64,000 bases of DNA. It comes from Microcaldota archaeon (GTDB lineage Archaea > Micrarchaeota > Micrarchaeia > Micrarchaeales > CABMGC01). The stretch is from the NCBI GenBank assembly GCA_021818925.1, contig JAKASU010000001.1:359972-423971 (forward strand). Reading direction: 5' to 3'. The translations under genes and the position numbers were made by a program. Below are positions 1 through 64,000 of the stretch, one piece after another (the first letter of the stretch is position 1; the number at the start of each line of letters is the position of its first letter). The notes beneath the pieces are model-generated. The model was given only the letters and a program-made list of their open reading frames with translations, made no database searches and was not told where the DNA came from.

Positions 1-261
1 GAGGCGCTCGTTCTTGAAGGCCATGCCTATCATGAGTATTATAGTTGCAATGAGGAACGCGAGCGTCACCGCTATGAAGCCTATGGGCTCCCACTTCGCC
101 CACACCTGAGCCGTCGCCTGGTTTATCTGGCTGCAGTACCATGGCGCGAGAGCGTTTGCGGTTCCGGTGGGCGCGCACTCGGAGACGGACTGCGCGGACA
201 CGCCGTGCATCGCAACCGCTAGAAGCAGGAGGCAAAGCGCAATTCTGGTTGTGGTTTTCAT
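1..261 (-). CDS. Membrane protein with signal peptide, N-terminal part only (truncated by window edge); probable sixth VirB6-like paralog
   Basis: Manual minus-strand translation MKTTTRIALCLLLLAVAMHGVSAQ...WEPIGFIAVTLAFLIATIILMIGMAFKNERL; open to the window edge; 7 bp after the next gene. Confidence 0.6.
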   Translation of the reverse strand, partial: MKTTTRIALCLLLLAVAMHGVSAQSVSECAPTGTANALAPWYCSQINQATAQVWAKWEPIGFIAVTLAFLIATIILMIGMAFKNERL

Positions 262-268
262 GCTAGCA

Positions 269-1315
269 CTATATCAGGTTTGTCAGCAGAGACATGAAGC
301 TCATCCTCTCGCCGACAGCGCGCGAGAAGTCGGCCACGAACACGTCTATGATTATGAAATTGAGTAAAGGTATTATCGTAAGGCCTACTGCTATAAGCCC
401 CATGAAGGTAAGGAAACTTTCGAGCCATCCCGCGAATGCGCCGCCAAACGGGGATACGGCGAAGAGCGCTGTCAGCGCTATGGCGAAAACTCCGGCTATC
501 GCAGTTGCGAGAGAGGACGCCGAGAAGATCACTGAGTTTGCATCAAGGCCCACGTTTATGTAGCCGTAGGTGAGGTTGACCATGAGCGGGAAGAGTATGC
601 CGAATCCTATTCCGAAGGCTATCATCGCGCCACCGAACGAGCGCGTTATCACGAACATACGCGCTATCAGGCCTACGCTCATGAAGAGCGAGAAGAGGAG
701 AAGCGCGGCTGCGAGCATGAGAAGCTGTACCTGTGAAAGGACGAAAGCGAAGTAAAGGACATCGAGCATGTATCCGGTAAGTGTGCTGAACGCGCTCGGG
801 GGCTGGAGGAGTATGGAGCCTCCAAGGCCAGGTATGCCCGTTGTTCCTTGTATCGCCTTGCCAGCGTTTATCATTATCTGCGGCACTATAGAGAGCCTTA
901 GGCCTATGTAGTAGATGAGTTGGTTGAGGTTCAGCAGCTGCTGGTTGAAGTTGTGCATGTTGCATATCGCCAATGAGAAGAAGTCGCTGGACGGCAACGA
1001 GGGCGGAAGGCACTCTACAGGCACGAGCCCCGCCGCGCTGAATATCTGCTGGAAGTTGAGAGAGAAGAGGAACGAGACTATGAAGAGGAAGAGTATGACT
1101 GTTATAAGAGAGAGCATTATCTCGTAGGACTTGATCTTCACCCAGACGCGCATGCTCTCCCTGCCGACGAACTGGCTGAACATGTACATGAGCGAAAGTA
1201 TGCCTATCATCGCCACTGCGGCGATGACCACTATCGGGAACCACAGGATCATCGGTGAGGTGATATAGCTCGCTACGCTGCTGCTTGCGAGCAGTATGCC
1301 TGGTTGTGCAATCAT
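269..1315 (-). CDS. Polytopic membrane protein, VirB6/TrbL-like paralog 5
   Basis: 348 aa; many TM helices; motif RMFVITRSFGGAMIAFGIGFGILFP shared with neighbours. Confidence 0.75.
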   Translation of the reverse strand: MIAQPGILLASSSVASYITSPMILWFPIVVIAAVAMIGILSLMYMFSQFVGRESMRVWVKIKSYEIMLSLITVILFLFIVSFLFSLNFQQIFSAAGLVPVECLPPSLPSSDFFSLAICNMHNFNQQLLNLNQLIYYIGLRLSIVPQIMINAGKAIQGTTGIPGLGGSILLQPPSAFSTLTGYMLDVLYFAFVLSQVQLLMLAAALLLFSLFMSVGLIARMFVITRSFGGAMIAFGIGFGILFPLMVNLTYGYINVGLDANSVIFSASSLATAIAGVFAIALTALFAVSPFGGAFAGWLESFLTFMGLIAVGLTIIPLLNFIIIDVFVADFSRAVGERMSFMSLLTNLI

Positions 1316-1316
1316 A

Positions 1317-2411
1317 TCATATCACCTTGCTCAGCAGCTTCTTTGACTGCAACGACGGCGAGCCGAGCATGTCGCCGAGGGCCTCCATCAGGTCGAGCGA
1401 GATTATCAAAGAGATTATGAGTCCGAGAAGCTGTATTGCCAGGAACGTCGCCTGGCTTGCGAAGCCGCCTATCTCCGCGTAGAGCGGGTTGCCGAAGACA
1501 GAGCTCAGCGGCATCACAGTAAGCAGTGACTGCAGTGAGAATCCTGCGCCGGAGAGCGAACCGAGTGAGAGGGGCTTGAACTGCGAGCTTATGTAGGCGG
1601 AGAACGGGTAGAGCAGCGAGGGGAAGACTATGTAGAAGGCTATGAAAAGCGCGAGCATGGAACCGCCTGCGGCCCTTGTCCACGGGAAGGAGCGCAGCAG
1701 TACTCCGACATACAGGAATACGGGGAACAGGAAGTAGACGAGATAGAGCAGCAGCGGTATGGAGACGAAGACGCCGATCATCAGCATGAAGAAGCTGACC
1801 TGGGTGCCCATCATCGTCACCACCGGCTGTATCCCCGCGAGCGGAGAGAATGAGAAGCCGAAGTAGTTTGGTTCAAGGGCGATATTGAAGCTCTGCAGGC
1901 CTGCAAGCACTCCCTGCACTGCCGCGGTTGATACGACATCCGGAATCACGCTCGCCACTCCTGTGTTTATGTAGTTGTTGCACAGCCCCAGATAGAGCGC
2001 AGGGACGTTAGAGGGTATTACCGAGTTGGGCGTCAGCGCAGAGAGCCCTACGGAACTTATCGAGGCCAGGAATGACACCGCGCCGTTGGCAAACGCTAGT
2101 CCCGAGGCTATAGCTCCGATTATGATCAGGTTGAACGCGCTCTCCAGAGCCTCTGCCCTTGTGAACTTCTTCAGCGAGTCTATCCCGAACCCGTATCCGA
2201 ATGCGTAGGCTATGCCCAAGCACATCAGAACGAGCAGGACAAGGAGCAGAGAGATGCTTATCAGTCCGCCGTATGTGGTCGCGCTTGCTAGGCTCTTGTC
2301 CAGGCTTGAGCCTGCATAGAGGTCGGGGCAGAAGTTGCCGAATAGTTGGGCGTTCACAGTGCTGAAGAGCACGAAAGCCGCAATCAGGTACGTGATTCTC
2401 ATGTTTGCCAC
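1317..2411 (-). CDS. Polytopic membrane protein, VirB6/TrbL-like paralog 4
   Basis: 364 aa; signal peptide; motif RSFPWTRAAGGSMLALFIAFYIVFP. Confidence 0.75.
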   Translation of the reverse strand: MANMRITYLIAAFVLFSTVNAQLFGNFCPDLYAGSSLDKSLASATTYGGLISISLLLVLLVLMCLGIAYAFGYGFGIDSLKKFTRAEALESAFNLIIIGAIASGLAFANGAVSFLASISSVGLSALTPNSVIPSNVPALYLGLCNNYINTGVASVIPDVVSTAAVQGVLAGLQSFNIALEPNYFGFSFSPLAGIQPVVTMMGTQVSFFMLMIGVFVSIPLLLYLVYFLFPVFLYVGVLLRSFPWTRAAGGSMLALFIAFYIVFPSLLYPFSAYISSQFKPLSLGSLSGAGFSLQSLLTVMPLSSVFGNPLYAEIGGFASQATFLAIQLLGLIISLIISLDLMEALGDMLGSPSLQSKKLLSKVI

Positions 2412-2415
2412 ATCG

Positions 2416-4059
2416 TCATATCAGGTTGCTCAGCCCCAGTATGTCCTTGTCTCCTCCGAGCAGCGTGGAGAAGCCGCTCATCGCAGCGAGGGCCACGAGC
2501 ACGTTAATGAGCGGTATGATCACCCCGGCAACGAAGTTAACCCCATAGAGATTGGCGAGTGCAAGAGCCGAGTTGATTGCGTCGCTCGGGTTGCATGCGT
2601 ACTGCGTCGAACCCGCGAAGCCTACCGGGATGGGCAGCGTCGTCGGGTTTGCAGGAATGCCTGTGACGAGCGTGCCTATGGCCCCACTCAGGAAACCGTA
2701 ACCGGGTATGAGATAGAAGGCGGCAAAGATGCCCTCGTCGACCACCAGGTAGTCGGGCATGCAGCTGTAATACCGCAGCACGTTGGTGGCGCTGGGCAGC
2801 ACGAAGAAGTCTATGTTTGATCCGGCTGTGCCCTTACAGAGGTTTGACTGGGCTGAAGCTAGGGAAACGCAGCCGGAGGTATACGTGCCTGGATATCCGC
2901 AGACGTTCTCGAACACATAGTCGCCGCTGGTACACGAAGCGCCGGGAACTGTGTTGGCAGGCACATAGCCGTTCTGCATCGTGTTCGCTCCGTACACTAT
3001 CGCGTTGCCGCTGGCTGGCAGCTCGTAGAGCGGTATGCCAGGCAGGTTGCTCGAGCCGATGGGCCCTAGGCCAGGATTGGAGAACGCGCTGTACTCCATG
3101 CCAAGAAGTATCGGGTACACGAGGACGGCCGAGAGGCTTATCCCTATCAGCAGGCCTCCTATCTTCCTCGTGAAGAAGGTGGCCTGCATTATTATGCCGG
3201 CGGCGAGCAGATACGGCCAGATTAGAAGAAAGATCGTTATGAAGAGGAGCTGCATCAGCATTATGTAGAAGACAAGGACAGCTTCGGTCTGCGCAGACCC
3301 TATCAGGCTGGTTATCGCAGAGTAGCCCGCAAGAGGCTTGTAGTCGTAGGCGGTGCTGAAGCTCAGTTCCTGCGCGCCTGGAACCAGGCATTCCGGAGAC
3401 GGCGTGCAGACCACGCTGCGCGCTGTGAACTCCGACAGGAAGCCTATCCAGCCGGTGAAGACGTAGAACGCATTGAGGTTGTTGGCCGCTTGGTTTGTAA
3501 CATTGGCAAGTATCGCATAGCTGTAGAACAGCCCGTAGTCTATAGACGGGGTGAGGTCCGCACCAGACTGACCGTTTGCGAGCGATGAGATGCCGGAGCA
3601 TACGGCGTTTGCTGGGGTAGGTATCGCGTTGGCGGGGTTGCTGTCTCCGGCGGGCTGCGTCGAGCCGTGGCTGTTGAGCATGGTAAGCGGCGAAGACGCG
3701 AGCTGCGAGCACACACCGGTGCTAATGCTGTTCGGGGAGAGTAGTGGGACGAGAGAGAGCTGACCTGTGCCGACGAGCGTGAAGACGCCAATTATGATTA
3801 TGGTCACGACACCGGTTCCTACCGTCTGCCCCAGCTCGCCTATAGCGCCGGCCTTGATCTTGTTGCTGTTGAGGAGTGCGCCGATCATGTAGTAAACTGC
3901 AGATATGGCTATGCCGAAGAGGACGGCTATGAATATGACAGGAAGCCAGTTCTGGAATACTGCATAGTTGCTAATAAAGTTGGGCGCAGCTGCTGCGGCT
4001 ACGGAAGAGACCGCCGCAACGGCGATAAGGAACAGCGTCGTTCTCTCAATCCAGTTCAT
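2416..4059 (-). CDS. Polytopic membrane protein with large extracytoplasmic Cys-containing loops, VirB6/TrbL-like paralog 3
   Basis: 547 aa; signal peptide; motif QATFFTRKIGGLLIGISLSAVLVYP; C-term LLGGDKDILGLSNLI. Confidence 0.75.
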   Translation of the reverse strand: MNWIERTTLFLIAVAAVSSVAAAAAPNFISNYAVFQNWLPVIFIAVLFGIAISAVYYMIGALLNSNKIKAGAIGELGQTVGTGVVTIIIIGVFTLVGTGQLSLVPLLSPNSISTGVCSQLASSPLTMLNSHGSTQPAGDSNPANAIPTPANAVCSGISSLANGQSGADLTPSIDYGLFYSYAILANVTNQAANNLNAFYVFTGWIGFLSEFTARSVVCTPSPECLVPGAQELSFSTAYDYKPLAGYSAITSLIGSAQTEAVLVFYIMLMQLLFITIFLLIWPYLLAAGIIMQATFFTRKIGGLLIGISLSAVLVYPILLGMEYSAFSNPGLGPIGSSNLPGIPLYELPASGNAIVYGANTMQNGYVPANTVPGASCTSGDYVFENVCGYPGTYTSGCVSLASAQSNLCKGTAGSNIDFFVLPSATNVLRYYSCMPDYLVVDEGIFAAFYLIPGYGFLSGAIGTLVTGIPANPTTLPIPVGFAGSTQYACNPSDAINSALALANLYGVNFVAGVIIPLINVLVALAAMSGFSTLLGGDKDILGLSNLI

Positions 4060-5259
4060 TCAATCACGCCAGAAACCTCCAGAGCCGAATACGTTTGCTA
4101 TTGCATCGAGGCCCTTCGCCAGTCCCGCTATGAAGCCTACAGTTATCGCCATGTCGACAGCTATCAGGAGTATGCTGACGAAGAAGTATGCAGCTACCGT
4201 CTCTCCATATCCTGCGGTTACGCCTGGCGCATTAAGCATTATGCCGATGAACTGGCCGAGGTTGTTGCCTATGGATCCGAAGTAGAAACTTGTCGGGAGG
4301 TTCAGGCCACCGAGGCCCGCAAGGTTAGGAACGTTGGAAGAATTTAGCGGCAGGGAGCTGCTGGAGCCGAAGAGGGAAGGCGATATCGAGTTGACCGAGT
4401 AGGCGGTGACGGAAGTGGTGAAAGGATATGATGTGCATGAGGTCTTCACCCCCAACCCGATGCCTATGCATCCGGCTATGTACGAATCCAGCACAATGGT
4501 CAATGGCAGGATGAAGTAGAAGCCTATCGCCAGAGCGAGTATCACGTTCGCGGTCTTCCTTATCTGAGGGCCCACGAACGAGAGCGACCTGAATATAAGT
4601 GCTATCGGGGCCATGACGGTCATGGCTCCTGCCTCAATTATAGGAAGCAGGATGAGAAGCATGAATAGGCTGCCGAACGACGCGGCGAGGAGGCCGCCGT
4701 ACACGGAGGTGAACACCCCTGCGTACTCGCCGAAGAGAGTGCCTATGTTTGTGGAGAACGTTACCTGCACCACTCCAGAGAGCAGCGACGGTGCTATTAT
4801 CTTGCTTACCTGGCTTATCCCCTGAATGAGCTGAAGGCCCTCGCTGAGCAGGAAGTAGGCAAGGTTGGCGACAACCGTATACTGTATCGATGCGTTATAG
4901 AGCGAGGTCAGCAGGTTGAGGCCGTTGACGAAAAGCAGGTTGCCAAGGTAGTTGTCGGCGGCGTTGAACAGGCCTGTGTAGCTGCTGTATCCTACGAGCA
5001 GGCCTCCGGCCTGGCACGCCGCGGCTGCGAAGAAGGTCAACACCGCTATTATTATCAGGCTTATGAACGCCTCGAATATTTCATAGCTCACCACTCCCTT
5101 CAGCCTCTCCCTTCTCCCTGCCGGGAAGAAGTTGCTGAGAGCGTAGACGAATCCGGCTATCGTGACGCTGAACAGCACGATCAGCGTGTTTATCCCTATC
5201 CAGTCGCTGTTGTTGACGGTCGCAAAACCGCAGGCCTGCACGAAAAGATTTGATATCAT
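4060..5259 (-). CDS. Polytopic membrane protein, VirB6/TrbL-like paralog 2
   Basis: 399 aa; divergent motif RSLSFVGPQIRKTANVILALAIGFYFILP. Confidence 0.72.
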   Translation of the reverse strand: MISNLFVQACGFATVNNSDWIGINTLIVLFSVTIAGFVYALSNFFPAGRRERLKGVVSYEIFEAFISLIIIAVLTFFAAAACQAGGLLVGYSSYTGLFNAADNYLGNLLFVNGLNLLTSLYNASIQYTVVANLAYFLLSEGLQLIQGISQVSKIIAPSLLSGVVQVTFSTNIGTLFGEYAGVFTSVYGGLLAASFGSLFMLLILLPIIEAGAMTVMAPIALIFRSLSFVGPQIRKTANVILALAIGFYFILPLTIVLDSYIAGCIGIGLGVKTSCTSYPFTTSVTAYSVNSISPSLFGSSSSLPLNSSNVPNLAGLGGLNLPTSFYFGSIGNNLGQFIGIMLNAPGVTAGYGETVAAYFFVSILLIAVDMAITVGFIAGLAKGLDAIANVFGSGGFWRD

Positions 5260-5263
5260 GCGA

Positions 5264-6376
5264 TCATGCGAGCTTAAGCTTGCCTCCGATGCTGAGCCTT
5301 ATGTCGCCGCCGAGCATGTGGGCTACGTTGCTGGTGATGGAGAATCCGATTCCAAGGTCAAGTATGAAAAGTATGAACTGCAGCACCACATAGGAGTTGT
5401 AGGCAAGTATCCCGTTGAGCGCCGGGAAGATTGTGTCGAAGCTCAGCAACGCCTCGCCTCCTGACGAGAATGTAGCAAGGACAGACTGCAGTATGCCGCA
5501 GATGATGCTTGAGTTGCACGAAGATGCCTGCGATTGGAAAACGCCGACCTGCAGCATCTGCGTCACAGGGTAGTTGAGCAGGATTAGGAGCGATGGATAT
5601 ATCACTGAGATCGCCAGCCCAACGGCCATGAGCGCGCCGCCTATGCCTCTGATGAAAGGGAACGCACGCATCACGAGGCCTATCGGTATCAGTATGGTCA
5701 GGCCCAAGACAAAGAGAAACGGCAGCATGTTGAGCTGTATCTGTATCAGCAGAGCCACAGGGAAAGCGATGAGCGTGATTGAGTCGCTCAGTATTGCCTG
5801 GAGCTGCCCTCCCGCACTGCCCTCGAGGAGGCTGTTCTGGTACGGCATCAGGGTGAAGCCCGACTCGAAGCCGACGAACGGTACGGGTATCGGCGCATAG
5901 GCGCTTATCTGCAGGCTGTCGAGCGCGCCGAATGAGGAGCTCAGCCCGAGCAGGTAGTTGAATGTGTCGCTGAGCTGTCCGCTTACGCTGGTGAGGTAGC
6001 CGCATGCGGCGTTGGTGAGCAGGTAGTTGGCGGGTATGCTTATGGGGCTAGAGCACGTGCCCGTGGACGGCACGAGCAGCAATGCCACGTTCGTTACGAT
6101 GGTTATTACCGCGAAGATCGAGACTATGAGCATAGCAGACTTGAATATCTCCCAGTACTCTTTCGCCAGCCAGTCTCCTATTCCCGTTTGCGGGAATATC
6201 TTAGAGAGGACGTAGCCGATCGCGACAACATCAAGCGAGACTGTCAGCGCAAGCAACGCGGTTGATATCGCGCTTGGAGGGATGGTGGGAGGAGGAAGCG
6301 GAAGGGACGGCGCCGCCCATGAGATTCTTGCGGTAAGGATAAGGGCGAGGAGCAGGAAGGGGATAAGTAGCCTCAT
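5264..6376 (-). CDS. Polytopic membrane protein, VirB6/TrbL-like paralog 1
   Basis: Start placed at MRLLIPFLLLALILTARISWA (signal peptide); motif RAFPFIRGIGGALMAVGLAISVIYP; C-term MLGGDIRLSIGGKLKLA. Confidence 0.75.
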   Translation of the reverse strand: MRLLIPFLLLALILTARISWAAPSLPLPPPTIPPSAISTALLALTVSLDVVAIGYVLSKIFPQTGIGDWLAKEYWEIFKSAMLIVSIFAVITIVTNVALLLVPSTGTCSSPISIPANYLLTNAACGYLTSVSGQLSDTFNYLLGLSSSFGALDSLQISAYAPIPVPFVGFESGFTLMPYQNSLLEGSAGGQLQAILSDSITLIAFPVALLIQIQLNMLPFLFVLGLTILIPIGLVMRAFPFIRGIGGALMAVGLAISVIYPSLLILLNYPVTQMLQVGVFQSQASSCNSSIICGILQSVLATFSSGGEALLSFDTIFPALNGILAYNSYVVLQFILFILDLGIGFSITSNVAHMLGGDIRLSIGGKLKLA

Positions 6377-6426
6377 GTGTCTCTTGCTATACTGATATAA
6401 AAATGTATAAATATCCTCGTTGGCTC

Positions 6427-7179
6427 TCAGTGCCTGAGTATCGCGAATCTCTTCATGTACGCCTCTGCCTGGAAGATGACGAAGTAGGGGAGTATGAAAA
6501 CGGAGTTTATGATAAGCATTATGTAGCTCGATATGAGCGTGCCTGTCGCGTGTATCACAACGTAGTCCACTATCGAGACCACGAAGGTGAGCACTATGAC
6601 CCACATGAGGAAGTACTGCGGAGAGCGGGACACGAGCTTCAGACTCTGGTTCAGCGCGGGGCCTATGCGCTTGTTCTCGATCACTATGGCGGTTGGCGCG
6701 TAGAAGATCGCCATGAAGAGGAAGAAGCCAACGACAGGGGTGAGTATGCCCTCCAGGCCGAGGAAGTATCCGAGTATGTTTACCAGGGTGAGTATGAACG
6801 TGTAGGCGAGGAGCACCGCGAAGACCCTGCCGGTGTACTTCTCCACCTCGTGCAGCACGCTTCCCGCATGCTTTGTAAACGTGCGCTCCGCCTTGACTAT
6901 GAGGCTTATCGCGACGAACGCGAAGCTCAGGAAGAGGAGCGACAGGAACGCCGACACGATTATTATCGCGATGCTGATTGCGTTGAGGTTGAGGAAGATG
7001 CTGGCGCTCCTGAGGAAGATGCCGCCGCTTGATACGTATGTTGGAAGCGGGGTCAGCGCCGGGATCAGAAACGCGATTATGAAAGGTATGGAGAAGAGGA
7101 GGACTAGCCTTATGTTCTTCGCATACGTCTCCCATGAATCCTCGAGAAGAGAGGCCATGCCAATCGTTAGGAAATGCAA
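6427..7179 (-). CDS. Integral membrane protein, unknown function
   Basis: 250 aa, several TM segments; same operon orientation. Confidence 0.7.
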   Translation of the reverse strand: MHFLTIGMASLLEDSWETYAKNIRLVLLFSIPFIIAFLIPALTPLPTYVSSGGIFLRSASIFLNLNAISIAIIIVSAFLSLLFLSFAFVAISLIVKAERTFTKHAGSVLHEVEKYTGRVFAVLLAYTFILTLVNILGYFLGLEGILTPVVGFFLFMAIFYAPTAIVIENKRIGPALNQSLKLVSRSPQYFLMWVIVLTFVVSIVDYVVIHATGTLISSYIMLIINSVFILPYFVIFQAEAYMKRFAILRH

Positions 7180-7208
7180 GTTAACATTAAAAAGGCGTTC
7201 GCAAACGG

Positions 7209-9110
7209 CTACGACGTCACGTTGAGGGCGCTTGGGGTGAGGTAGAGGTACTTGCCGTTGTAGACAAGGAGCGAGACGTACTCAATGGGCTTTGTGCTGT
7301 TGAACCAGCCTATGCGTGCCGTGATGTTGTACGTGCCAGATGCGCCGTTGAGCTGTATTTTGTTGACATTCACAAGGCACTGTATGTCGCCGTTGCACTG
7401 GGCGCTGGGCGAGATTATGCTGTCGTTTATCAGCCCTGCGAACCCTCCTCCGAAGCCGGTGTCAAGCGTTGACCCGAGAACGTACACCGTGTCGTTCCTT
7501 ATGTCGCTGTAGTGCAGCGTCGTCCTGTACACCGAGGACGCGTTGGCGCGATCTATGAACAGCGTTGTGTTCGAAGAGCTCATGTTGAAGCTCTGCACAA
7601 ACGAGGCGTGCGAAACGTAGATGACCGCTAAAAACAGGGCAGCGAAGGCTGCTATTGATGCATACGCGGCATGGCGTTTCCTGCTCCCCAGCCATTCCAT
7701 GAAGGCCCCCTGCTTCTCGTTTTCCCTCAGGCCAAGCGCGAATATCAGCAGGAATATGAAAGTTGCGTAATAGGCGTTTATCGAGTGCTGGAGGAGAAGG
7801 AATGGTATGACGCTGAATATCGGTATCAGCTTCTTCCTGTTCCAGAAGAGCAGCACGAGGGCCAGAGTCACCGCCGACATCTCGAAGAGCAGGGGATACG
7901 TGGGCAGCGGCAGGGGCAGGTACCGGATGAGTGAGAATCCGATCGCGGACGAGCCGCTCGGAAGCAGCAACGAGTTGAGCGGCGTGAACACCGCTCTGAA
8001 GTAAGCGGAGGGGGCGGTTATGATGAATGGCGCGTTTATCGCAAGGAAGACCGCCAGAGCTCCTGCCGACTTCTTCGCTCCCGCCTTCATGCCCTCGTTG
8101 TTCACCGAGTAGATCAGCAGGAGTATGACGGGAACCCAGAGCTCCTCCTGGATTGCGAGGCAGAGGCCGAGCGGTATCCACGAGTACCTGCTGCTCAGCC
8201 TCGCGTAAGCGACGATCAGCAGCGCAATCATCAGGAACGTTGTTATCGAGGCTATGTTCACAATCGCTATTATGAAGAAGGCGAGCATCGTCAGCCTTGG
8301 ATGAAGCAGCTCCTTGCTGTCAAGGCAGAACGCAAGCGCCATGAGCATCACGAATATGTAAACTGCTGCCTGCGCTGTTGAGTCGACGGCGCCGAGGTTC
8401 GCCATGGTGGGCGTGGAGAGGAAGTAGAATGGGGTGAACGCGAGCATGAAGAGCGCCGGATAATCGAGAACGCCAACTATCATGTTGCTGGTCGAGGTTG
8501 ACAGGCCGATGCTCGCGTTGTTGTAAAGTATGCGGGTGAAGGAGACGGTGTACGGGTTGATGCCGTGCAGCATCGCGGTAACGCTCTGCATGACCAACAG
8601 CTCCTCGTCATCTATCGAGAAGTTCTTCACCAGGAACTTCGAGGCGTAGTACAGCACCAGTATGAGGAACGTGGCGAGGATGAAGAGGAACGCCGCCTTC
8701 CTGTTTCCCTTCGAGTAGAAGTACGAGCCCAGGTATGAGAGGAAGAAAAGGGGAAGGAAGACGGTGAAGAGTATGCCGAATGTCTGGAAGTACTTGAGCA
8801 GGAAGAGCTCGAGCGTGAACGCGAGCGGGCCGTTGAGCACGTAGACTGATACGAATGCGACGACGATCAGCGCGAACACGGAATGCATCAGAACGCTTGT
8901 CGCCTTGCTTGCGCGCTTGGGTCTGGGCCCGGTGAACCTGAGCACGTACGCTATAGCGAATGAGAGGAAGAGGAGCGTGATCAGCAGGTTGAGAACGAGC
9001 ACGCTATTGGATACGTACGAGAATATGGCTGAGAACGAGTTCGCCACTAGGAGGATTATGGCTGCGACAAAGAGCTCAAGGTAGTGAACCTGAAGGCGGG
9101 TGACCTTCAT
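7209..9110 (-). CDS. Large polytopic membrane protein, GT-C glycosyltransferase-like
   Basis: 633 aa; many N-terminal TMs; acidic FSIDDEELL loop; C-terminal extracytoplasmic domain; assigned on architecture only. Confidence 0.5.
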   Translation of the reverse strand: MKVTRLQVHYLELFVAAIILLVANSFSAIFSYVSNSVLVLNLLITLLFLSFAIAYVLRFTGPRPKRASKATSVLMHSVFALIVVAFVSVYVLNGPLAFTLELFLLKYFQTFGILFTVFLPLFFLSYLGSYFYSKGNRKAAFLFILATFLILVLYYASKFLVKNFSIDDEELLVMQSVTAMLHGINPYTVSFTRILYNNASIGLSTSTSNMIVGVLDYPALFMLAFTPFYFLSTPTMANLGAVDSTAQAAVYIFVMLMALAFCLDSKELLHPRLTMLAFFIIAIVNIASITTFLMIALLIVAYARLSSRYSWIPLGLCLAIQEELWVPVILLLIYSVNNEGMKAGAKKSAGALAVFLAINAPFIITAPSAYFRAVFTPLNSLLLPSGSSAIGFSLIRYLPLPLPTYPLLFEMSAVTLALVLLFWNRKKLIPIFSVIPFLLLQHSINAYYATFIFLLIFALGLRENEKQGAFMEWLGSRKRHAAYASIAAFAALFLAVIYVSHASFVQSFNMSSSNTTLFIDRANASSVYRTTLHYSDIRNDTVYVLGSTLDTGFGGGFAGLINDSIISPSAQCNGDIQCLVNVNKIQLNGASGTYNITARIGWFNSTKPIEYVSLLVYNGKYLYLTPSALNVTS

Positions 9111-9139
9111 GCGCTACCTTCTGCTCCAAGCCTTTTAAA

Positions 9140-9508
9140 TCAGCAGGTGATTGCGATGTTGCTTGTTCCGCCAATCGAGCTGCCTATGCCTGTGAGCAGG
9201 CTCACCAGCGGCTGCGCGAGCAGCACTATTATCAGGCCGATTATGCCCCCTACTATCATGGCGGTTGACCACGATGTGAGGCTCTTCTTGAATTCGAGGC
9301 TCGAAGGAAGGAAGTGGGAAACGGCGTATAGCACGCCTCCTATCAGGAAGAGCGCTACGGCGAGTATGCCGACTATGTTCCTTACTCCGGAAACGAAACC
9401 GCAGAGGGTTACACTGATTATGCTCGAGGTGTTGTCTCCCGCAACCATTACCAGCAGGCTTGCTATGCTCACTGCCGAAAGCACCAACTGCAGTTTGTTA
9501 ATCTTCAT
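9140..9508 (-). CDS. VirB2/TrbC-like two-TM pilin candidate
   Basis: Signal-peptide-like N-term plus CGFVSGVRNIVGILAVALFLIGGVLYAVSHFLPSSLEFKKSLTSWSTAMIVGGIIGLIIVLLAQPLV, the two-helix TrbC/VirB2 pattern. Confidence 0.65.
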   Translation of the reverse strand: MKINKLQLVLSAVSIASLLVMVAGDNTSSIISVTLCGFVSGVRNIVGILAVALFLIGGVLYAVSHFLPSSLEFKKSLTSWSTAMIVGGIIGLIIVLLAQPLVSLLTGIGSSIGGTSNIAITC

Positions 9509-9621
9509 ACTTGCACCTTTGCTTTCTATATGAATATACGCCATTTAAATACCTATCATTCGCTTTTGTTTTTGACTCCTAGACGGCGATACAAAGGCTT
9601 TAAATAGATTAAACGAGCATT

Positions 9622-9975
9622 TTGCTGAGTGGAGGCATGATTGGAAAGCATCAGTCAGAGAGAAGGCCGGTAACCACAGCCGAGGCGCTGGAAGTGCTGG
9701 AGGGAAGGAAGGAGGAGGGTGAGCTGGGCTACGAACAGAAGCTGGCCTACGACCACATCAAGAAGTTCACCAGCATCGGGAAGGAGGATGCGAAGAAGAT
9801 GATCAAGGAGCTCATGCAGTACGGCGTGGACGAGTCCACGGCGATAAAGATAGTGGACGTGATGCCTATAGAGGCCGTGCAGCTGAAGCACATTCTTGCC
9901 CGCGAGAAGAAGACCTTCGAGGAGGACGAGGTCGGCAAGATGATGGAAGTGGTCAAGGACCATAGGGGGAAATAG
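9622..9975 (+). CDS. rpoF: DNA-directed RNA polymerase subunit F (Rpo4/Rpb4)
   Basis: Rpb4-like sequence (EEGELGYEQKLAYDHIKKF...); followed by a DUF655 gene as in many archaea. Confidence 0.85.
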   Translation: MLSGGMIGKHQSERRPVTTAEALEVLEGRKEEGELGYEQKLAYDHIKKFTSIGKEDAKKMIKELMQYGVDESTAIKIVDVMPIEAVQLKHILAREKKTFEEDEVGKMMEVVKDHRGK

Positions 9976-10014
9976 GGCAGTCTATGCCTGTGCACGATGC
10001 ACGAGTGAGCACAT

Positions 10015-10602
10015 ATGGCGGAGCAACAAGTAGAGCACGAACACGAGGGCCTGGAGGAGTACGCCCTGGTACTGGACTATCTCTCCACTGGCAAGTCTTT
10101 CTCTCCTAAACCCGAGCCGCTGGTCCAGCTCCTGGGCGAGACCAAGTTCACGCTTCTTGAGGCGGTGCCGAAGGTCAGCGAGATAAGGGTGAGGGAGAAG
10201 GTCTACATCGGCAAGGGCGAGCGCGACAAGATAGCTCTGATAAAATCTAGGATAATGTACAACGACCTCACGCAGGTGGCGAAGAACGAACTGCCTGGGG
10301 CGATAGTTGAGATACTGAAGCAGAACGAGGCGAAGTTCGTAAACATATTCAACACAGCGTCGCCGCTCAACATACGAATGCACTCGCTGGAGCTGCTGCC
10401 CGGCGTGGGCAAGAAGCACCTCAACGCGATACTCAAGGCGAGGGATGAGAAGGAGTTCACGAGCTTCAAGGACATAAGCGAGCGCGTGCCGCTCCTGCAG
10501 GACCCGATAAAGCTGCTCACCGAGCGCATAATCGAGGAGCTCAAGGGGGAGAGCAGGTTCTACATGCTCGCCAGGCCGTACTCCAGGGAGCTCGGGAGAT
10601 AG
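10015..10602 (+). CDS. DUF655 family RNA-binding protein
   Basis: 195 aa; typical LELLPGVGKKHLNAILKARDEKEFTSFKDI region; adjacent to rpoF. Confidence 0.85.
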   Translation: MAEQQVEHEHEGLEEYALVLDYLSTGKSFSPKPEPLVQLLGETKFTLLEAVPKVSEIRVREKVYIGKGERDKIALIKSRIMYNDLTQVAKNELPGAIVEILKQNEAKFVNIFNTASPLNIRMHSLELLPGVGKKHLNAILKARDEKEFTSFKDISERVPLLQDPIKLLTERIIEELKGESRFYMLARPYSRELGR

Positions 10603-10607
10603 ATTCC

Positions 10608-10835
10608 ATGATTGAGAGGTCGGGCGACACGGAAGTGAAGAACAGGATACTTGCGCTGCTGAAAGAGAAAAAGAGGGCGAGCGGGCCGACGATAACCTCG
10701 AACGTCGGAGAGTGCACGTCGAAGAGCGACAGGTACGTTAGGTACAATCTGGACCAGCTGGTCAGCGAAGGAAGGGTCGGAGTCGAGGTTAAAGAGAAGG
10801 GCTTTGAGATATTCTTCGAGAAAAGGGCTCGCTAG
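10608..10835 (+). CDS. Small winged-helix-like protein
   Basis: 75 aa; NRILALLKEKKRASGPTITSNVGECTSKSDRYVRYNLDQLVSEGRV. Confidence 0.5.
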   Translation: MIERSGDTEVKNRILALLKEKKRASGPTITSNVGECTSKSDRYVRYNLDQLVSEGRVGVEVKEKGFEIFFEKRAR

Positions 10836-11123
10836 TCACATCCTTTCCAGGTGTCTCTGGCCGACTACGAGCGTCCTCTTCGTCTTGCTCGACACCATGA
10901 ACTCGACCACGTACGCGCTCCCGCGCTTGCCAGTCACTGTGCCCACTCTCCCCCTGTATCTCGGGTGCGGTATGTCATTGAAGATGCCCTTGGGTACTAT
11001 CGCCACGCGGTCGCCGACGCTGAAGCTCTTCATCAGGCTGCTAAGCGCAAGCTTGCTGGGCTTGTGGTGCCTGGCGAGGTGTCTCGCCCTGCCCGCGAAA
11101 AGCCCGTGCGAACGTTCGGTCAT
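10836..11123 (-). CDS. rpl21e: Ribosomal protein L21e
   Basis: MTERSHGLFAGRARHLARHHK...FSVGDRVAIVPKGIFNDIPHPRYRGRVGTVTGKRG. Confidence 0.85.
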   Translation of the reverse strand: MTERSHGLFAGRARHLARHHKPSKLALSSLMKSFSVGDRVAIVPKGIFNDIPHPRYRGRVGTVTGKRGSAYVVEFMVSSKTKRTLVVGQRHLERM

Positions 11124-11210
11124 GCTAACAACTAATATTTTCAGGATACGAGGATATAGTTGCAAGTAGGTATATAAATACCTTTCAATGCTTATAAAGG
11201 AAGTGATCAC

Positions 11211-11507
11211 ATGGCAAAGCGAGTTGTGCTGAAACCGCAGTTCAAAATCGAGAACATAGTCGCCAGCGCGGACCTTGGGGTGGAGCTTGACCTCTACGCC
11301 ATAGCCAAGGCGTCGCCAGACGTTGACTACGAGCCAGAGCAGTTCCCTGGAGCGATATACAAGATAAAGGAGCCGAAGGTCGCGCTTCTCCTCTTCAAGA
11401 ACGGGAAGATAATCTGCACCGGAGCGAAGACCGAGGCTGACATAAAGAAGGCCATAGACCAGGTAATAAAGGTAGTGAGGAACTACATACTCTCTGAGAA
11501 GAAGTAG
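11211..11507 (+). CDS. tbp: Single-repeat ('half') TATA-box-binding protein, 98 aa
   Basis: KIENIVASADLGVELDLYAIA...DYEPEQFPGAIYKIKEPKVALLLFKNGKIICTGAKTEADIKKAIDQV matches one TBP repeat; ORF stops after it. Confidence 0.85.
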   Translation: MAKRVVLKPQFKIENIVASADLGVELDLYAIAKASPDVDYEPEQFPGAIYKIKEPKVALLLFKNGKIICTGAKTEADIKKAIDQVIKVVRNYILSEKK

Positions 11508-12125
11508 CTACCTCCTCTTGCTCATCCTTCGCATCGTGAAGTGGTACACGAGGTAGAGCACGAGCGCGAAGACGAAGACCGCGGCCACGACTAGGGGGAA
11601 GCTGCTGAGCGAGAGCGCGTAGTAGCCGAACCCTATCAACATGGCGTCCCAGACCAGCGTGCCGGCTATCGAGTAGAGAAAGAATTTGCGCACCGGCATC
11701 ATGGCGAAACCGGCAGGGAAGTTTATCAGCGCTCGGACCAGCGGGATGAGCCGGGTTATGAAGACGGCGAACGCGCCGTTGGCGGCGAACCACGCGTCGA
11801 AAGCCTCGAGCCTCTCCTTCCTTATGTGGAAGAGCGAGAGGTGCTTGTATACCACATCCTTGCCGAGGAAGTATGCGACGTAGTAGTCGACGCCCATGCC
11901 GATTATGCCCCCCGCTATCACCGCTGCGAAGCCCACGACCGGGTTGACCGCGCCGATTGCGGCAAGGTAGCCCACGGCCGGCAGGACGACCTCGCTCGGG
12001 ACCGGGAACGCCGCTGCCTCGAGAAGCATCAGAGCGAATATCGCGTAGTAGCCGTACTGCGTTATTAGCGATGTGGCTGCGGAGTAGCTGAGGCTGAGAA
12101 TGCTCAGCGCAAGAGACGTAAACAT
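11508..12125 (-). CDS. DedA/SNARE-associated (VTT) family membrane protein
   Basis: 205 aa; FPVPSEVVLPAVGYLA and FITRLIPLVRALINFPAGFAMMPVRKFFLYSIAGTLVWD. Confidence 0.85.
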   Translation of the reverse strand: MFTSLALSILSLSYSAATSLITQYGYYAIFALMLLEAAAFPVPSEVVLPAVGYLAAIGAVNPVVGFAAVIAGGIIGMGVDYYVAYFLGKDVVYKHLSLFHIRKERLEAFDAWFAANGAFAVFITRLIPLVRALINFPAGFAMMPVRKFFLYSIAGTLVWDAMLIGFGYYALSLSSFPLVVAAVFVFALVLYLVYHFTMRRMSKRR

Positions 12126-12175
12126 AATTGTATTTATACTGAAACTTTAATGAATTGTCTGAGCGGTGAGCCGAG

Positions 12176-13231
12176 ATGAAAGTGATAAGATACAACGAGT
12201 CTACGGGCCAGCTCAAGCTGGTGCCCGGCTCGTTCGACGACCTCTACCTGCTCGCCAGGATCATAGGCGGCGGAGACAAGGTCACCGCGAGCACGTACAG
12301 GCGGTTCAGGCCCAACGAGGGCGACGTGGGAGAGCAGAAGGAGGTTGTCATAGAGCTGCTCGTCGAGAAGGTGGAGATAGACAAGAACGCGCAGAAGCTC
12401 AGGCTCATGGGCAAGATAGTCAGCGGAAGCCCGGTGGAGTACGTGAAGCTCGGTGGCTACCACACCACTAACGTCGGCGAGGGGGACAAGATAACTATAT
12501 GGAAGGGGGAGTGGAAGGCTTATGTGCTCAGCATGATAAAGCGCGCCGTCGCGGACTCGAAGAAACCGAGGCTCGCCGTAGTGGCGATGGACGACGAGAA
12601 GGCGACATTCGCGTACGTGCGCGGCTACGGGATAGACGTGATAAGCGAGATATACAGCAAGCTGAGCAAGAGGCTGAGCCCGAAGGACTTCGAGAAGGCG
12701 CGCGACGCGTACTTCGACGACATAGCGAAGAAGGCGGGAGCCATGCAGGTCGACATAGTCGTCTTCGCCGGCCCGGGATTCATGAAGGACGACCTCAAGA
12801 AGTACATGGAGGTGAAGCGGATCGACATAGGCAAGAAGACCGCTTACACAAGCGCGAGCGACGCAGAACGGTCGGGAGTGCGTGAGGCGATACAGAGCGA
12901 TACCGTATCGAGGCTGCTGGAGAACGAGAAGGTGAAGCGCGAGTTCGAGCTGCTCAACGTCTTCCTCGCCGGGCTAAACGTGGGCGCGTCGTACAGCGGA
13001 ACGTCTAAGATAAGGGACGCGCTGAACGAGTACCAGGCGGGCACGATACTGGTCAACGACTCGGTGCTCAACGACCCCGAGATAAAGGAGCTGCTCGACA
13101 TGGCCTACAGGCAGAAGGTCGAGATAGCGGTGTTCAACTCCGATGACGACGCCGGCTCGCAGCTGAAGAACTTCCACAACATAGCGGCGATAGGCAAGGC
13201 GTTCATGAAGAGGGAGAAGCAGGCTAGCTAG
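12176..13231 (+). CDS. pelA: Pelota/Dom34 mRNA surveillance protein
   Basis: 351 aa; MKVIRYNESTGQLKLVPGSFDDLYLLARIIGGGDKV... and VFAGPGFMKDDL. Confidence 0.9.
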   Translation: MKVIRYNESTGQLKLVPGSFDDLYLLARIIGGGDKVTASTYRRFRPNEGDVGEQKEVVIELLVEKVEIDKNAQKLRLMGKIVSGSPVEYVKLGGYHTTNVGEGDKITIWKGEWKAYVLSMIKRAVADSKKPRLAVVAMDDEKATFAYVRGYGIDVISEIYSKLSKRLSPKDFEKARDAYFDDIAKKAGAMQVDIVVFAGPGFMKDDLKKYMEVKRIDIGKKTAYTSASDAERSGVREAIQSDTVSRLLENEKVKREFELLNVFLAGLNVGASYSGTSKIRDALNEYQAGTILVNDSVLNDPEIKELLDMAYRQKVEIAVFNSDDDAGSQLKNFHNIAAIGKAFMKREKQAS

Positions 13232-14276
13232 GTATGTTGGTCATCTGCAGCACCTGGCCCCCATTGCTGCACGGGTTCATCCACCACACCTGCACATTGT
13301 AGAGGTTCTTCGACACCGAGATGGTGTTCGTGTACCCGGTCGAGGTCTGGCTCTTCCACGCCGATCCCGCGAACACGTTCTGCCACACTGTTCCTATGGC
13401 CGCCACCCTGTAGAACACCTCCATCGCGCCCGCGGCCTCTATGTTAACCGTGGGCGTCGCGGTGCCGCTCACGTAGAGCGTTGTTGATGCGATTGACAGC
13501 ATGGAGTTGTACGGACTGGAGCACGCAACGTTGGCGTTCTGCAGGCTGGAGAGGAACGAGGGATATTGGCCGGTCTTGACGCCGTAGTAGCTGGACCCGA
13601 GCATCGGCGCGTTCGTGGCGTATGCAAAGACTATGTTGCCATTGGTCACGTTTGAGGCCCATGCGCCGTTCTGCATCAGCGTGAAGTTGTTTGGCTGCGT
13701 CGGTATCACCTGTATCTTGGAGAACGGAAGCAGCTGGAGGTTGCTTGGGGCCTGCAGCGCCGCGACGCTGAATATGATCACCCTCTTTCTGGAGGGCGTG
13801 CTTGCGAAGGAGCCGCTGTACTGCACGTCCTCGAACTTGCAGTTGCCCGATGACAGGTTCGCGACACCGGAGTTGCAGAACTGGGCGTTGAGCAGGTAGA
13901 AGCCCTGCACGAGAGTCGTGGGGCTTATGGGTCCGCCGGTGCTGGTGGTGCACGTTGACTGTTCTCCGGGATACAGGAAGTTGGGCGTGCAAGCGCCGGT
14001 GTAGCTGTTGCTCTTCACTGTAACTATCGTGTTGGTGACGTTGATCGGAACGGCCTGCGAGTTGGTAAGCGAGAAGGTAACGGTCGTATAGCCGGCTGTC
14101 TGGTTCGTGTATATCTGGACGAGGTTGCACGTCGGCCCCGCGAAGGCGCTGCACTGCGACTGCACGCTTGTCGCCGGAGCACCGGAGAGCAGGAGTATGA
14201 CGCTCACCACCACGCCGAGTATGAGGAAGAGGAAGCTGTACGTTGCGAGGAACTCTAGCGACGACTGTGAGCGCAT
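13224..14276 (-). CDS. Class III signal peptide-like (pilin-like) surface protein with large exodomain
   Basis: MRSQSSLEFLATYSFLFLILGVVVSVILL: QxSLEF class III-like signal followed by a hydrophobic helix; Thr/Asn-rich exodomain. Confidence 0.65.
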   Translation of the reverse strand: MRSQSSLEFLATYSFLFLILGVVVSVILLLSGAPATSVQSQCSAFAGPTCNLVQIYTNQTAGYTTVTFSLTNSQAVPINVTNTIVTVKSNSYTGACTPNFLYPGEQSTCTTSTGGPISPTTLVQGFYLLNAQFCNSGVANLSSGNCKFEDVQYSGSFASTPSRKRVIIFSVAALQAPSNLQLLPFSKIQVIPTQPNNFTLMQNGAWASNVTNGNIVFAYATNAPMLGSSYYGVKTGQYPSFLSSLQNANVACSSPYNSMLSIASTTLYVSGTATPTVNIEAAGAMEVFYRVAAIGTVWQNVFAGSAWKSQTSTGYTNTISVSKNLYNVQVWWMNPCSNGGQVLQMTNIPS

Positions 14277-14373
14277 GTGAACCGACACGTAGAATGCTCT
14301 GGACGTCTTTTTATCTTTATCCTGAGCAATTCACACGCATACGGAAGGTGAGCGAACGCTTGAAAGAACACAG

Positions 14374-15144
14374 GTGTACCTGCGGCCGATCAAGTCGCTG
14401 GGGCAGCACTTCCTGATCAACGGATCTGTTGCTGAAATGGAGGCGGAGCATGCGCGCGGAAAGAACGTTCTTGAGCTTGGCCCGGGCTACGGAGTGCTGA
14501 CGCGTGAGCTGTGCAAGAGGGCAAAGCGGGTAGTCGCCGTGGAGCTGGACAGGAACCTCTTCCTGGTGCTGAAGAGCGAACTGCAGTACAAGAACCTCAA
14601 GCTGATAAACAAGGACTTCTTCTCGGTGAGCGACGATGAGCTGCGCATTGGCGACACAGACATAATGATATCCAACGTACCGTACAGCCTTTCGAGCAGA
14701 GTTATCGAGTTCCTGCTTGACCACAGGCTGCAGGCGGTTCTCTGCCTGCAGAAGGAGTTCGTGCAGCACATGACCGCCAAGCCAGGCACTCGTGACTACT
14801 CTAGGCTCAGCGTGATGTTCCAGCTCGGTTTCTCGCACACAACGGTAGCCAAGGTGTCACGCGGCAGTTTCAGGCCGATGCCTAAGGTCGATTCAGCAGT
14901 CATATACGTAAAGCCAAGGGGCTCTGAGACCACCGAGGGGGAGAAGCGCGTGATAAACGCGCTGATGCAGCACAAGAAGAAGACCGTCAGGAGCGCGCTC
15001 GTCGATTCGTGCGAGTACATAGGCAGGGGAGCCGATGAGATAAGGGAGATGTGCGAAGGGCTCAAGGATAAGGACAAGAGGGTCTTCAAGCTTGAGCCGC
15101 AGGAGCTGCTCGGCCTGGCAGAAAAGTTTGCACCGAGAGGATAG
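14374..15144 (+). CDS. ksgA: rRNA adenine dimethyltransferase KsgA/Dim1
   Basis: SLGQHFLINGSV, VLELGPGYGVLT, ISNVPYSLSS; GTG start. Confidence 0.9.
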   Translation: MYLRPIKSLGQHFLINGSVAEMEAEHARGKNVLELGPGYGVLTRELCKRAKRVVAVELDRNLFLVLKSELQYKNLKLINKDFFSVSDDELRIGDTDIMISNVPYSLSSRVIEFLLDHRLQAVLCLQKEFVQHMTAKPGTRDYSRLSVMFQLGFSHTTVAKVSRGSFRPMPKVDSAVIYVKPRGSETTEGEKRVINALMQHKKKTVRSALVDSCEYIGRGADEIREMCEGLKDKDKRVFKLEPQELLGLAEKFAPRG

Positions 15145-15432
15145 CTACGCGCTTCTGCGCGCTGCGCCCATGATGACCTCGAGGTCGTCGTCGCGCACCA
15201 CAAGTATGAACCTCTCACTTTCCTTCTTTTTGCGTATGGTATCAAAATCAACCGGGGTTTCGAGCGAGAAGTCATATGTTTGGGGGAGCTGTTGCGATCC
15301 CTTTGGATCCCTCACTGTGCCCTCCCAGCCCTTGCGCAGGATCGGGACTCTGGGAACCCCCTTCGATGCCGCGAAGCCCATCACGTGGCCGTCGCGTATC
15401 AGGTCTAGGAGCGGGCCGTTGTCTATGCGCAC
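15145..15432 (-). CDS. Small basic hypothetical protein (start uncertain)
   Basis: 95 aa ORF; in-frame sequence stays open upstream (TVIIHRGWIIGSIGARVRLKDDV) close to a TTTAAATA box. Confidence 0.45.
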   Translation of the reverse strand: MRIDNGPLLDLIRDGHVMGFAASKGVPRVPILRKGWEGTVRDPKGSQQLPQTYDFSLETPVDFDTIRKKKESERFILVVRDDDLEVIMGAARRSA

Positions 15433-15529
15433 GTCGTCTTTGAGCCTTACCCTTGCGCCGATGCTGCCTATTATCCAACCACGATGGATAATTACTGTCT
15501 CTCTATTTAAACCCTAAACAGAGGCATCT

Positions 15530-16180
15530 TTACTGGAAGGAGTAGAAGGGTTCCTGCACCTGCTCAAGCACGATTGCGTTCTTCACCTTCCTCTTGAACT
15601 CCTCCTCTGCCTTCTTCGCGCCCTCGGCGCCTAGCAGCGACCTGTAGTGCATGGGCACGAAAGCCTGCGCCTGCACCACGCTCGCGATCTTTATAGCGTC
15701 TTGCAGGTCCATCGTGTAGTGGCCGCCTATCGGCATCATGAATATGTCTGCCCTGACGCTCTTCATCTCATCGATCGCGTCTGTGTCGCCAGGATGGTAT
15801 ACCCTGGTGCCGTTCACGTCGATTATGTAGCCGACCCAGCCGTTCGCCCTAGGGTGGAACTCCTTGCTCGCGTTGTATGCGGGCACGGTGCTGAACCTTA
15901 TCCCCTCGATCTCGTAATCCTTGCCAGGCTCGACCTCTAGCACCTTCCTCCCCTTGAGCTTGCCCGCTGTCTCCTTCGGGGCGACGAACCGCGTCTTTTC
16001 AGTCACTATCTCCGCCAGCGCCTCCTCGTTGAGATGGTCGAAGTGCGTGTGGGTTATGAAGATTATGTCGGCCTTGGGCATCGGGCCGCGGAACCTGAAC
16101 GGGTCTATGTACACCCTCTTTCCGTTCACCTCGAACATGAAGCCGGCGTGCTCTATCCACTTCAGGAAACTTACGTCCAT
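15530..16180 (-). CDS. Metal-dependent hydrolase, MBL-fold (UPF0173-like)
   Basis: THTHFDHLN, YHPGDTDAIDEM, MPIGGHYTMD motifs. Confidence 0.85.
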   Translation of the reverse strand: MDVSFLKWIEHAGFMFEVNGKRVYIDPFRFRGPMPKADIIFITHTHFDHLNEEALAEIVTEKTRFVAPKETAGKLKGRKVLEVEPGKDYEIEGIRFSTVPAYNASKEFHPRANGWVGYIIDVNGTRVYHPGDTDAIDEMKSVRADIFMMPIGGHYTMDLQDAIKIASVVQAQAFVPMHYRSLLGAEGAKKAEEEFKRKVKNAIVLEQVQEPFYSFQ

Positions 16181-16264
16181 GCGATCGATAGCTTACGCAT
16201 TTCAAAATATTTATAACCGCAAGCTGATGCACATACGATAATAAAATTATGGTTTCAGTATAGG

Positions 16265-16675
16265 ATGGGCCGGGAGATGGCGCAGCGCACAAGAAACGCG
16301 TACTTTTCCAACGAGTTTGAGCACACGCTCGGTTTGGTACGGCAGGTCGCCGATTCCGGGGGAGTGTTCGAGCGCGAGATCAGGAACCTTGCAAGGGGCG
16401 TGGACTCGCTGCGCGGCGTCTCGGATATGGAACTGCGTCATAAAATGCTGATGGTGGCTCTGGATCTAACTTCCAGGCTCACGTATCTCTATGCGAGGCA
16501 CACCTCGGAGCGCGGAGATTTCTGCGATGAGGCACCTGACGTTGAGCTGCTCGTGGGCTACAGCAATACGCACGCGATCAAAAGGGAAGACGGGGAGCTC
16601 GGCGCCGATTTCATGCTGGCGCTGGGATTTTACAAGGAATCGGAGATGCTGCGGGAGGCGGCGCGGCACGCTTAA
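16265..16675 (+). CDS. Hypothetical protein
   Basis: 136 aa ORF in coding context. Confidence 0.45.
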   Translation: MGREMAQRTRNAYFSNEFEHTLGLVRQVADSGGVFEREIRNLARGVDSLRGVSDMELRHKMLMVALDLTSRLTYLYARHTSERGDFCDEAPDVELLVGYSNTHAIKREDGELGADFMLALGFYKESEMLREAARHA

Positions 16676-16700
16676 ATATGCCGATTGACAAAAGGCATGC

Positions 16701-17603
16701 ATGAACCTGATCGTAGCGGTGCCGGTCGACGAGAACCTCGCCTCATTCATAGGCAAGAAGAGCTCGGAAAACAGCATCGCCTTCTACAACAGGAAGATGG
16801 GCGATGACGTCATAGTCGCGCTTCTCCCAAATCAGTCTGACGAGAAGGTTTACGCGCTTGCGGAATCGCTGCTCGTCTGCTCGCAGGTGCTGCTCAGCAC
16901 CGCCAACCTTGACAGGAGGTTCGGCGAGGCACTCGTGGCTTGCTCGCTGCTTGACAGGCGGGTGCTGCTCACCGATGACAACGACGCCGCTGCATTTCTG
17001 AAGGGAGCCGGGCTTGAGGGATGCGAGGTAGTCTCGAGGGAGAACGTGCTCGATAAGCTGCGGGAGGGCACGGTCACTCAGAAGGAGGAACCGGTCAGGA
17101 TAGACATAGACAAGGCGTTTCCGGTAAAGGGCGTTGGCACGGTTGTTCTGGGCGTGGTCACGAGGGGCACGCTGCGGCAGCACGACAGGCTCTTCCACAC
17201 GTCAGGCAGGGAGGCACTTGTCAGGTCGATACAGAGCCAGGACGAGGATGTGGAGTCAGCTGGGAGGGGCACTCGTGTCGGCATATCGCTGAAGGACATA
17301 GACCACAAGGAGATAGAGAAGGGAGACCTCCTGATGAAGCAGCAGGTCAAGAGGAGCGCGTCTGTCACGGTTGAGATAACCAGAACGAGCAGCGCAGCTA
17401 AGGAGAGCATCTCGCAGGGCGCACGGTACGGAATGGCGGACGGCTTCTCGTACAGCGAGTGCACCGTCAGGAAGCATGATGGCAAGCTGCTCGAGCTTGA
17501 GCTCGTTGCTCCGATGCCGGTCGAGGACGGCGACGAGGTGCTGCTCACGCGCGGAACCGTGCCGAGGGTCTTCGCCTCTGGAAGGATAACGGGCAAGGCT
17601 TAA
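16701..17603 (+). CDS. EF-Tu/SelB domain 2-like protein lacking the GTPase motifs
   Basis: VKGVGTVVLGVVTRGTLRQHDRLF is a translation-factor beta-barrel; N-term lacks GKST/DxxG/NKxD. Confidence 0.7.
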   Translation: MNLIVAVPVDENLASFIGKKSSENSIAFYNRKMGDDVIVALLPNQSDEKVYALAESLLVCSQVLLSTANLDRRFGEALVACSLLDRRVLLTDDNDAAAFLKGAGLEGCEVVSRENVLDKLREGTVTQKEEPVRIDIDKAFPVKGVGTVVLGVVTRGTLRQHDRLFHTSGREALVRSIQSQDEDVESAGRGTRVGISLKDIDHKEIEKGDLLMKQQVKRSASVTVEITRTSSAAKESISQGARYGMADGFSYSECTVRKHDGKLLELELVAPMPVEDGDEVLLTRGTVPRVFASGRITGKA

Positions 17604-17612
17604 ATATCTGAC

Positions 17613-18185
17613 ATGACGAGTATCACCATGGGGGCTGATTGGAAGAAGTTTCTTGCGGTAGCCGCTCCTTTCATGCTGCTGGCATCGGTTTCCTCGGCGC
17701 ACGCCATTCTGTTTTCTTGGACAAGCATATTCAGCAACATATGGAACAGCATCTGGAACAGCATAGCCTCTATACTGCACATCCAGACCACATCGGCGCA
17801 ACAGCAGTTCGCCGACAGGCTTGGAGAGCTCCAGGCGAACGAGACATCGCTGGCGCGGTTCTACCTGGCCAACGTTGGCAAGTACGCCAAGCAGTACAAC
17901 GTGAGCGTGAACACGAGCTGGGCCGTCAGGGTTACGGACGTAAACTCCACGACGAGCCCCGTCATAGGCAGGCTCACAGCTGTGTGGAACCAGACGAGCC
18001 AGACGCTGGGCATATACGACGGCATAGTCAACACCACCGGGATACCGACCTTCTGGGTGAACGTGACTCACAGCTCCTTCATGTCGCTGACGAAGGATGC
18101 GATAGACCAGAGCGTGTACGGCGCCGTGGCTGACATTGGAATAGCCGAGGCGACCCACTCGGTCTCGTACGGGCGCGTGGGCTAG
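17613..18185 (+). CDS. Secreted/membrane-anchored hypothetical protein
   Basis: 190 aa; N-terminal signal-like helix; many NxS/T sites. Confidence 0.5.
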   Translation: MTSITMGADWKKFLAVAAPFMLLASVSSAHAILFSWTSIFSNIWNSIWNSIASILHIQTTSAQQQFADRLGELQANETSLARFYLANVGKYAKQYNVSVNTSWAVRVTDVNSTTSPVIGRLTAVWNQTSQTLGIYDGIVNTTGIPTFWVNVTHSSFMSLTKDAIDQSVYGAVADIGIAEATHSVSYGRVG

Positions 18186-18226
18186 CCGCACGCTCTCTGA
18201 CAAAGTTATAAAAAGCTTTTAGTTTA

Positions 18227-18748
18227 GTGGATATGAGTGATTGTGTGGAAAAGAACCTGATGTACGTTGCAGGTATCCTAGTAGTGATAATTGTAGCAGC
18301 ATTCATCCTCCTCTCCGGATTCGCAAGCGCGCCTACGGCAACAACCACCGTTACGCAGAACCTCACCACTGTTAGCGTTGCGCCTGTAACAACCACGATA
18401 GTTAAGAACCTTACAACTGCAACAGGACCGAACCTTGCAACTTGCAACGGCTACGAATACTCATTAAGCAAGCCGTTCTACGGCATAACCGGGTCGTGCG
18501 GATGGCGCGCCTCGCTGGTCAACATAACAATATACGGAGGGGCATTCTACAATACTACTATAGCTTTCGTTGAGCAGAACACGACAAATGCGCCTGTGAA
18601 CTTCACGGCCTCAGTGGTGCCCTGCCAGAGCAGCGACGTGCAGCCGTTCTACCTTCCTACAGGAAACTACAAGGTGAGCTTTAGGACGGGGGCTGCGGAC
18701 AGCGCTGTGTCATGCGGCAACGCGACGATGAGGATAAGCATCTCCTGA
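18227..18748 (+). CDS. Membrane-anchored Thr-rich secreted hypothetical protein
   Basis: 173 aa; N-terminal TM then TTTVTQNLTTVSVAPVTTT stalk; paired Cys. Confidence 0.5.
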   Translation: MDMSDCVEKNLMYVAGILVVIIVAAFILLSGFASAPTATTTVTQNLTTVSVAPVTTTIVKNLTTATGPNLATCNGYEYSLSKPFYGITGSCGWRASLVNITIYGGAFYNTTIAFVEQNTTNAPVNFTASVVPCQSSDVQPFYLPTGNYKVSFRTGAADSAVSCGNATMRISIS

Positions 18749-18758
18749 AGCGGGCGGC

Positions 18759-19292
18759 TCACTTCTTCAGCAGGTCGGCGTACTCCTTCCTGAACTTCCT
18801 TACCTTGGGCGAGATGACCAGCATGCAGTAGGGCTGCAGCGGGTTCTTCTTGAAGTAGTTCCTGTGGTAGTCCTCGGCCTTGTAGAAGGCCTTGAAGGGG
18901 ACGAGCTGGGTGACGAGCGGCCTGCTGTATATCCCGCGCTCCTCGATCTCCTTCATCACCTCCATGGCGACGCGCTTCTGCTCCTCGCTGTGGTAGAATA
19001 TCACAGACCTGTACTGCGCTCCTACATCGTTGCCCTGCCTGTTGGGCGTGGTTGGGTCGTGGACCGTGAAGAATACCTGGAGCAGTCGCCTGAAGGGCAG
19101 GACATCTGAATCGAAGGTTATCTGCGCCACCTCCGCGTGGCCTGTCGTGCCGGAGCACACCTGCTCGTACGTTGGGTTGGGAACAGTCCCGCCGGAATAG
19201 CCCGGCTCGACGCTCTTCACGCCCCTGAGTTCGGAGAATATCGCTTCGGTGCACCAGAAGCAGCCGCTGCCCAGTGTTGCCGTCTCCTCCAC
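18759..19292 (-). CDS. msrA: Peptide methionine-S-sulfoxide reductase
   Basis: [48 protein letters not shown]. Confidence 0.92.
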
Positions 19293-19336
19293 TAGGTTGT
19301 TTGCCAGCTTCTCATACTTATAGTTTGCTGGAGAGT

Positions 19337-19936
19337 TCAGATCTTCCTCGTCTCCAGGCCGTATCCCACTATTATAGCCCAGATGAGCTCGTCGTAGAAA
19401 AGTATCTCCTCCACTCCGCCGTGCCCCAGGCCAAATGTAACCTGCGAACCGGTGGCGAGGTTGAAGATGAAGAGCACGGTGACGAGTATGCCAACGAGCC
19501 CCGCAGCGAGAGAGTAGTATGAGAGGTAGCCCCTGAAGACCTTGAAGAAGGCGATCGCGGTTATGGCTGCGCCGTCGAATGCGACGAGGGCGGATAGTAT
19601 GTGCGGCAGTCCGGTGGTCTCGGGGAACACGCCGACGCAGAAGCCCCCAAGGCCTATGATGAAGAAGGCGACAGACGCGTACTTCCTGTGCGCCTTGCAG
19701 AGGAAGTACGATGCGAGCACGAGAAGAAGGCCGAAGAGCATCATCGAGAGGTTGAAGATCGGTGCCGTGCTTCCGACGCCAAGGTCGCTTATGTAGTTGT
19801 TGGCCAGGCTGTAGTTCGGATAGAGGCGCTGAGCCACTATTATGAAGAACACGAGCTGTATCGATGCGAGGAGTATCGCCTTGCCGGCGAAGGCGGATGC
19901 GTCGCGCACGGTCATTTTCATGCTAGTAGGTTGCAA
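19337..19936 (-). CDS. DUF998 family membrane protein
   Basis: [28 protein letters not shown] pattern. Confidence 0.7.
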
Positions 19937-19989
19937 CTCAGGTTTAAATTATCTTTGATGGCGGTCAGTAATCTTATGAAAAGCATGCT

Positions 19990-20015
19990 TGGGGTTGCCG
20001 AGATTTGAACTCGGA
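19990..20015. repeat. 26-bp direct repeat identical to the 3' end of tRNA-Trp (candidate att site, left)
   Basis: TGGGGTTGCCGAGATTTGAACTCGGA, also at 27367-27392, same orientation. Confidence 0.8.
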
Positions 20016-20118
20016 TACCCGTCATTGCAGTAGCGGGCATGACGGGATTTGAACCAGCAACCTTAGACGGAAGAACTGACAAAGTTCGACGTGTATCCTT
20101 TCTAGCCATAGCAACCCC
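19990..20118 (-). tRNA. tRNA-like locus, identity unresolved (possible intron-containing tRNA or att-associated pseudo-tRNA)
   Basis: Minus strand: GGGGTTGC...GCAACCCC acceptor-like stem and CCGAG-TTCAAAT-CTCGG T arm in 129 nt; no convincing D or anticodon arm; second GGTTCAAATCC motif inside. Confidence 0.4.
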
Positions 20119-20308
20119 GATTAAACACATTTGCCTGCAAATGAACCCCGGTTATTCATAGGTATATGCCGCTCCAAATTTATATAGACGCCGGGTGCGG
20201 TTTTATACTGAAACTGAACCCCAACCCAGACTGAGCCATAAGCTTGGGCGTAAGGCCAAGAATGGCTTAATCTTGGGTTTTGGTCGTCTTCTCCGCCTCA
20301 TTTTGGCC

Positions 20309-20455
20309 TTCTCTACATGCCGCAAAATTCTCTACATGAACTTGGCAATCCATGTAGAGAAAAGTCTCGACGGAAACCCTCCAATCGGGGCTTTTTCACG
20401 AGGAACTACTGCACATCAATATTATAGCCGTCCATGTAGAGAGTCGTGTAGAGAC
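20309..20455. repeat. Five copies of CRTGTAGAGA / TCTCTACATG (iteron-like, both orientations)
   Basis: TTCTCTACATG at 20309 and 20328; CATGTAGAGA at 20351 and 20433; CGTGTAGAGA at 20445. Confidence 0.8.
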
Positions 20456-20546
20456 TCTCCCGCCTCGCAGCCTCCGCCCGCCTTTAAGACGCCTTTGGGT
20501 GTCGCACGGCGGGCTACGGCTACTTTGTAGGACATGGCGGCGTTAA

Positions 20547-20576
20547 GGCTGATTTTGACCCCCCGCAAAATCAGCC
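20547..20576. other. Perfect 11-bp hairpin GGCTGATTTTG-accccccg-CAAAATCAGCC
   Basis: Direct reading; followed by GCTAATCC-ctaaa-GGATTAGC at 20625-20645. Confidence 0.8.
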
Positions 20577-20693
20577 GCTTGCTAGGTTGCTAGCTTAAAG
20601 TCCGTTGGGACGACCCCCTCGTGAGCTAATCCCTAAAGGATTAGCGATAGAGTGGTGGTTTTAAGGATTATAGGTTTCCTTGTAACGGGACAA

Positions 20694-21179
20694 TCAAGCC
20701 CTTTTCCTTATTTTGCATTGAGGGCTAGACAGCTTGTTCAGGTAGTATGCTATGATCACAACGTTGAGGGTTATCAGCAGCAAGATGATCTCCACGTTGT
20801 AATCCCTCAGGAACGAGGTGAGCGCATAGACCGCCGGAGTGCTCATGCCCACCGCCAGGGCCAGGGTTGGTAGCAAGGTAGTAGTGCAACCGCATAGGCC
20901 GCTGCCTAGCACGATTGTACCTACGCTGGGCACTGTGCCTATCGCTTTTGAGTTGTTTTTACGCGTGTTCCACATCGAGTATACAGCGATTGTCATGAGA
21001 ATGGAGGAACTTGCCACAAGCAGAAAAACCATATAAATTGGTACGGACAGCATGACTGCGCTGCCGCCCTGAATGTAGGCCAGATACCAGAACGCAAAAG
21101 AATAGGTTATCCCTAGAACAACCGTCAGGACAGCGTATTTTGGCTTATAGATTTCCCGAAGAGTATCATAAGATATCAA
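20694..21179 (-). CDS. Membrane protein with CxC motif, element cargo
   Basis: 161 aa; GSGLCGCTTTLLPTLALAVGM within TM region. Confidence 0.65.
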   Translation of the reverse strand: MISYDTLREIYKPKYAVLTVVLGITYSFAFWYLAYIQGGSAVMLSVPIYMVFLLVASSSILMTIAVYSMWNTRKNNSKAIGTVPSVGTIVLGSGLCGCTTTLLPTLALAVGMSTPAVYALTSFLRDYNVEIILLLITLNVVIIAYYLNKLSSPQCKIRKRA

Positions 21180-21188
21180 CGCACCACC

Positions 21189-22283
21189 TTACGCCCCACA
21201 AGACGCTCCGCCGCCGCTGGGCTGCGCAAGAATCTTGTTTTTTATCAGATACTGGTTTACGCTTGCGTAGCCTGAATAACTTGAGAAGTTATAACCCATC
21301 ACATCGCTGGAATTTACTTGGGAGTAGTTCCCTCCCTGTGAATCAAAATATGCGGCTATTTCAGCGTATTGCTGTGGGAATTGATATTGATAGAAATATC
21401 TGGCAGCATCGAACATCTGACTTTGGTTTGCACCTTGATATGCAAGCAGTTCAATTAGGCCCAGAGCTGCTGCTCCGTGGTTGCAGTCTGGAAACGCCGT
21501 GGGATTATCGCAGCAAGGGCGGTACGAATGCGTGGCAACGTCGTACATCAGAGCCTGCTGCTGTGAGTTCAGGCTTATGATATTCAATTCGCCTAATTGC
21601 AGTTTTCCCAGCGGACCATAGCCGCCCGTACTGGCAAAATACCGGCTTGCTACGTATTCAGGAGTGATTTTCTGATTCAGGGAGGCGTTGCTATTTATCT
21701 GCTCGGCATATGGAACACTCGCGTTGATTATTGGTCCGGCATTTATTATTGTATTGTTGTTGTTTATGCCCAAAGACCACAGAACGAGTTGGATAAACTC
21801 AGTGTTTGTAGCGTTGAATTGTATATAACCATTGTATGTTCCGTTTAATATCTCCTCTTCAACAGGAGTTAGTGGCTGTCTAGAATTGTTGAGTATAATC
21901 GATAGGTTTGATGGATTCAACGCTCCTGTTTCTACAAGCTTATGTACGCTATCCCCCCACTTAAAAGGTAATGTGTAGCCTGTAGTGGGAATTACCTGCG
22001 CGGCTAATAGCGTTTGATTTATCGTGTTGTCGCCAGGTGTTTTTGCTGCGTTAGTTGTGATATTATTGTAAATGTTAGACGTATTAGTTGTTGCTGGATG
22101 GGCGGCATCAAAGTTTCCAAATATATTTATATGTGATATTGAAATGGCTGCGAATGAAACCACCATAACCAGAAGCACCATGAGCGCAGTATAATAATGC
22201 AAGTGCTTTGCCCCCACCACACTTCTATTCTTGCCTTTCCTGAGATTGCGCTCCTTTGTCGTATTTGATTTCTTTTTTTGCAT
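21189..22283 (-). CDS. Membrane-anchored extracytoplasmic Cys-containing protein
   Basis: 364 aa; N-terminal TM; YRPCCDNPTAFPDCNHGAAALGLIELLAYQG. Confidence 0.65.
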   Translation of the reverse strand: MQKKKSNTTKERNLRKGKNRSVVGAKHLHYYTALMVLLVMVVSFAAISISHINIFGNFDAAHPATTNTSNIYNNITTNAAKTPGDNTINQTLLAAQVIPTTGYTLPFKWGDSVHKLVETGALNPSNLSIILNNSRQPLTPVEEEILNGTYNGYIQFNATNTEFIQLVLWSLGINNNNTIINAGPIINASVPYAEQINSNASLNQKITPEYVASRYFASTGGYGPLGKLQLGELNIISLNSQQQALMYDVATHSYRPCCDNPTAFPDCNHGAAALGLIELLAYQGANQSQMFDAARYFYQYQFPQQYAEIAAYFDSQGGNYSQVNSSDVMGYNFSSYSGYASVNQYLIKNKILAQPSGGGASCGA

Positions 22284-22291
22284 TGATTTAC

Positions 22292-23062
22292 CTATTCTAC
22301 TATTATTTTACCGTACATTCCCATCTGTGCATGTCCAGGATACATGCAGATATACCAATATGTTCCGGTATTGGCGAAGGCAGTAGTATAGTTATATTCC
22401 GATGCCGAACCCCCGGAATAATTGGCATGTGGTATTATCGGCATCATGGACACTATGCCATTCATAGCAGACATCGGCATGTATTGATACGGCGGCCCTG
22501 TGGCAGTCATTATTACATTGTGGTACTCGCTAGAGTCTAGATTTATAAATTCCACATGGACTATCGCGTCCCTTGGTATTATTAGGGTAGGATCTATCAA
22601 CCCATATATGACAAATGCATTGCCGGAGCTGTTGGAATCATACAAAGGCGGTTGCGCACGCGTCAGATTAATCGCACGTTGCGCACCCATTGCAAGTATG
22701 ACCAACGTGATGTTGCTAGAGGTGAACAGCACAGTATTGTTATCTGGATACGCGTGCGCGTAAGAAGGCAATTTATTTGTATCTGCTTCGGCTGTGCTTA
22801 TATTTATTCGTGTGTTCAGAACAGAGCCTCCAGTTCCGCCCATCATGCCGGCGTAGCCTCCTGAGCCTCCATTCATCATGCTACTGAACATGCCTGCACC
22901 CATCATTCCGGCTATCCCATTCATCATGTTAAAACCAGATACGTTGAGGACCAGCAGAATTATAATCACTACAAGAAGCAGCACCACTACTAAAAGCAAC
23001 GAAGTGGCGTTTATTATCGTATTCTTGCGTTTCGCATGTTTTGTAATGAAATCACCCGCCAC
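22292..23062 (-). CDS. Membrane-anchored cupredoxin (sulfocyanin-like) with Met-rich segment
   Basis: EYHNVIMTATGPP ... YWYICMYPGHAQMGMYGKIIV: His, Cys, His, Met type-1 Cu ligand pattern; MMNGIAGMMGAGMFSSMMNGG. Confidence 0.8.
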   Translation of the reverse strand: MAGDFITKHAKRKNTIINATSLLLVVVLLLVVIIILLVLNVSGFNMMNGIAGMMGAGMFSSMMNGGSGGYAGMMGGTGGSVLNTRINISTAEADTNKLPSYAHAYPDNNTVLFTSSNITLVILAMGAQRAINLTRAQPPLYDSNSSGNAFVIYGLIDPTLIIPRDAIVHVEFINLDSSEYHNVIMTATGPPYQYMPMSAMNGIVSMMPIIPHANYSGGSASEYNYTTAFANTGTYWYICMYPGHAQMGMYGKIIVE

Positions 23063-23627
23063 AGCAATCCTCTAAGTTGATGAGCGTTACGACTTGGCTG
23101 ACATTGTAGTTATAGTTTTTTATCATGTATTTGGCAAGACCGGCGTGTGCATACCATGCCCAGCATTGGCAGCAACACCAACTCTTGTCTTGGGTAAGAG
23201 ACGCTGCCTGAGTGAATGTCACGTTCTGGCTCTGGTTGAGCGTTATGTTATCGTAATAGCCTAGCATTTGCTTGACCTGCGACACTGAAACGTTATATGG
23301 ATTTTGTGGTATTGCGCTTATATTAGAATAATTTTTTAGGCCCGCGATTTGCTGCTGATAGTGGTTCCAGTCCATAGGGCTGCAGCAGGAACCCTGAAAG
23401 TATGCGTTGTTTGGCTGGGAATCCACAGAATTATATATTGCTGCCTTATTTCCAAGGTAAGCGCACTGGTCACTTGTAGCACTGCTCAACGCAGTGAACT
23501 GCGCAAATTCGGGGGTACTCTGCGCGCTTGCAGAGTGTCCTGACAGAAGTACGAATGAAACCGCAGCTATGACTATGATAGTTATTGCTGCAAGCAATGG
23601 GATAACATACCTGGCCATTTTATACAC
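23052..23627 (-). CDS. Secreted Cys-rich protein, possible metal binding
   Basis: Signal anchor; GSCCSPMDWNH, SWCCCQCWAWYAHAGLAKYM, EDCCGG. Confidence 0.65.
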   Translation of the reverse strand: MYKMARYVIPLLAAITIIVIAAVSFVLLSGHSASAQSTPEFAQFTALSSATSDQCAYLGNKAAIYNSVDSQPNNAYFQGSCCSPMDWNHYQQQIAGLKNYSNISAIPQNPYNVSVSQVKQMLGYYDNITLNQSQNVTFTQAASLTQDKSWCCCQCWAWYAHAGLAKYMIKNYNYNVSQVVTLINLEDCCGG

Positions 23628-23693
23628 GCATATATCGTACTTAGATATATCATAGCCAAATATATAAATATTTTATCAAAGAGAAGATATACT

Positions 23694-24122
23694 ATGGGAA
23701 AAGACAAAGTCAAAATAACAAACATGGTCAAGTTTTATACATTAGCACTTTTGTATGAGAAACCTAGACATGGATACGAGATAATTAAAAGCCTAAGTAA
23801 TACCCTGAACAAAGGAGTGAGTGCTGGGGAAATATACCCTTTTCTAGAACTACTTAATAAAAACAATTATATTTCATTTAGAACAGAAAAATTAAGAGGT
23901 AAGAAAACCTACCATCTAACCAAAGAGGGGCGGAATTTAGTTAAAGAGCTATTTGTCCGATCGGAAGCCTTGGCAAATGCGCTAATCGAAACTAGGTTAG
24001 AAGTATGTGCGCATTGTAATTGTGAAATCTACAAAGGAGGGGTTGAAGAGAGAATTAAAGGGCGCACACTAAGATTCTGTTGCAAGTATTGTGCAAAATC
24101 CTACACGAGTAAAAGTGGATAA
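23694..24122 (+). CDS. PadR-family regulator fused to C-terminal TRASH-like metal-binding domain
   Basis: LALLYEKPRHGYEIIKSL...GEIYPFLELLNKNNYI (PadR) plus VCAHCNCEIYKG...LRFCCKYCAKSY. Confidence 0.8.
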   Translation: MGKDKVKITNMVKFYTLALLYEKPRHGYEIIKSLSNTLNKGVSAGEIYPFLELLNKNNYISFRTEKLRGKKTYHLTKEGRNLVKELFVRSEALANALIETRLEVCAHCNCEIYKGGVEERIKGRTLRFCCKYCAKSYTSKSG

Positions 24123-24123
24123 T

Positions 24124-24267
24124 ATGGTCGAAGACCCAGTATGTAAGATGGACGTGAAGGAAAATGCCAAATTTAAGAGCAGGTTTAAGGGCAAAGAGTA
24201 CTGCTTTTGCTCTCTCGGATGCAAAGAAAAGTTTGATAAGTCACCTGAAGAATATACGAAATGGTAG
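24124..24267 (+). CDS. YHS domain mini-protein, 47 aa
   Basis: MVEDPVCKMDVKENAKFKSRFKGKEYCFCSLGCKEKFDKSPEEYTKW (below ORF-track cutoff, read manually). Confidence 0.8.
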   Translation: MVEDPVCKMDVKENAKFKSRFKGKEYCFCSLGCKEKFDKSPEEYTKW

Positions 24268-24269
24268 GT

Positions 24270-24413
24270 ATGGAATATCAATGCAGTATATGTGGACTGC
24301 ACTACCAAAACAAAAAATTTGCAGATAACTGCTACCTATGGTGCTCCGCACACGATAGTTGCAATCTTGAAATAACAAAAAACTCTTTAGAAGTAAAGAA
24401 AAAGAAAAGATGA
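24270..24413 (+). CDS. Small Cys-rich zinc-finger-like protein, 47 aa
   Basis: MEYQCSICGLHYQNKKFADNCYLWCSAHDSCNLEITKNSLEVKKKKR; packed between YHS gene and copA. Confidence 0.6.
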   Translation: MEYQCSICGLHYQNKKFADNCYLWCSAHDSCNLEITKNSLEVKKKKR

Positions 24414-24419
24414 AAATAA

Positions 24420-26492
24420 ATGGCGACAGACCCGATTTGTGGAATGTATGTGAATGGAGCTGACTCAAAATTGAATGGGAAGAGGAACGGCAGGAAATAC
24501 TATTTTTGCAGCGAGAACTGCAAGTTGCAGTTTGAGAAACCAGAGAAGGAGATGCAAACCCTAAAAACTGCTCTGCTAGTTTCATGGCCTCTTACGATAA
24601 TTGTGGTCATACTAACCTATGCTTTGCATCTGGGATACGGTAACTACATAATGTTCGTGCTCGCTAGCGTAGTCCAATTCTACGCTGGGCAGAGGTTCTA
24701 CGCAGGCACGATAGATGCAGTAAAGAACAAGTCCGCTAACATGGATACATTGATAGCGATAGGCACTACGGCAGCTTGGGCTTACAGCACCATAGTGACC
24801 TTCATGCCGAACGCCTTTACGGCAGGAGGCGTTTACTTCGACACATCGACAATCATAATATCGCTAATACTGACTGGAACATATATGCAAAGGCTTGCGG
24901 AATCCAGAGCCTCGAACGCAGTTTCGGCTCTCGTAGCATTGCAACCGAAAATAGCACATATCATAGATGGTAAAAAGATATATGACAAGCCCATTGAAGA
25001 AATAAAAACTGGAGACTTGATGCTTGTCAAGCCTGGTGAAAAAATACCGACTGATTCAATAGTAATAGACGGCACTAGCTCGGTTGACGAATCAGTCATT
25101 ACAGGAGAGAGTATGCCTGTAACAAAGAGAGTTGGAGATAAAGTTATCGGCGGAACTATAAACGCGACAAGTTCGTTAAGAATCAAAGCAACAAAGATTG
25201 GGGAAGACACTGCGCTATCGCAGATAATAAAAATCGTGCAGGACGCAGCTTCAAGCAAGGTGCCAATACAAAAGCTTGCGGATAAAATATCTTCATATTT
25301 TGTGCCGATTGTAGTGCTTATAGGAATACTCTCATCTTTGGCTTGGTATTTGGTTGGTGGAGTCGGATTAAACATAGCTATACTTATATTCGTAAGCGTG
25401 TTGATAATCGCATGTCCATGTGCATTAGGAATAGCAACACCAGCAGCATTGCTGGTTTCATCTGGAAAGGCTGCCAAGAGCGGGATTTTGGTTAAGAGCG
25501 GTGAAAGCTTGCAGATAGCAAGCAAAGTTGATGTCATAGTTCTTGACAAGACGGGCACACTGACAAAAGGCAAACCTGAAGTCACGGACATAATCTCAGT
25601 TTCAGATTATAGCGAGAAGGAAATACTTAGGTATGCTGCGGTTGCAGAAATGAACTCGGAGCATGTTTTAGGTAAAGCTATAATCGAGAGGGCTAGGAAA
25701 AATAAAATCAGAATTGAATTTCCTAAAAAGTTTACTTACAAGCAAGGTAGCGGAATAATTGCTATAGATAAAAATGGAAAAAGAATTGCCATTGGAAATA
25801 GGGAGCTTTTCAATAAAGAGCAATTAGGTAATCTAGAAAAACAGATAGCGAAGCTGGAATTGCAGGGTAAGACTACATTAGTTGTAGGTGTAGGCGAACA
25901 GGTTGCAGGATTAATTGCGCTTGCAGACGTATTAAAGCAAGATAGCAAAAAGGCGATAAATGCCTTCAAAAATTCAGGAAGAGAGGTTTGGTTAATTACT
26001 GGCGATAATGAAAGAGTCGCAAATGCAGTAGCGAAACAGCTCGGCATAGAAAATGTTCTCGCACAGACCAAACCTAAAGACAAAATGGAGAAGATAAAAG
26101 AGCTTCAGAGAGATGGAAAAGTAGTTGCCATGGTAGGCGATGGCGTTAACGATGCTCCAGCTCTTACGAAAGCCGATTTAGGCATAGCGATCGGTGCTGG
26201 TACTGAAGTAGCAATACAGGCCGGAGGCATAATCCTAATCAAGAACAATATATACGATGCGTTTATTGCCTTAGAGCTAGGCAAGCGGACCATGAGCAAG
26301 ATAAAGCAAAACCTATTCTGGGCTTTTGGTTACAACATAGTGTTGATTCCGATTGCTGCAGGTGCGCTGATACCTGTATTTACAATAAGCATATATGGAT
26401 TTTTGCCGATGCTAGCTGCACTTGCGATGGCTTTCAGTTCTGTTACTGTGGTATCAAACTCGCTGTTGCTCACAAGATTTAAGGCGAAATAG
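24420..26492 (+). CDS. copA: Cu-translocating P-type ATPase with N-terminal YHS domain
   Basis: [10 protein letters not shown]...[15 protein letters not shown] in [28 protein letters not shown]. Confidence 0.92.
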
Positions 26493-27366
26493 ACTTCGAG
26501 AGTGCTTTCAGTGGCGTTATCTTGTCGCTGAAAGCGAAGTCTATGTTCTTGTATAGCTCATCCTTGTCTTTCGCTATATAGCGCATAGTAGTTGATGGAC
26601 TTGCATGTCTCGCGAACCTTGAAGCTAGGACTATGTTGCCATTGGTTGATTTGGCGAATCTCGTTATCGCATAGTGGCGTAAGCTGTGCGTTGTCAGCCT
26701 GTGCAGCGGTCTTGGCCTGTGCGTTGCATACGCCTCTTCCGAAGTCGCGTAAGTCTGGTTTAGGCCAGCCTGCTGTACGACTTCTCGGAAGACGTTTCTT
26801 ACATAGTTCAAGTTGATGTAAGGCAGCCCGGTATGGCCGTTATCATTTTCCTTGTAGAAAATGTAGCCTTCCGCTGCCTTAATCTCTTTCTGGTGCTTGT
26901 TCATGAACTCTACCGTTTCTTTGAACAAGTCCAAAGGAATTATGAGCGAATCCATGTGACTTGACTTCTCGCTCTTTATCGTGAGTTCCCGCTTGTCGAA
27001 GTCGATGTTGCTTATGTGCAACTGGCAGACTTCGCCCACTCGAAGACCCATGTGCGCCTGATACTTGAACAGGAGCGCGAATTTCTCGCTTGCGATACCT
27101 CTAAAGAAGCGTTGAAGTTCCGGCTCTGTAAAACCCTTGTTTATCGAGCCGTATCTAGGCTCTTTCCTTCTTTTGAAACGCTGAGCGTACGCCTTTACCA
27201 TCACAGACCGCGCAGCCTCAAGCTGCCACTTGGAGGCCGTTCTGCTTGCCTCTTGCACGCTGCTTAGGAAGTCCTTGAAAACGAACCCCGAACCCGCGTT
27301 TTCAGGCTTCCTGCTTGATGTCTTGTCTCTGGTTTTGAACCCAGAGCCATAGACGCTAGATTTCAA
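26479..27366 (-). CDS. Tyrosine recombinase/integrase (possible TTG start immediately after tRNA-Trp; ORF open to 27429)
   Basis: [57 protein letters not shown] (R...HxxR...H...Y). Confidence 0.88.
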
Positions 27367-27392
27367 TGGGGTTGCCGAGATTTGAACTCGGA
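27367..27392. repeat. 26-bp direct repeat in the tRNA-Trp 3' end (candidate att site, right)
   Basis: Identical to 19990-20015. Confidence 0.8.
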
Positions 27393-27506
27393 CATGCAGG
27401 TTACGCCCGATCGCTTTGATCCGCTCCAAATCCTAATCATCGCCAAAGGCTCAATTATTTTGAAACATCTGGAGCCTGCCGCGCTGCCAGGTTACGCCAC
27501 AACCCC
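27367..27506 (-). tRNA. tRNA-Trp (CCA) with 67-nt intron in anticodon loop (intron about 27401-27467)
   Basis: Exons GGGGTTGTGGCGTAACCTGGCAGCGCGGCAGGCTCCAGA + CCTGCATGTCCGAGTTCAAATCTCGGCAACCCCA fold as a 73-nt cloverleaf. Confidence 0.88.
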
Positions 27507-27562
27507 TTGCATTAGAGCATAAGCTATTAATCTTAAAATACCGAGCAGTAGAACTGGTCCTG

Positions 27563-28171
27563 ATGATAAAATACATACTCTTTGACCTAGGGGGAGTGGT
27601 GATCGACTTCTACAACGAAGACGATTATTACCCATACATCTCCAGGATAAGCGGCATACGGGAAGAAAGGGTCGCGAGGATCATAAACTACGACATAAGG
27701 GTCGACCTGGACAGGGGCACCGTCCCGCAGAAGGTTTTTGAAAGGAAGATGATGCAACAGTTTGGGATAAAGCGCAAACAGATACAATGGTACGAATTCT
27801 ACACGAAGAAGGCAACGCTCTACAGGGGCACGCTCGACATAATAAGTAGGCTGCACGGGAAGTACAAGGTCGGCTACCTTTCCAATACGGACAGGTCCAG
27901 GTACACGTACACTGTCGGGAAGCTGCTTAAGCCATACCTCAAGCTCTTTGACTACAGGTTCGCCTCGTGCGACATACACCTCAGGAAGCCGGGAAAGGAG
28001 ATATACAGGTACGCGCTTCGCAGGATGCACGCGAAGGCCGGCGAGACCGTATTCATAGACAACCAGATAGAGAACGTCGTGGGTGCCAACAAGGCAGGCA
28101 TAAAGTCTATATTGTTTACAAACGCTAAGGATTTGGAGAAAAGGCTAAGGAAGATGGGCATAGGGTTGTAG
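27563..28171 (+). CDS. HAD-superfamily hydrolase
   Basis: ILFDLGGVVIDF; GYLSNTD; KPGKEIY; VFIDNQIENVVGA. Confidence 0.85.
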   Translation: MIKYILFDLGGVVIDFYNEDDYYPYISRISGIREERVARIINYDIRVDLDRGTVPQKVFERKMMQQFGIKRKQIQWYEFYTKKATLYRGTLDIISRLHGKYKVGYLSNTDRSRYTYTVGKLLKPYLKLFDYRFASCDIHLRKPGKEIYRYALRRMHAKAGETVFIDNQIENVVGANKAGIKSILFTNAKDLEKRLRKMGIGL

Positions 28172-28172
28172 C

Positions 28173-29633
28173 ATGGCGAAGGAAGAGGCGGAGAAGAAGG
28201 GCATAACTGTCAAAAAAGACGACAGCTTCTCCGAATGGTACACCCAGGTGATCGAGAAGACGGAGTTCGTAGGTTATACCTCTGTTTCCGGAGGGCTTGC
28301 ATTCAGGCCGGACGGCTATTTTGTGTGGGAGACCGTGCAGCGCGCGATAGATTCCGAGTTCAAAAGGATCGGAATAAGCAACGTCTACTTCCCGATGCTT
28401 ATCCCAGAGCGCTTGCTGGAAAAGGAAAAGGAGCATGTTGCGGGGTTCGCTCCGGAGGTCGCGTGGGTAACGCACGCTGGAAAATCAAAGCTTGAGGAGC
28501 GGCTAGCGGTAAGGCCCACTTCTGAGACGATAATGTATGAGAGCTTCGCCAAGTGGGTGAGGTCGTGGAGGGATCTTCCGCTGCGCACCAACCAGTGGAA
28601 CTCGGTGATAAGATGGGAGTTCAAGCACCCTACGCCCCTGCTCAGAAGCAGGGAATTCCTGTGGAACGAAGGGCATACTGTGTTTGCGTCGCGCGAAGAA
28701 GCCGATGCAGAACGTGGCCAAATACTAGGCATATACGAGAAGGCGCTAAAGGACTACCTGGCGCTTCCAGGAATACCTGGCATGAAGACCGATTCCGAGA
28801 AGTTTGCCGGAGCCGAGGCAAGCTACAGCATAGAGCATCTGGTTCCTGACGGTTGGGCGATACAGGGGCCGGACTTCCACAGCGACGGTCAAAAATTCGC
28901 AAAAGCGTTCGGCATAGAGTTCATAAACAAGGAAGGGAAGAAGGAGTTCGCATACCAGAACACCTTCGCATTCACTACAAGAGAGCTAGGAACGATGATA
29001 ATGGTTCACGGTGATGATAAAGGCCTGGTACTCCCGCCTCCTGTTGCAAGAATACAGGCGGTGATAGTGCCAATCTACACGGATGCAAACAAGGAAAACG
29101 TAATCAAGATGGCACGAGAACTGGCTAAAAAACTGCAAGGTTCGGTCAGGTCGTACGTTGATGACAACGACGCCTATTCTCCGGGCTGGAAGTTCAACAA
29201 CTGGGAATTGCTCGGTGTTCCGCTCAGGCTGGAGATAGGCGAAAGGGACATTAAGGCCGATAAAGTTGTAGCGGCGAGGAGAGACACATCTGAGAAACGC
29301 GACGTTAAAATGAATGATGTCGGGAAGGAGGTTGCCCATCTGCTTGGCGAGATACACGAAAACCTGTACAGGCGCGCGAAGAAGTTCATGGACGAGAACA
29401 CGCACGAGATCGAGACGTATGCCGGGCTGAAGAAGATTGTCGAGAGCAAGCGCGGCGGCATCGCGCAGGGCGGCTGGTGCGGCTCCGCAGAGTGCGAGGC
29501 GAAGGTCAAGGAGGAGACGGGAGCGAAGATAACAAACATGCCCTTCGACGCGCAGAAGAAGGCGAAGGGAAGGAAGTGCGCGGTCTGCGGGGAGGAGGCG
29601 AAGTTCATTGCAAACTTCGCAAGGTCATACTGA
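28173..29633 (+). CDS. proS: Prolyl-tRNA synthetase, archaeal type
   Basis: VRPTSETIMYESFAKWVRSWRDLPLRTNQWNSVIRWE. Confidence 0.93.
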   Translation: MAKEEAEKKGITVKKDDSFSEWYTQVIEKTEFVGYTSVSGGLAFRPDGYFVWETVQRAIDSEFKRIGISNVYFPMLIPERLLEKEKEHVAGFAPEVAWVTHAGKSKLEERLAVRPTSETIMYESFAKWVRSWRDLPLRTNQWNSVIRWEFKHPTPLLRSREFLWNEGHTVFASREEADAERGQILGIYEKALKDYLALPGIPGMKTDSEKFAGAEASYSIEHLVPDGWAIQGPDFHSDGQKFAKAFGIEFINKEGKKEFAYQNTFAFTTRELGTMIMVHGDDKGLVLPPPVARIQAVIVPIYTDANKENVIKMARELAKKLQGSVRSYVDDNDAYSPGWKFNNWELLGVPLRLEIGERDIKADKVVAARRDTSEKRDVKMNDVGKEVAHLLGEIHENLYRRAKKFMDENTHEIETYAGLKKIVESKRGGIAQGGWCGSAECEAKVKEETGAKITNMPFDAQKKAKGRKCAVCGEEAKFIANFARSY

Positions 29634-29653
29634 ACCATACGTCAGGAAGCTTA

Positions 29654-30493
29654 ATGTCAGATATCCTGGTACTTGTGCTTTTGCTGATCGGGGTTACCGC
29701 GGGCTTCATAGGCGCGCTCACGGGCCTGGGCGGCGGGGTGGTTTTGGTGCCTCTGCTAACGCTGCTGCTCGGCGTGTCGATAGCGTACGCGTCGGGCGCC
29801 AGCCTCATCGCCACAATAGCCACGTCCAGCGCCGCCGGCGGGGTCTACATAAGGGACAGGATAACCAACGTGAAGATAGGCATGTCGCTCGAGATAGCGA
29901 CGACGCTCGGGGCCATCATAGGCGCGCTTATAGCGGGGCTCATCTACGCGGCGGGACTGGACTCCATAGTATACATAGTGTTCGGGCTGGCGCTGCTCTC
30001 ATCGATATACCTCATGGTCAGGAAGAGGTCCAGGAGGAAGGTCGCACAGGACTCCACTACTAAGCGGCTGCAGCTCACTGGCGAGTACACCGATGCTGCG
30101 ACGGGCAGGACCGTACGCTACTACGGCGCAAGGTGGTGGGCCGGTGAGGCGGTCATGCTCATGGCCGGAGTGCTCTCCGGGCTGCTCGGGATAGGTTCCG
30201 GGGCACTGAAGGTGCTGGGGATGGACTGGGTGATGAACCTGCCGACGAAGGTGAGCACCGCAACAAGCAACTTCATGATAGGCGTTACCGCAGCGGCGGG
30301 GAGCGTGATCTTCTGGGAGCTCGGGTACGTGCAGCCCTTCCTTGCCGGGACCACTGCGATAGGCGTGCTCGCGGGCGCGGTGCTGGGCTCGGTGGTCTTC
30401 GAGAGGCTGGCCAGCGGAAGGGTCAGGCTGCTGTTCATATTTGTGCTTGTTGCGCTTGCGGCTGAGATGCTGCTTAGAGGCGTGGGCCTATGA
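29654..30493 (+). CDS. TauE/SafE (TSUP) family transporter
   Basis: GFIGALTGLGGGVVLVPLL and LSGLLGIGSGALKVLGMDWVMNLPTKVSTATSNFMIGVTAAAG; start corrected from ORF track. Confidence 0.85.
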   Translation: MSDILVLVLLLIGVTAGFIGALTGLGGGVVLVPLLTLLLGVSIAYASGASLIATIATSSAAGGVYIRDRITNVKIGMSLEIATTLGAIIGALIAGLIYAAGLDSIVYIVFGLALLSSIYLMVRKRSRRKVAQDSTTKRLQLTGEYTDAATGRTVRYYGARWWAGEAVMLMAGVLSGLLGIGSGALKVLGMDWVMNLPTKVSTATSNFMIGVTAAAGSVIFWELGYVQPFLAGTTAIGVLAGAVLGSVVFERLASGRVRLLFIFVLVALAAEMLLRGVGL

Positions 30494-30879
30494 GGATAAG
30501 GATGCAGGAGGGCATAGGATTCACGCTCCGCTTCGGGGTGGCGATAAGCGTGCTGCTCGTCATCGCTGGGCTTGCCTTAATGTTCGCGGACGGGGGCGGA
30601 GGCGGCTACACGCTCTCCCAGATTGCATCGACCAGCTCACGAGTCAACACCTCGCTCTTCTCGCTTTCGGCCATTGCAGCCGCGGCGCAGAACCTGGACG
30701 GGCTGGGCTTCGTGCTGCTCGGCCTTGTGGTCCTTGTCGCGACGCCCATCGCGAGGGTCGTCCTATCGATAGCAGCATTCGCGTCGGAGCGCAGCCTGCT
30801 CTACACCGCCATAACTCTGATAGTGCTGATAAACCTGCTCGTGGCGCTGCTTATCGTTCCGGGAATAATCGCAGGTTGA
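30490..30879 (+). CDS. DUF1634 family membrane protein
   Basis: 129 aa; LDGLGFVLLGLVVLVATPIARVVLSIAAF; overlaps the TSUP gene by 4 nt. Confidence 0.8.
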   Translation: MRIRMQEGIGFTLRFGVAISVLLVIAGLALMFADGGGGGYTLSQIASTSSRVNTSLFSLSAIAAAAQNLDGLGFVLLGLVVLVATPIARVVLSIAAFASERSLLYTAITLIVLINLLVALLIVPGIIAG

Positions 30880-30955
30880 GCGTCAGACACGAAGTTTTTT
30901 CATCACAGATCAGAAATACCTCGTGTCATCACAAGTATCTTCCGCCGCCCAAGGC

Positions 30956-31825
30956 TTATATGGTAAGCAGGTAGGCGAAGAATATCAGGAAGGCGCTGAG
31001 CACGAGCTTCCTGGTGAGGCTGCCCTCCTTGAAGATCATGCCGCCTATGGCCACCGTGATTATTACGTAAAAGGCGTTGCTGAGTGGCTGGGCGAGTGCC
31101 ACGGGAACCAGGACCAGGGCGAGGTAATAGGAAAGCCTGTAGCCTGAAGTGAGCAGCGATGCAAGAAGGGTAGGCAGCCTGTATGACCTAAAGGTCTCAA
31201 CCATCTCTCCTATGCCCTTGTACTTCCAGGTTATGAAGAGCGTGAAGAAGGCGGCCATCGATACGCTCGACACTATGAAGAAGGTGTACGGATTTATCCC
31301 TGAGATTGCGGGCTTGTTGAGCAGCGCCGCAAGCCCGGAAACTACAACGGCGAAGAGCAGCACGTACTTGTACTTGCTGCTTTCGAACGACTGCTTGCCG
31401 TCGGCTCTTTTCGGCTCCCTGAAGAACATCATGTACGTCGCGACTATCATGCCCAGTATGCCGATGTACTGGACGCTGCTCAGCTGCTCGTTAAGCAGCA
31501 GGAACGCGAGAACGACCACGATCAGCGTCGGCAGGCTGCTGAACACCGCCGATGAGGCGGAGAGCTCGCTGTGCCTGAACGCCCTTGCGGCGAGCAGGTA
31601 GCTGTAGGCGTTGAGGGCGCTCCACGCGATTATGAAGATAATCTCCCAGGCGCCGATGTCGAAGCTGGCGAACGGGAGGAAGACAAGCGATACGAGGGCC
31701 ACGAACGGGGAGACGGTGGCGCTGAACCTCGTTGCATACTCTCTTTTCAGCGCGTTCTTCTCCACAAGGGTTGCGAGCCCGCTCAGTATAGATGATATGA
31801 GAACGAGGTAGTACCACTCTATCAT
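30956..31825 (-). CDS. EamA/DMT-family transporter
   Basis: 289 aa; 10-TM pattern. Confidence 0.8.
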   Translation of the reverse strand: MIEWYYLVLISSILSGLATLVEKNALKREYATRFSATVSPFVALVSLVFLPFASFDIGAWEIIFIIAWSALNAYSYLLAARAFRHSELSASSAVFSSLPTLIVVVLAFLLLNEQLSSVQYIGILGMIVATYMMFFREPKRADGKQSFESSKYKYVLLFAVVVSGLAALLNKPAISGINPYTFFIVSSVSMAAFFTLFITWKYKGIGEMVETFRSYRLPTLLASLLTSGYRLSYYLALVLVPVALAQPLSNAFYVIITVAIGGMIFKEGSLTRKLVLSAFLIFFAYLLTI

Positions 31826-31837
31826 GCGAGCACGCCG

Positions 31838-32605
31838 CTAGTGCACGTTGAATACAACATATATGCTTTTAGTTACGGTTGCCCTGCCGACGAAGAACGT
31901 CTGGTTCGAGGCCGCGCTTGCTGCGGAGAAGGTGCCGTAGTTAGGATAGAAGACGTAGCCGCCCTGGACCGTGATGTTCTGCACGGTCACCTGCCTACCG
32001 CCAGAGAGTGCGCTAGCCTGGCCGGTCGCGTTGGCTATGGCGAGGGAAAGGGCCTGCTGCTGCATGCCCGATTGCTGCTGAGCGGAAAGTTTTGCTGATA
32101 TGCCGCTTATGCTTATGCCGCCTATCGCGCTTAATGCTGATACCGCGCTGTCCGTGCTTGAGGCTTCGGGCAGGGTGACAAGAAGATACTCAGATGCCTT
32201 GTAGAACCTGAACGGCGAGGGACAGATCGTAGTGGTTAAAGGGTAGGCAGGATAGTATGCGGGAGTGCAGTTGCTGGCCGGGTATACGTTATAGGACTGC
32301 GTCTGGATCGCGCTCGCGTTGCCGTTCAGGAAGGGCAGAAGGGTGGTGTTGAGCGAACCAGCTATGGCGCTCAGGTTGGAAACCGCGCCTGCGGCGGTTG
32401 CGCCTGTGGCGTTGAGGAATAGTGTCATCTGGGCCTGGCTCGGGACCGCGCTGACAGAGCCGCTTGCGGAAACTGTTATCAAAGACAGACGCTGCGGAGC
32501 TCCTTGGAGTATCGCGTAGCCTATGAAGGCAAGCGAGAGCGCTATCAGTATAGGAAATATCAGGAAACGCACACTCGGCCCCACATCAAGCTCGGTCTTC
32601 GCCAT
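31838..32605 (-). CDS. SIMPL (DUF541) domain protein, membrane-anchored
   Basis: LSLITVSASGSVSAVPSQAQMTLFLNATG...; start placed at MAKTELDV. Confidence 0.8.
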   Translation of the reverse strand: MAKTELDVGPSVRFLIFPILIALSLAFIGYAILQGAPQRLSLITVSASGSVSAVPSQAQMTLFLNATGATAAGAVSNLSAIAGSLNTTLLPFLNGNASAIQTQSYNVYPASNCTPAYYPAYPLTTTICPSPFRFYKASEYLLVTLPEASSTDSAVSALSAIGGISISGISAKLSAQQQSGMQQQALSLAIANATGQASALSGGRQVTVQNITVQGGYVFYPNYGTFSAASAASNQTFFVGRATVTKSIYVVFNVH

Positions 32606-32643
32606 ACCATCATGCAGTATTCCCTGCCAACATTTTAAAGAGC

Positions 32644-32716
32644 TAGCCCCGATCGGATTCGAACCGATGTACATGGGTCCAAAGCCCATGGTCCTTGGCC
32701 GCTAGACGACGGGGCT
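32644..32716 (-). tRNA. tRNA-Gln (TTG)
   Basis: AGCCCCGTCGTCTAGCGGCCAAGGACCATGGGCTTTGGACCCATGTACATCGGTTCGAATCCGATCGGGGCTA cloverleaf. Confidence 0.92.
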
Positions 32717-32770
32717 GCACGTGGTATAATGGCTCTTTTATTATTAACGTTTTGTTGCCAAATGTAAACG

Positions 32771-33496
32771 ATGACAGTCAAGCTGTACTGGAAGGACGCG
32801 TACCTGAAGGAGTTCGATTCCGTGGTGGAGCGCGTTGACGGAAACATTGTAGTGCTGAGAGAGACCGCTTTCTACCCTACGGGCGGAGGGGTGCTCAACG
32901 ACACCGGGACGCTCACAGTCAACGGGACAGGTTGCAGGGTCGCAGACGTAACCAAGGAGGGCGATACAATATTCCACCACATCGAAGGCGTACCGCAGAT
33001 AAATGCTGGAGATTCTGCTCACGGAGAGATAGACTGGAACAGGAGGTACTCGCTTATGCGCTACCATACGGCCGTTCACCTGATGGACGGCATAGTGGAG
33101 AAGAGTTATCAGAACGGAGGGATAACCGGCGGCACTATCTTTCCGGACAGGGCGAGGATGGACTTCGCGATGGAGAACTTGAACAGGGAGCTGGCGCAGA
33201 AGATAGTAGACGAGACGAACTCTGCGGCGAACGAGGGGCACAAGGTGTCATCGAAGATGATAAGCCGCGATGAAGCGCTCTCAATGCCGAACCTTGCAAG
33301 GACCGAACCCGGCAGAAAGCTCATAGAGAGCATGCCCGAGGTAAGGGTCGTGGAGATAGAGGGCATAGACGTTCAGTCAGACGGCGGCCTGCACGTTGCC
33401 GACACGAAGGAGATCGGGAAGCTTTTTCTCTCTAAATTCGAAAACAAGGGAAAGCACAGCAAGAGGATCGAGATTACGCTTGGTGAATCGAAATGA
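32771..33496 (+). CDS. alaX: AlaX-type alanyl-tRNA editing protein
   Basis: FYPTGGGVLNDTGTL, MRYHTAVHLMDGI, DVQSDGGLHVADTKEIG. Confidence 0.9.
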   Translation: MTVKLYWKDAYLKEFDSVVERVDGNIVVLRETAFYPTGGGVLNDTGTLTVNGTGCRVADVTKEGDTIFHHIEGVPQINAGDSAHGEIDWNRRYSLMRYHTAVHLMDGIVEKSYQNGGITGGTIFPDRARMDFAMENLNRELAQKIVDETNSAANEGHKVSSKMISRDEALSMPNLARTEPGRKLIESMPEVRVVEIEGIDVQSDGGLHVADTKEIGKLFLSKFENKGKHSKRIEITLGESK

Positions 33497-33759
33497 GAAT
33501 AGAAAAGAAGATCTGGACTGACTATTTTGACAAGGTGGCTTCGGGTGACAAGAATTTCGAGTTCAGGCCCGTGGATTTCGATTGCAAACCCGGAGACGTG
33601 CTGGTCCTGAATGAGTACGACCCGAAGACGAAAGCCTATACCGGAAGGAGCATTGAAAGGAAGGTAACGTATGTGACAAAGGTAGACGCGGAAAAATTCT
33701 ATCCCAAAGAGTCCATATCAAAATACGGATTGCAGATAATCTCCTTTAGGCCCGATTAG
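33493..33759 (+). CDS. ASCH/DUF3850-like domain protein
   Basis: 88 aa; YFDKVASGDKNFEFRPVDFDCKPGDVLVLNEYDPKTKAYTGR. Confidence 0.7.
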   Translation: MRIEKKIWTDYFDKVASGDKNFEFRPVDFDCKPGDVLVLNEYDPKTKAYTGRSIERKVTYVTKVDAEKFYPKESISKYGLQIISFRPD

Positions 33760-34160
33760 AGCTCCTTCGTTTCTGTGTCTACGGGCTTGTGCTCGAATGC
33801 TAGCGCTGCCTTCTTGAGCGCGCGAAGCGAGAGTGTGGCGCAGTGCATCCTCACCGGGCCGGGGTCTATGCCTATTATCTCCAGCAGGTCCCTGTAGCTC
33901 ATCTTCTCCAGCTGGGCCAGCGTCTTGCCCTTCAGCTCATCGGTGAGCATGCTGGCGCTGCCCATCGAGATCACGCATCCGCTCCCGTCGAAGCTCACGT
34001 CCTCTATCGTGTTGCCGTTGAGCTTCATGTATACGGTTATCACGTCGCCGCACGAGACGTTCTCCTCGCCCATGCTTATGCTGGCGTCATCCATCGCGCG
34101 CTTGTTGCTCGGATGCTCATAATTTTGTATCAGCTGCTCTGCGTATATGTCGAGTCCCAT
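33756..34160 (-). CDS. iscU: IscU/SufU/NifU-like Fe-S scaffold
   Basis: NPSCGD-like NVSCGDVITVY; GSGCVISMGSASML; MHCATL. Confidence 0.85.
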   Translation of the reverse strand: MGLDIYAEQLIQNYEHPSNKRAMDDASISMGEENVSCGDVITVYMKLNGNTIEDVSFDGSGCVISMGSASMLTDELKGKTLAQLEKMSYRDLLEIIGIDPGPVRMHCATLSLRALKKAALAFEHKPVDTETKEL

Positions 34161-34164
34161 TTGA

Positions 34165-34740
34165 TCATGCGCTTAGCCTTGAAGCCAGGTCCGAAACCAC
34201 GGGAATTCGGGATGCGATTCCCAGAGCGATCCTGTCTATCCTCTCCCTGTAACGATATACAATATACGCTATGGCAATGCTTATTACCATTCCCGCGAGC
34301 ACGTCGGTGAGGTAGTGCTGCCCCAGGTACACCCTGCCGAACAGTATGAGCACAAGCCATATGGCGTAAAGCCACCTGAGGTAGGTGTAGCCCCTGAGGA
34401 AGAGTATCGGGCCGGTGAGCGTCATGGCATGGTTGGAGGGGAAGGAGAAGCTGGACTCGCAGCCCACGTGGTTTATCCAGCTGAGCTGCGGCAGGGAGCA
34501 CGGCCTCGGCTCCATGACTATCATCTTTATCACTTCGCCGACTATGAAGAGGCCGACCGCAGCAAAGACAAACGAGAAAACGTTTTTATCCTTTCGATAG
34601 TATAGCCATATCGCAACAAGCGGCAGCACAATGAAGAAGCTCTCCGCAAACGGCGCCATGAGCGAGTTAAGCGGCTGGCTTGAGATGGCGCCTACGGCCT
34701 GGAACGCCCACGTGTTAAGCGCTGTAATTATACCCGACAT
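34165..34740 (-). CDS. PAP2-family phosphatase
   Basis: KMIVMEPRP, SFPSNHAMT, RVYLGQHYLTDVLAG; start at MSGIIT. Confidence 0.88.
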   Translation of the reverse strand: MSGIITALNTWAFQAVGAISSQPLNSLMAPFAESFFIVLPLVAIWLYYRKDKNVFSFVFAAVGLFIVGEVIKMIVMEPRPCSLPQLSWINHVGCESSFSFPSNHAMTLTGPILFLRGYTYLRWLYAIWLVLILFGRVYLGQHYLTDVLAGMVISIAIAYIVYRYRERIDRIALGIASRIPVVSDLASRLSA

Positions 34741-34780
34741 CGGACCGGATTTGCTATGCCAATGAAGACATATTAACCGA

Positions 34781-35155
34781 TTGCTTATGGAATCAATAAT
34801 TGTTGACACCAGCGCGATAGTCTTCGCAGCGCAGAACGGCAAGGACATCTTCTCTTCCATAGAGGAGGGCATGCCAGGCTGCGAGATCGTTGTATCGACG
34901 GGCATAGTTGAGGAGCTCGAGAGGATAGCTGGCTCGAGGTCCGACAACAGGAAGGCGGCGAAGCTGGCGCTGGGCCTCATCACGAGGCACAAGATAAAGA
35001 TGCTGAAGGGGGGCACGGATGTCGACAAGTGGATAGCCGACGAGAGCTCGAAGAGGAGATGGAGCGTGTGCACCAACGACATAGGGCTCAAGAAAGAGCT
35101 GAAGAAGAGGAAGGTTGAGGTTTTGAGCGCATCAGGGAATGGGATTTTAAGGTAG
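34781..35155 (+). CDS. PIN domain ribonuclease
   Basis: IVDTSAIVFAAQ..., VCTNDIGLKKELKKR. Confidence 0.8.
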   Translation: MLMESIIVDTSAIVFAAQNGKDIFSSIEEGMPGCEIVVSTGIVEELERIAGSRSDNRKAAKLALGLITRHKIKMLKGGTDVDKWIADESSKRRWSVCTNDIGLKKELKKRKVEVLSASGNGILR

Positions 35156-35193
35156 TAGCTACACATATATTGCGTTTATCCTAGGGTGAGATT

Positions 35194-35766
35194 TTGTACT
35201 ACGCATACACCGTAAAAGACTCAGTGAGCGTGCCTCCAAAGCACATAGGCGAGGACATAAGCAAGGCAACCACAGAGATACTCAGGAGCAAGTACGAGCG
35301 AACGCTCGACAAGGAGATGGGCGTGGTGCTTGTGGTGCACTCGGTGCGCGACATAAGCGACGGCTACATACTGCCCGCGGACCCTAACATACACCATGAT
35401 GTCACGTTCGACGTGCTCACCTTCAAGCTTGACGTCGACGAGGTCGTGCTGGGCGAGGTGTCCGAGCTGGCGGACTTCGGGCTCTTCGTGAGGCTCGGCC
35501 CGATGGACGGGCTGGTCCACCTCTCGCAGATAACCAGCGATTTCATAACCTTCGACAGGAAGGCGGGGGTCTTCGTGTCCAAGAACACGAAGCGTACGGT
35601 GAGGAAGGGCGACACCGTATACGCCAAGGTGTCCACGATAAGCGTAAGGAACACGATACAGGATGCGAAGATCGCGCTGACGATGAGGCCGGAGGGCTTC
35701 GGGAAGCCGGAGTGGATAAAGGAGGCGAAGGTAAGGGAGGCCAAGGAGAGGAGAAGGAAGAAGTGA
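35194..35766 (+). CDS. rpoE: RNA polymerase subunit E' (Rpo7)
   Basis: KDSVSVPPKHIGEDI..., GEVSELADFGLFVRLGPMDGLVHLSQI. Confidence 0.9.
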   Translation: MYYAYTVKDSVSVPPKHIGEDISKATTEILRSKYERTLDKEMGVVLVVHSVRDISDGYILPADPNIHHDVTFDVLTFKLDVDEVVLGEVSELADFGLFVRLGPMDGLVHLSQITSDFITFDRKAGVFVSKNTKRTVRKGDTVYAKVSTISVRNTIQDAKIALTMRPEGFGKPEWIKEAKVREAKERRRKK

Positions 35767-35770
35767 TCCT

Positions 35771-35962
35771 ATGGTTGAAAAGGCTTGCAGAACAGACAGG
35801 CTGATAATATCGCAGGGGGACACGTGCCCGATCTGCGGGCAGAGCAACCTCACGAGCAAGTGGAGCGGCTACATGGTCATACTGAATGTTGAGAAATCGG
35901 AACTGGCGAAGAAGATGGGGCTGAAGATAAACGGGTCCTACGCGCTCCATCTCAACGATTAG
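35771..35962 (+). CDS. spt4: Transcription elongation factor Spt4
   Basis: ACRTDRLIISQGDTCPICGQSNLTSKWSGYMVIL. Confidence 0.88.
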   Translation: MVEKACRTDRLIISQGDTCPICGQSNLTSKWSGYMVILNVEKSELAKKMGLKINGSYALHLND

Positions 35963-36672
35963 CTCTCCTTCTTTTCAAGGGGCTTGCTCTTTGAGAACTC
36001 CTCCTCAACGGTAAGCTTTGCTATCTTGTCCATGTAGCGCATGACAGCGTTCACGAAGTCGCTCTTGTTTATCAAATACTTGCTGTCCTTCTCGGTCTTC
36101 TCGCCGAACACAACCCTCACGTTGCCGCCGCTTATTGATACGGAGTCGGGTGCCAGGCCGTAGACCTGCGCTATAGCCTTGACGCGCTCCTCGTCCTTGT
36201 CTATCTTCTCTATGACCTTTATCTCGTAGAGCATCTTCTCCCCGGCGAGAGGATGGTTGGAATCGACAACGACCCTGCCTGAGTTGACGCTCTTGATCAC
36301 GGCCACGGAACCGTCTATGTCTAGCTGCATGCCGGGCTGCGGGTCTATGTCCCTCTTCTTGAAATCAGATACGGACATGACCTTGACGAGCGTAGCGTTC
36401 CTGTCGCCGAAGGCGTCGCGCGGCTCCAGCGTGACCTTCTTGGTCTCGCCGACGCTCATTCCCTTCACAGCCGCCTCCACCCCCTTTATCGCGTTGCCCT
36501 TGCCGATCACTATCAGCTGCGGCACGTACTTCTCTCCCTCGTGCTCGTCGCCCTCGTCGAGGCCTCCGGCCTGCTCTGCCACCTTCTTCATCGTGGTGTA
36601 GATCAGCTTGCTGTCGGCAACGCGCCAGGCGCTGTAATCAACCTTGACAAAATCTCCGTCGTTAAAAGGCAT
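35959..36672 (-). CDS. FKBP-type peptidyl-prolyl cis-trans isomerase
   Basis: 237 aa; VEAAVKGMSVGETKKVTLEPRDAFGDRN; NHPLAGEKMLYEIKV. Confidence 0.88.
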   Translation of the reverse strand: MPFNDGDFVKVDYSAWRVADSKLIYTTMKKVAEQAGGLDEGDEHEGEKYVPQLIVIGKGNAIKGVEAAVKGMSVGETKKVTLEPRDAFGDRNATLVKVMSVSDFKKRDIDPQPGMQLDIDGSVAVIKSVNSGRVVVDSNHPLAGEKMLYEIKVIEKIDKDEERVKAIAQVYGLAPDSVSISGGNVRVVFGEKTEKDSKYLINKSDFVNAVMRYMDKIAKLTVEEEFSKSKPLEKKES

Positions 36673-36814
36673 AGGCTCAGCTTGTTAGATTTTTAATTAT
36701 GATATGTTGTAGTTAATAAAGGTTTTTGCTCTGGAGAGGAAAAAACTCATTGAGATCATAGGCTCGGTCTTTGTCGCCCTGATATTCCTTAGCTCCTACG
36801 CTGCCTTCGGAAGC

Positions 36815-37357
36815 GTGTCGCAGAGCGGAAGCAACGCGACCACCACCGCCGGCGTGCTCCAGACCTTCTACGGCACGGCCCGGGGCAACGCGACGATATC
36901 TTCGTACAGCAGCGTGTTCACAATAAACGTGACGTGCGGGAACGCGAACGCGATCGTGGCGCGTCTGAACGACGAGCTCTCGGCCCTTGAGGTGAACGGC
37001 TCCGTGAACACGTTCAATCCCGTAGGGTCGGGGCAGATATCAGTGGACGCGGGAAAGGAGAGCGCGTACCAGCTCTTCCTGAAACTGTGGAACGCGATAG
37101 GCAACAGCACCGCGTGCACCTCCTTCACGAGCTCCGTCAACATAAACCTGCCCGGAAGGATGATCTTCCACCTGCCGCCGCAGCCAGGCCTGACCGGCGG
37201 ACAGAGCCTGTATATCACGATACCGGCATCGCTGCAGTCCGGATCGCTGCCAATAACGCTCATGCGGAACGCCACAAGCGAGATTCCGGTGTTTGTTGAC
37301 GCTTCTATAGCCGTGAACGGAAGCATATACGGCGGCATAAGGGTCGCTCAGGCCTAG
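36815..37357 (+). CDS. Secreted hypothetical protein (true start probably upstream, near 36725)
   Basis: In-frame upstream LERKKLIEIIGSVFVALIFLSSYAAFG provides a signal peptide. Confidence 0.5.
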   Translation: MSQSGSNATTTAGVLQTFYGTARGNATISSYSSVFTINVTCGNANAIVARLNDELSALEVNGSVNTFNPVGSGQISVDAGKESAYQLFLKLWNAIGNSTACTSFTSSVNINLPGRMIFHLPPQPGLTGGQSLYITIPASLQSGSLPITLMRNATSEIPVFVDASIAVNGSIYGGIRVAQA

Positions 37358-37362
37358 GTGCG

Positions 37363-39090
37363 ATGGTGCTCGACAGGAAAGTAAGGGAAGAGGCGCGCAA
37401 GTTCGCGCTGAAGAACGCTATTGACTACGGGAAGGCGGACGTGGGCGCGGTCCTAAGCAAGGTGCTCGCCGCTGATCCGGAGCTCAGGGAGAGCGTGAAT
37501 GAGGTCGGCGCGCTTGTCAAGGAGGTCGTGCAGGAAGTCAACAGGATGAGCGAGGCCTCGGTGCAGAAGGAGTTCGACTCGCATGCGGGCGAGTTCGAGA
37601 AGAGGGAGAGGGAGAAGCAGGAGAGGAGCGCCAAGCCGAAGATGGAGCTCGAGGGCGCCGTGGTGGGCAGGTTCGCGACCAGGTTCGCCCCGGAGCCGAA
37701 CGGCTACATGCAGCTCGGCCACGCGAAGATGGCGTGGCTCGGGAGGGAGTTCGCCAGCATATACAAGGGCACGCTCGCCCTCTACTTTGACGACACCAAC
37801 CCCGAGAAGGAGAAGCAGGAGTACGTGGACTCGTTCAAGAAGGACGTGGAGTGGCTGGGGATCAAGGTAGACCGCGAGTACTACGCTAGCGACCATGTTG
37901 CGCAGCTTTACGTTTACGCCGGCAGGCTCATCGACGACGGCCACGCCTACGTCTGCACCTGCGACGCGGAGAAGATGAAGAGGCTTAGGTTTGAGGGCGA
38001 GGGTTGCGAGCACAGGAAGCACTCGAAGGAGAAGAGCGCCGAACTGTGGAAGAAGATGCTCGAAGGCGGTTTCAAGGACGGCGAGGCGGTGCTCAGGATA
38101 AGACTTGACATGAAGTCTGAGAATACTACGCTGCGCGACCCGGTGATATTCAGGATCGTGGATCACGAGCACTACAGGCAGGGAAGGAGGTACAGGGTGT
38201 GGCCCACCTACGACTTCAACACGCCCATCGTCGACTCCATCGAGGGGATAACGGACGCGACCAGGACAAAGGAGTACGAGCTCCGCGAGGAGCTGTACTA
38301 CAAGGTGCTCGACCTCCTGAAGCTGAGGAAGCCCAGGATGCGCGTGATCGCGAGGCTTGAGGTCAAGGACAACATAACCTCGAAGAGGAAGACGAACGAG
38401 CTCATAAATGAGGGGCTCCTTGAAGGATATGACGACCCCAGGCTAATCACGATAGCCGGACTGAGGCGGCGCGGAATCCAGCCGGGTGCGGTGAAGTCGT
38501 TCGTGCTCAGGTTCGGAATGAGCAAGACGAACAGCTGGGTGGGCATGGACATGCTACTCGCCGAGAACAGGCTGGTGATAGACGACATCTCGAGGAGGCT
38601 CTTCCTGGTGCAGGAGCCGGTGGAGGTGAGGATAACCGGAGCGCCTAAGGGACTAAAGAACGTGAAGCTTAACCTGCATCCTTCCAAGGACCTTGGGCAG
38701 AGGGAGGCGAGCGTATCTGACACGCTGCTCATAAGCGGGAGCGACGCGAAGACGCTCAATGCGGGCTCAATCTTCAGGCTCAAGGACCTCTTCAACGTGA
38801 GGGTCAGCAAGGCAGGCAAGGAGGGCATCGCAGCTGAGTACGCGGGCAACGAGAGCGTAGATGCTCCGAAGTTCCAGTGGGTCGACGCGAAGAAGAGGGT
38901 GAGATGCGAGCTCATGCTTATAGGGCCGCTGCTCGTCGGAGAGAAGTTCAACGAGAAGAGCCTCATCAGGGTGGAGGCGTACGCGGAGGAGTTCGTCAAC
39001 TCGCTCGAGAAGGACGAGATCGTGCAGTTCGAGCGCGTCGGGTTTTATAAGCTTGACGATGTAAAGCACAAGACATTCATTGCGCTCTGA
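37363..39090 (+). CDS. gltX: Glutamyl-tRNA synthetase
   Basis: TRFAPEPNGYMQLGHAKMAWLG; YFDDTNPEKE; GMSKTNSWV. Confidence 0.9.
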   Translation: MVLDRKVREEARKFALKNAIDYGKADVGAVLSKVLAADPELRESVNEVGALVKEVVQEVNRMSEASVQKEFDSHAGEFEKREREKQERSAKPKMELEGAVVGRFATRFAPEPNGYMQLGHAKMAWLGREFASIYKGTLALYFDDTNPEKEKQEYVDSFKKDVEWLGIKVDREYYASDHVAQLYVYAGRLIDDGHAYVCTCDAEKMKRLRFEGEGCEHRKHSKEKSAELWKKMLEGGFKDGEAVLRIRLDMKSENTTLRDPVIFRIVDHEHYRQGRRYRVWPTYDFNTPIVDSIEGITDATRTKEYELREELYYKVLDLLKLRKPRMRVIARLEVKDNITSKRKTNELINEGLLEGYDDPRLITIAGLRRRGIQPGAVKSFVLRFGMSKTNSWVGMDMLLAENRLVIDDISRRLFLVQEPVEVRITGAPKGLKNVKLNLHPSKDLGQREASVSDTLLISGSDAKTLNAGSIFRLKDLFNVRVSKAGKEGIAAEYAGNESVDAPKFQWVDAKKRVRCELMLIGPLLVGEKFNEKSLIRVEAYAEEFVNSLEKDEIVQFERVGFYKLDDVKHKTFIAL

Positions 39091-39101
39091 GGCGACGAGC
39101 A

Positions 39102-39782
39102 TTGAATAACAAAGAAGTAGACGCAAGCAGGCTCAACAAGGAGGGCGAGCTGCGCAACTCCGGCTTCGCGACGATAGAGGCGAGCGCGGTTAAGAGGGTG
39201 GTGCGCGAGGGCTGGGAGTCGAAGCTCAAGGAGAAGGGGACCACGCTGAACATACTCAACGATCACGTGGCGTTCATGACAAGGGAGTTCGACGCCATAG
39301 ACTACGAGACGCTCTGCATGCAGCTTATCGCCTCGCGGGCCAGGCACATGTCCAGGGGCGAGCTTCTCACATACACCAAGACGATAGAGGCGCTGGCCGT
39401 GGGCTACAAGGAGAGGTTCGGCTCCGATTTCGGAAGCCTGCTCATCGCGGGCGTGACGCTCGTGGCCAGGGATGTGAAGGCGGTGCGCGGCCACCTCGAT
39501 TACTTCCTGTCGCATCTTTCAAAGAACGCCGCAGGGTACGAACGCAGGATATGGAAAGAGGTGCGGAAAGTGGAACGGATGGACTCAGACCTGAGAGCAA
39601 AGAATTCCGGCATATTCAGTTTCTTCAGGAGGAAGGAGATTGCTCTGCTGGATCGCAGGATAAGGGCGGGAAGGCTGAGACTGGGGCGGCTTGAGAAGAA
39701 GAAGCTACGATACGCGAAACTGGCAGAAGAAACAAGGGTAAAGGCAGATCGGCATGCTGCCAAGAAACCCGGCACCCCATAA
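39102..39782 (+). CDS. Hypothetical charged protein
   Basis: 226 aa ORF. Confidence 0.45.
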   Translation: MNNKEVDASRLNKEGELRNSGFATIEASAVKRVVREGWESKLKEKGTTLNILNDHVAFMTREFDAIDYETLCMQLIASRARHMSRGELLTYTKTIEALAVGYKERFGSDFGSLLIAGVTLVARDVKAVRGHLDYFLSHLSKNAAGYERRIWKEVRKVERMDSDLRAKNSGIFSFFRRKEIALLDRRIRAGRLRLGRLEKKKLRYAKLAEETRVKADRHAAKKPGTP

Positions 39783-39791
39783 ATCTGACAA

Positions 39792-40061
39792 TCAGAAATC
39801 TCGCTTGTACCATTTCTCATAGTCTTTGTGAGTGCCGACAAAATAGAACCTGACCAGCTTGTTTTCTCTAAATATTCTGTAAGTTATCCTGTACTGCCCT
39901 ACCTCATCGACGAAAAACTCGCTTTTCTTCAGATGCTTTTTCTCCGGATACTCAAGAATTTTAGCGATCTTCTTTGAGACCCTCTCCTTTATGCTTTTGT
40001 CCAGGGGCCCGAAATACAGAGACCAGTCCTGGTCGAATTCTAGATCATACAAGTTTGTCAC
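39792..40061 (-). CDS. RelE/ParE-superfamily toxin
   Basis: 89 aa; YDLEFDQDWSLYFGPLDKSIKERVSKKIAKIL...YRITYRIFRENKLVRFYFVGTHKDYEKW. Confidence 0.8.
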   Translation of the reverse strand: MTNLYDLEFDQDWSLYFGPLDKSIKERVSKKIAKILEYPEKKHLKKSEFFVDEVGQYRITYRIFRENKLVRFYFVGTHKDYEKWYKRDF

Positions 40062-40285
40062 TCTAGGTATTTTGCGTATTCACCTAGAGCTTCCCTTGCA
40101 TTAAGCGCCTTCCTCTTGCCTTCCTTTATCTCCCTGTCGATCCTGTCGAGCTTCCTTTTCACCATGACTTCTTCGCCGTAGTTGAGTATTGCCAGCCTTA
40201 TCGCCTCTGACTTTGTGTTCGCATATCCCTTCTCTACCAGGAAATCAAGGACCTGACTTACCCTGCCCCTTAGAGTTACGTTCAT
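40058..40285 (-). CDS. Ribbon-helix-helix antitoxin
   Basis: MNVTLRGRVSQVLDFLVEKGYANTKSEAIRLAILNYGEE; overlaps toxin by 4 nt. Confidence 0.78.
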   Translation of the reverse strand: MNVTLRGRVSQVLDFLVEKGYANTKSEAIRLAILNYGEEVMVKRKLDRIDREIKEGKRKALNAREALGEYAKYLE

Positions 40286-40412
40286 CTGATCGTAATAGTC
40301 TTACACGCTTCACATTTATATATGCTTCTTTTATGCTTCATTTTGAATTATGGCGTGACGCTGTTCCGCACGGCTCCTTTTGGTTTATATACATAAAAAT
40401 CGTAGCAATCCT

Positions 40413-41528
40413 ATGGCTGACAAGAAGGTGCTGGAGCAGAAGCTGGAGGAGCTGCAGAAGGACTACTCCAAGACCAAGTACAACAAGGCCACCAACACGT
40501 ACCTCGGCCTGCTGAGGCACAAGATGGCGCTGATAAGGAAGACGCTCTCCGAGAAAAAGAGGAGGAGGGGCGCGGGCTTCGCCGTCAAGAAGACGGGCGA
40601 CGCGACGGTGGTGATGGTCGGCTTCCCCAACGCGGGCAAGTCCTCGCTGCTCGGCAGGCTGACCGAGGCAGAGTCGAAGGTAGCGGATTACGCTTTCACA
40701 ACCCTGGACGTGATCCCGGGCATGCTCAAGTACGAGGGCGCGAGCATACAGCTTCTGGACGTGCCCGGGCTGATAGAGGGCGCGCATGCCGGCAAGGGCG
40801 CGGGCACGCAGATAGCGAGCGTGATGCGCGTGGCCGACCTCCTGCTCTTCGTGATAGACGCCACCGCTCCTGACCAGATACACAAGCTGACAGAGGAGCT
40901 CTCGCTGCTCGACATCAAGGTCAACAGGGAGAAGCCGAGGGTGCTTGTCGAGGAGAAGAAGGGCGGAGGGGTCGAGGTGGAGGCGAACCGGCACACGGTG
41001 CCGAGCAAGAGGGAGGTGGAGGCGGTGCTCCACGAGATCGGCACCTACAACTGCAAGGTGATCTTCTACAACGATACGGACATAGACGAGCTCATAGCGG
41101 TGCTGGTCGACAACGCGGTGTACACCAGGGGCATAATAGCGCTGAACAAGGTGGACCTGCTCTCCGATTCGAAGACCGACCAGGTGAGGCGGGAGCTCGA
41201 GGCCAAGACGCGCATGCGCGTCGTGCCGGTAAGCGCGGAGCAGAACTCGAACATCGACAGGCTAAAGGAGGCGATCTTCTCGAACCTCAGCCTGATGCGC
41301 ATCTACCTGAAGCCGAAGTACGGCGTGGCCGACTACGCGAAGCCGTTCGTGCTGCGCGAAGGCGGCACTGTCGCGGACCTCGCGAAAGGGCTGCACACCA
41401 AGGCCGCGAAGAACCTGAAGCACGCGCTCGTAACCGGGAAGAGCGCCAGGTTCGCGGAGCAGAAGGTGGGCAAGGAGCACGAGCTACGGGACGGCGACGT
41501 CGTGACGCTGGTCTACGACAAGTTCTGA
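40413..41528 (+). CDS. DRG/Obg-family GTP-binding protein with TGS domain
   Basis: VGFPNAGKSSLLGRLT; DVPGLIEGAHAGKGAG; NKVD; C-terminal TGS. Confidence 0.9.
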   Translation: MADKKVLEQKLEELQKDYSKTKYNKATNTYLGLLRHKMALIRKTLSEKKRRRGAGFAVKKTGDATVVMVGFPNAGKSSLLGRLTEAESKVADYAFTTLDVIPGMLKYEGASIQLLDVPGLIEGAHAGKGAGTQIASVMRVADLLLFVIDATAPDQIHKLTEELSLLDIKVNREKPRVLVEEKKGGGVEVEANRHTVPSKREVEAVLHEIGTYNCKVIFYNDTDIDELIAVLVDNAVYTRGIIALNKVDLLSDSKTDQVRRELEAKTRMRVVPVSAEQNSNIDRLKEAIFSNLSLMRIYLKPKYGVADYAKPFVLREGGTVADLAKGLHTKAAKNLKHALVTGKSARFAEQKVGKEHELRDGDVVTLVYDKF

Positions 41529-41646
41529 GGCGGGGAAGCTTGCGGAACACTACGAGCACATCTGACTCGTCGGGATGCGCGATTTGAACGCTGGTCTGGC
41601 AGCAGAATAGCTTCTTATACGTTGGTTACCTCATCGTTTTGATCCA

Positions 41647-42198
41647 ATGCACGCAGGTGAAGGGAAAAGCAAGCGCGCTTTCATAGTCAGGGACCTGAAA
41701 AGAAGCGATGCCAACGACCTTATCAGGAACTATTACCTTGTTTATGACGAGGCAAAAAGAAGGAATCCGCTTGTTGGCATAGGACTCTTTCCGAAAAGAC
41801 CGTCCATGGATGACGAACGAAAGTGGTTCCGAGGTCTTTTGAAGAAGGTCAAAAATGGCACATCTGTTGCCTCTGTTGCTGAAGTTGACGGGAGGGCGGT
41901 CGGACTGTGCGAGATCGGCGCGAGCTCGGGCATAGCGGAGAAGAAGCATTTAGGAGTGCTGGGAATTTTGGTCAGGGAAGGCTACAGGTCAGGGGGCATC
42001 GGCACAGCCCTGATGGGAGAGACGCTGAGAAAAGCCAGGGGCAGATACCGCATGGTGCGCCTTGAGGTCTTCGGGACCAACAAACGCGCCGAACAGCTGT
42101 ACAGGAGGTTCGGATTCAGGAGGTACGGAGTGCTTCCCGGAGGCCTTGTAAGGAAGAGGAAGCGCATCGATGAGGTAATGATGTACCGCAGCCTATGA
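41647..42198 (+). CDS. GNAT-family N-acetyltransferase
   Basis: VREGYRSGGIGTALMGETLRKARG; TNKRAEQLYRRFGFRRYG. Confidence 0.82.
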   Translation: MHAGEGKSKRAFIVRDLKRSDANDLIRNYYLVYDEAKRRNPLVGIGLFPKRPSMDDERKWFRGLLKKVKNGTSVASVAEVDGRAVGLCEIGASSGIAEKKHLGVLGILVREGYRSGGIGTALMGETLRKARGRYRMVRLEVFGTNKRAEQLYRRFGFRRYGVLPGGLVRKRKRIDEVMMYRSL

Positions 42199-42215
42199 CT
42201 TGCTGAAAAATTGTA

Positions 42216-42288
42216 CGGGGAGTTTGGGATTTGAACCCAAGTCACCACCGCCCGAGGGTGGTAGCCTACCAAGCTAGCAGAACTCCCC
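42216..42288 (-). tRNA. tRNA-Pro (CGG)
   Basis: GGGGAGTTCTGCTAGCTTGGTAGGCTACCACCCTCGGGCGGTGGTGACTTGGGTTCAAATCCCAAACTCCCCG. Confidence 0.9.
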
Positions 42289-42342
42289 TTGATCTGAATC
42301 TTAGCACAAAAAAGTTAAATAGCTAGGAAGCTCAGCCAAAGC

Positions 42343-42639
42343 GTGGGAGAACAGAAGCCGAGGTTCGGGCTCAAGGAGTATCTGGACAATTACCCGAGGG
42401 AGGGCTACGAGACGCTTCCGGTAGGCCCGATAGACCGCGGGCCTCATGCAGACCCGTTTCTTATGGGATACTGCGCAGAGGGCGTTTTCAGGATGGAGGC
42501 GCTGTCGAAGTACAAGAAGCACATAGATGAGTGCGAACCATGCCGGAGAAACTTCGAGGCCGTTTTTGGGATGCCGTACGGCGACGGCCCCGGGAAAAAG
42601 AGCATACCAGAGGAGATTCTACAGATCAGGAAGGACTGA
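42343..42639 (+). CDS. Small putative zinc-finger (HxxxC-x2-C) protein
   Basis: 98 aa; YKKHIDECEPCRRNFEAVFG. Confidence 0.55.
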   Translation: MGEQKPRFGLKEYLDNYPREGYETLPVGPIDRGPHADPFLMGYCAEGVFRMEALSKYKKHIDECEPCRRNFEAVFGMPYGDGPGKKSIPEEILQIRKD

Positions 42640-42683
42640 TCATGTTGTATAGCGCAATTCTGGCTGGCAGAACGCCACTGCTT

Positions 42684-43151
42684 CTATCTCTCCAACGCCT
42701 TTCTTATAACCTTCAGGATTAGGCCCTTGTTGGCGAAGACATTCCTATAAAGGCGCTCGTCCTCTATGTCCGATGCGCTGACCCACCTGTAGCCCGTGTT
42801 CTCGAAGTTCAGCCTTATCCTCCTGGTCTTAGACCTGAAAGCGTAGAGCGTGTTGTAGACTCTGTCTTTCCGCTTGAGATCCACTTTCATTACCCTGGCG
42901 TACCTTCCCAGAAGCTCGAGGTCGGTTCTGCGCAGACCGGTCTCCTCGCGCAGCTCCCTGTACACAGCTGCGTCGTCCTTCTCGCCCCTCTCAACCTTCC
43001 CGGCCGGGAAGGTCCAGAATCCGTGGTGCGGTATAAAGGGGATCCAGTGGCGCTTCGTTATCAGTATCCTGCCTCCGTTGATCACTATTGCAGTAACGCC
43101 CCTCCGCCTGACCAGTTTGAATCCAGAGTACGCTTTCAGTTCGGACATCAT
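42684..43151 (-). CDS. NUDIX hydrolase
   Basis: FPAGKVERGEKDDAAVYRELREETGLR. Confidence 0.88.
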   Translation of the reverse strand: MMSELKAYSGFKLVRRRGVTAIVINGGRILITKRHWIPFIPHHGFWTFPAGKVERGEKDDAAVYRELREETGLRRTDLELLGRYARVMKVDLKRKDRVYNTLYAFRSKTRRIRLNFENTGYRWVSASDIEDERLYRNVFANKGLILKVIRKALER

Positions 43152-43181
43152 AAATATCTAATCATGAAAACGTTATAAGAG

Positions 43182-44402
43182 GTGGCGACAGTGTTCGAGG
43201 CAGAGCAGCTTTCGGTCAGGCGCACGCCTATTGCGTACCTGAACATGAGGAACCCGCAGCTGCTCAAGTATTATTACAAGTTCAAGACCCTCTCAATGAT
43301 AGACAAAGAAGATATAAGCGGCTCCAGCCCGCCTGACATCTTCGTGGGCAGGTTCGGCTACCCCAATGTCTTCATAGGCCCGCTGGTCCCGCCAGTGATC
43401 GGCGACACCAGCGAGATGGGACTGCCGGAGACCTGGGTGAACAAGAGCATACCCGAAATTGTTGAGGCGCGATCCATGCTCGTGAGGGGCATGCAGAAGG
43501 AGAACATACACAACGTGGACGACAGCAGGACCGGCTCCATGCTCCAGGAGCTCGCGATAGCTGACAGGTACGCCAGCGTTGAGATGCGGCTGGCGCGCAG
43601 GCCCAACCTCACGATCAAGTTCGACGAGAACAGCCAGCCCTTCGGCCCGAGCGCGCCGCTGAAGCTGATGAGCGTCGGGAACACGAAGACGAACAGGCAG
43701 ATGGAGAAGGCCTATGCTGATACTGCCATGCCCGCCGGAACGGGCATGGTCGAGCTGTACGAGAAGGGCATAGAGGTGAGCAGGATACAGAAGATCCTCG
43801 CGGCAGGGGGCCTGGGCATGAAGAAGAACAGGAGGTTCGTGCCCACGAGGTGGTCCATAACGGCAGTGGACGACACCCTGTCGAAGCACAGGCTGAGAAC
43901 GGTCAAGGAGACCGAGAGCATAGAGCAGATAACCGTGTTCGAGGACGTGGCGCTGGACAACAGGTGGTTAGTGCTCCTCTTCCCTGGAGCGTGGAGCTAC
44001 GAGCTGGTTGAGGCGTGGTATCCCAACACGACCTGGAACCAGGACACGAAGAACATAGTCATATTCTCGAGCAGCGAGTTCTTCGCAGGCAGGAAGACCT
44101 ACGCCGAGATAGGCGGCTGCTACTACGCGGCGAGGCTGGCCACGTCAGAGTACCTTGACAAGATAGGAAAGCAGGCGAGGGTGGTGATACTGAGGGAGAC
44201 GCACCCTGGTTACATCATGCCTGTGGGCGTGTGGAACGTGAGGGAGCACGTCAGGGCCGCGCTGAAGAAGGAGCCGCTGCACTTCGACTCCCTGCAGAGC
44301 GCGCTGAACTTCGTCGGGGTGAAGATGGCGATAGCGGTAAACGAGTGGATAAGGAACAGCGCGGTGCTGAGAGGCATAATACATCAGCGCGTTTTGGCGT
44401 AA
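43182..44402 (+). CDS. nreA: Nre-family DNA repair protein
   Basis: SGSSPPDIFVGRFGYPNVFIGPLVPP...; KNRRFVPTRWSITAVDDTLSK. Confidence 0.88.
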   Translation: MATVFEAEQLSVRRTPIAYLNMRNPQLLKYYYKFKTLSMIDKEDISGSSPPDIFVGRFGYPNVFIGPLVPPVIGDTSEMGLPETWVNKSIPEIVEARSMLVRGMQKENIHNVDDSRTGSMLQELAIADRYASVEMRLARRPNLTIKFDENSQPFGPSAPLKLMSVGNTKTNRQMEKAYADTAMPAGTGMVELYEKGIEVSRIQKILAAGGLGMKKNRRFVPTRWSITAVDDTLSKHRLRTVKETESIEQITVFEDVALDNRWLVLLFPGAWSYELVEAWYPNTTWNQDTKNIVIFSSSEFFAGRKTYAEIGGCYYAARLATSEYLDKIGKQARVVILRETHPGYIMPVGVWNVREHVRAALKKEPLHFDSLQSALNFVGVKMAIAVNEWIRNSAVLRGIIHQRVLA

Positions 44403-44586
44403 AAACCTGCAAATATTCGGATTCTTTATATCCAGTGCGCGTTAGCCGAATATCCTTTCCGTCGGTGGAAATTGGGAGAAGGGAAGGCCACGTGGCTTTA
44501 TCCGAATATTACCAGAGCCTGATACTAAAACTATTTTAGATAGCTGGTTGTAATTGTTGCTGTGAACAGCAGCTGCGGGAAGTACC

Positions 44587-46017
44587 ATGAGAACAGGAAA
44601 TTATGTAAAGTTCATTCTCAAGGGCACAGTAGCTACAATCATCTTTGTAATTGTATTTCTTTCGAATGTAATACAAAATCTAGCCTACACCGCGGTTCTG
44701 GCGGCGATGGCTGCCGCCATAGCGTACTTTGCAGATTCTGTTTTTGACTTCATTGAAGAGAAGAAACGTAACATAAACAAAGAAGAGACCATCAAAGCGT
44801 ATGTGAAAGAAATTTTGAGTTTTCTTAAAAACTCTTTTTCAATAGACATACAAGAAGCCGACGAGATACAGAAGATAACAGGCGAAGAGTTTGATCTAAC
44901 AAAAGATGAAGTTTTCAGAAGAGTGATTCAGGATGTTGAAGGGGAGCATGACAAAGAAATCTTGCTTATATTAGCGCTGACTAAAGAGATTGATAATGAG
45001 AAGAATATATCAATCCAAAGCCAATATAGGAGTACAATTACTGATGCCCTCCGTTCTTTTGATACGATCAAATTTGATTCGAGAACGGAAACCTTGATGG
45101 AAGAATACATTAAATTGAACAAAATCAATTCGCAGGATTACAAGAAAGTTTTTATTGAATTTGCGCAAAAGTATTCAACTCTCGAGACGTTATCAACTCA
45201 AATTTTTGATGATTTAACTCTAGCAAACGAGTTCAGGAAGACGCTTTCGACTCTGCTAATTCAAGGGAAACTAAATTTGCCTTTGGTCAAAGGAGAAATT
45301 AAGAAAAGAATTGACTCTGTGCTTAAAACCAAACAAGTTCCTGGCGGATTCATAGTTTTGATGAATAAATTCCAAACTTTGGACGAAGTTCAAGGATCTT
45401 TAGACAAGTTTCCGTACATAAAGGTAGGTAGGCTAACACCGCATAACTTTCCTTCTAACACGAAATATCTGAGCATGAGGATAGTCTATCCGAAAACTTA
45501 CTATGCATCGCCTAAGGATTTTCTGGAAAAAGAGATACTAAATAAAATTCCAAAAGAAAAACGGACGGATGGCTTTGTTGCGGTCTTACCTCTCGAAATC
45601 ACCGAGATTTACTCTTATCCAAAAACCGAAACAGAGATAGAAAAGGACATCATGAAACAGAGTTTTCAGGCAATTAATTATCTGATGACCGGACAGAATC
45701 GCGGGGTAGAGGAGGTACTGACCGAATACGCACTGTCACACATAAAACTATCTGAGATTTTATCAGTAATACCATTCAATATTTTTGTACCAGAATTGAA
45801 AAAACAAGCAAAAGAATTGATTATTGAAAATTACGCTACAATTCAGAGCAAATTTAGAGTTAAATCACTATTCGATTGGGCTGAAGTTAACCAAAAAGAT
45901 CTCAGGGCAGTACTGGCATCTCTAGATAAGCAGACGCTCTTAAAGAAATCAGAATGGGAAGAAGTTGCAAAACAGATTTGTGAACAAGCGAAGAAGCATG
46001 CAGCAGCAATCGGTTGA
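44587..46017 (+). CDS. Membrane-anchored hypothetical protein, AT-rich island
   Basis: 476 aa; two N-terminal TMs then a large soluble domain. Confidence 0.55.
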   Translation: MRTGNYVKFILKGTVATIIFVIVFLSNVIQNLAYTAVLAAMAAAIAYFADSVFDFIEEKKRNINKEETIKAYVKEILSFLKNSFSIDIQEADEIQKITGEEFDLTKDEVFRRVIQDVEGEHDKEILLILALTKEIDNEKNISIQSQYRSTITDALRSFDTIKFDSRTETLMEEYIKLNKINSQDYKKVFIEFAQKYSTLETLSTQIFDDLTLANEFRKTLSTLLIQGKLNLPLVKGEIKKRIDSVLKTKQVPGGFIVLMNKFQTLDEVQGSLDKFPYIKVGRLTPHNFPSNTKYLSMRIVYPKTYYASPKDFLEKEILNKIPKEKRTDGFVAVLPLEITEIYSYPKTETEIEKDIMKQSFQAINYLMTGQNRGVEEVLTEYALSHIKLSEILSVIPFNIFVPELKKQAKELIIENYATIQSKFRVKSLFDWAEVNQKDLRAVLASLDKQTLLKKSEWEEVAKQICEQAKKHAAAIG

Positions 46018-46027
46018 AAAATCATTT

Positions 46028-46243
46028 TCAGTACTTTAGCTTACTTAGATTATAGAAAGAAATCGCAAATATGCAAATTCCCACGAATACGGACACGAGT
46101 CCTACTGTTGCTAAACTAGGCAACATTAACTGATATGCAAATCCGGAAAACACAAGTCCTGTAGCGATACCTGTTAAACCCAAATCAGATATAACAGTCC
46201 ATCTAGCAATCTCAATATGCAACCTATCAGATTCAGAAATCAT
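46028..46243 (-). CDS. Small two-TM membrane protein
   Basis: 71 aa; two hydrophobic segments. Confidence 0.45.
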   Translation of the reverse strand: MISESDRLHIEIARWTVISDLGLTGIATGLVFSGFAYQLMLPSLATVGLVSVFVGICIFAISFYNLSKLKY

Positions 46244-46274
46244 ACTCTTCCACTAGCTATTTTGAAATTCAAAT

Positions 46275-46442
46275 TTAAGCTTCGAATGGCTTTATCACTA
46301 AAACTTTATATCTGGTGTTTGTTATTTCCTCTACCTCCTTCTTGACCTTGTGACTGTTAGTAACAAAGACCAGCTCGGTTCCCAGCTGCTTCTGCCTCTC
46401 GATGCAGCGCTCTATCTCACTCCTTATCGAATTGGTCTGTCT
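46275..46442 (-). pseudogene. ORF remnant beside the R-M gene
   Basis: NSIRSEIERCIERQKQLGTELVFVTNSHKVKKEVEEITNTRYKVLVIKPFEA* with no start; apparent frameshift from MNMEIKTDQFDKE. Confidence 0.35.
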
Positions 46443-46469
46443 TTATTTCCATATTCATTATATGCGTAC

Positions 46470-49334
46470 CTACTCCTCAATCAGTACTTTTGCCTCTACT
46501 TTTGTTTTTCTGAGAGATCGCATTTCTTTTAGAGCATTAGTAATTTTTACTTGCATCTCGCTTATGTCGAACACATCAAAGACAATGTTATCAAGCTCCT
46601 CCCTTATTTTCTGCTCCAACTTAATATCCTCCTTTCTCTTTGCATCACATAATTGCATGAACAATTCCTTGATTTTATCCTTGATTTTTGTGGACAGCGC
46701 ATCTGGGTTTAAAACCAAAAGTCTATCAAAAATGTGTTTTCTCAGTTGTATAACTCCTTCTCCGTATACCGTTTTACCGTATAGTTCTGCAAAGAATTCA
46801 GTTAATGTGGAATTGAGAAGACCTAACAACACAAACAGGTTTTCTTTCTTTTTGGGTTCGATGTAGTAAAAAGTATCGTTCACATAGATTCCATCCTTAT
46901 TCCAGGCAGCGTACCATCTGTCGTATATCAGAACAGGAACTATGATTGATTCGGCCTTTATGTCACCAAGTGAGTACCAAGGATTCCTTTTGCTTGCAAG
47001 AATTGCAGGCGTATTCTGATATCCTTTAACTACTTTCCCCTTTGTGGCGCCTCTTGTTATTTCTATGTCTTTTGCTTCATTGTACCTTATGTATTTTATC
47101 ACGTTGGTGTCCTGTAATTCGCTGAGGCGGGCATTTACGGACAAAATATATCCATCTGAATCGGCGCTTCTTAAATCTAAGAACTGCATCTTATTTGACT
47201 TAGTTATGCTCTGTCTAAGAAATCGTTGTTCAATGCCCAATTTCTTGGCTTGATCTTTAGAAAGTATATAGAAATCATTTGCTAATGTAACAATTCCTGC
47301 AGACACATCTGCAACTTCGTGCAATTCGGTGAGTTTCTTGCTCTTAATAATTTTGTAATAGATTTCTGGTGCTCGGAGATAAATACTCCATTTGTAGTCA
47401 TCGTAGAGGGACTTTTGGTTTACTACAACACATCGCATTTCGTCATCCTCGTACGTTTCATTAGCAATGTCGATAAGTTTAACGAGCTTGTCTACAGCAA
47501 GACGTTTCTTAATTCTGACAAATTTTACTTTGTTTGCATCTCGCCTAATTTTATTCGTCTTATTACTCGTCTTTTGCAAAATGATTATTACAGTATTTAC
47601 GGCAGCTTCTTCGAATGACCTCTTATCGAAGTCTATGATACACTTGATTTTGAAATTATCCAGGAAAAACTTTTGCAGGTCTTTTCCAAATTTGACATCC
47701 ATCCAAGAATTGGATACAATATATCCGATAAATCCATCTTCTTTCAAGAAATGGTATGAATGGGTGAAGAAATAGGTGTATATTCCTGCCTCAGAACTTA
47801 GTTTGATGTCCTTGTCATTTATGTTCAGGGCAACTTGACGTATAAAATCAACATATTTTTTATCTCCTATGTCATCCTGACGCGTATAGGGAGGGTTTGT
47901 GATGACTACATCAAATTTGGAGGAAAGGGTATGGTAACTTTCCATAGAGCCTTTCATCGATAAGGCTTTGTGAGGAGTCAATGTTGACTGGTTTGCAGTA
48001 ACTTTGAAGAAATCACTTGCCATGATGTTTACTTTATCAGTAGTAGCATCGAGATTTCGAATAGACAAATTAACTACGGACAGATGAGCAGCAAATTGAT
48101 TGATATCCACTCCTTGAAGATTTCTCAGTATAGCATTGTGGGTTCTATCATCTGCTTTTTCTTTGCCCTTCAATTCGAGCAATCTGGAATAAGAACTGAG
48201 CAAAAATCCTCCAGAACCGCAGGCAGGGTCGAGAATTTTAGCTTCTGGCGAATTAATGCATAATTTTGCAATTAGATCGCATATCAATGGAGGGGTATAA
48301 TATTGCCCAAGTCTTTTGCGTTCTTCAGGAGGAATCATCCTTTCATATACATGGCCTATAACATCTCTCTTTATATCGGACAGGTTATACTGTTCGAGAT
48401 CTCTCACCAAGTCGTTCAAATACTCTGCAAGTACGTCAGTCATAGGAATGTCGTCAAGTATCTTTGCGTATGAGAATACAGCTTCATAATCGACATCGAC
48501 AGTGATTTTGAGAAATAGTTTTTCTAAGTTTTTAATGAATGTCTCTGAATTGAAGTCAACATCATCTTGACTTTTGAGTCTGATGAGATTAAGATCTTTC
48601 CTTCTTGTTTCCAAAGTCTTGTAAAATAGGACTCTGTTCATCGTCAGATACGCAAACTGTTTAGCTATGTTTTCGTGAGTCTGGTTTATAAATTTGAAGC
48701 CCTGCTCTTCTATCCATGCTTTATATTCTGCTTGGAACTTGGGATCTCTCTTTAGTTTCTCTTTGAGCGAATCATAAGCGGATGGCATGAGCAATTCGTG
48801 GAAATACTTTAATCTGGCGACGAAGGCATCCCCAAGAGGTAGAAGTGTGAGTGTGCCTGTTATGTATTTTGCCAAGTCTCTGAGCAAGTTTTTAAAGAAT
48901 TCGATATCATTTTTGACTTTATAACTTGAACCGATTTGTGTTTCAAGTAATGGTTTATTCATGAAGGCATCAAATAAGACCAACATGTCACCATTAGTAG
49001 TAGCTATGAATTGCGCACCGAGCACTTTCGCATAACCAAGGGCCTGTCCTATAACACTGACACTATACGGATCAAGTTTCTTGACTCTTTTTGCATCTTT
49101 CCCTTTAGCCTCTATAATGAATGTTATCGGCTTTCCGGATCTTTCACCAGAAATAACAATATCCGCTTCATCAGGTTTGCCTTTGCCTTCAGGTTTAGGT
49201 ATCGATTTATGAAATTCAATTTTAGTATAACGTACTCCGTTGTATTCAAATCCTGCATCAATTATATTTCCCAGATACCGATACATCTCGGAGTCTACAG
49301 AGGATTCTTTAACGTCCACATTTTCTAATGACAT
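46470..49334 (-). CDS. Type IIG-like restriction enzyme/N6-adenine methyltransferase
   Basis: 954 aa; DEADIVISG...FIIEAKG nuclease-like N-term; ILDPACGSGGFLL; VVITNPPYTRQD; C-terminal specificity-like region. Confidence 0.85.
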   Translation of the reverse strand: MSLENVDVKESSVDSEMYRYLGNIIDAGFEYNGVRYTKIEFHKSIPKPEGKGKPDEADIVISGERSGKPITFIIEAKGKDAKRVKKLDPYSVSVIGQALGYAKVLGAQFIATTNGDMLVLFDAFMNKPLLETQIGSSYKVKNDIEFFKNLLRDLAKYITGTLTLLPLGDAFVARLKYFHELLMPSAYDSLKEKLKRDPKFQAEYKAWIEEQGFKFINQTHENIAKQFAYLTMNRVLFYKTLETRRKDLNLIRLKSQDDVDFNSETFIKNLEKLFLKITVDVDYEAVFSYAKILDDIPMTDVLAEYLNDLVRDLEQYNLSDIKRDVIGHVYERMIPPEERKRLGQYYTPPLICDLIAKLCINSPEAKILDPACGSGGFLLSSYSRLLELKGKEKADDRTHNAILRNLQGVDINQFAAHLSVVNLSIRNLDATTDKVNIMASDFFKVTANQSTLTPHKALSMKGSMESYHTLSSKFDVVITNPPYTRQDDIGDKKYVDFIRQVALNINDKDIKLSSEAGIYTYFFTHSYHFLKEDGFIGYIVSNSWMDVKFGKDLQKFFLDNFKIKCIIDFDKRSFEEAAVNTVIIILQKTSNKTNKIRRDANKVKFVRIKKRLAVDKLVKLIDIANETYEDDEMRCVVVNQKSLYDDYKWSIYLRAPEIYYKIIKSKKLTELHEVADVSAGIVTLANDFYILSKDQAKKLGIEQRFLRQSITKSNKMQFLDLRSADSDGYILSVNARLSELQDTNVIKYIRYNEAKDIEITRGATKGKVVKGYQNTPAILASKRNPWYSLGDIKAESIIVPVLIYDRWYAAWNKDGIYVNDTFYYIEPKKKENLFVLLGLLNSTLTEFFAELYGKTVYGEGVIQLRKHIFDRLLVLNPDALSTKIKDKIKELFMQLCDAKRKEDIKLEQKIREELDNIVFDVFDISEMQVKITNALKEMRSLRKTKVEAKVLIEE

Positions 49335-49646
49335 AAGAATCCTTATTAAATTGATTTTTAGTAAAGCTGGGCCTTACATCAGGCTTAAACATCATTTATT
49401 CCGTTAGAACTAGCTGCCAAGCTTCTATAGCGTCAGGCGCGCGCTCTTTGTGCTATGTACTCGCGGTAAAAGATTATAGAATTTGCTAAAAGGACCCGGA
49501 AGCAACGAAACGCGAACACGAATTCAATAAGCATACTTCAACAGAGGTATCTAAATAGGCAGATTGTCCGAAAATAGCAAAAACTCAGGAAAGCACAAAA
49601 GTGTCCAATAAGAGTCTTTAAATATGCCGACATACCGAATTTATGC

Positions 49647-50267
49647 ATGTATATTTTTGTTGATGAATCAGGAACTACAGACGAAAAAAATTTCCAGGGG
49701 TTTTTAGTTGTGGCTTTTGCATTATCGGCTAATCGAGCCTTTGCCGAACAACTTATACTTAGTATCAAAGACAGATGTAAAGTCAAAGGTAAGCCGATTA
49801 ATAACAAGGAATTGAAGTACCACGACTTGACTCCCTTTCAAAGAGAAATAGCAATAAAGGGAATTAATTCTGATTATAAAAACTTTTATTTGTGCTTCTT
49901 TGAAATCAATTCCGCTCGAAAAGAAGTTGTAACTGGAGAATACGAGGAGGAAATACAATCAGAAAGTATTAGGCTTCTGTTCTCAAAACTTGACAAAAAA
50001 GAGCTTAAAACACAATTGCCTATAAAAGTAATCATGGATAAAAAGCTGTCTGATAAAGCAATCAGAACGCTTAAGAGTTCATTCCAACAACGACTTGGCA
50101 GTAAAAAGGGGTTAAGCATAGAAACATGCTCTTCATCAAAAGAAAGAGGCGTGCAACTTGCTGATTTGATAGCTGGAGCTTTTAGAGCAAAATTAATGAA
50201 AAAATCAGACTTGTTTGAAGTGGATCAGACGAAAGTTTTTCAGATATCAATAGATTTGGTAGATTAA
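49647..50267 (+). CDS. DUF3800 domain protein
   Basis: MYIFVDESGTTDEKNFQGFLVVA...; GVQLADLIAGAFRAK. Confidence 0.8.
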   Translation: MYIFVDESGTTDEKNFQGFLVVAFALSANRAFAEQLILSIKDRCKVKGKPINNKELKYHDLTPFQREIAIKGINSDYKNFYLCFFEINSARKEVVTGEYEEEIQSESIRLLFSKLDKKELKTQLPIKVIMDKKLSDKAIRTLKSSFQQRLGSKKGLSIETCSSSKERGVQLADLIAGAFRAKLMKKSDLFEVDQTKVFQISIDLVD

Positions 50268-50269
50268 AA

Positions 50270-50342
50270 GTAGTGCTCCCCCGTCTATTTCGTACGCCGC
50301 ATCAAGCGGCGATCTAACCTACTCACGGGATCGGCGCACTAC
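50270..50342. other. 73-nt structured element bounded by GTAGTGC/GCACTAC, internal hairpins, noncoding
   Basis: 7-bp terminal inverted repeat, GATC...GATC and CGCCGC-TTGAT-GCGGCG stems; no T arm. Confidence 0.45.
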
Positions 50343-50381
50343 AAGATTATTATGCAATTTAGGGTATTTAAGCATACGTAT

Positions 50382-50401
50382 ATATATTAGTACTAATATA
50401 T
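50382..50401. promoter_or_regulatory. Perfect 20-bp palindrome ATATATTAGTACTAATATAT upstream of wHTH gene (operator candidate)
   Basis: Ends 9 nt before the ATG at 50411; half-site CTACTAATATG repeats at the start codon. Confidence 0.55.
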
Positions 50402-50410
50402 GCTACTAAT

Positions 50411-50926
50411 ATGTGGAACATAGTTGAACCGTCTCGACTTCTTACTTCATCAGAATATAAAACGTTATCTCCTCAGCATCGCGAGGCGTACTTGCACAAT
50501 ATCGTAAGGGAAACTATAACATTGAACAAAAATGGAATTTCCATATCTGATATACTCGATACAATAAGAATTTCTTCAAGGAAATCTATAGAAAAACATC
50601 TTGAAGGGCTATTAGGAACTAATGAGATATATACGAAACAAATTGGCAAAACGACTGTATATTATCCAAATGGCAAATTAGTACATGGAAAATATCAAAA
50701 GGAGCTGCGTCTTGATGATGATCAAATATTGAAATTTCAGATAGTAGAAAACTCGTTCGGAGAATTTTTATTTTTCCATCAAATTGATAGAACTGATTTG
50801 GGCGAGTTGATAAAAGGCGGGCTATTAATTCCGAGAAGTAAGATGAAAGATTTAAAGCAATTTATTGATGACGTTGATAAAACTGTAAAAGTGATAGAAA
50901 ATGGCGAAAGACCAAACCAAAACTAA
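50411..50926 (+). CDS. Winged-helix DNA-binding regulator-like protein
   Basis: 171 aa; LNKNGISISDILDTIRISSRKSIEKHLEGLLGTNEIYTKQIGKTTVYYPNGK. Confidence 0.65.
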   Translation: MWNIVEPSRLLTSSEYKTLSPQHREAYLHNIVRETITLNKNGISISDILDTIRISSRKSIEKHLEGLLGTNEIYTKQIGKTTVYYPNGKLVHGKYQKELRLDDDQILKFQIVENSFGEFLFFHQIDRTDLGELIKGGLLIPRSKMKDLKQFIDDVDKTVKVIENGERPNQN

Positions 50927-52112
50927 AATGAGGTACTACCCTGCACTTCTGGGCAGACACGATATGACTGCAGTAATGCCAGCATTAGTTAGAGATGTTG
51001 CATTCTTTAATGGGATAGGTGGTGTGGTTGTCGGAATTTGGATCTATGATAAATTCAGAGATTTCATGGCAAAAACAATGGCACATAATGGAAGAGAGAT
51101 AACTAATAGGAAAAAATTCATCGATAATGATAAATCAATACTTATCGATCCAATGACGTATATATTAGGTTCTCAGTATAAAAATTTCATTAGGAAAAGG
51201 GCAAAGATAAGGGCAGAATTACCTTCTAATGTTCTTCAATATCTCTTAAACCTTGAAGAAATTCACAAAAATAAAACGGGCGGCTACGAAAAAGGCGTAT
51301 TTATAGAGAATGTAATAGAATGGAGCAAGTCATCTGAATTAACAAAGGCGATGATTAAATTGCAGAAAGAAGGCGGAGCAACATTGCTCTTTTCTCCCTA
51401 CTTCACTAACTTCAGAAGTAATTTCAATGCCATGCTTGAGGCTAATTTAGAATTTGCTCAGCAAGGCATAAACAATGTTAAACGAATTGAAAACGCGAAG
51501 CTTGGCATAGTTATCTGCATAGATAAAACGATTCTAAAAGATGATGATTATGAAGATCGTTTGAGAAACTTATTTACGGCGTATAAAGAGAAACTCACAA
51601 ATGTGGATAGATTTTTCCTCAAAATTGACGGTATCGACCTTAACGATAAAAACGAAGAATACGAAAAGATAAGAAAAATGGTCGAAATTGCAAATAAGGT
51701 ATTAGAGCAGAGTGTTTTCTTTTTGGGCATACATGAGTTTGGACTTATCTTATCTCTGGACGGACTCGAAGACTTCTCTTCTCCCATGTATAGCAATCTG
51801 CGAATTATAAGAAATAAGAAAGGGAACAGAAAGGCATCAAGCGTAGGAAGATATGTTAGACCGAAAGATATGGAAAGGTTGAAAAAAGATGATATACGCT
51901 ATCTTCCTTGTTCCTGTATATATTGCTCTGCTTACTCGAATGTTTCGCAAATACCTCCGAGAGAATGGAACATTCTTAGAAAAGAACACTGGATATGGTG
52001 GCTGAACGATGAAATAAAACAAGTAACAGAGGCAGATGATAGCGGATTGGCCCAAAGTTTGAAAGATAGGTTTAGCAGAACGACACATCGCGATTGGGTC
52101 GGGTTCATTTAA
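50901..52112 (+). CDS. Divergent tRNA/DNA-guanine transglycosylase-like (TGT/DpdA-like) protein
   Basis: 403 aa; SILIDPMTYILGSQ; GIHEFGLILSLDGLEDFSSPMY; zinc site LPCSCIYCS-x19-H (CxCxxC...H). Confidence 0.7.
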   Translation: MAKDQTKTKMRYYPALLGRHDMTAVMPALVRDVAFFNGIGGVVVGIWIYDKFRDFMAKTMAHNGREITNRKKFIDNDKSILIDPMTYILGSQYKNFIRKRAKIRAELPSNVLQYLLNLEEIHKNKTGGYEKGVFIENVIEWSKSSELTKAMIKLQKEGGATLLFSPYFTNFRSNFNAMLEANLEFAQQGINNVKRIENAKLGIVICIDKTILKDDDYEDRLRNLFTAYKEKLTNVDRFFLKIDGIDLNDKNEEYEKIRKMVEIANKVLEQSVFFLGIHEFGLILSLDGLEDFSSPMYSNLRIIRNKKGNRKASSVGRYVRPKDMERLKKDDIRYLPCSCIYCSAYSNVSQIPPREWNILRKEHWIWWLNDEIKQVTEADDSGLAQSLKDRFSRTTHRDWVGFI

Positions 52113-52836
52113 GAAGGCACAGTTTAATATCTCTTTTAACTTCCTTGTTGTTTAATTTTTGGAGTTCTGCAAATATTTTGCCTTTGTTAGATGTAGGTTT
52201 AATATTATATTTTTGAGAAATATAACGGAGCTTTTGGTTGTTTAAATTATTTAGAATAACGCTATAATCTTTGTGATTAAATTTATGAGATTTGAATTTC
52301 ACGAATTTATCAATATCTTTCTTATACAAATATCTTCCAAATTTGCGAGATATGAGTTTATTTACTGCTTTTAGTTTTTCAAATTCGGTCAGAACATATA
52401 CGTAATCTGCCCAAACACTGTATGCTTCACATTGTTTTTCAGCTCTCTCAAGCGAATCGCCATTGGCCTTGATTTCCACTGCAACGATATTGTCTTTGTT
52501 ATCCAAGAAAACTATATCGCATATGTTAGAGCCTACACCCACTTCAAAAGCGTAATGAGCCGGTTTATTTTCCATAATAAAACGACGTCCCAAAGCAAGC
52601 CCATTTAGATCTTTCATTTTTCTTGCAGCTTCAGAAGGGGTTAAGTTCAATCTATAAAATTTTGAAATTTCTTTAACCTGATTTATATTAAACTTTTTAG
52701 CGCAAAATAATATCAGTTCTTCTGGCTGAAATGAATGGTAGCGTATTTTGTTATTAAAATGAAGCAAAAAGTCTTCTAAGTACTGTTTGTCAATACTCTT
52801 CAAAAGTTGCATTTTCTTCAGCATTAAACCAGACAA
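52105..52836 (-). CDS. PD-(D/E)XK nuclease-like (sce7726-like) protein
   Basis: CDIVFLDNKDNIVAVEIKANGDSLERAEKQCEAYSVWADYVYVLTE. Confidence 0.7.
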   Translation of the reverse strand: MSGLMLKKMQLLKSIDKQYLEDFLLHFNNKIRYHSFQPEELILFCAKKFNINQVKEISKFYRLNLTPSEAARKMKDLNGLALGRRFIMENKPAHYAFEVGVGSNICDIVFLDNKDNIVAVEIKANGDSLERAEKQCEAYSVWADYVYVLTEFEKLKAVNKLISRKFGRYLYKKDIDKFVKFKSHKFNHKDYSVILNNLNNQKLRYISQKYNIKPTSNKGKIFAELQKLNNKEVKRDIKLCLLK

Positions 52837-52973
52837 CTATTATTTAACTAACTTAAAAATCATATGTTTGTTTTTAAAGTAAATATCTTCTCAATTTACC
52901 ATACTGCTCTTTCTTCTCAAAATAAATGTAGATCCTCATAGTACTGGGTTTTATCTACCTAGCGTCAAGGTCA

Positions 52974-53885
52974 ATGCGTTTGCGCAGCAAACAAAAACTT
53001 TCCCTTCCCTATATCTCCATGCTTCCCGACTGGCTTGCCATCAAGCCCGCCAACACAGAGAGATACGGAGAGATAAAGGATACCATAAACAGCCTCGGCC
53101 TGCACACGGTCTGCGTCGAGGCCCACTGCCCCAACATAACCGAGTGCTGGAGCGCTGGCACGGCCACGTTCATGATACTCGGCGGCACCTGCACCAGGGG
53201 CTGCAGGTTCTGCGCAGTACAGAAACGCGCCATCGGGGAGGGCATAGACATGCTGGAGCCCACGAAGCTTGCCTCAGTCATCAAGAAGTGGGGGCTTGAC
53301 TATGTTGTCCTTACCTCCGTATGCAGGGACGACCTGCCTGACCAGGGCTCCGGGCACTTCGCTGCCTGCGTCAGGGAGATCAAGAAGGTATGCGCAAACA
53401 CGCTTGTGGAGGTGCTGATACCCGACTTCAGGGGCGATACTTCATGCCTGCAGCGGATCGTGGACGCGAAGCCTGACGTGATAGGGCACAACATAGAGAC
53501 GGTAGAGAGGCTTAATCCTATCATCAGGGACAGGAGGGCTAATTATTCGCAGTCCTTGAAGGTTTTGCAGAAATCCAAGCAGCTGGACAGGCGCATCTAC
53601 ACCAAGTCAGCCATGATGCTTGGTGTGGGCGAGACCGAAGATGAGATAATCAGGGCGCTGCAGGACCTGCGCGCCAACGGCGTGGACTTCGTCGCCATCG
53701 GCCAGTACCTCAGGCCCTCGCAGCACCACTACGAGGTGAAGGAGTACGTTACTCCTGAGAAGTTCGAGCGCCTCAGGAAGAGGGCCCTAGAGCTTGGTTT
53801 TCTCTACGTGGCCGCCGGTCCGTTCGTCAGGAGCTCGTACAAGGCGGGTGAGTACTTCGTCAAGAGGCTCATACAGAACAAGTAA
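52974..53885 (+). CDS. lipA: Lipoyl synthase
   Basis: GTCTRGCRFCAVQK radical SAM motif; CVEAHCPNITECW N-terminal cluster; RSSYKAGEYF. Confidence 0.93.
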   Translation: MRLRSKQKLSLPYISMLPDWLAIKPANTERYGEIKDTINSLGLHTVCVEAHCPNITECWSAGTATFMILGGTCTRGCRFCAVQKRAIGEGIDMLEPTKLASVIKKWGLDYVVLTSVCRDDLPDQGSGHFAACVREIKKVCANTLVEVLIPDFRGDTSCLQRIVDAKPDVIGHNIETVERLNPIIRDRRANYSQSLKVLQKSKQLDRRIYTKSAMMLGVGETEDEIIRALQDLRANGVDFVAIGQYLRPSQHHYEVKEYVTPEKFERLRKRALELGFLYVAAGPFVRSSYKAGEYFVKRLIQNK

Positions 53886-53896
53886 CAGATGCTAGC

Positions 53897-54784
53897 ATGA
53901 AGGTAAGTGCAGCCGGAATGAAAGACCTGCGACTTGCGTCGACTCCACGAAGCCTCTATTCAGACAAGAGACAAAACGGCCGCATACTCGTGATTGGAGG
54001 CAGTTCTCGGTTCCACGGCGCCCCCGTCCTTGTCTCCAACGCAGCCTACCTCACGCTTGCTGCCATGCGCGTGGGAGCCGGCTACGCGGTAACCTGCGTA
54101 CCCAAAAGCATACTCTCTCCTGTGCGGAAGCTCTCCCCAAACCTGATAGTTAGGCCGCTGAGCGGCGAGAACCTGAACAGCAGGGACCTTCAGGAGCTGA
54201 AGGGCGAGGCGCAGCGTGCCGACTGCATAGTCATCGGCCCGGGGCTGGGCAGGTCCAGGGCTACGGTCAGGACCGTAGCCAGGCTGATCGCCTACTGCCT
54301 GAAGCTCGAGAAGAGGCTGCTAATAGATGCCGATGCTATACTCGCCGTGAGGTCTCTGCGCGGGAGGCTGGGCAGGAACGTGCTGCTCACCCCGAACGAC
54401 CGCGAGTTCCACATGCTCAGCAGGGCCGGGCTCGCGGACAGGGAGATGAGGATAGATGCTGTGAAGAAACTTGCGAGCAGGCTGGGCGCCAATGTACTGC
54501 TCAAGGGCCACGTCACGGTAATCAGCGACGGCAGGCGCGTCAAACTCGTCGAGTCGAGGACCGCAACGCTTGCCACTATGGGCACCGGCGACGTGCTCTC
54601 GGGCATAATCGGCGGGTACATGACCCGCAACGGCAACGCGTTCGTGTCAGCAGTTGCCGGAGCCTACCTGCAGGTCAAGATAGGCGACCTGCTCTACAAG
54701 GAGAAGGGATACCACGCGATTGCGACAGACGTGCTGGACTACATTCCGAGGATACTGAAGAAGTACGACAGGACGACCGGATAA
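53897..54784 (+). CDS. nnrD: ADP-dependent NAD(P)H-hydrate dehydratase
   Basis: GRILVIGGSSRFHGAPVL; LTPNDREFHML; ATMGTGDVLSGIIGGYM. Confidence 0.88.
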   Translation: MKVSAAGMKDLRLASTPRSLYSDKRQNGRILVIGGSSRFHGAPVLVSNAAYLTLAAMRVGAGYAVTCVPKSILSPVRKLSPNLIVRPLSGENLNSRDLQELKGEAQRADCIVIGPGLGRSRATVRTVARLIAYCLKLEKRLLIDADAILAVRSLRGRLGRNVLLTPNDREFHMLSRAGLADREMRIDAVKKLASRLGANVLLKGHVTVISDGRRVKLVESRTATLATMGTGDVLSGIIGGYMTRNGNAFVSAVAGAYLQVKIGDLLYKEKGYHAIATDVLDYIPRILKKYDRTTG

Positions 54785-54801
54785 TAGTTCGTAGTGACTA
54801 A

Positions 54802-55284
54802 ATGGTTCTAATAAAACACATTCAAAGAGGTTTAAGAACAAGAGAACTTGGGAAAATCAAATCGAAGTGTAATTATTGTAATAGGAATACTGCACAAACT
54901 GTGTACTTTAATCGACCAATAAACTGGTTTATTTTAGGTATTATTCCAATACCTTACCCGTCTCCAAACTTTGATATTATAGTGAATTGTGAGAGATGCA
55001 ACAACGTAGTTAACATTTTAAACAACGAAAAAGGCGATGTATTAAGAGATAAGTTTATAGATGTTAAAAGTGATTTTCATAAACGGGATTTTGTGGTTCA
55101 AATTGAGTGCTGCGATGTTTGCTATTTTGAAAATAAGAAAAAAATAGTTCCTAGTAAGTGGGAAACAAAAGCTGCAAACACAGTACTTCACTTATGTGAT
55201 AAACACAAAGGCTGGTTGGAAGAAAAAAAATTCAAAAACGCAAAAGAACTCATAAATCATATCTCTAATTGGTATTCATCTTGA
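54802..55284 (+). CDS. AT-rich zinc-ribbon-like hypothetical protein
   Basis: 160 aa; CNYCNRN...NCERCNN...CCDVCYF...LCDKH. Confidence 0.55.
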   Translation: MVLIKHIQRGLRTRELGKIKSKCNYCNRNTAQTVYFNRPINWFILGIIPIPYPSPNFDIIVNCERCNNVVNILNNEKGDVLRDKFIDVKSDFHKRDFVVQIECCDVCYFENKKKIVPSKWETKAANTVLHLCDKHKGWLEEKKFKNAKELINHISNWYSS

Positions 55285-55285
55285 A

Positions 55286-56032
55286 TTACCGGCTAAAATT
55301 CCAAGCATCTGTGGCGTAAACCGTTCTCGCAAGCTCGCTTGCCCTGCTCTCCTCCTCTCCGCTCAGGCTTCCTTGCTTGTATTCCTTGCCCTTCGTGAAT
55401 CCTTTCAGCAGCGCCTCGTACGTCTCCTCTATCGATGCGCTGGAGTACTTCGACACTGATGTAACCCTCTCCTCCACGCTCTTTATCATCTTGTCTGAGA
55501 TCTTCTCCGCGCTCACGTTCAGCAGCGAGAACATCCTCTTAACGTCAGTGCTGTAGAGCACGGTTCCGTGCTGCAAGAGCACGCCCTGCCTCCTCGTCTG
55601 GGCGTTGCCAGATATCTTCTTGCCCTGCACGAGTATGTCGTTTATCGGAGCGAAGCTCGCCTCTATGCCAAGCGTCTTCAGGCCTGCGATTATCCAGTCG
55701 CAGATGAAGGCATAGCTCTCTCTTATTCCGTGGGGGAAGAGCGGCTCCGGGGCTATGACGCTGTACGTCACCTCGCCGCCGAGGTCGTGGTATACGGCGC
55801 CGCCGCCGGTTATGCGCCTTATGTAATTGACACCCAGTTCCCTGCATCTTGCCGTGTTGACCTCCTTCTCCATGCTCTGGAAGGTGCCTATCGACACGGC
55901 ACTGGGTTTCCACCTGTAGAACCTTATCGTGGGCTCGGTCTTTCCATCTCTTACGTGCTCCAGTATGGCCTCGTCTGTGCCCATGTTAGTGTACGCGTCG
56001 TGTATCTCCAACGGGATTACTCGCCACTTCAC
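55286..56032 (-). CDS. lplA: Lipoate-protein ligase A, catalytic subunit
   Basis: NYIRRITGGGAVYHDLGGEVTYSVI; QGKKISGNAQTRRQGVLLQHGTVL. Confidence 0.9.
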   Translation of the reverse strand: MKWRVIPLEIHDAYTNMGTDEAILEHVRDGKTEPTIRFYRWKPSAVSIGTFQSMEKEVNTARCRELGVNYIRRITGGGAVYHDLGGEVTYSVIAPEPLFPHGIRESYAFICDWIIAGLKTLGIEASFAPINDILVQGKKISGNAQTRRQGVLLQHGTVLYSTDVKRMFSLLNVSAEKISDKMIKSVEERVTSVSKYSSASIEETYEALLKGFTKGKEYKQGSLSGEEESRASELARTVYATDAWNFSR

Positions 56033-56313
56033 TTCTTCACCGCCATCCTTATCGTCTCCGCGATTGCGTCAGGGGTCACGCCTATCAGCTCCGCGTTGTT
56101 CATCGCCAGCACCTTCGCTATCTTGCCAGAGATCTCGTCCTTCTTCGCCCTGGGGCTCGTGCCCACCAATGCCTTTTCTATCCTTGGCAGCGCGTCTTCG
56201 GGATGGAGGAAGAAGTCTCCAAGGATCTGCACACTCCTTATCTTCGGTCCGTAGACCAGCCTCACGCTGACCATCTTTCCCCCGGGAACCTTCTGCTCTG
56301 CGAAGCCCTCCAC
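56029..56313 (-). CDS. lplB: Lipoate-protein ligase C-terminal (LplB-type) subunit
   Basis: MEGFAEQKVPGGKMVSVRLVYGPKIRSVQILGDFFLHPEDALPRIEKALVG; overlaps lplA by 4 nt. Confidence 0.85.
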   Translation of the reverse strand: MEGFAEQKVPGGKMVSVRLVYGPKIRSVQILGDFFLHPEDALPRIEKALVGTSPRAKKDEISGKIAKVLAMNNAELIGVTPDAIAETIRMAVKK

Positions 56314-56363
56314 GTATCAACTATCCGCAAAAGGTATTTAAGAATTAGGCGAGCATGCTAGCC

Positions 56364-56678
56364 ATGGCAATGCAAAAGCTCGGGATAAACAGGAAGGACC
56401 TGAAGGAGGATTCGCCAACGGGCGCAGAGGCCGGAGGCAAGAAGCTTGCTGTCGTGCTGCACAAGGGCAAGGTCTTCGCCATATACGCCGTGTGCACGCA
56501 CGAGGGCGGACCGCTTGACGAAGGCTCGATGGACGGAGACGAGATACTCTGCCCATGGCACGCCGGCGCCTACAACATAATGACCGGCAAGGCAGACGAG
56601 AACACCAACTGGGTCCACGACACCCCGGTGTACAAGGTCAGCGAGGCCGGGGACGGCGAGCTTTCTGTTGAGATGTAG
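56364..56678 (+). CDS. Rieske-type [2Fe-2S] protein
   Basis: CTHEGGPLDEG...CPWHAGAYN. Confidence 0.88.
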   Translation: MAMQKLGINRKDLKEDSPTGAEAGGKKLAVVLHKGKVFAIYAVCTHEGGPLDEGSMDGDEILCPWHAGAYNIMTGKADENTNWVHDTPVYKVSEAGDGELSVEM

Positions 56679-56679
56679 C

Positions 56680-57960
56680 CTATTCCCCCCATTCAGCGAT
56701 TGAAGAGTCCGGCTCGCTTCCGGACGCGGAAACCAACTCAGCGAAAGCGTCCTCGAGCTTGTCAGGATGCCCGAGACCTATAAGCGCGATGTCGCTGTTG
56801 CTCAGGCCCATCGCCTCGTTTATTCTTGAGATCTCCTCGGGAGTGGTGGCCGCGTGCGGCTCCCTGCTTGTGAACGATATGCAGCCGTATTTGTTGAACA
56901 CGCTGCCGTGCGCCTTCGCGTCCAGCTTGCGGCCTTTCGCTCTTATCGCGAACGCGCGGTTCTCCCCGGATATGCCGCCCATTATCTCGGGGCTCTTGTT
57001 GCCGATGAACACGCCCGTTACGTCGAATATGGTGAGGCTGTCGAGCGCCTTGTTCTTCGTGACGCGCTGCTGGTGCGCGGAATAACGGCGCTGAAGCAGG
57101 ATGCCGGCGCTGATAAGCAGCGCAGCGGCGATGTAGTACGGCTCTATCGGAGTGCCGAGAATCAGGAAGGAGAAGGCTATTGTCATGAACGGCACTGCAA
57201 GCGCCACGTTTCCGGTTATGAGCGGGCCCAGCGACTTTATTGCGAAGTAGTAGAGCGTGGTTCCTATGGCGTAGGCGACGATTCCAAGAAAAAGCAGGGA
57301 GAGGACAACGGCAGGGGTGAAGGCTATGCTTATGCTCGTGTTTGTTGCGAGCACGAGCGCCGCGACAGCGGTGAACGAGGAGACATTGAATACGGCTATC
57401 GCTCCTGCGGTGTCGGCGTTGTACTTATTCATTATAAGTATGGAGAACGTGCTGGAAAACGCGGCCAGGAGCAGCACGCCTATGAAGGGCACCTGCGACG
57501 CGCTGATGCTGAACAGAGTGCCTCCGCTGACTATCACGTACACCCCGAGGAAGCCTATGACCGTGGCCAGGTACTGCGCCCTCTTCACCTTCTGCCTCAG
57601 GATCATGGGAGTCAGCAGAGCGACGAAAACGGGCCAGGTTCTGTATAGTATTGATCCCACCGAAGGGTTCGTCCCGAGGGTTCCTATGCCCAGGAACAGC
57701 TGCGTGAAGAGGTCGTTGAGCAGCCCCGCTACCAGTATTATGCCGAAGAGGCGGGGCTGCTTCGTCAGGGCCACAAGCCCCCTGCCCCTGTTGACAGCGA
57801 AGCTGATCGCAAGCGAGGCTATCGAGCCTATGAGGAAGCCGTAGAACAGCTCCGGGAGTATTCCTATCTTGCTGCCCCCTATCTGGAGGAAGATGGACCA
57901 GAGCGACACCTCGAGTATTGCTAGAGCAAGGGCGATAGCAGCTTTGTATGATACCTTCAT
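56680..57960 (-). CDS. EamA/DMT transporter fused to a soluble C-terminal domain
   Basis: About 290 aa of TM repeats followed by about 130 aa hydrophilic extension. Confidence 0.75.
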   Translation of the reverse strand: MKVSYKAAIALALAILEVSLWSIFLQIGGSKIGILPELFYGFLIGSIASLAISFAVNRGRGLVALTKQPRLFGIILVAGLLNDLFTQLFLGIGTLGTNPSVGSILYRTWPVFVALLTPMILRQKVKRAQYLATVIGFLGVYVIVSGGTLFSISASQVPFIGVLLLAAFSSTFSILIMNKYNADTAGAIAVFNVSSFTAVAALVLATNTSISIAFTPAVVLSLLFLGIVAYAIGTTLYYFAIKSLGPLITGNVALAVPFMTIAFSFLILGTPIEPYYIAAALLISAGILLQRRYSAHQQRVTKNKALDSLTIFDVTGVFIGNKSPEIMGGISGENRAFAIRAKGRKLDAKAHGSVFNKYGCISFTSREPHAATTPEEISRINEAMGLSNSDIALIGLGHPDKLEDAFAELVSASGSEPDSSIAEWGE

Positions 57961-58058
57961 CGATTACCATTGGTGAATGGCATATAATAATCCGGCATAA
58001 ATCTCTAAACTTATTTACATAAATTGCGGATTTTTATACTAGGCAATTTATACCTTGC

Positions 58059-59090
58059 GTGCGCATCGGTATTGTGGCAGGAGACGAACCAATCTTTACC
58101 AACAGGGACAGGATGCTGCTGATGGAGCTGAGCGCTGACGCGAGGGCGAGCCTGACGCGACTCGCAAAGGTCGCCGGCTGCTCCGTTGCGACGGCGGCGA
58201 AGCTGGTGGACAGGCTGGTCAGGGCATTGGACATAAGGTTCACCCTCGAGATAGACATGGACCGGCTCGGCTTCCCCGAGAGGCACATCCTCATGCTGAA
58301 GTTCAAGAAGAAGCCAGGCGAGGAATTCCTGCGGGATTTCTTCAAGGGCGATACCTATGCGCAGGATGTCTACCTCACAAGCGGGGATTTTGACCTGCTG
58401 GTCTTCGCCGCTGCCGACACTCCGATAAACTACATTAGATGGGAAACGGATTTGGCCGCAAACCTCTCCGATTATGAGCCGGAGTTGCGTCCGTCGGAGT
58501 TCGTCTTCCCGCAGCTCGGCTTCGTGCCGCTCAGCGACGGCTTCGTCGACTTCATACGTGAGGAAATCAGGGCGGACAAGAAGGACAGGCAGATACTCAG
58601 AGAGCTGAACAGGAACTCGAGGGTAGGCTACAGGGACCTGGCGCGGCTCACCGGCATGAACGAGGACACTATAAGGTACAGGATCTTCAAGCTGGTGAAG
58701 AGGCAGATAGTGCGAAGGTTCACGATAGCGGTGCAGAATCCCGGCTACGGCAGCCTTGTCGCCTACTTCCTTAGGTACAGGTTCAGCAAGAACACCACAA
58801 CAGACGCATTCCCCCAGATGCGAAACCGTTACATGAACGAGGGTGCGGAAACGCCGCTGATCAACACATACCCAATGATAGCCCCGATAAGCGGCAGCTA
58901 CAGGTCTTTCGGAATGGCGTTCGACAGGGACCGGAAGCAGGCGCTATACAACGCTGTCAAGTGGCACAGCATACTCCTGAAGAAGGAAGAGATACGCGAG
59001 AGGCATGCGCTTATCACGAAGCCGATCAAGGGACTGCTCCCGCTGAGGAACCTCGACCCGAAACAGCACTACAGGCTGATCTGGACATAG
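58059..59090 (+). CDS. Lrp/AsnC-like regulator with two HTH modules
   Basis: 343 aa; RMLLMELSADARASLTRLAKVAGCSVATAAKLVDRL and KDRQILRELNRNSRVGYRDLARLTGMNEDTIRYRI. Confidence 0.75.
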   Translation: MRIGIVAGDEPIFTNRDRMLLMELSADARASLTRLAKVAGCSVATAAKLVDRLVRALDIRFTLEIDMDRLGFPERHILMLKFKKKPGEEFLRDFFKGDTYAQDVYLTSGDFDLLVFAAADTPINYIRWETDLAANLSDYEPELRPSEFVFPQLGFVPLSDGFVDFIREEIRADKKDRQILRELNRNSRVGYRDLARLTGMNEDTIRYRIFKLVKRQIVRRFTIAVQNPGYGSLVAYFLRYRFSKNTTTDAFPQMRNRYMNEGAETPLINTYPMIAPISGSYRSFGMAFDRDRKQALYNAVKWHSILLKKEEIRERHALITKPIKGLLPLRNLDPKQHYRLIWT

Positions 59091-59291
59091 CGTCCGAAGC
59101 AGCCTGTTAATAAATCCGAAATTATCTCAAATAAAATTCAATAATAAATAAGATATTTAAATAAGAACCGGCATATTATATGCTGGGGAAAGAGTCAGTC
59201 TAGCACAGTGTCTTTTACACTTGCGCTTGTTTTCAAACCACCCACCCATACTGCCTTTCCCTCCACCCGATAGCTCTTCAGCGCGAGCGCT

Positions 59292-60653
59292 CTACTTGCC
59301 GTAGAAATAGTGTATCGACCTGCCGAGCGCGGCCTCTGCGGCCTCCTGCAGCGCCTCGCTGTACGTGGGGTGCGGGTGTATCGAGTCTGCGATGTCCTCG
59401 AGCGTCGCTCCCATCTCTATTGCAACGACAGCCTCGGCGATGATGTCGCCTGCATCGTCCGAAACGATCTCCACTCCCTTCACTATGTTGTCCGCATCTG
59501 CCGCTATCTTCACGAAGCCGCCGGTCGCATTCAGGGCTATAGCCCTGCCGAGCGCTGTGAGCGGGAATTTTGTGACCTTTATGCCCTCTCCCTCGAGCGT
59601 GCCTGCTATCGCGATCTCAGGATCTGAGAAGATGACTGCGGGCACGACAAGGTTGTCGTAGCTTGCGTTCTGCCCCGCGGCCACCTCTGCCGCTACTATC
59701 CCCTGCCGCATCGCCTTGTGCGCGAGCATAGGCTCGCCTATCACGTCGCCTATAGCGAGTATGTTCGAGTCTGTGGTCCTGAGAGCGTTATCCACCTTGA
59801 CGAACCCCCTCTCGTTCAGCTTCACCCCCGTGTTCCCTATCTCAAGGCCGTAGGTGAACGGCGAGAGGCCGACGGCCACGACTATCAGCTCCGCATCGAT
59901 CTTCTCTCCGCTGCTAAGCGTGACAGACGACGCGTCATGCGACGCGGGGGTCGCGCCGGTGTAGATCTTCACGCCCAGTTCCGCCATCTTCTTCTTCACA
60001 AGCTCTACAGCATCGCGGTCGAACTTTGAGAGCACGTCCGATCTTGCAACTATGCTCACCTTTGTTCCAAACTTGGCGTACAGCGTGCCTATCTCGACCG
60101 AGACGTAGCCGGCGCCGATTATCACCATGCTCTTCGGTATGTGGTCCAGCATCAGCGCCTTCTTGTAGTCTATTACGTTGCCTCCGAACTCGAAGCCCTT
60201 CAGCACCGTGGGCTCGGAGCCGGTCGCGATTATCGCCCTCTTGAAGTCTATGCTCGATCCTCCGCCTATCTGCAGGGAGGTCGAGGACATGAACACAGCG
60301 GTTCCCTTCACCACCTCCACTCCGTTGGACTTGCATAGGAAGGCGACGCCGTCCTCCAGCTTCTTCGACGCGTTCATGCGCCAGTTGTAGAGCTCGCTTC
60401 CGTTTATGCTCACGTTCTCCGCATGAATGCCGAAGTTCTGCGCGTGCTGTATCTCGTAGAACATGTCCGCGACCTTGATCATGGTCTTGGACGGTATGCA
60501 GGCGTAGTTTAGGCAGTGGCCTCCGAGTTTCTCCTTCTCGATGAGCGCCACGCTCTTGCCCAGCTGCGCCGCGTGTATCGCGGCGAAGTAGCCGCCCACT
60601 CCTCCGCCTATGACAGCTATGTCCACAGCCTCAGGAAGGGAACCCATGACCAT
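59292..60653 (-). CDS. lpdA: Dihydrolipoyl dehydrogenase (E3)
   Basis: IGGGVGGYFAAIHAAQLG; GGHCLNYACIPSKTMI; C-terminal HPHPTYSEALQEAA. Confidence 0.92.
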   Translation of the reverse strand: MVMGSLPEAVDIAVIGGGVGGYFAAIHAAQLGKSVALIEKEKLGGHCLNYACIPSKTMIKVADMFYEIQHAQNFGIHAENVSINGSELYNWRMNASKKLEDGVAFLCKSNGVEVVKGTAVFMSSTSLQIGGGSSIDFKRAIIATGSEPTVLKGFEFGGNVIDYKKALMLDHIPKSMVIIGAGYVSVEIGTLYAKFGTKVSIVARSDVLSKFDRDAVELVKKKMAELGVKIYTGATPASHDASSVTLSSGEKIDAELIVVAVGLSPFTYGLEIGNTGVKLNERGFVKVDNALRTTDSNILAIGDVIGEPMLAHKAMRQGIVAAEVAAGQNASYDNLVVPAVIFSDPEIAIAGTLEGEGIKVTKFPLTALGRAIALNATGGFVKIAADADNIVKGVEIVSDDAGDIIAEAVVAIEMGATLEDIADSIHPHPTYSEALQEAAEAALGRSIHYFYGK

Positions 60654-60657
60654 TATT

Positions 60658-60915
60658 TCACTTTTTGTATATGTTCTTTCTATGACCTAGCGATCTTATG
60701 AATATAACCTTCTTTTGTTCGTCTATGTCTGCTATCAACCTATAATCTCCGACTCTTAGCTTGTATTCAGGCCTCCCTGACAGGCTTTTGAAGAACAATT
60801 TAGGATTCTCTAGTGTGCTTGCTATCTTCTTTGTTATCCTTTCGGCAACTGCTCTATCGAGGTCCTTCAATTGGGAAAATGCCTCAGAAGAATATTCAAT
60901 ATTGAAGACACTCAC
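60658..60915 (-). CDS. RelE-family toxin
   Basis: FNIEYSSEAFSQLKDLDRAVAERITKKIASTLENPK...YKLRVGDYRLIADIDEQKKVIFIRSLGHRKNIYKK. Confidence 0.88.
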   Translation of the reverse strand: MSVFNIEYSSEAFSQLKDLDRAVAERITKKIASTLENPKLFFKSLSGRPEYKLRVGDYRLIADIDEQKKVIFIRSLGHRKNIYKK

Positions 60916-61154
60916 TACAACCCCAGCTTTTTCTTCACCTCTGAGGCAGTGTAGGTTCTTCCGTTTTTAATGTCCAATAGGCTGCGCAGAAGAGAGGCTC
61001 TGAAATCGTCAGTATACTCTCCCTCTTCGTCGCCCTCCGGTATTAGGTCAACGAGCGTGTCTATTATTTCATCGTATGTCGCTCTTTTGTAGGGCCTGAG
61101 TTTGTTGAGCTTCTCCCTGGTAGATTTGCTTATTTGTATAGTTGTATACGGCAT
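60915..61154 (-). CDS. Cognate antitoxin
   Basis: MPYTTIQISKSTREKLNKLRPYKRATYDEIIDTLVDLI; overlaps the toxin start. Confidence 0.78.
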   Translation of the reverse strand: MPYTTIQISKSTREKLNKLRPYKRATYDEIIDTLVDLIPEGDEEGEYTDDFRASLLRSLLDIKNGRTYTASEVKKKLGL

Positions 61155-61198
61155 ATAACCACTATATAATAGATGCTTAACAGGTATATAAATATTCT

Positions 61199-62425
61199 CT
61201 AACCGAGCTTTTGGAGAAAGTCGCCGTCCTCCAGGTACTTGATCATCGCGTTAGCGAACTTCACGGCTTCTGCGCCGTCCACGACCCTGTGGTCGAAGCT
61301 AAGCGAGATCGGGAGCACCTTGCCTGCCATCACAGCCCCGTCCTTCACCACTGGCATGTCCTTTATCATGTGTATCCCGAGTATCGCCACCTCCGGGTAG
61401 TTTATCATCGGCACCGAGAGGAAGCCGCCGCCGAGGCTGCCTATGTTCGTTATCGTGAAGGTGCTGTCGCGCATCTCCTCTATGGTTATCGTCTCATCTA
61501 GTATCTTCTTGTGAAGCTCCTGCACCTCCTTGGCTATGTCCATCACACCCTTCTTGTCCGCGTTCTTTATGACCACTACCTTGAGCCCGTCCTTCGCCTC
61601 TGCCGCGAACCCGATGTTGTAGTACTTCTTGACTATTATCTCCTGCTTCTCGTGGTCGTAGCTCGCGTTGAAGTGCGGGTTCTCCTTGAGCGCCTGTATC
61701 ACAGCCTTCGTTATGTACGGAAGGAACGTCAGCTTGACGCCCTGCTTCTCGGCGTCCGGCTTCTTCGCGGCCACTATGTTGACTAGCTGGGTGGCGTCGA
61801 GCATATCCATGTGCACAGCGCGTGGTATCGTCCACGAGAGCTCCATGTTCTTCGCTATCGCCTTCCTTGTCATCGACATCGGCTCCCTTGCCACCTCGCC
61901 TCCGTGCTGCTGCTCAAGCTCCTCGGAGAACTTCGGCAGCGGCCTTGACTGGAGTTCTGCGCCGTGCGCCATCCCGCGGACATCGTTCTCTAGTATGCGC
62001 CCGTTAGGGCCGGTTCCTGATATCTTGCTGAGGTCAACGTTAAGGTCGTGCGCGAGCTTCCTGACAGAGGGGGTTGCCATCGGCTCCTTTGCCGCGATTG
62101 CTGTCTGCTGTTGCTGCTGCGCGGGAACCTGAGCCTGTTGCTTCACCTGAGGCTGGGGACTTTGCTGCTGTGCTGGTGCCGATTGCAGTTCCGCCGGAGT
62201 GCCTATCTGCGCCACCAGGTCGCCCACGTGTACAGTAGAGTTCTCCTGCGCTGCTATCCTTATCGTGCCGGATATCGGGGCTGGAACGTTGACCACCGCC
62301 TTGTCGGTCTCGACCTGAACCACAGACTGGTCCTCCTTCACCTGGTCGCCGTCTTTGACAAGCCACTTTCTGATGTGACCCTCGGTTATGCCCTCTCCGA
62401 CGTCAACAAATCGTATCTCCTTCAT
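61199..62425 (-). CDS. pdhC: Dihydrolipoamide acyltransferase (E2)
   Basis: VQVETDKAVVNVPAP lipoyl domain; PSVRKLAHDLNVDLSKISGTGPNGRI; SFDHRVVDGA. Confidence 0.93.
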   Translation of the reverse strand: MKEIRFVDVGEGITEGHIRKWLVKDGDQVKEDQSVVQVETDKAVVNVPAPISGTIRIAAQENSTVHVGDLVAQIGTPAELQSAPAQQQSPQPQVKQQAQVPAQQQQQTAIAAKEPMATPSVRKLAHDLNVDLSKISGTGPNGRILENDVRGMAHGAELQSRPLPKFSEELEQQHGGEVAREPMSMTRKAIAKNMELSWTIPRAVHMDMLDATQLVNIVAAKKPDAEKQGVKLTFLPYITKAVIQALKENPHFNASYDHEKQEIIVKKYYNIGFAAEAKDGLKVVVIKNADKKGVMDIAKEVQELHKKILDETITIEEMRDSTFTITNIGSLGGGFLSVPMINYPEVAILGIHMIKDMPVVKDGAVMAGKVLPISLSFDHRVVDGAEAVKFANAMIKYLEDGDFLQKLG

Positions 62426-62429
62426 TGGG

Positions 62430-63404
62430 TCATTCCTTCATTATCTTGTCGATCGCTTCCGCGACCTTCTTCTCTGTTGGAACATAAAACCTTTCGTATC
62501 CTGGATCCGGGTACGGGAAGCTCGGCGATCCGACTCTCATTATCGGGGCCTCGAGGTCGTATATCGCCTTCTCGGCGACCCTTGCCGCTATCTCGGCTCC
62601 CACGCCGAAGCTCAGCGGCGCCTCGTGTACTATGAGCAGCCTGGTGGTCTTCTTGACGCTCGCGAGTATCGTTGTCTCGTCGAGCGGGTTTACCGTGCGC
62701 AGGTCTATTATTTCAGCGTCGGTCTTCTTGCTCTCTACAACGTTCTTCACAACCGGAACCATGGTTCCGTATGTCACAATGGTAAGCTTGCTGCCTTCCT
62801 TCACCACGTTCGCCTTGCCTATGGGCACATCGTATGCTCCGTCCGGCACCTCCTCCTTGAAGAGCCTGTAGAGCTTCGTGGGCTCCAGGAAGAGCACTGG
62901 GTCCTCGAGCTTTGAGGCCGCGATCAGCAGCCCCTTCGCATCGTACGGACCAGATGGCTCGACGACTATGAGCCCGCCTATATGCGCGTAGAGCGCCTCG
63001 GGGCTCTCCGAGTGGTGCTCCAGCGCCCTCACCCCTCCGCTGACCGGGGTCCTGACAATCATCGGCACCTTGAGCGTGGACCTTGTCCTCATCCTGTACC
63101 TCGCCGCGTGGCTGACCAGCTGGTCGAAGCCCAGGTACATGAAGCCCGCGAACTGTATCTCCGCTATCGGATGCAAGCCGGCCATGGCCATGCCTATCGA
63201 CGCTCCTATTATGCCCGATTCCGCGAGCGGCGTGTCCATGACCCTGTCCTCGCCGAACTTCGCCTGCAGGCCATCGGTAACCCTGAAGACGCCGCCGTCC
63301 TTCCCTATGTCCTCCCCAAGCAGCACGCTCTTGCTGTCCTGCTTTAGTATAACTCCGAGTGCGTCGTTCAGCGCCGATACCATGTTCATCTGCATAATCG
63401 TCAT
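62430..63404 (-). CDS. pdhB: Pyruvate dehydrogenase-like E1 beta subunit
   Basis: VLLGEDIGKDGGVFRVTDGL; MDTPLAESGIIG; SPEALYAHIGGL. Confidence 0.93.
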   Translation of the reverse strand: MTIMQMNMVSALNDALGVILKQDSKSVLLGEDIGKDGGVFRVTDGLQAKFGEDRVMDTPLAESGIIGASIGMAMAGLHPIAEIQFAGFMYLGFDQLVSHAARYRMRTRSTLKVPMIVRTPVSGGVRALEHHSESPEALYAHIGGLIVVEPSGPYDAKGLLIAASKLEDPVLFLEPTKLYRLFKEEVPDGAYDVPIGKANVVKEGSKLTIVTYGTMVPVVKNVVESKKTDAEIIDLRTVNPLDETTILASVKKTTRLLIVHEAPLSFGVGAEIAARVAEKAIYDLEAPIMRVGSPSFPYPDPGYERFYVPTEKKVAEAIDKIMKE

Positions 63405-64000
63405 CTATTGCCAGAAGTCAGCGGCAACGCCTGCGTCCATCTCCTCCTTAAGCGTCTCGGGAATGAAGCTATAAACATTTTCGAACATGCTCTTCGGGTC
63501 AGGCTTGAACTGCTCGGCCTTCTCAACCGCCTCGTCTATCTTCTTCAGCTGCTCGTCCGCGGTCTGCTTCTCCATATCGTCGTTCCAGAATCCCTTCTTG
63601 GTCAGGTACGCCTTCACCCTTGCGATCGGGTCCTTCCTCTTCCATTCGTCGACCTCCTCCTCGCTCCTGTACTTCGTCGGGTCGTCTGCAGTCGTGTGCA
63701 TGCTCATCCTGTAGGTCACGCACTCTATCAGCGTCGGACCGTTCTTCGCATCTGCTATGGCATCGCTCGTTGCCTTGTACACAGCGACAAGGTCGTTGCC
63801 GTCGACCTGCACTCCCTTTATCCCGGCCGCTATTGCCTTCTGCGCTAGTGTCTGCGCAGCGGTCTGCTTGCTTCTCGGCACGGAAATCGCCCACTGGTTG
63901 TTCTCTATTATCACGACCACCGGTGCCTTCCACACTCCCGCGAAGTTCAGCGCCTCGTAGAAGTCGCCCTCTGAGGTGCCTCCATCGCCCACGTAGGTGA
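63405..64000 (-). CDS. pdhA: Pyruvate dehydrogenase-like E1 alpha subunit (truncated by window edge)
   Basis: MGDGGTSEGDFYEALNFAGVWKAPVVVIIENNQWAISVPRSKQTAAQTLAQKAIAAG. Confidence 0.92.
   Translation of the reverse strand, partial: TYVGDGGTSEGDFYEALNFAGVWKAPVVVIIENNQWAISVPRSKQTAAQTLAQKAIAAGIKGVQVDGNDLVAVYKATSDAIADAKNGPTLIECVTYRMSMHTTADDPTKYRSEEEVDEWKRKDPIARVKAYLTKKGFWNDDMEKQTADEQLKKIDEAVEKAEQFKPDPKSMFENVYSFIPETLKEEMDAGVAADFWQ

Follow-up and report, generated by a model that had tools for sequence, protein, structure and literature searches.

The half-TBP locus

The window, a 64,000-nucleotide stretch of a Micrarchaeota genome, carries at 11211..11507 on the forward strand an open reading frame that runs from an ATG start to a TAG stop and encodes a 98-aa protein with a single TATA-binding protein (TBP) repeat, the sole TBP found in this genome (hereafter half-TBP). 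The Pfam TBP model (PF00352) has one match in it, covering residues 10-91 and model positions 1-84 of 85, with E=1.2e-31 and a score of 108.9 bits (cut-off 22.9). Instead of two tandem repeats in one chain, the 98 aa make up one repeat, and the product is an archaeal protein that consists of a single free-standing TBP lobe. Both intercalating phenylalanines expected per TBP lobe are present, namely F45 in EQFPG (codon 11343-11345, +) and the second minor-groove residue F62 in LLLF (codon 11394..11396, +), which is followed by a lineage-specific KNGK. The first stirrup, YEPEQFPGA (residues 40-48; 11328..11354, +), holds F45 together with E41 and E43, which correspond to the TFB-contacting Glu pair at positions C.L3.2 and C.L3.4. 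The flanking genes both lie on the reverse strand: upstream, a divergent gene for ribosomal protein L21e (10836..11123, −; recognized in a profile search) and, downstream, a convergent gene for a VTT/DedA-type membrane protein (11508..12125, −), which starts at the base right after the TBP gene. No second TBP repeat is found near 11211-11507 between these two neighbors. The original prediction of a one-repeat, TAG-terminated protein that keeps both minor-groove phenylalanines and has no second repeat hidden downstream is hence borne out by the reading frame, the single Pfam match and the opposite-strand neighbors.

Half-TBP as the only TBP of the genome

The assembly comprises 760,734 bp in 3 contigs and is 97.55% complete with 0.2% contamination. 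When the Pfam TBP model was run against all of it, the half-TBP locus was the only match, and a canonical 180-aa two-repeat TBP of the Thermococcales type recovered the same locus alone, aligned to the second repeat of this Pyrococcus-type query at 47% identity. Neither query found a full-length two-repeat TBP in this 97.55% complete assembly, which answers the whole-genome search that the original prediction had proposed and removes one of its two potential refutations, a dispensable paralog beside a full-length TBP. The latter could still sit in unassembled sequence, as the 3 contigs may lack about 2.4% of it, but we consider this extremely unlikely: the genomes of the two families in the same order (f1 and f2), closed ones included, show no two-repeat TBP among the matches listed, with the exception of G254. 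That genome also has two half-TBPs, and its two-repeat TBP is of the canonical type and lies on an 8.4-kb contig (G254:C43, 8,383 bp; L082), which is likely contamination or possibly a transfer.

The other potential refutation, a sequencing or assembly truncation, also fails. Exactly one half-TBP is present in 8/8 genomes of the same genus, with identity up to 98%, and one of these (G124) is a single contig of 771,545 bp with the half only; because the half recurs in every same-genus genome, truncation or mis-assembly is excluded. Short length is the only point that would speak for a truncated or frameshifted normal TBP, a reading of negligible probability given that the length and the stop region are constant across genera and independent assemblies and that the downstream gene abuts the half-TBP.

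Phyletic distribution

Across Micrarchaeota, 276 of the 301 genomes scanned have a TBP match, and the number of repeats per family was taken from the reading frames of representative genomes. One-repeat frames are found in f1 and f2, which constitute the window's order, and in those families read among f14-f27, while two-repeat frames are found in f3-f6 and f13; families f7-f12, by match count, have two TBP matches per genome. Named relatives with a half-TBP include Candidatus Micrarchaeota such as the complete Ca. Micrarchaeum sp. A_DKE (NZ_CP060530.1) and a Ca. Mancarchaeum MAG, and the closed or single-contig f2 genomes (G190, G245, G257 and G262, the last being A_DKE) have halves only. The proteins share the core YEPEQFPGA ... 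LLFKNGK-ICTG. The half-TBP is accordingly the rule in the window's order and no oddity of one genome. Outside the phylum, half-TBPs occur in four archaeal families (f35, f54, f72 and f75), and the other archaea read have canonical two-repeat TBPs, except f47, f58, f66 and f68. A search of viral contigs with the half-TBP as query found no relative, and the haloarchaeal plasmids read have canonical TBPs only.

Several isolated cases were seen on the way. A single-repeat TBP occurs amid two-repeat relatives in G010 of family f3 (L190), which may reflect either repeat loss or the collapse of near-identical repeats in assembly. Two frames of 95-100 aa with weak TBP-domain matches (E 3e-5 to 4e-5; G319:C1:420110-420310, L335, and G340:C2:437515-437691, L337) occur beside a two-repeat TBP and are divergent stand-alone TBP-fold proteins. 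Four genomes of family f46 (G318, G339, G359 and G379) have two divergent full-length TBPs apiece.

TBP is the textbook case of a duplication within one chain, and the stage with one lobe is regarded as lost. Ravarani et al. 2020 note in one sentence of their methods that they encountered archaeal TBPs with a single lobe, in agreement with previous work (PMC7221094), probably that of Brindefalk et al. 2013; these are possibly the same proteins as our half-TBPs. The open-access full-text literature yielded no description of half-TBPs in Micrarchaeota or of their re-fusion, and TBP goes unmentioned in the papers on A_DKE and ARMAN. Beyond the passing mentions of single-lobe TBPs, we found no earlier account in the open-access literature of their extent, their status as sole TBP or the re-fusion (see below).

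Sequence signature and origin

Half-TBPs share the lobe fold, both phenylalanines and the TFB-contacting Glu pair with canonical archaeal TBPs (Pyrococcus woesei, 1ais/1pcz; M. jannaschii, 2z8u; S. acidocaldarius, 1mp9). They differ in having one repeat instead of two, in displaying FPGA and KNGK where canonical TBPs have FPGL and [SRG]SGK, and in forming a clade separate from both the first and the second canonical repeats. Among 160 halves, the YEPEQFPGA stirrup has E at C.L3.2 in 159/160, E at C.L3.4 in 158/160 and F in 159/160. The two glutamates are the C-lobe signature that touches TFB/TFIIB (PMC7221094), and canonical second repeats have them nearly without exception (37/38 at C.L3.2 and 38/38 at C.L3.4). 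They are no signature of canonical first repeats, which at C.L3.2 have N in 13, E in 12 and D in 8 of 37, so that a homodimer of halves would bear a C-type stirrup on both subunits.

The two-repeat TBPs of this lineage (f3-f6, f13, f68, f47, f58 and f66) feature the half-TBP signature on both repeats and represent a covalent tandem, the natural fused form. Their first and second repeats are 47-78% identical (mean 66%), whereas those of canonical TBPs share 30-55% (mean 44%), and in the f68 protein (G369) the repeats are identical along a long central stretch. In a tree of 99 repeats, whose resolution is limited by alignments of ~90 columns, the halves and both repeats of the lineage's two-repeat TBPs fall into a single clade (100/97, starred), distinct from the canonical first and second repeats; within it, the first repeat of f47/f66 is sister to the second (96/87, starred), and those of f4 also group together. 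Uniting the lineage's first repeats costs 58 log units (p=0.016). Orthology of the lineage's first repeat to the canonical first repeat is rejected, with a cost of 84 log units for grouping the two (AU p=0.0006). An RpoB′ tree of 30 genomes interleaves the half and two-repeat states, with the half-bearing f72 next to its two-repeat sister f47/f66, and f3-f5, also two-repeat families, among halves. The lineage's two-repeat TBPs thus look re-fused from the half, and from these sequences a half-TBP ancestor with several re-fusions is the simplest reading; the alternative is an ancestral two-repeat TBP under concerted evolution, with at least five losses. A half-TBP in-frame tandem in G121 of family f1 (L117 / L024, REEA76), 96.7% identical over 90 nt, ends at a contig edge; it is either a re-fusion caught under way or an artifact of the assembly.

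As to where the half itself came from, the tree places its lineage beside the canonical second repeat, and a topology with a separate canonical second-repeat clade, which puts the lineage between the canonical repeats, is not rejected (AU p=0.29). Direct descent from a pre-duplication TBP, with the lineage's two-repeat TBPs as later independent fusions, appears improbable to us; the likelier route is that the first repeat was lost and re-fusion came later. An analysis of 34 species had inferred a single duplication with the first and second repeats as two clean clades (PMC4910066), a picture that the half-TBP lineage, going by its repeat sequences, contradicts.

Predicted fold and probable dimerization

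The AlphaFold2 (AF2) monomer model of the half-TBP, built from a 21-sequence alignment, has a mean pLDDT of 85.7 and a pTM of 0.69, and its Foldseek matches are single lobes of solved TBPs (TM 0.75-0.84 on the query), that is, the predicted fold is a TBP lobe. RNase HIII and DNA glycosylases likewise have a single TBP-fold unit, but as a domain of an enzyme, and these domains gave no significant match in the Foldseek search with the half-TBP model (E>0.1). The AF2 model of the naturally fused G369 protein (pLDDT 91.7, pTM 0.80) matches whole TBP saddles, with TM ~0.9 to 1mp9 and 1ais. A single chain with two such lobes is therefore predicted to make a normal saddle, which lends the homodimer indirect support, because relatives naturally fuse two such repeats.

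Accordingly, homodimerization of the half-TBP into a TBP saddle is most likely, and we posit with good confidence that it is a genuine general transcription factor, the one-lobe sole TBP of its genome, which acts as a homodimer with direction set by TFB and the BRE. Two identical half-TBPs would pair via their first strands to give a ten-stranded saddle, in which each subunit would insert its two phenylalanines, F45 and F62, into half of the TATA box and expose a stirrup (E41, E43) for TFB to bind. A single canonical TFB would dock at one end of the dimer, with either end possible, and its BRE contact would fix the facing direction of RNA polymerase.

A heterodimer, in which the partner would be another half-TBP or some unrelated protein, draws on the gene counts of the relatives. 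About 30/32 f2 genomes of at least 90% completeness have two or more half-TBP genes at separate loci, as counted by eye, and these paralogs, A and B, form separate clades in the repeat tree and are both present in the closed A_DKE (G262). In f1, however, 41 genomes have one TBP match and 34 have two, and the window's genome and all those of its genus have paralog A only, so that A is sufficient without B in this genus. Hence, a heterodimer is unlikely for the half-TBP of the window, while in relatives with two half genes, f2 among them, it is possible and probably the likelier unit. With one-gene, two-gene and re-fused relatives side by side, homodimeric, heterodimeric and fused forms become comparable, and a single lobe that serves as the only TBP opens the pre-duplication working mode to study in living cells.

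TFB, promoters and direction of transcription

The window's genome encodes a canonical TFB with a Zn-ribbon and two cyclin repeats, which scores 194 bits to the Pyrococcus TFB. Its promoters are of the BRE-TATA type, with the motif AAA-nn-TTTWWAAA lying ~38 bp ahead of the starts; a mirrored TTT, which is weaker, renders the motif near-symmetric (AAA-nn-TTTWWAAA-nn-TTT). This bears on the possibility that a half-TBP monomer binds a half-site and TFB completes the recognition, which would recall those archaeal TBPs that bend DNA only jointly with TFB (PMC4041446); the TATA core, however, is a full 8-bp near-palindrome, as would be expected for two lobes, and two half copies are fused in relatives, making a monomeric mode very unlikely. 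The TBP gene itself has a probable promoter in the near-palindromic AGGTATATAAATACCT (11168..11183, +; 28-43 nt before the ATG), and the 16 bases of this site recur, with aggtatataaatacct identical, at four of the other same-genus loci read, whereas the site is diverged, as aaggtttataaatgcc, at one more. Through the near-palindromic AGGTATATAAATACCT, a symmetric TBP might regulate its own gene.

A homodimer would constitute a fully symmetric TBP and a case for how transcription direction is maintained. The original prediction had raised this polarity as a puzzle, which we find overstated, since DNA binding by the ordinary archaeal TBP is already nearly symmetric, and TFB and the BRE orient the complex (PMC7289017, PMC6640164). 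Direction in ordinary archaea is set by the TFB-BRE contact (PMC7289017), and in P. furiosus, with a normal TBP, near-symmetric BRE-TATA-BRE promoters transcribe both ways (PMC6640164); by analogy, polarity with the half-TBP is probably set in the known way, by TFB and BRE.

Promoters were scored with a fixed TATA matrix in place of a free palindromic motif search, which had converged on other palindromes at A_DKE tandem genes and failed for the haloarchaeal control; this control gave 13 and 16 sites only. The A-T flank difference of tandem genes was 0.11 (CI -0.00 to 0.22) against 0.18 (0.04 to 0.32) in a two-repeat relative, in small samples. Promoter symmetry was rejected as proof of a homodimer: it does not discriminate, because so few promoters cannot reveal a difference and because the same near-symmetry is seen in P. 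furiosus, whose TBP is normal (PMC6640164).

Besides the canonical TFB, the window's genome has a second TFB of 469 aa (L138:751-2160; G000:C3, about 462,400-463,850). Its Zn-ribbon is degenerate, and it is extended at the C-terminus by a segment that has no Pfam match but resembles a cyclin repeat, which would be the third (shuffle z 2.3-3.9 in comparisons with three of the four known repeats). Long TFB frames or additional TFB matches are also seen in two genomes of the same genus (G128 and G126).
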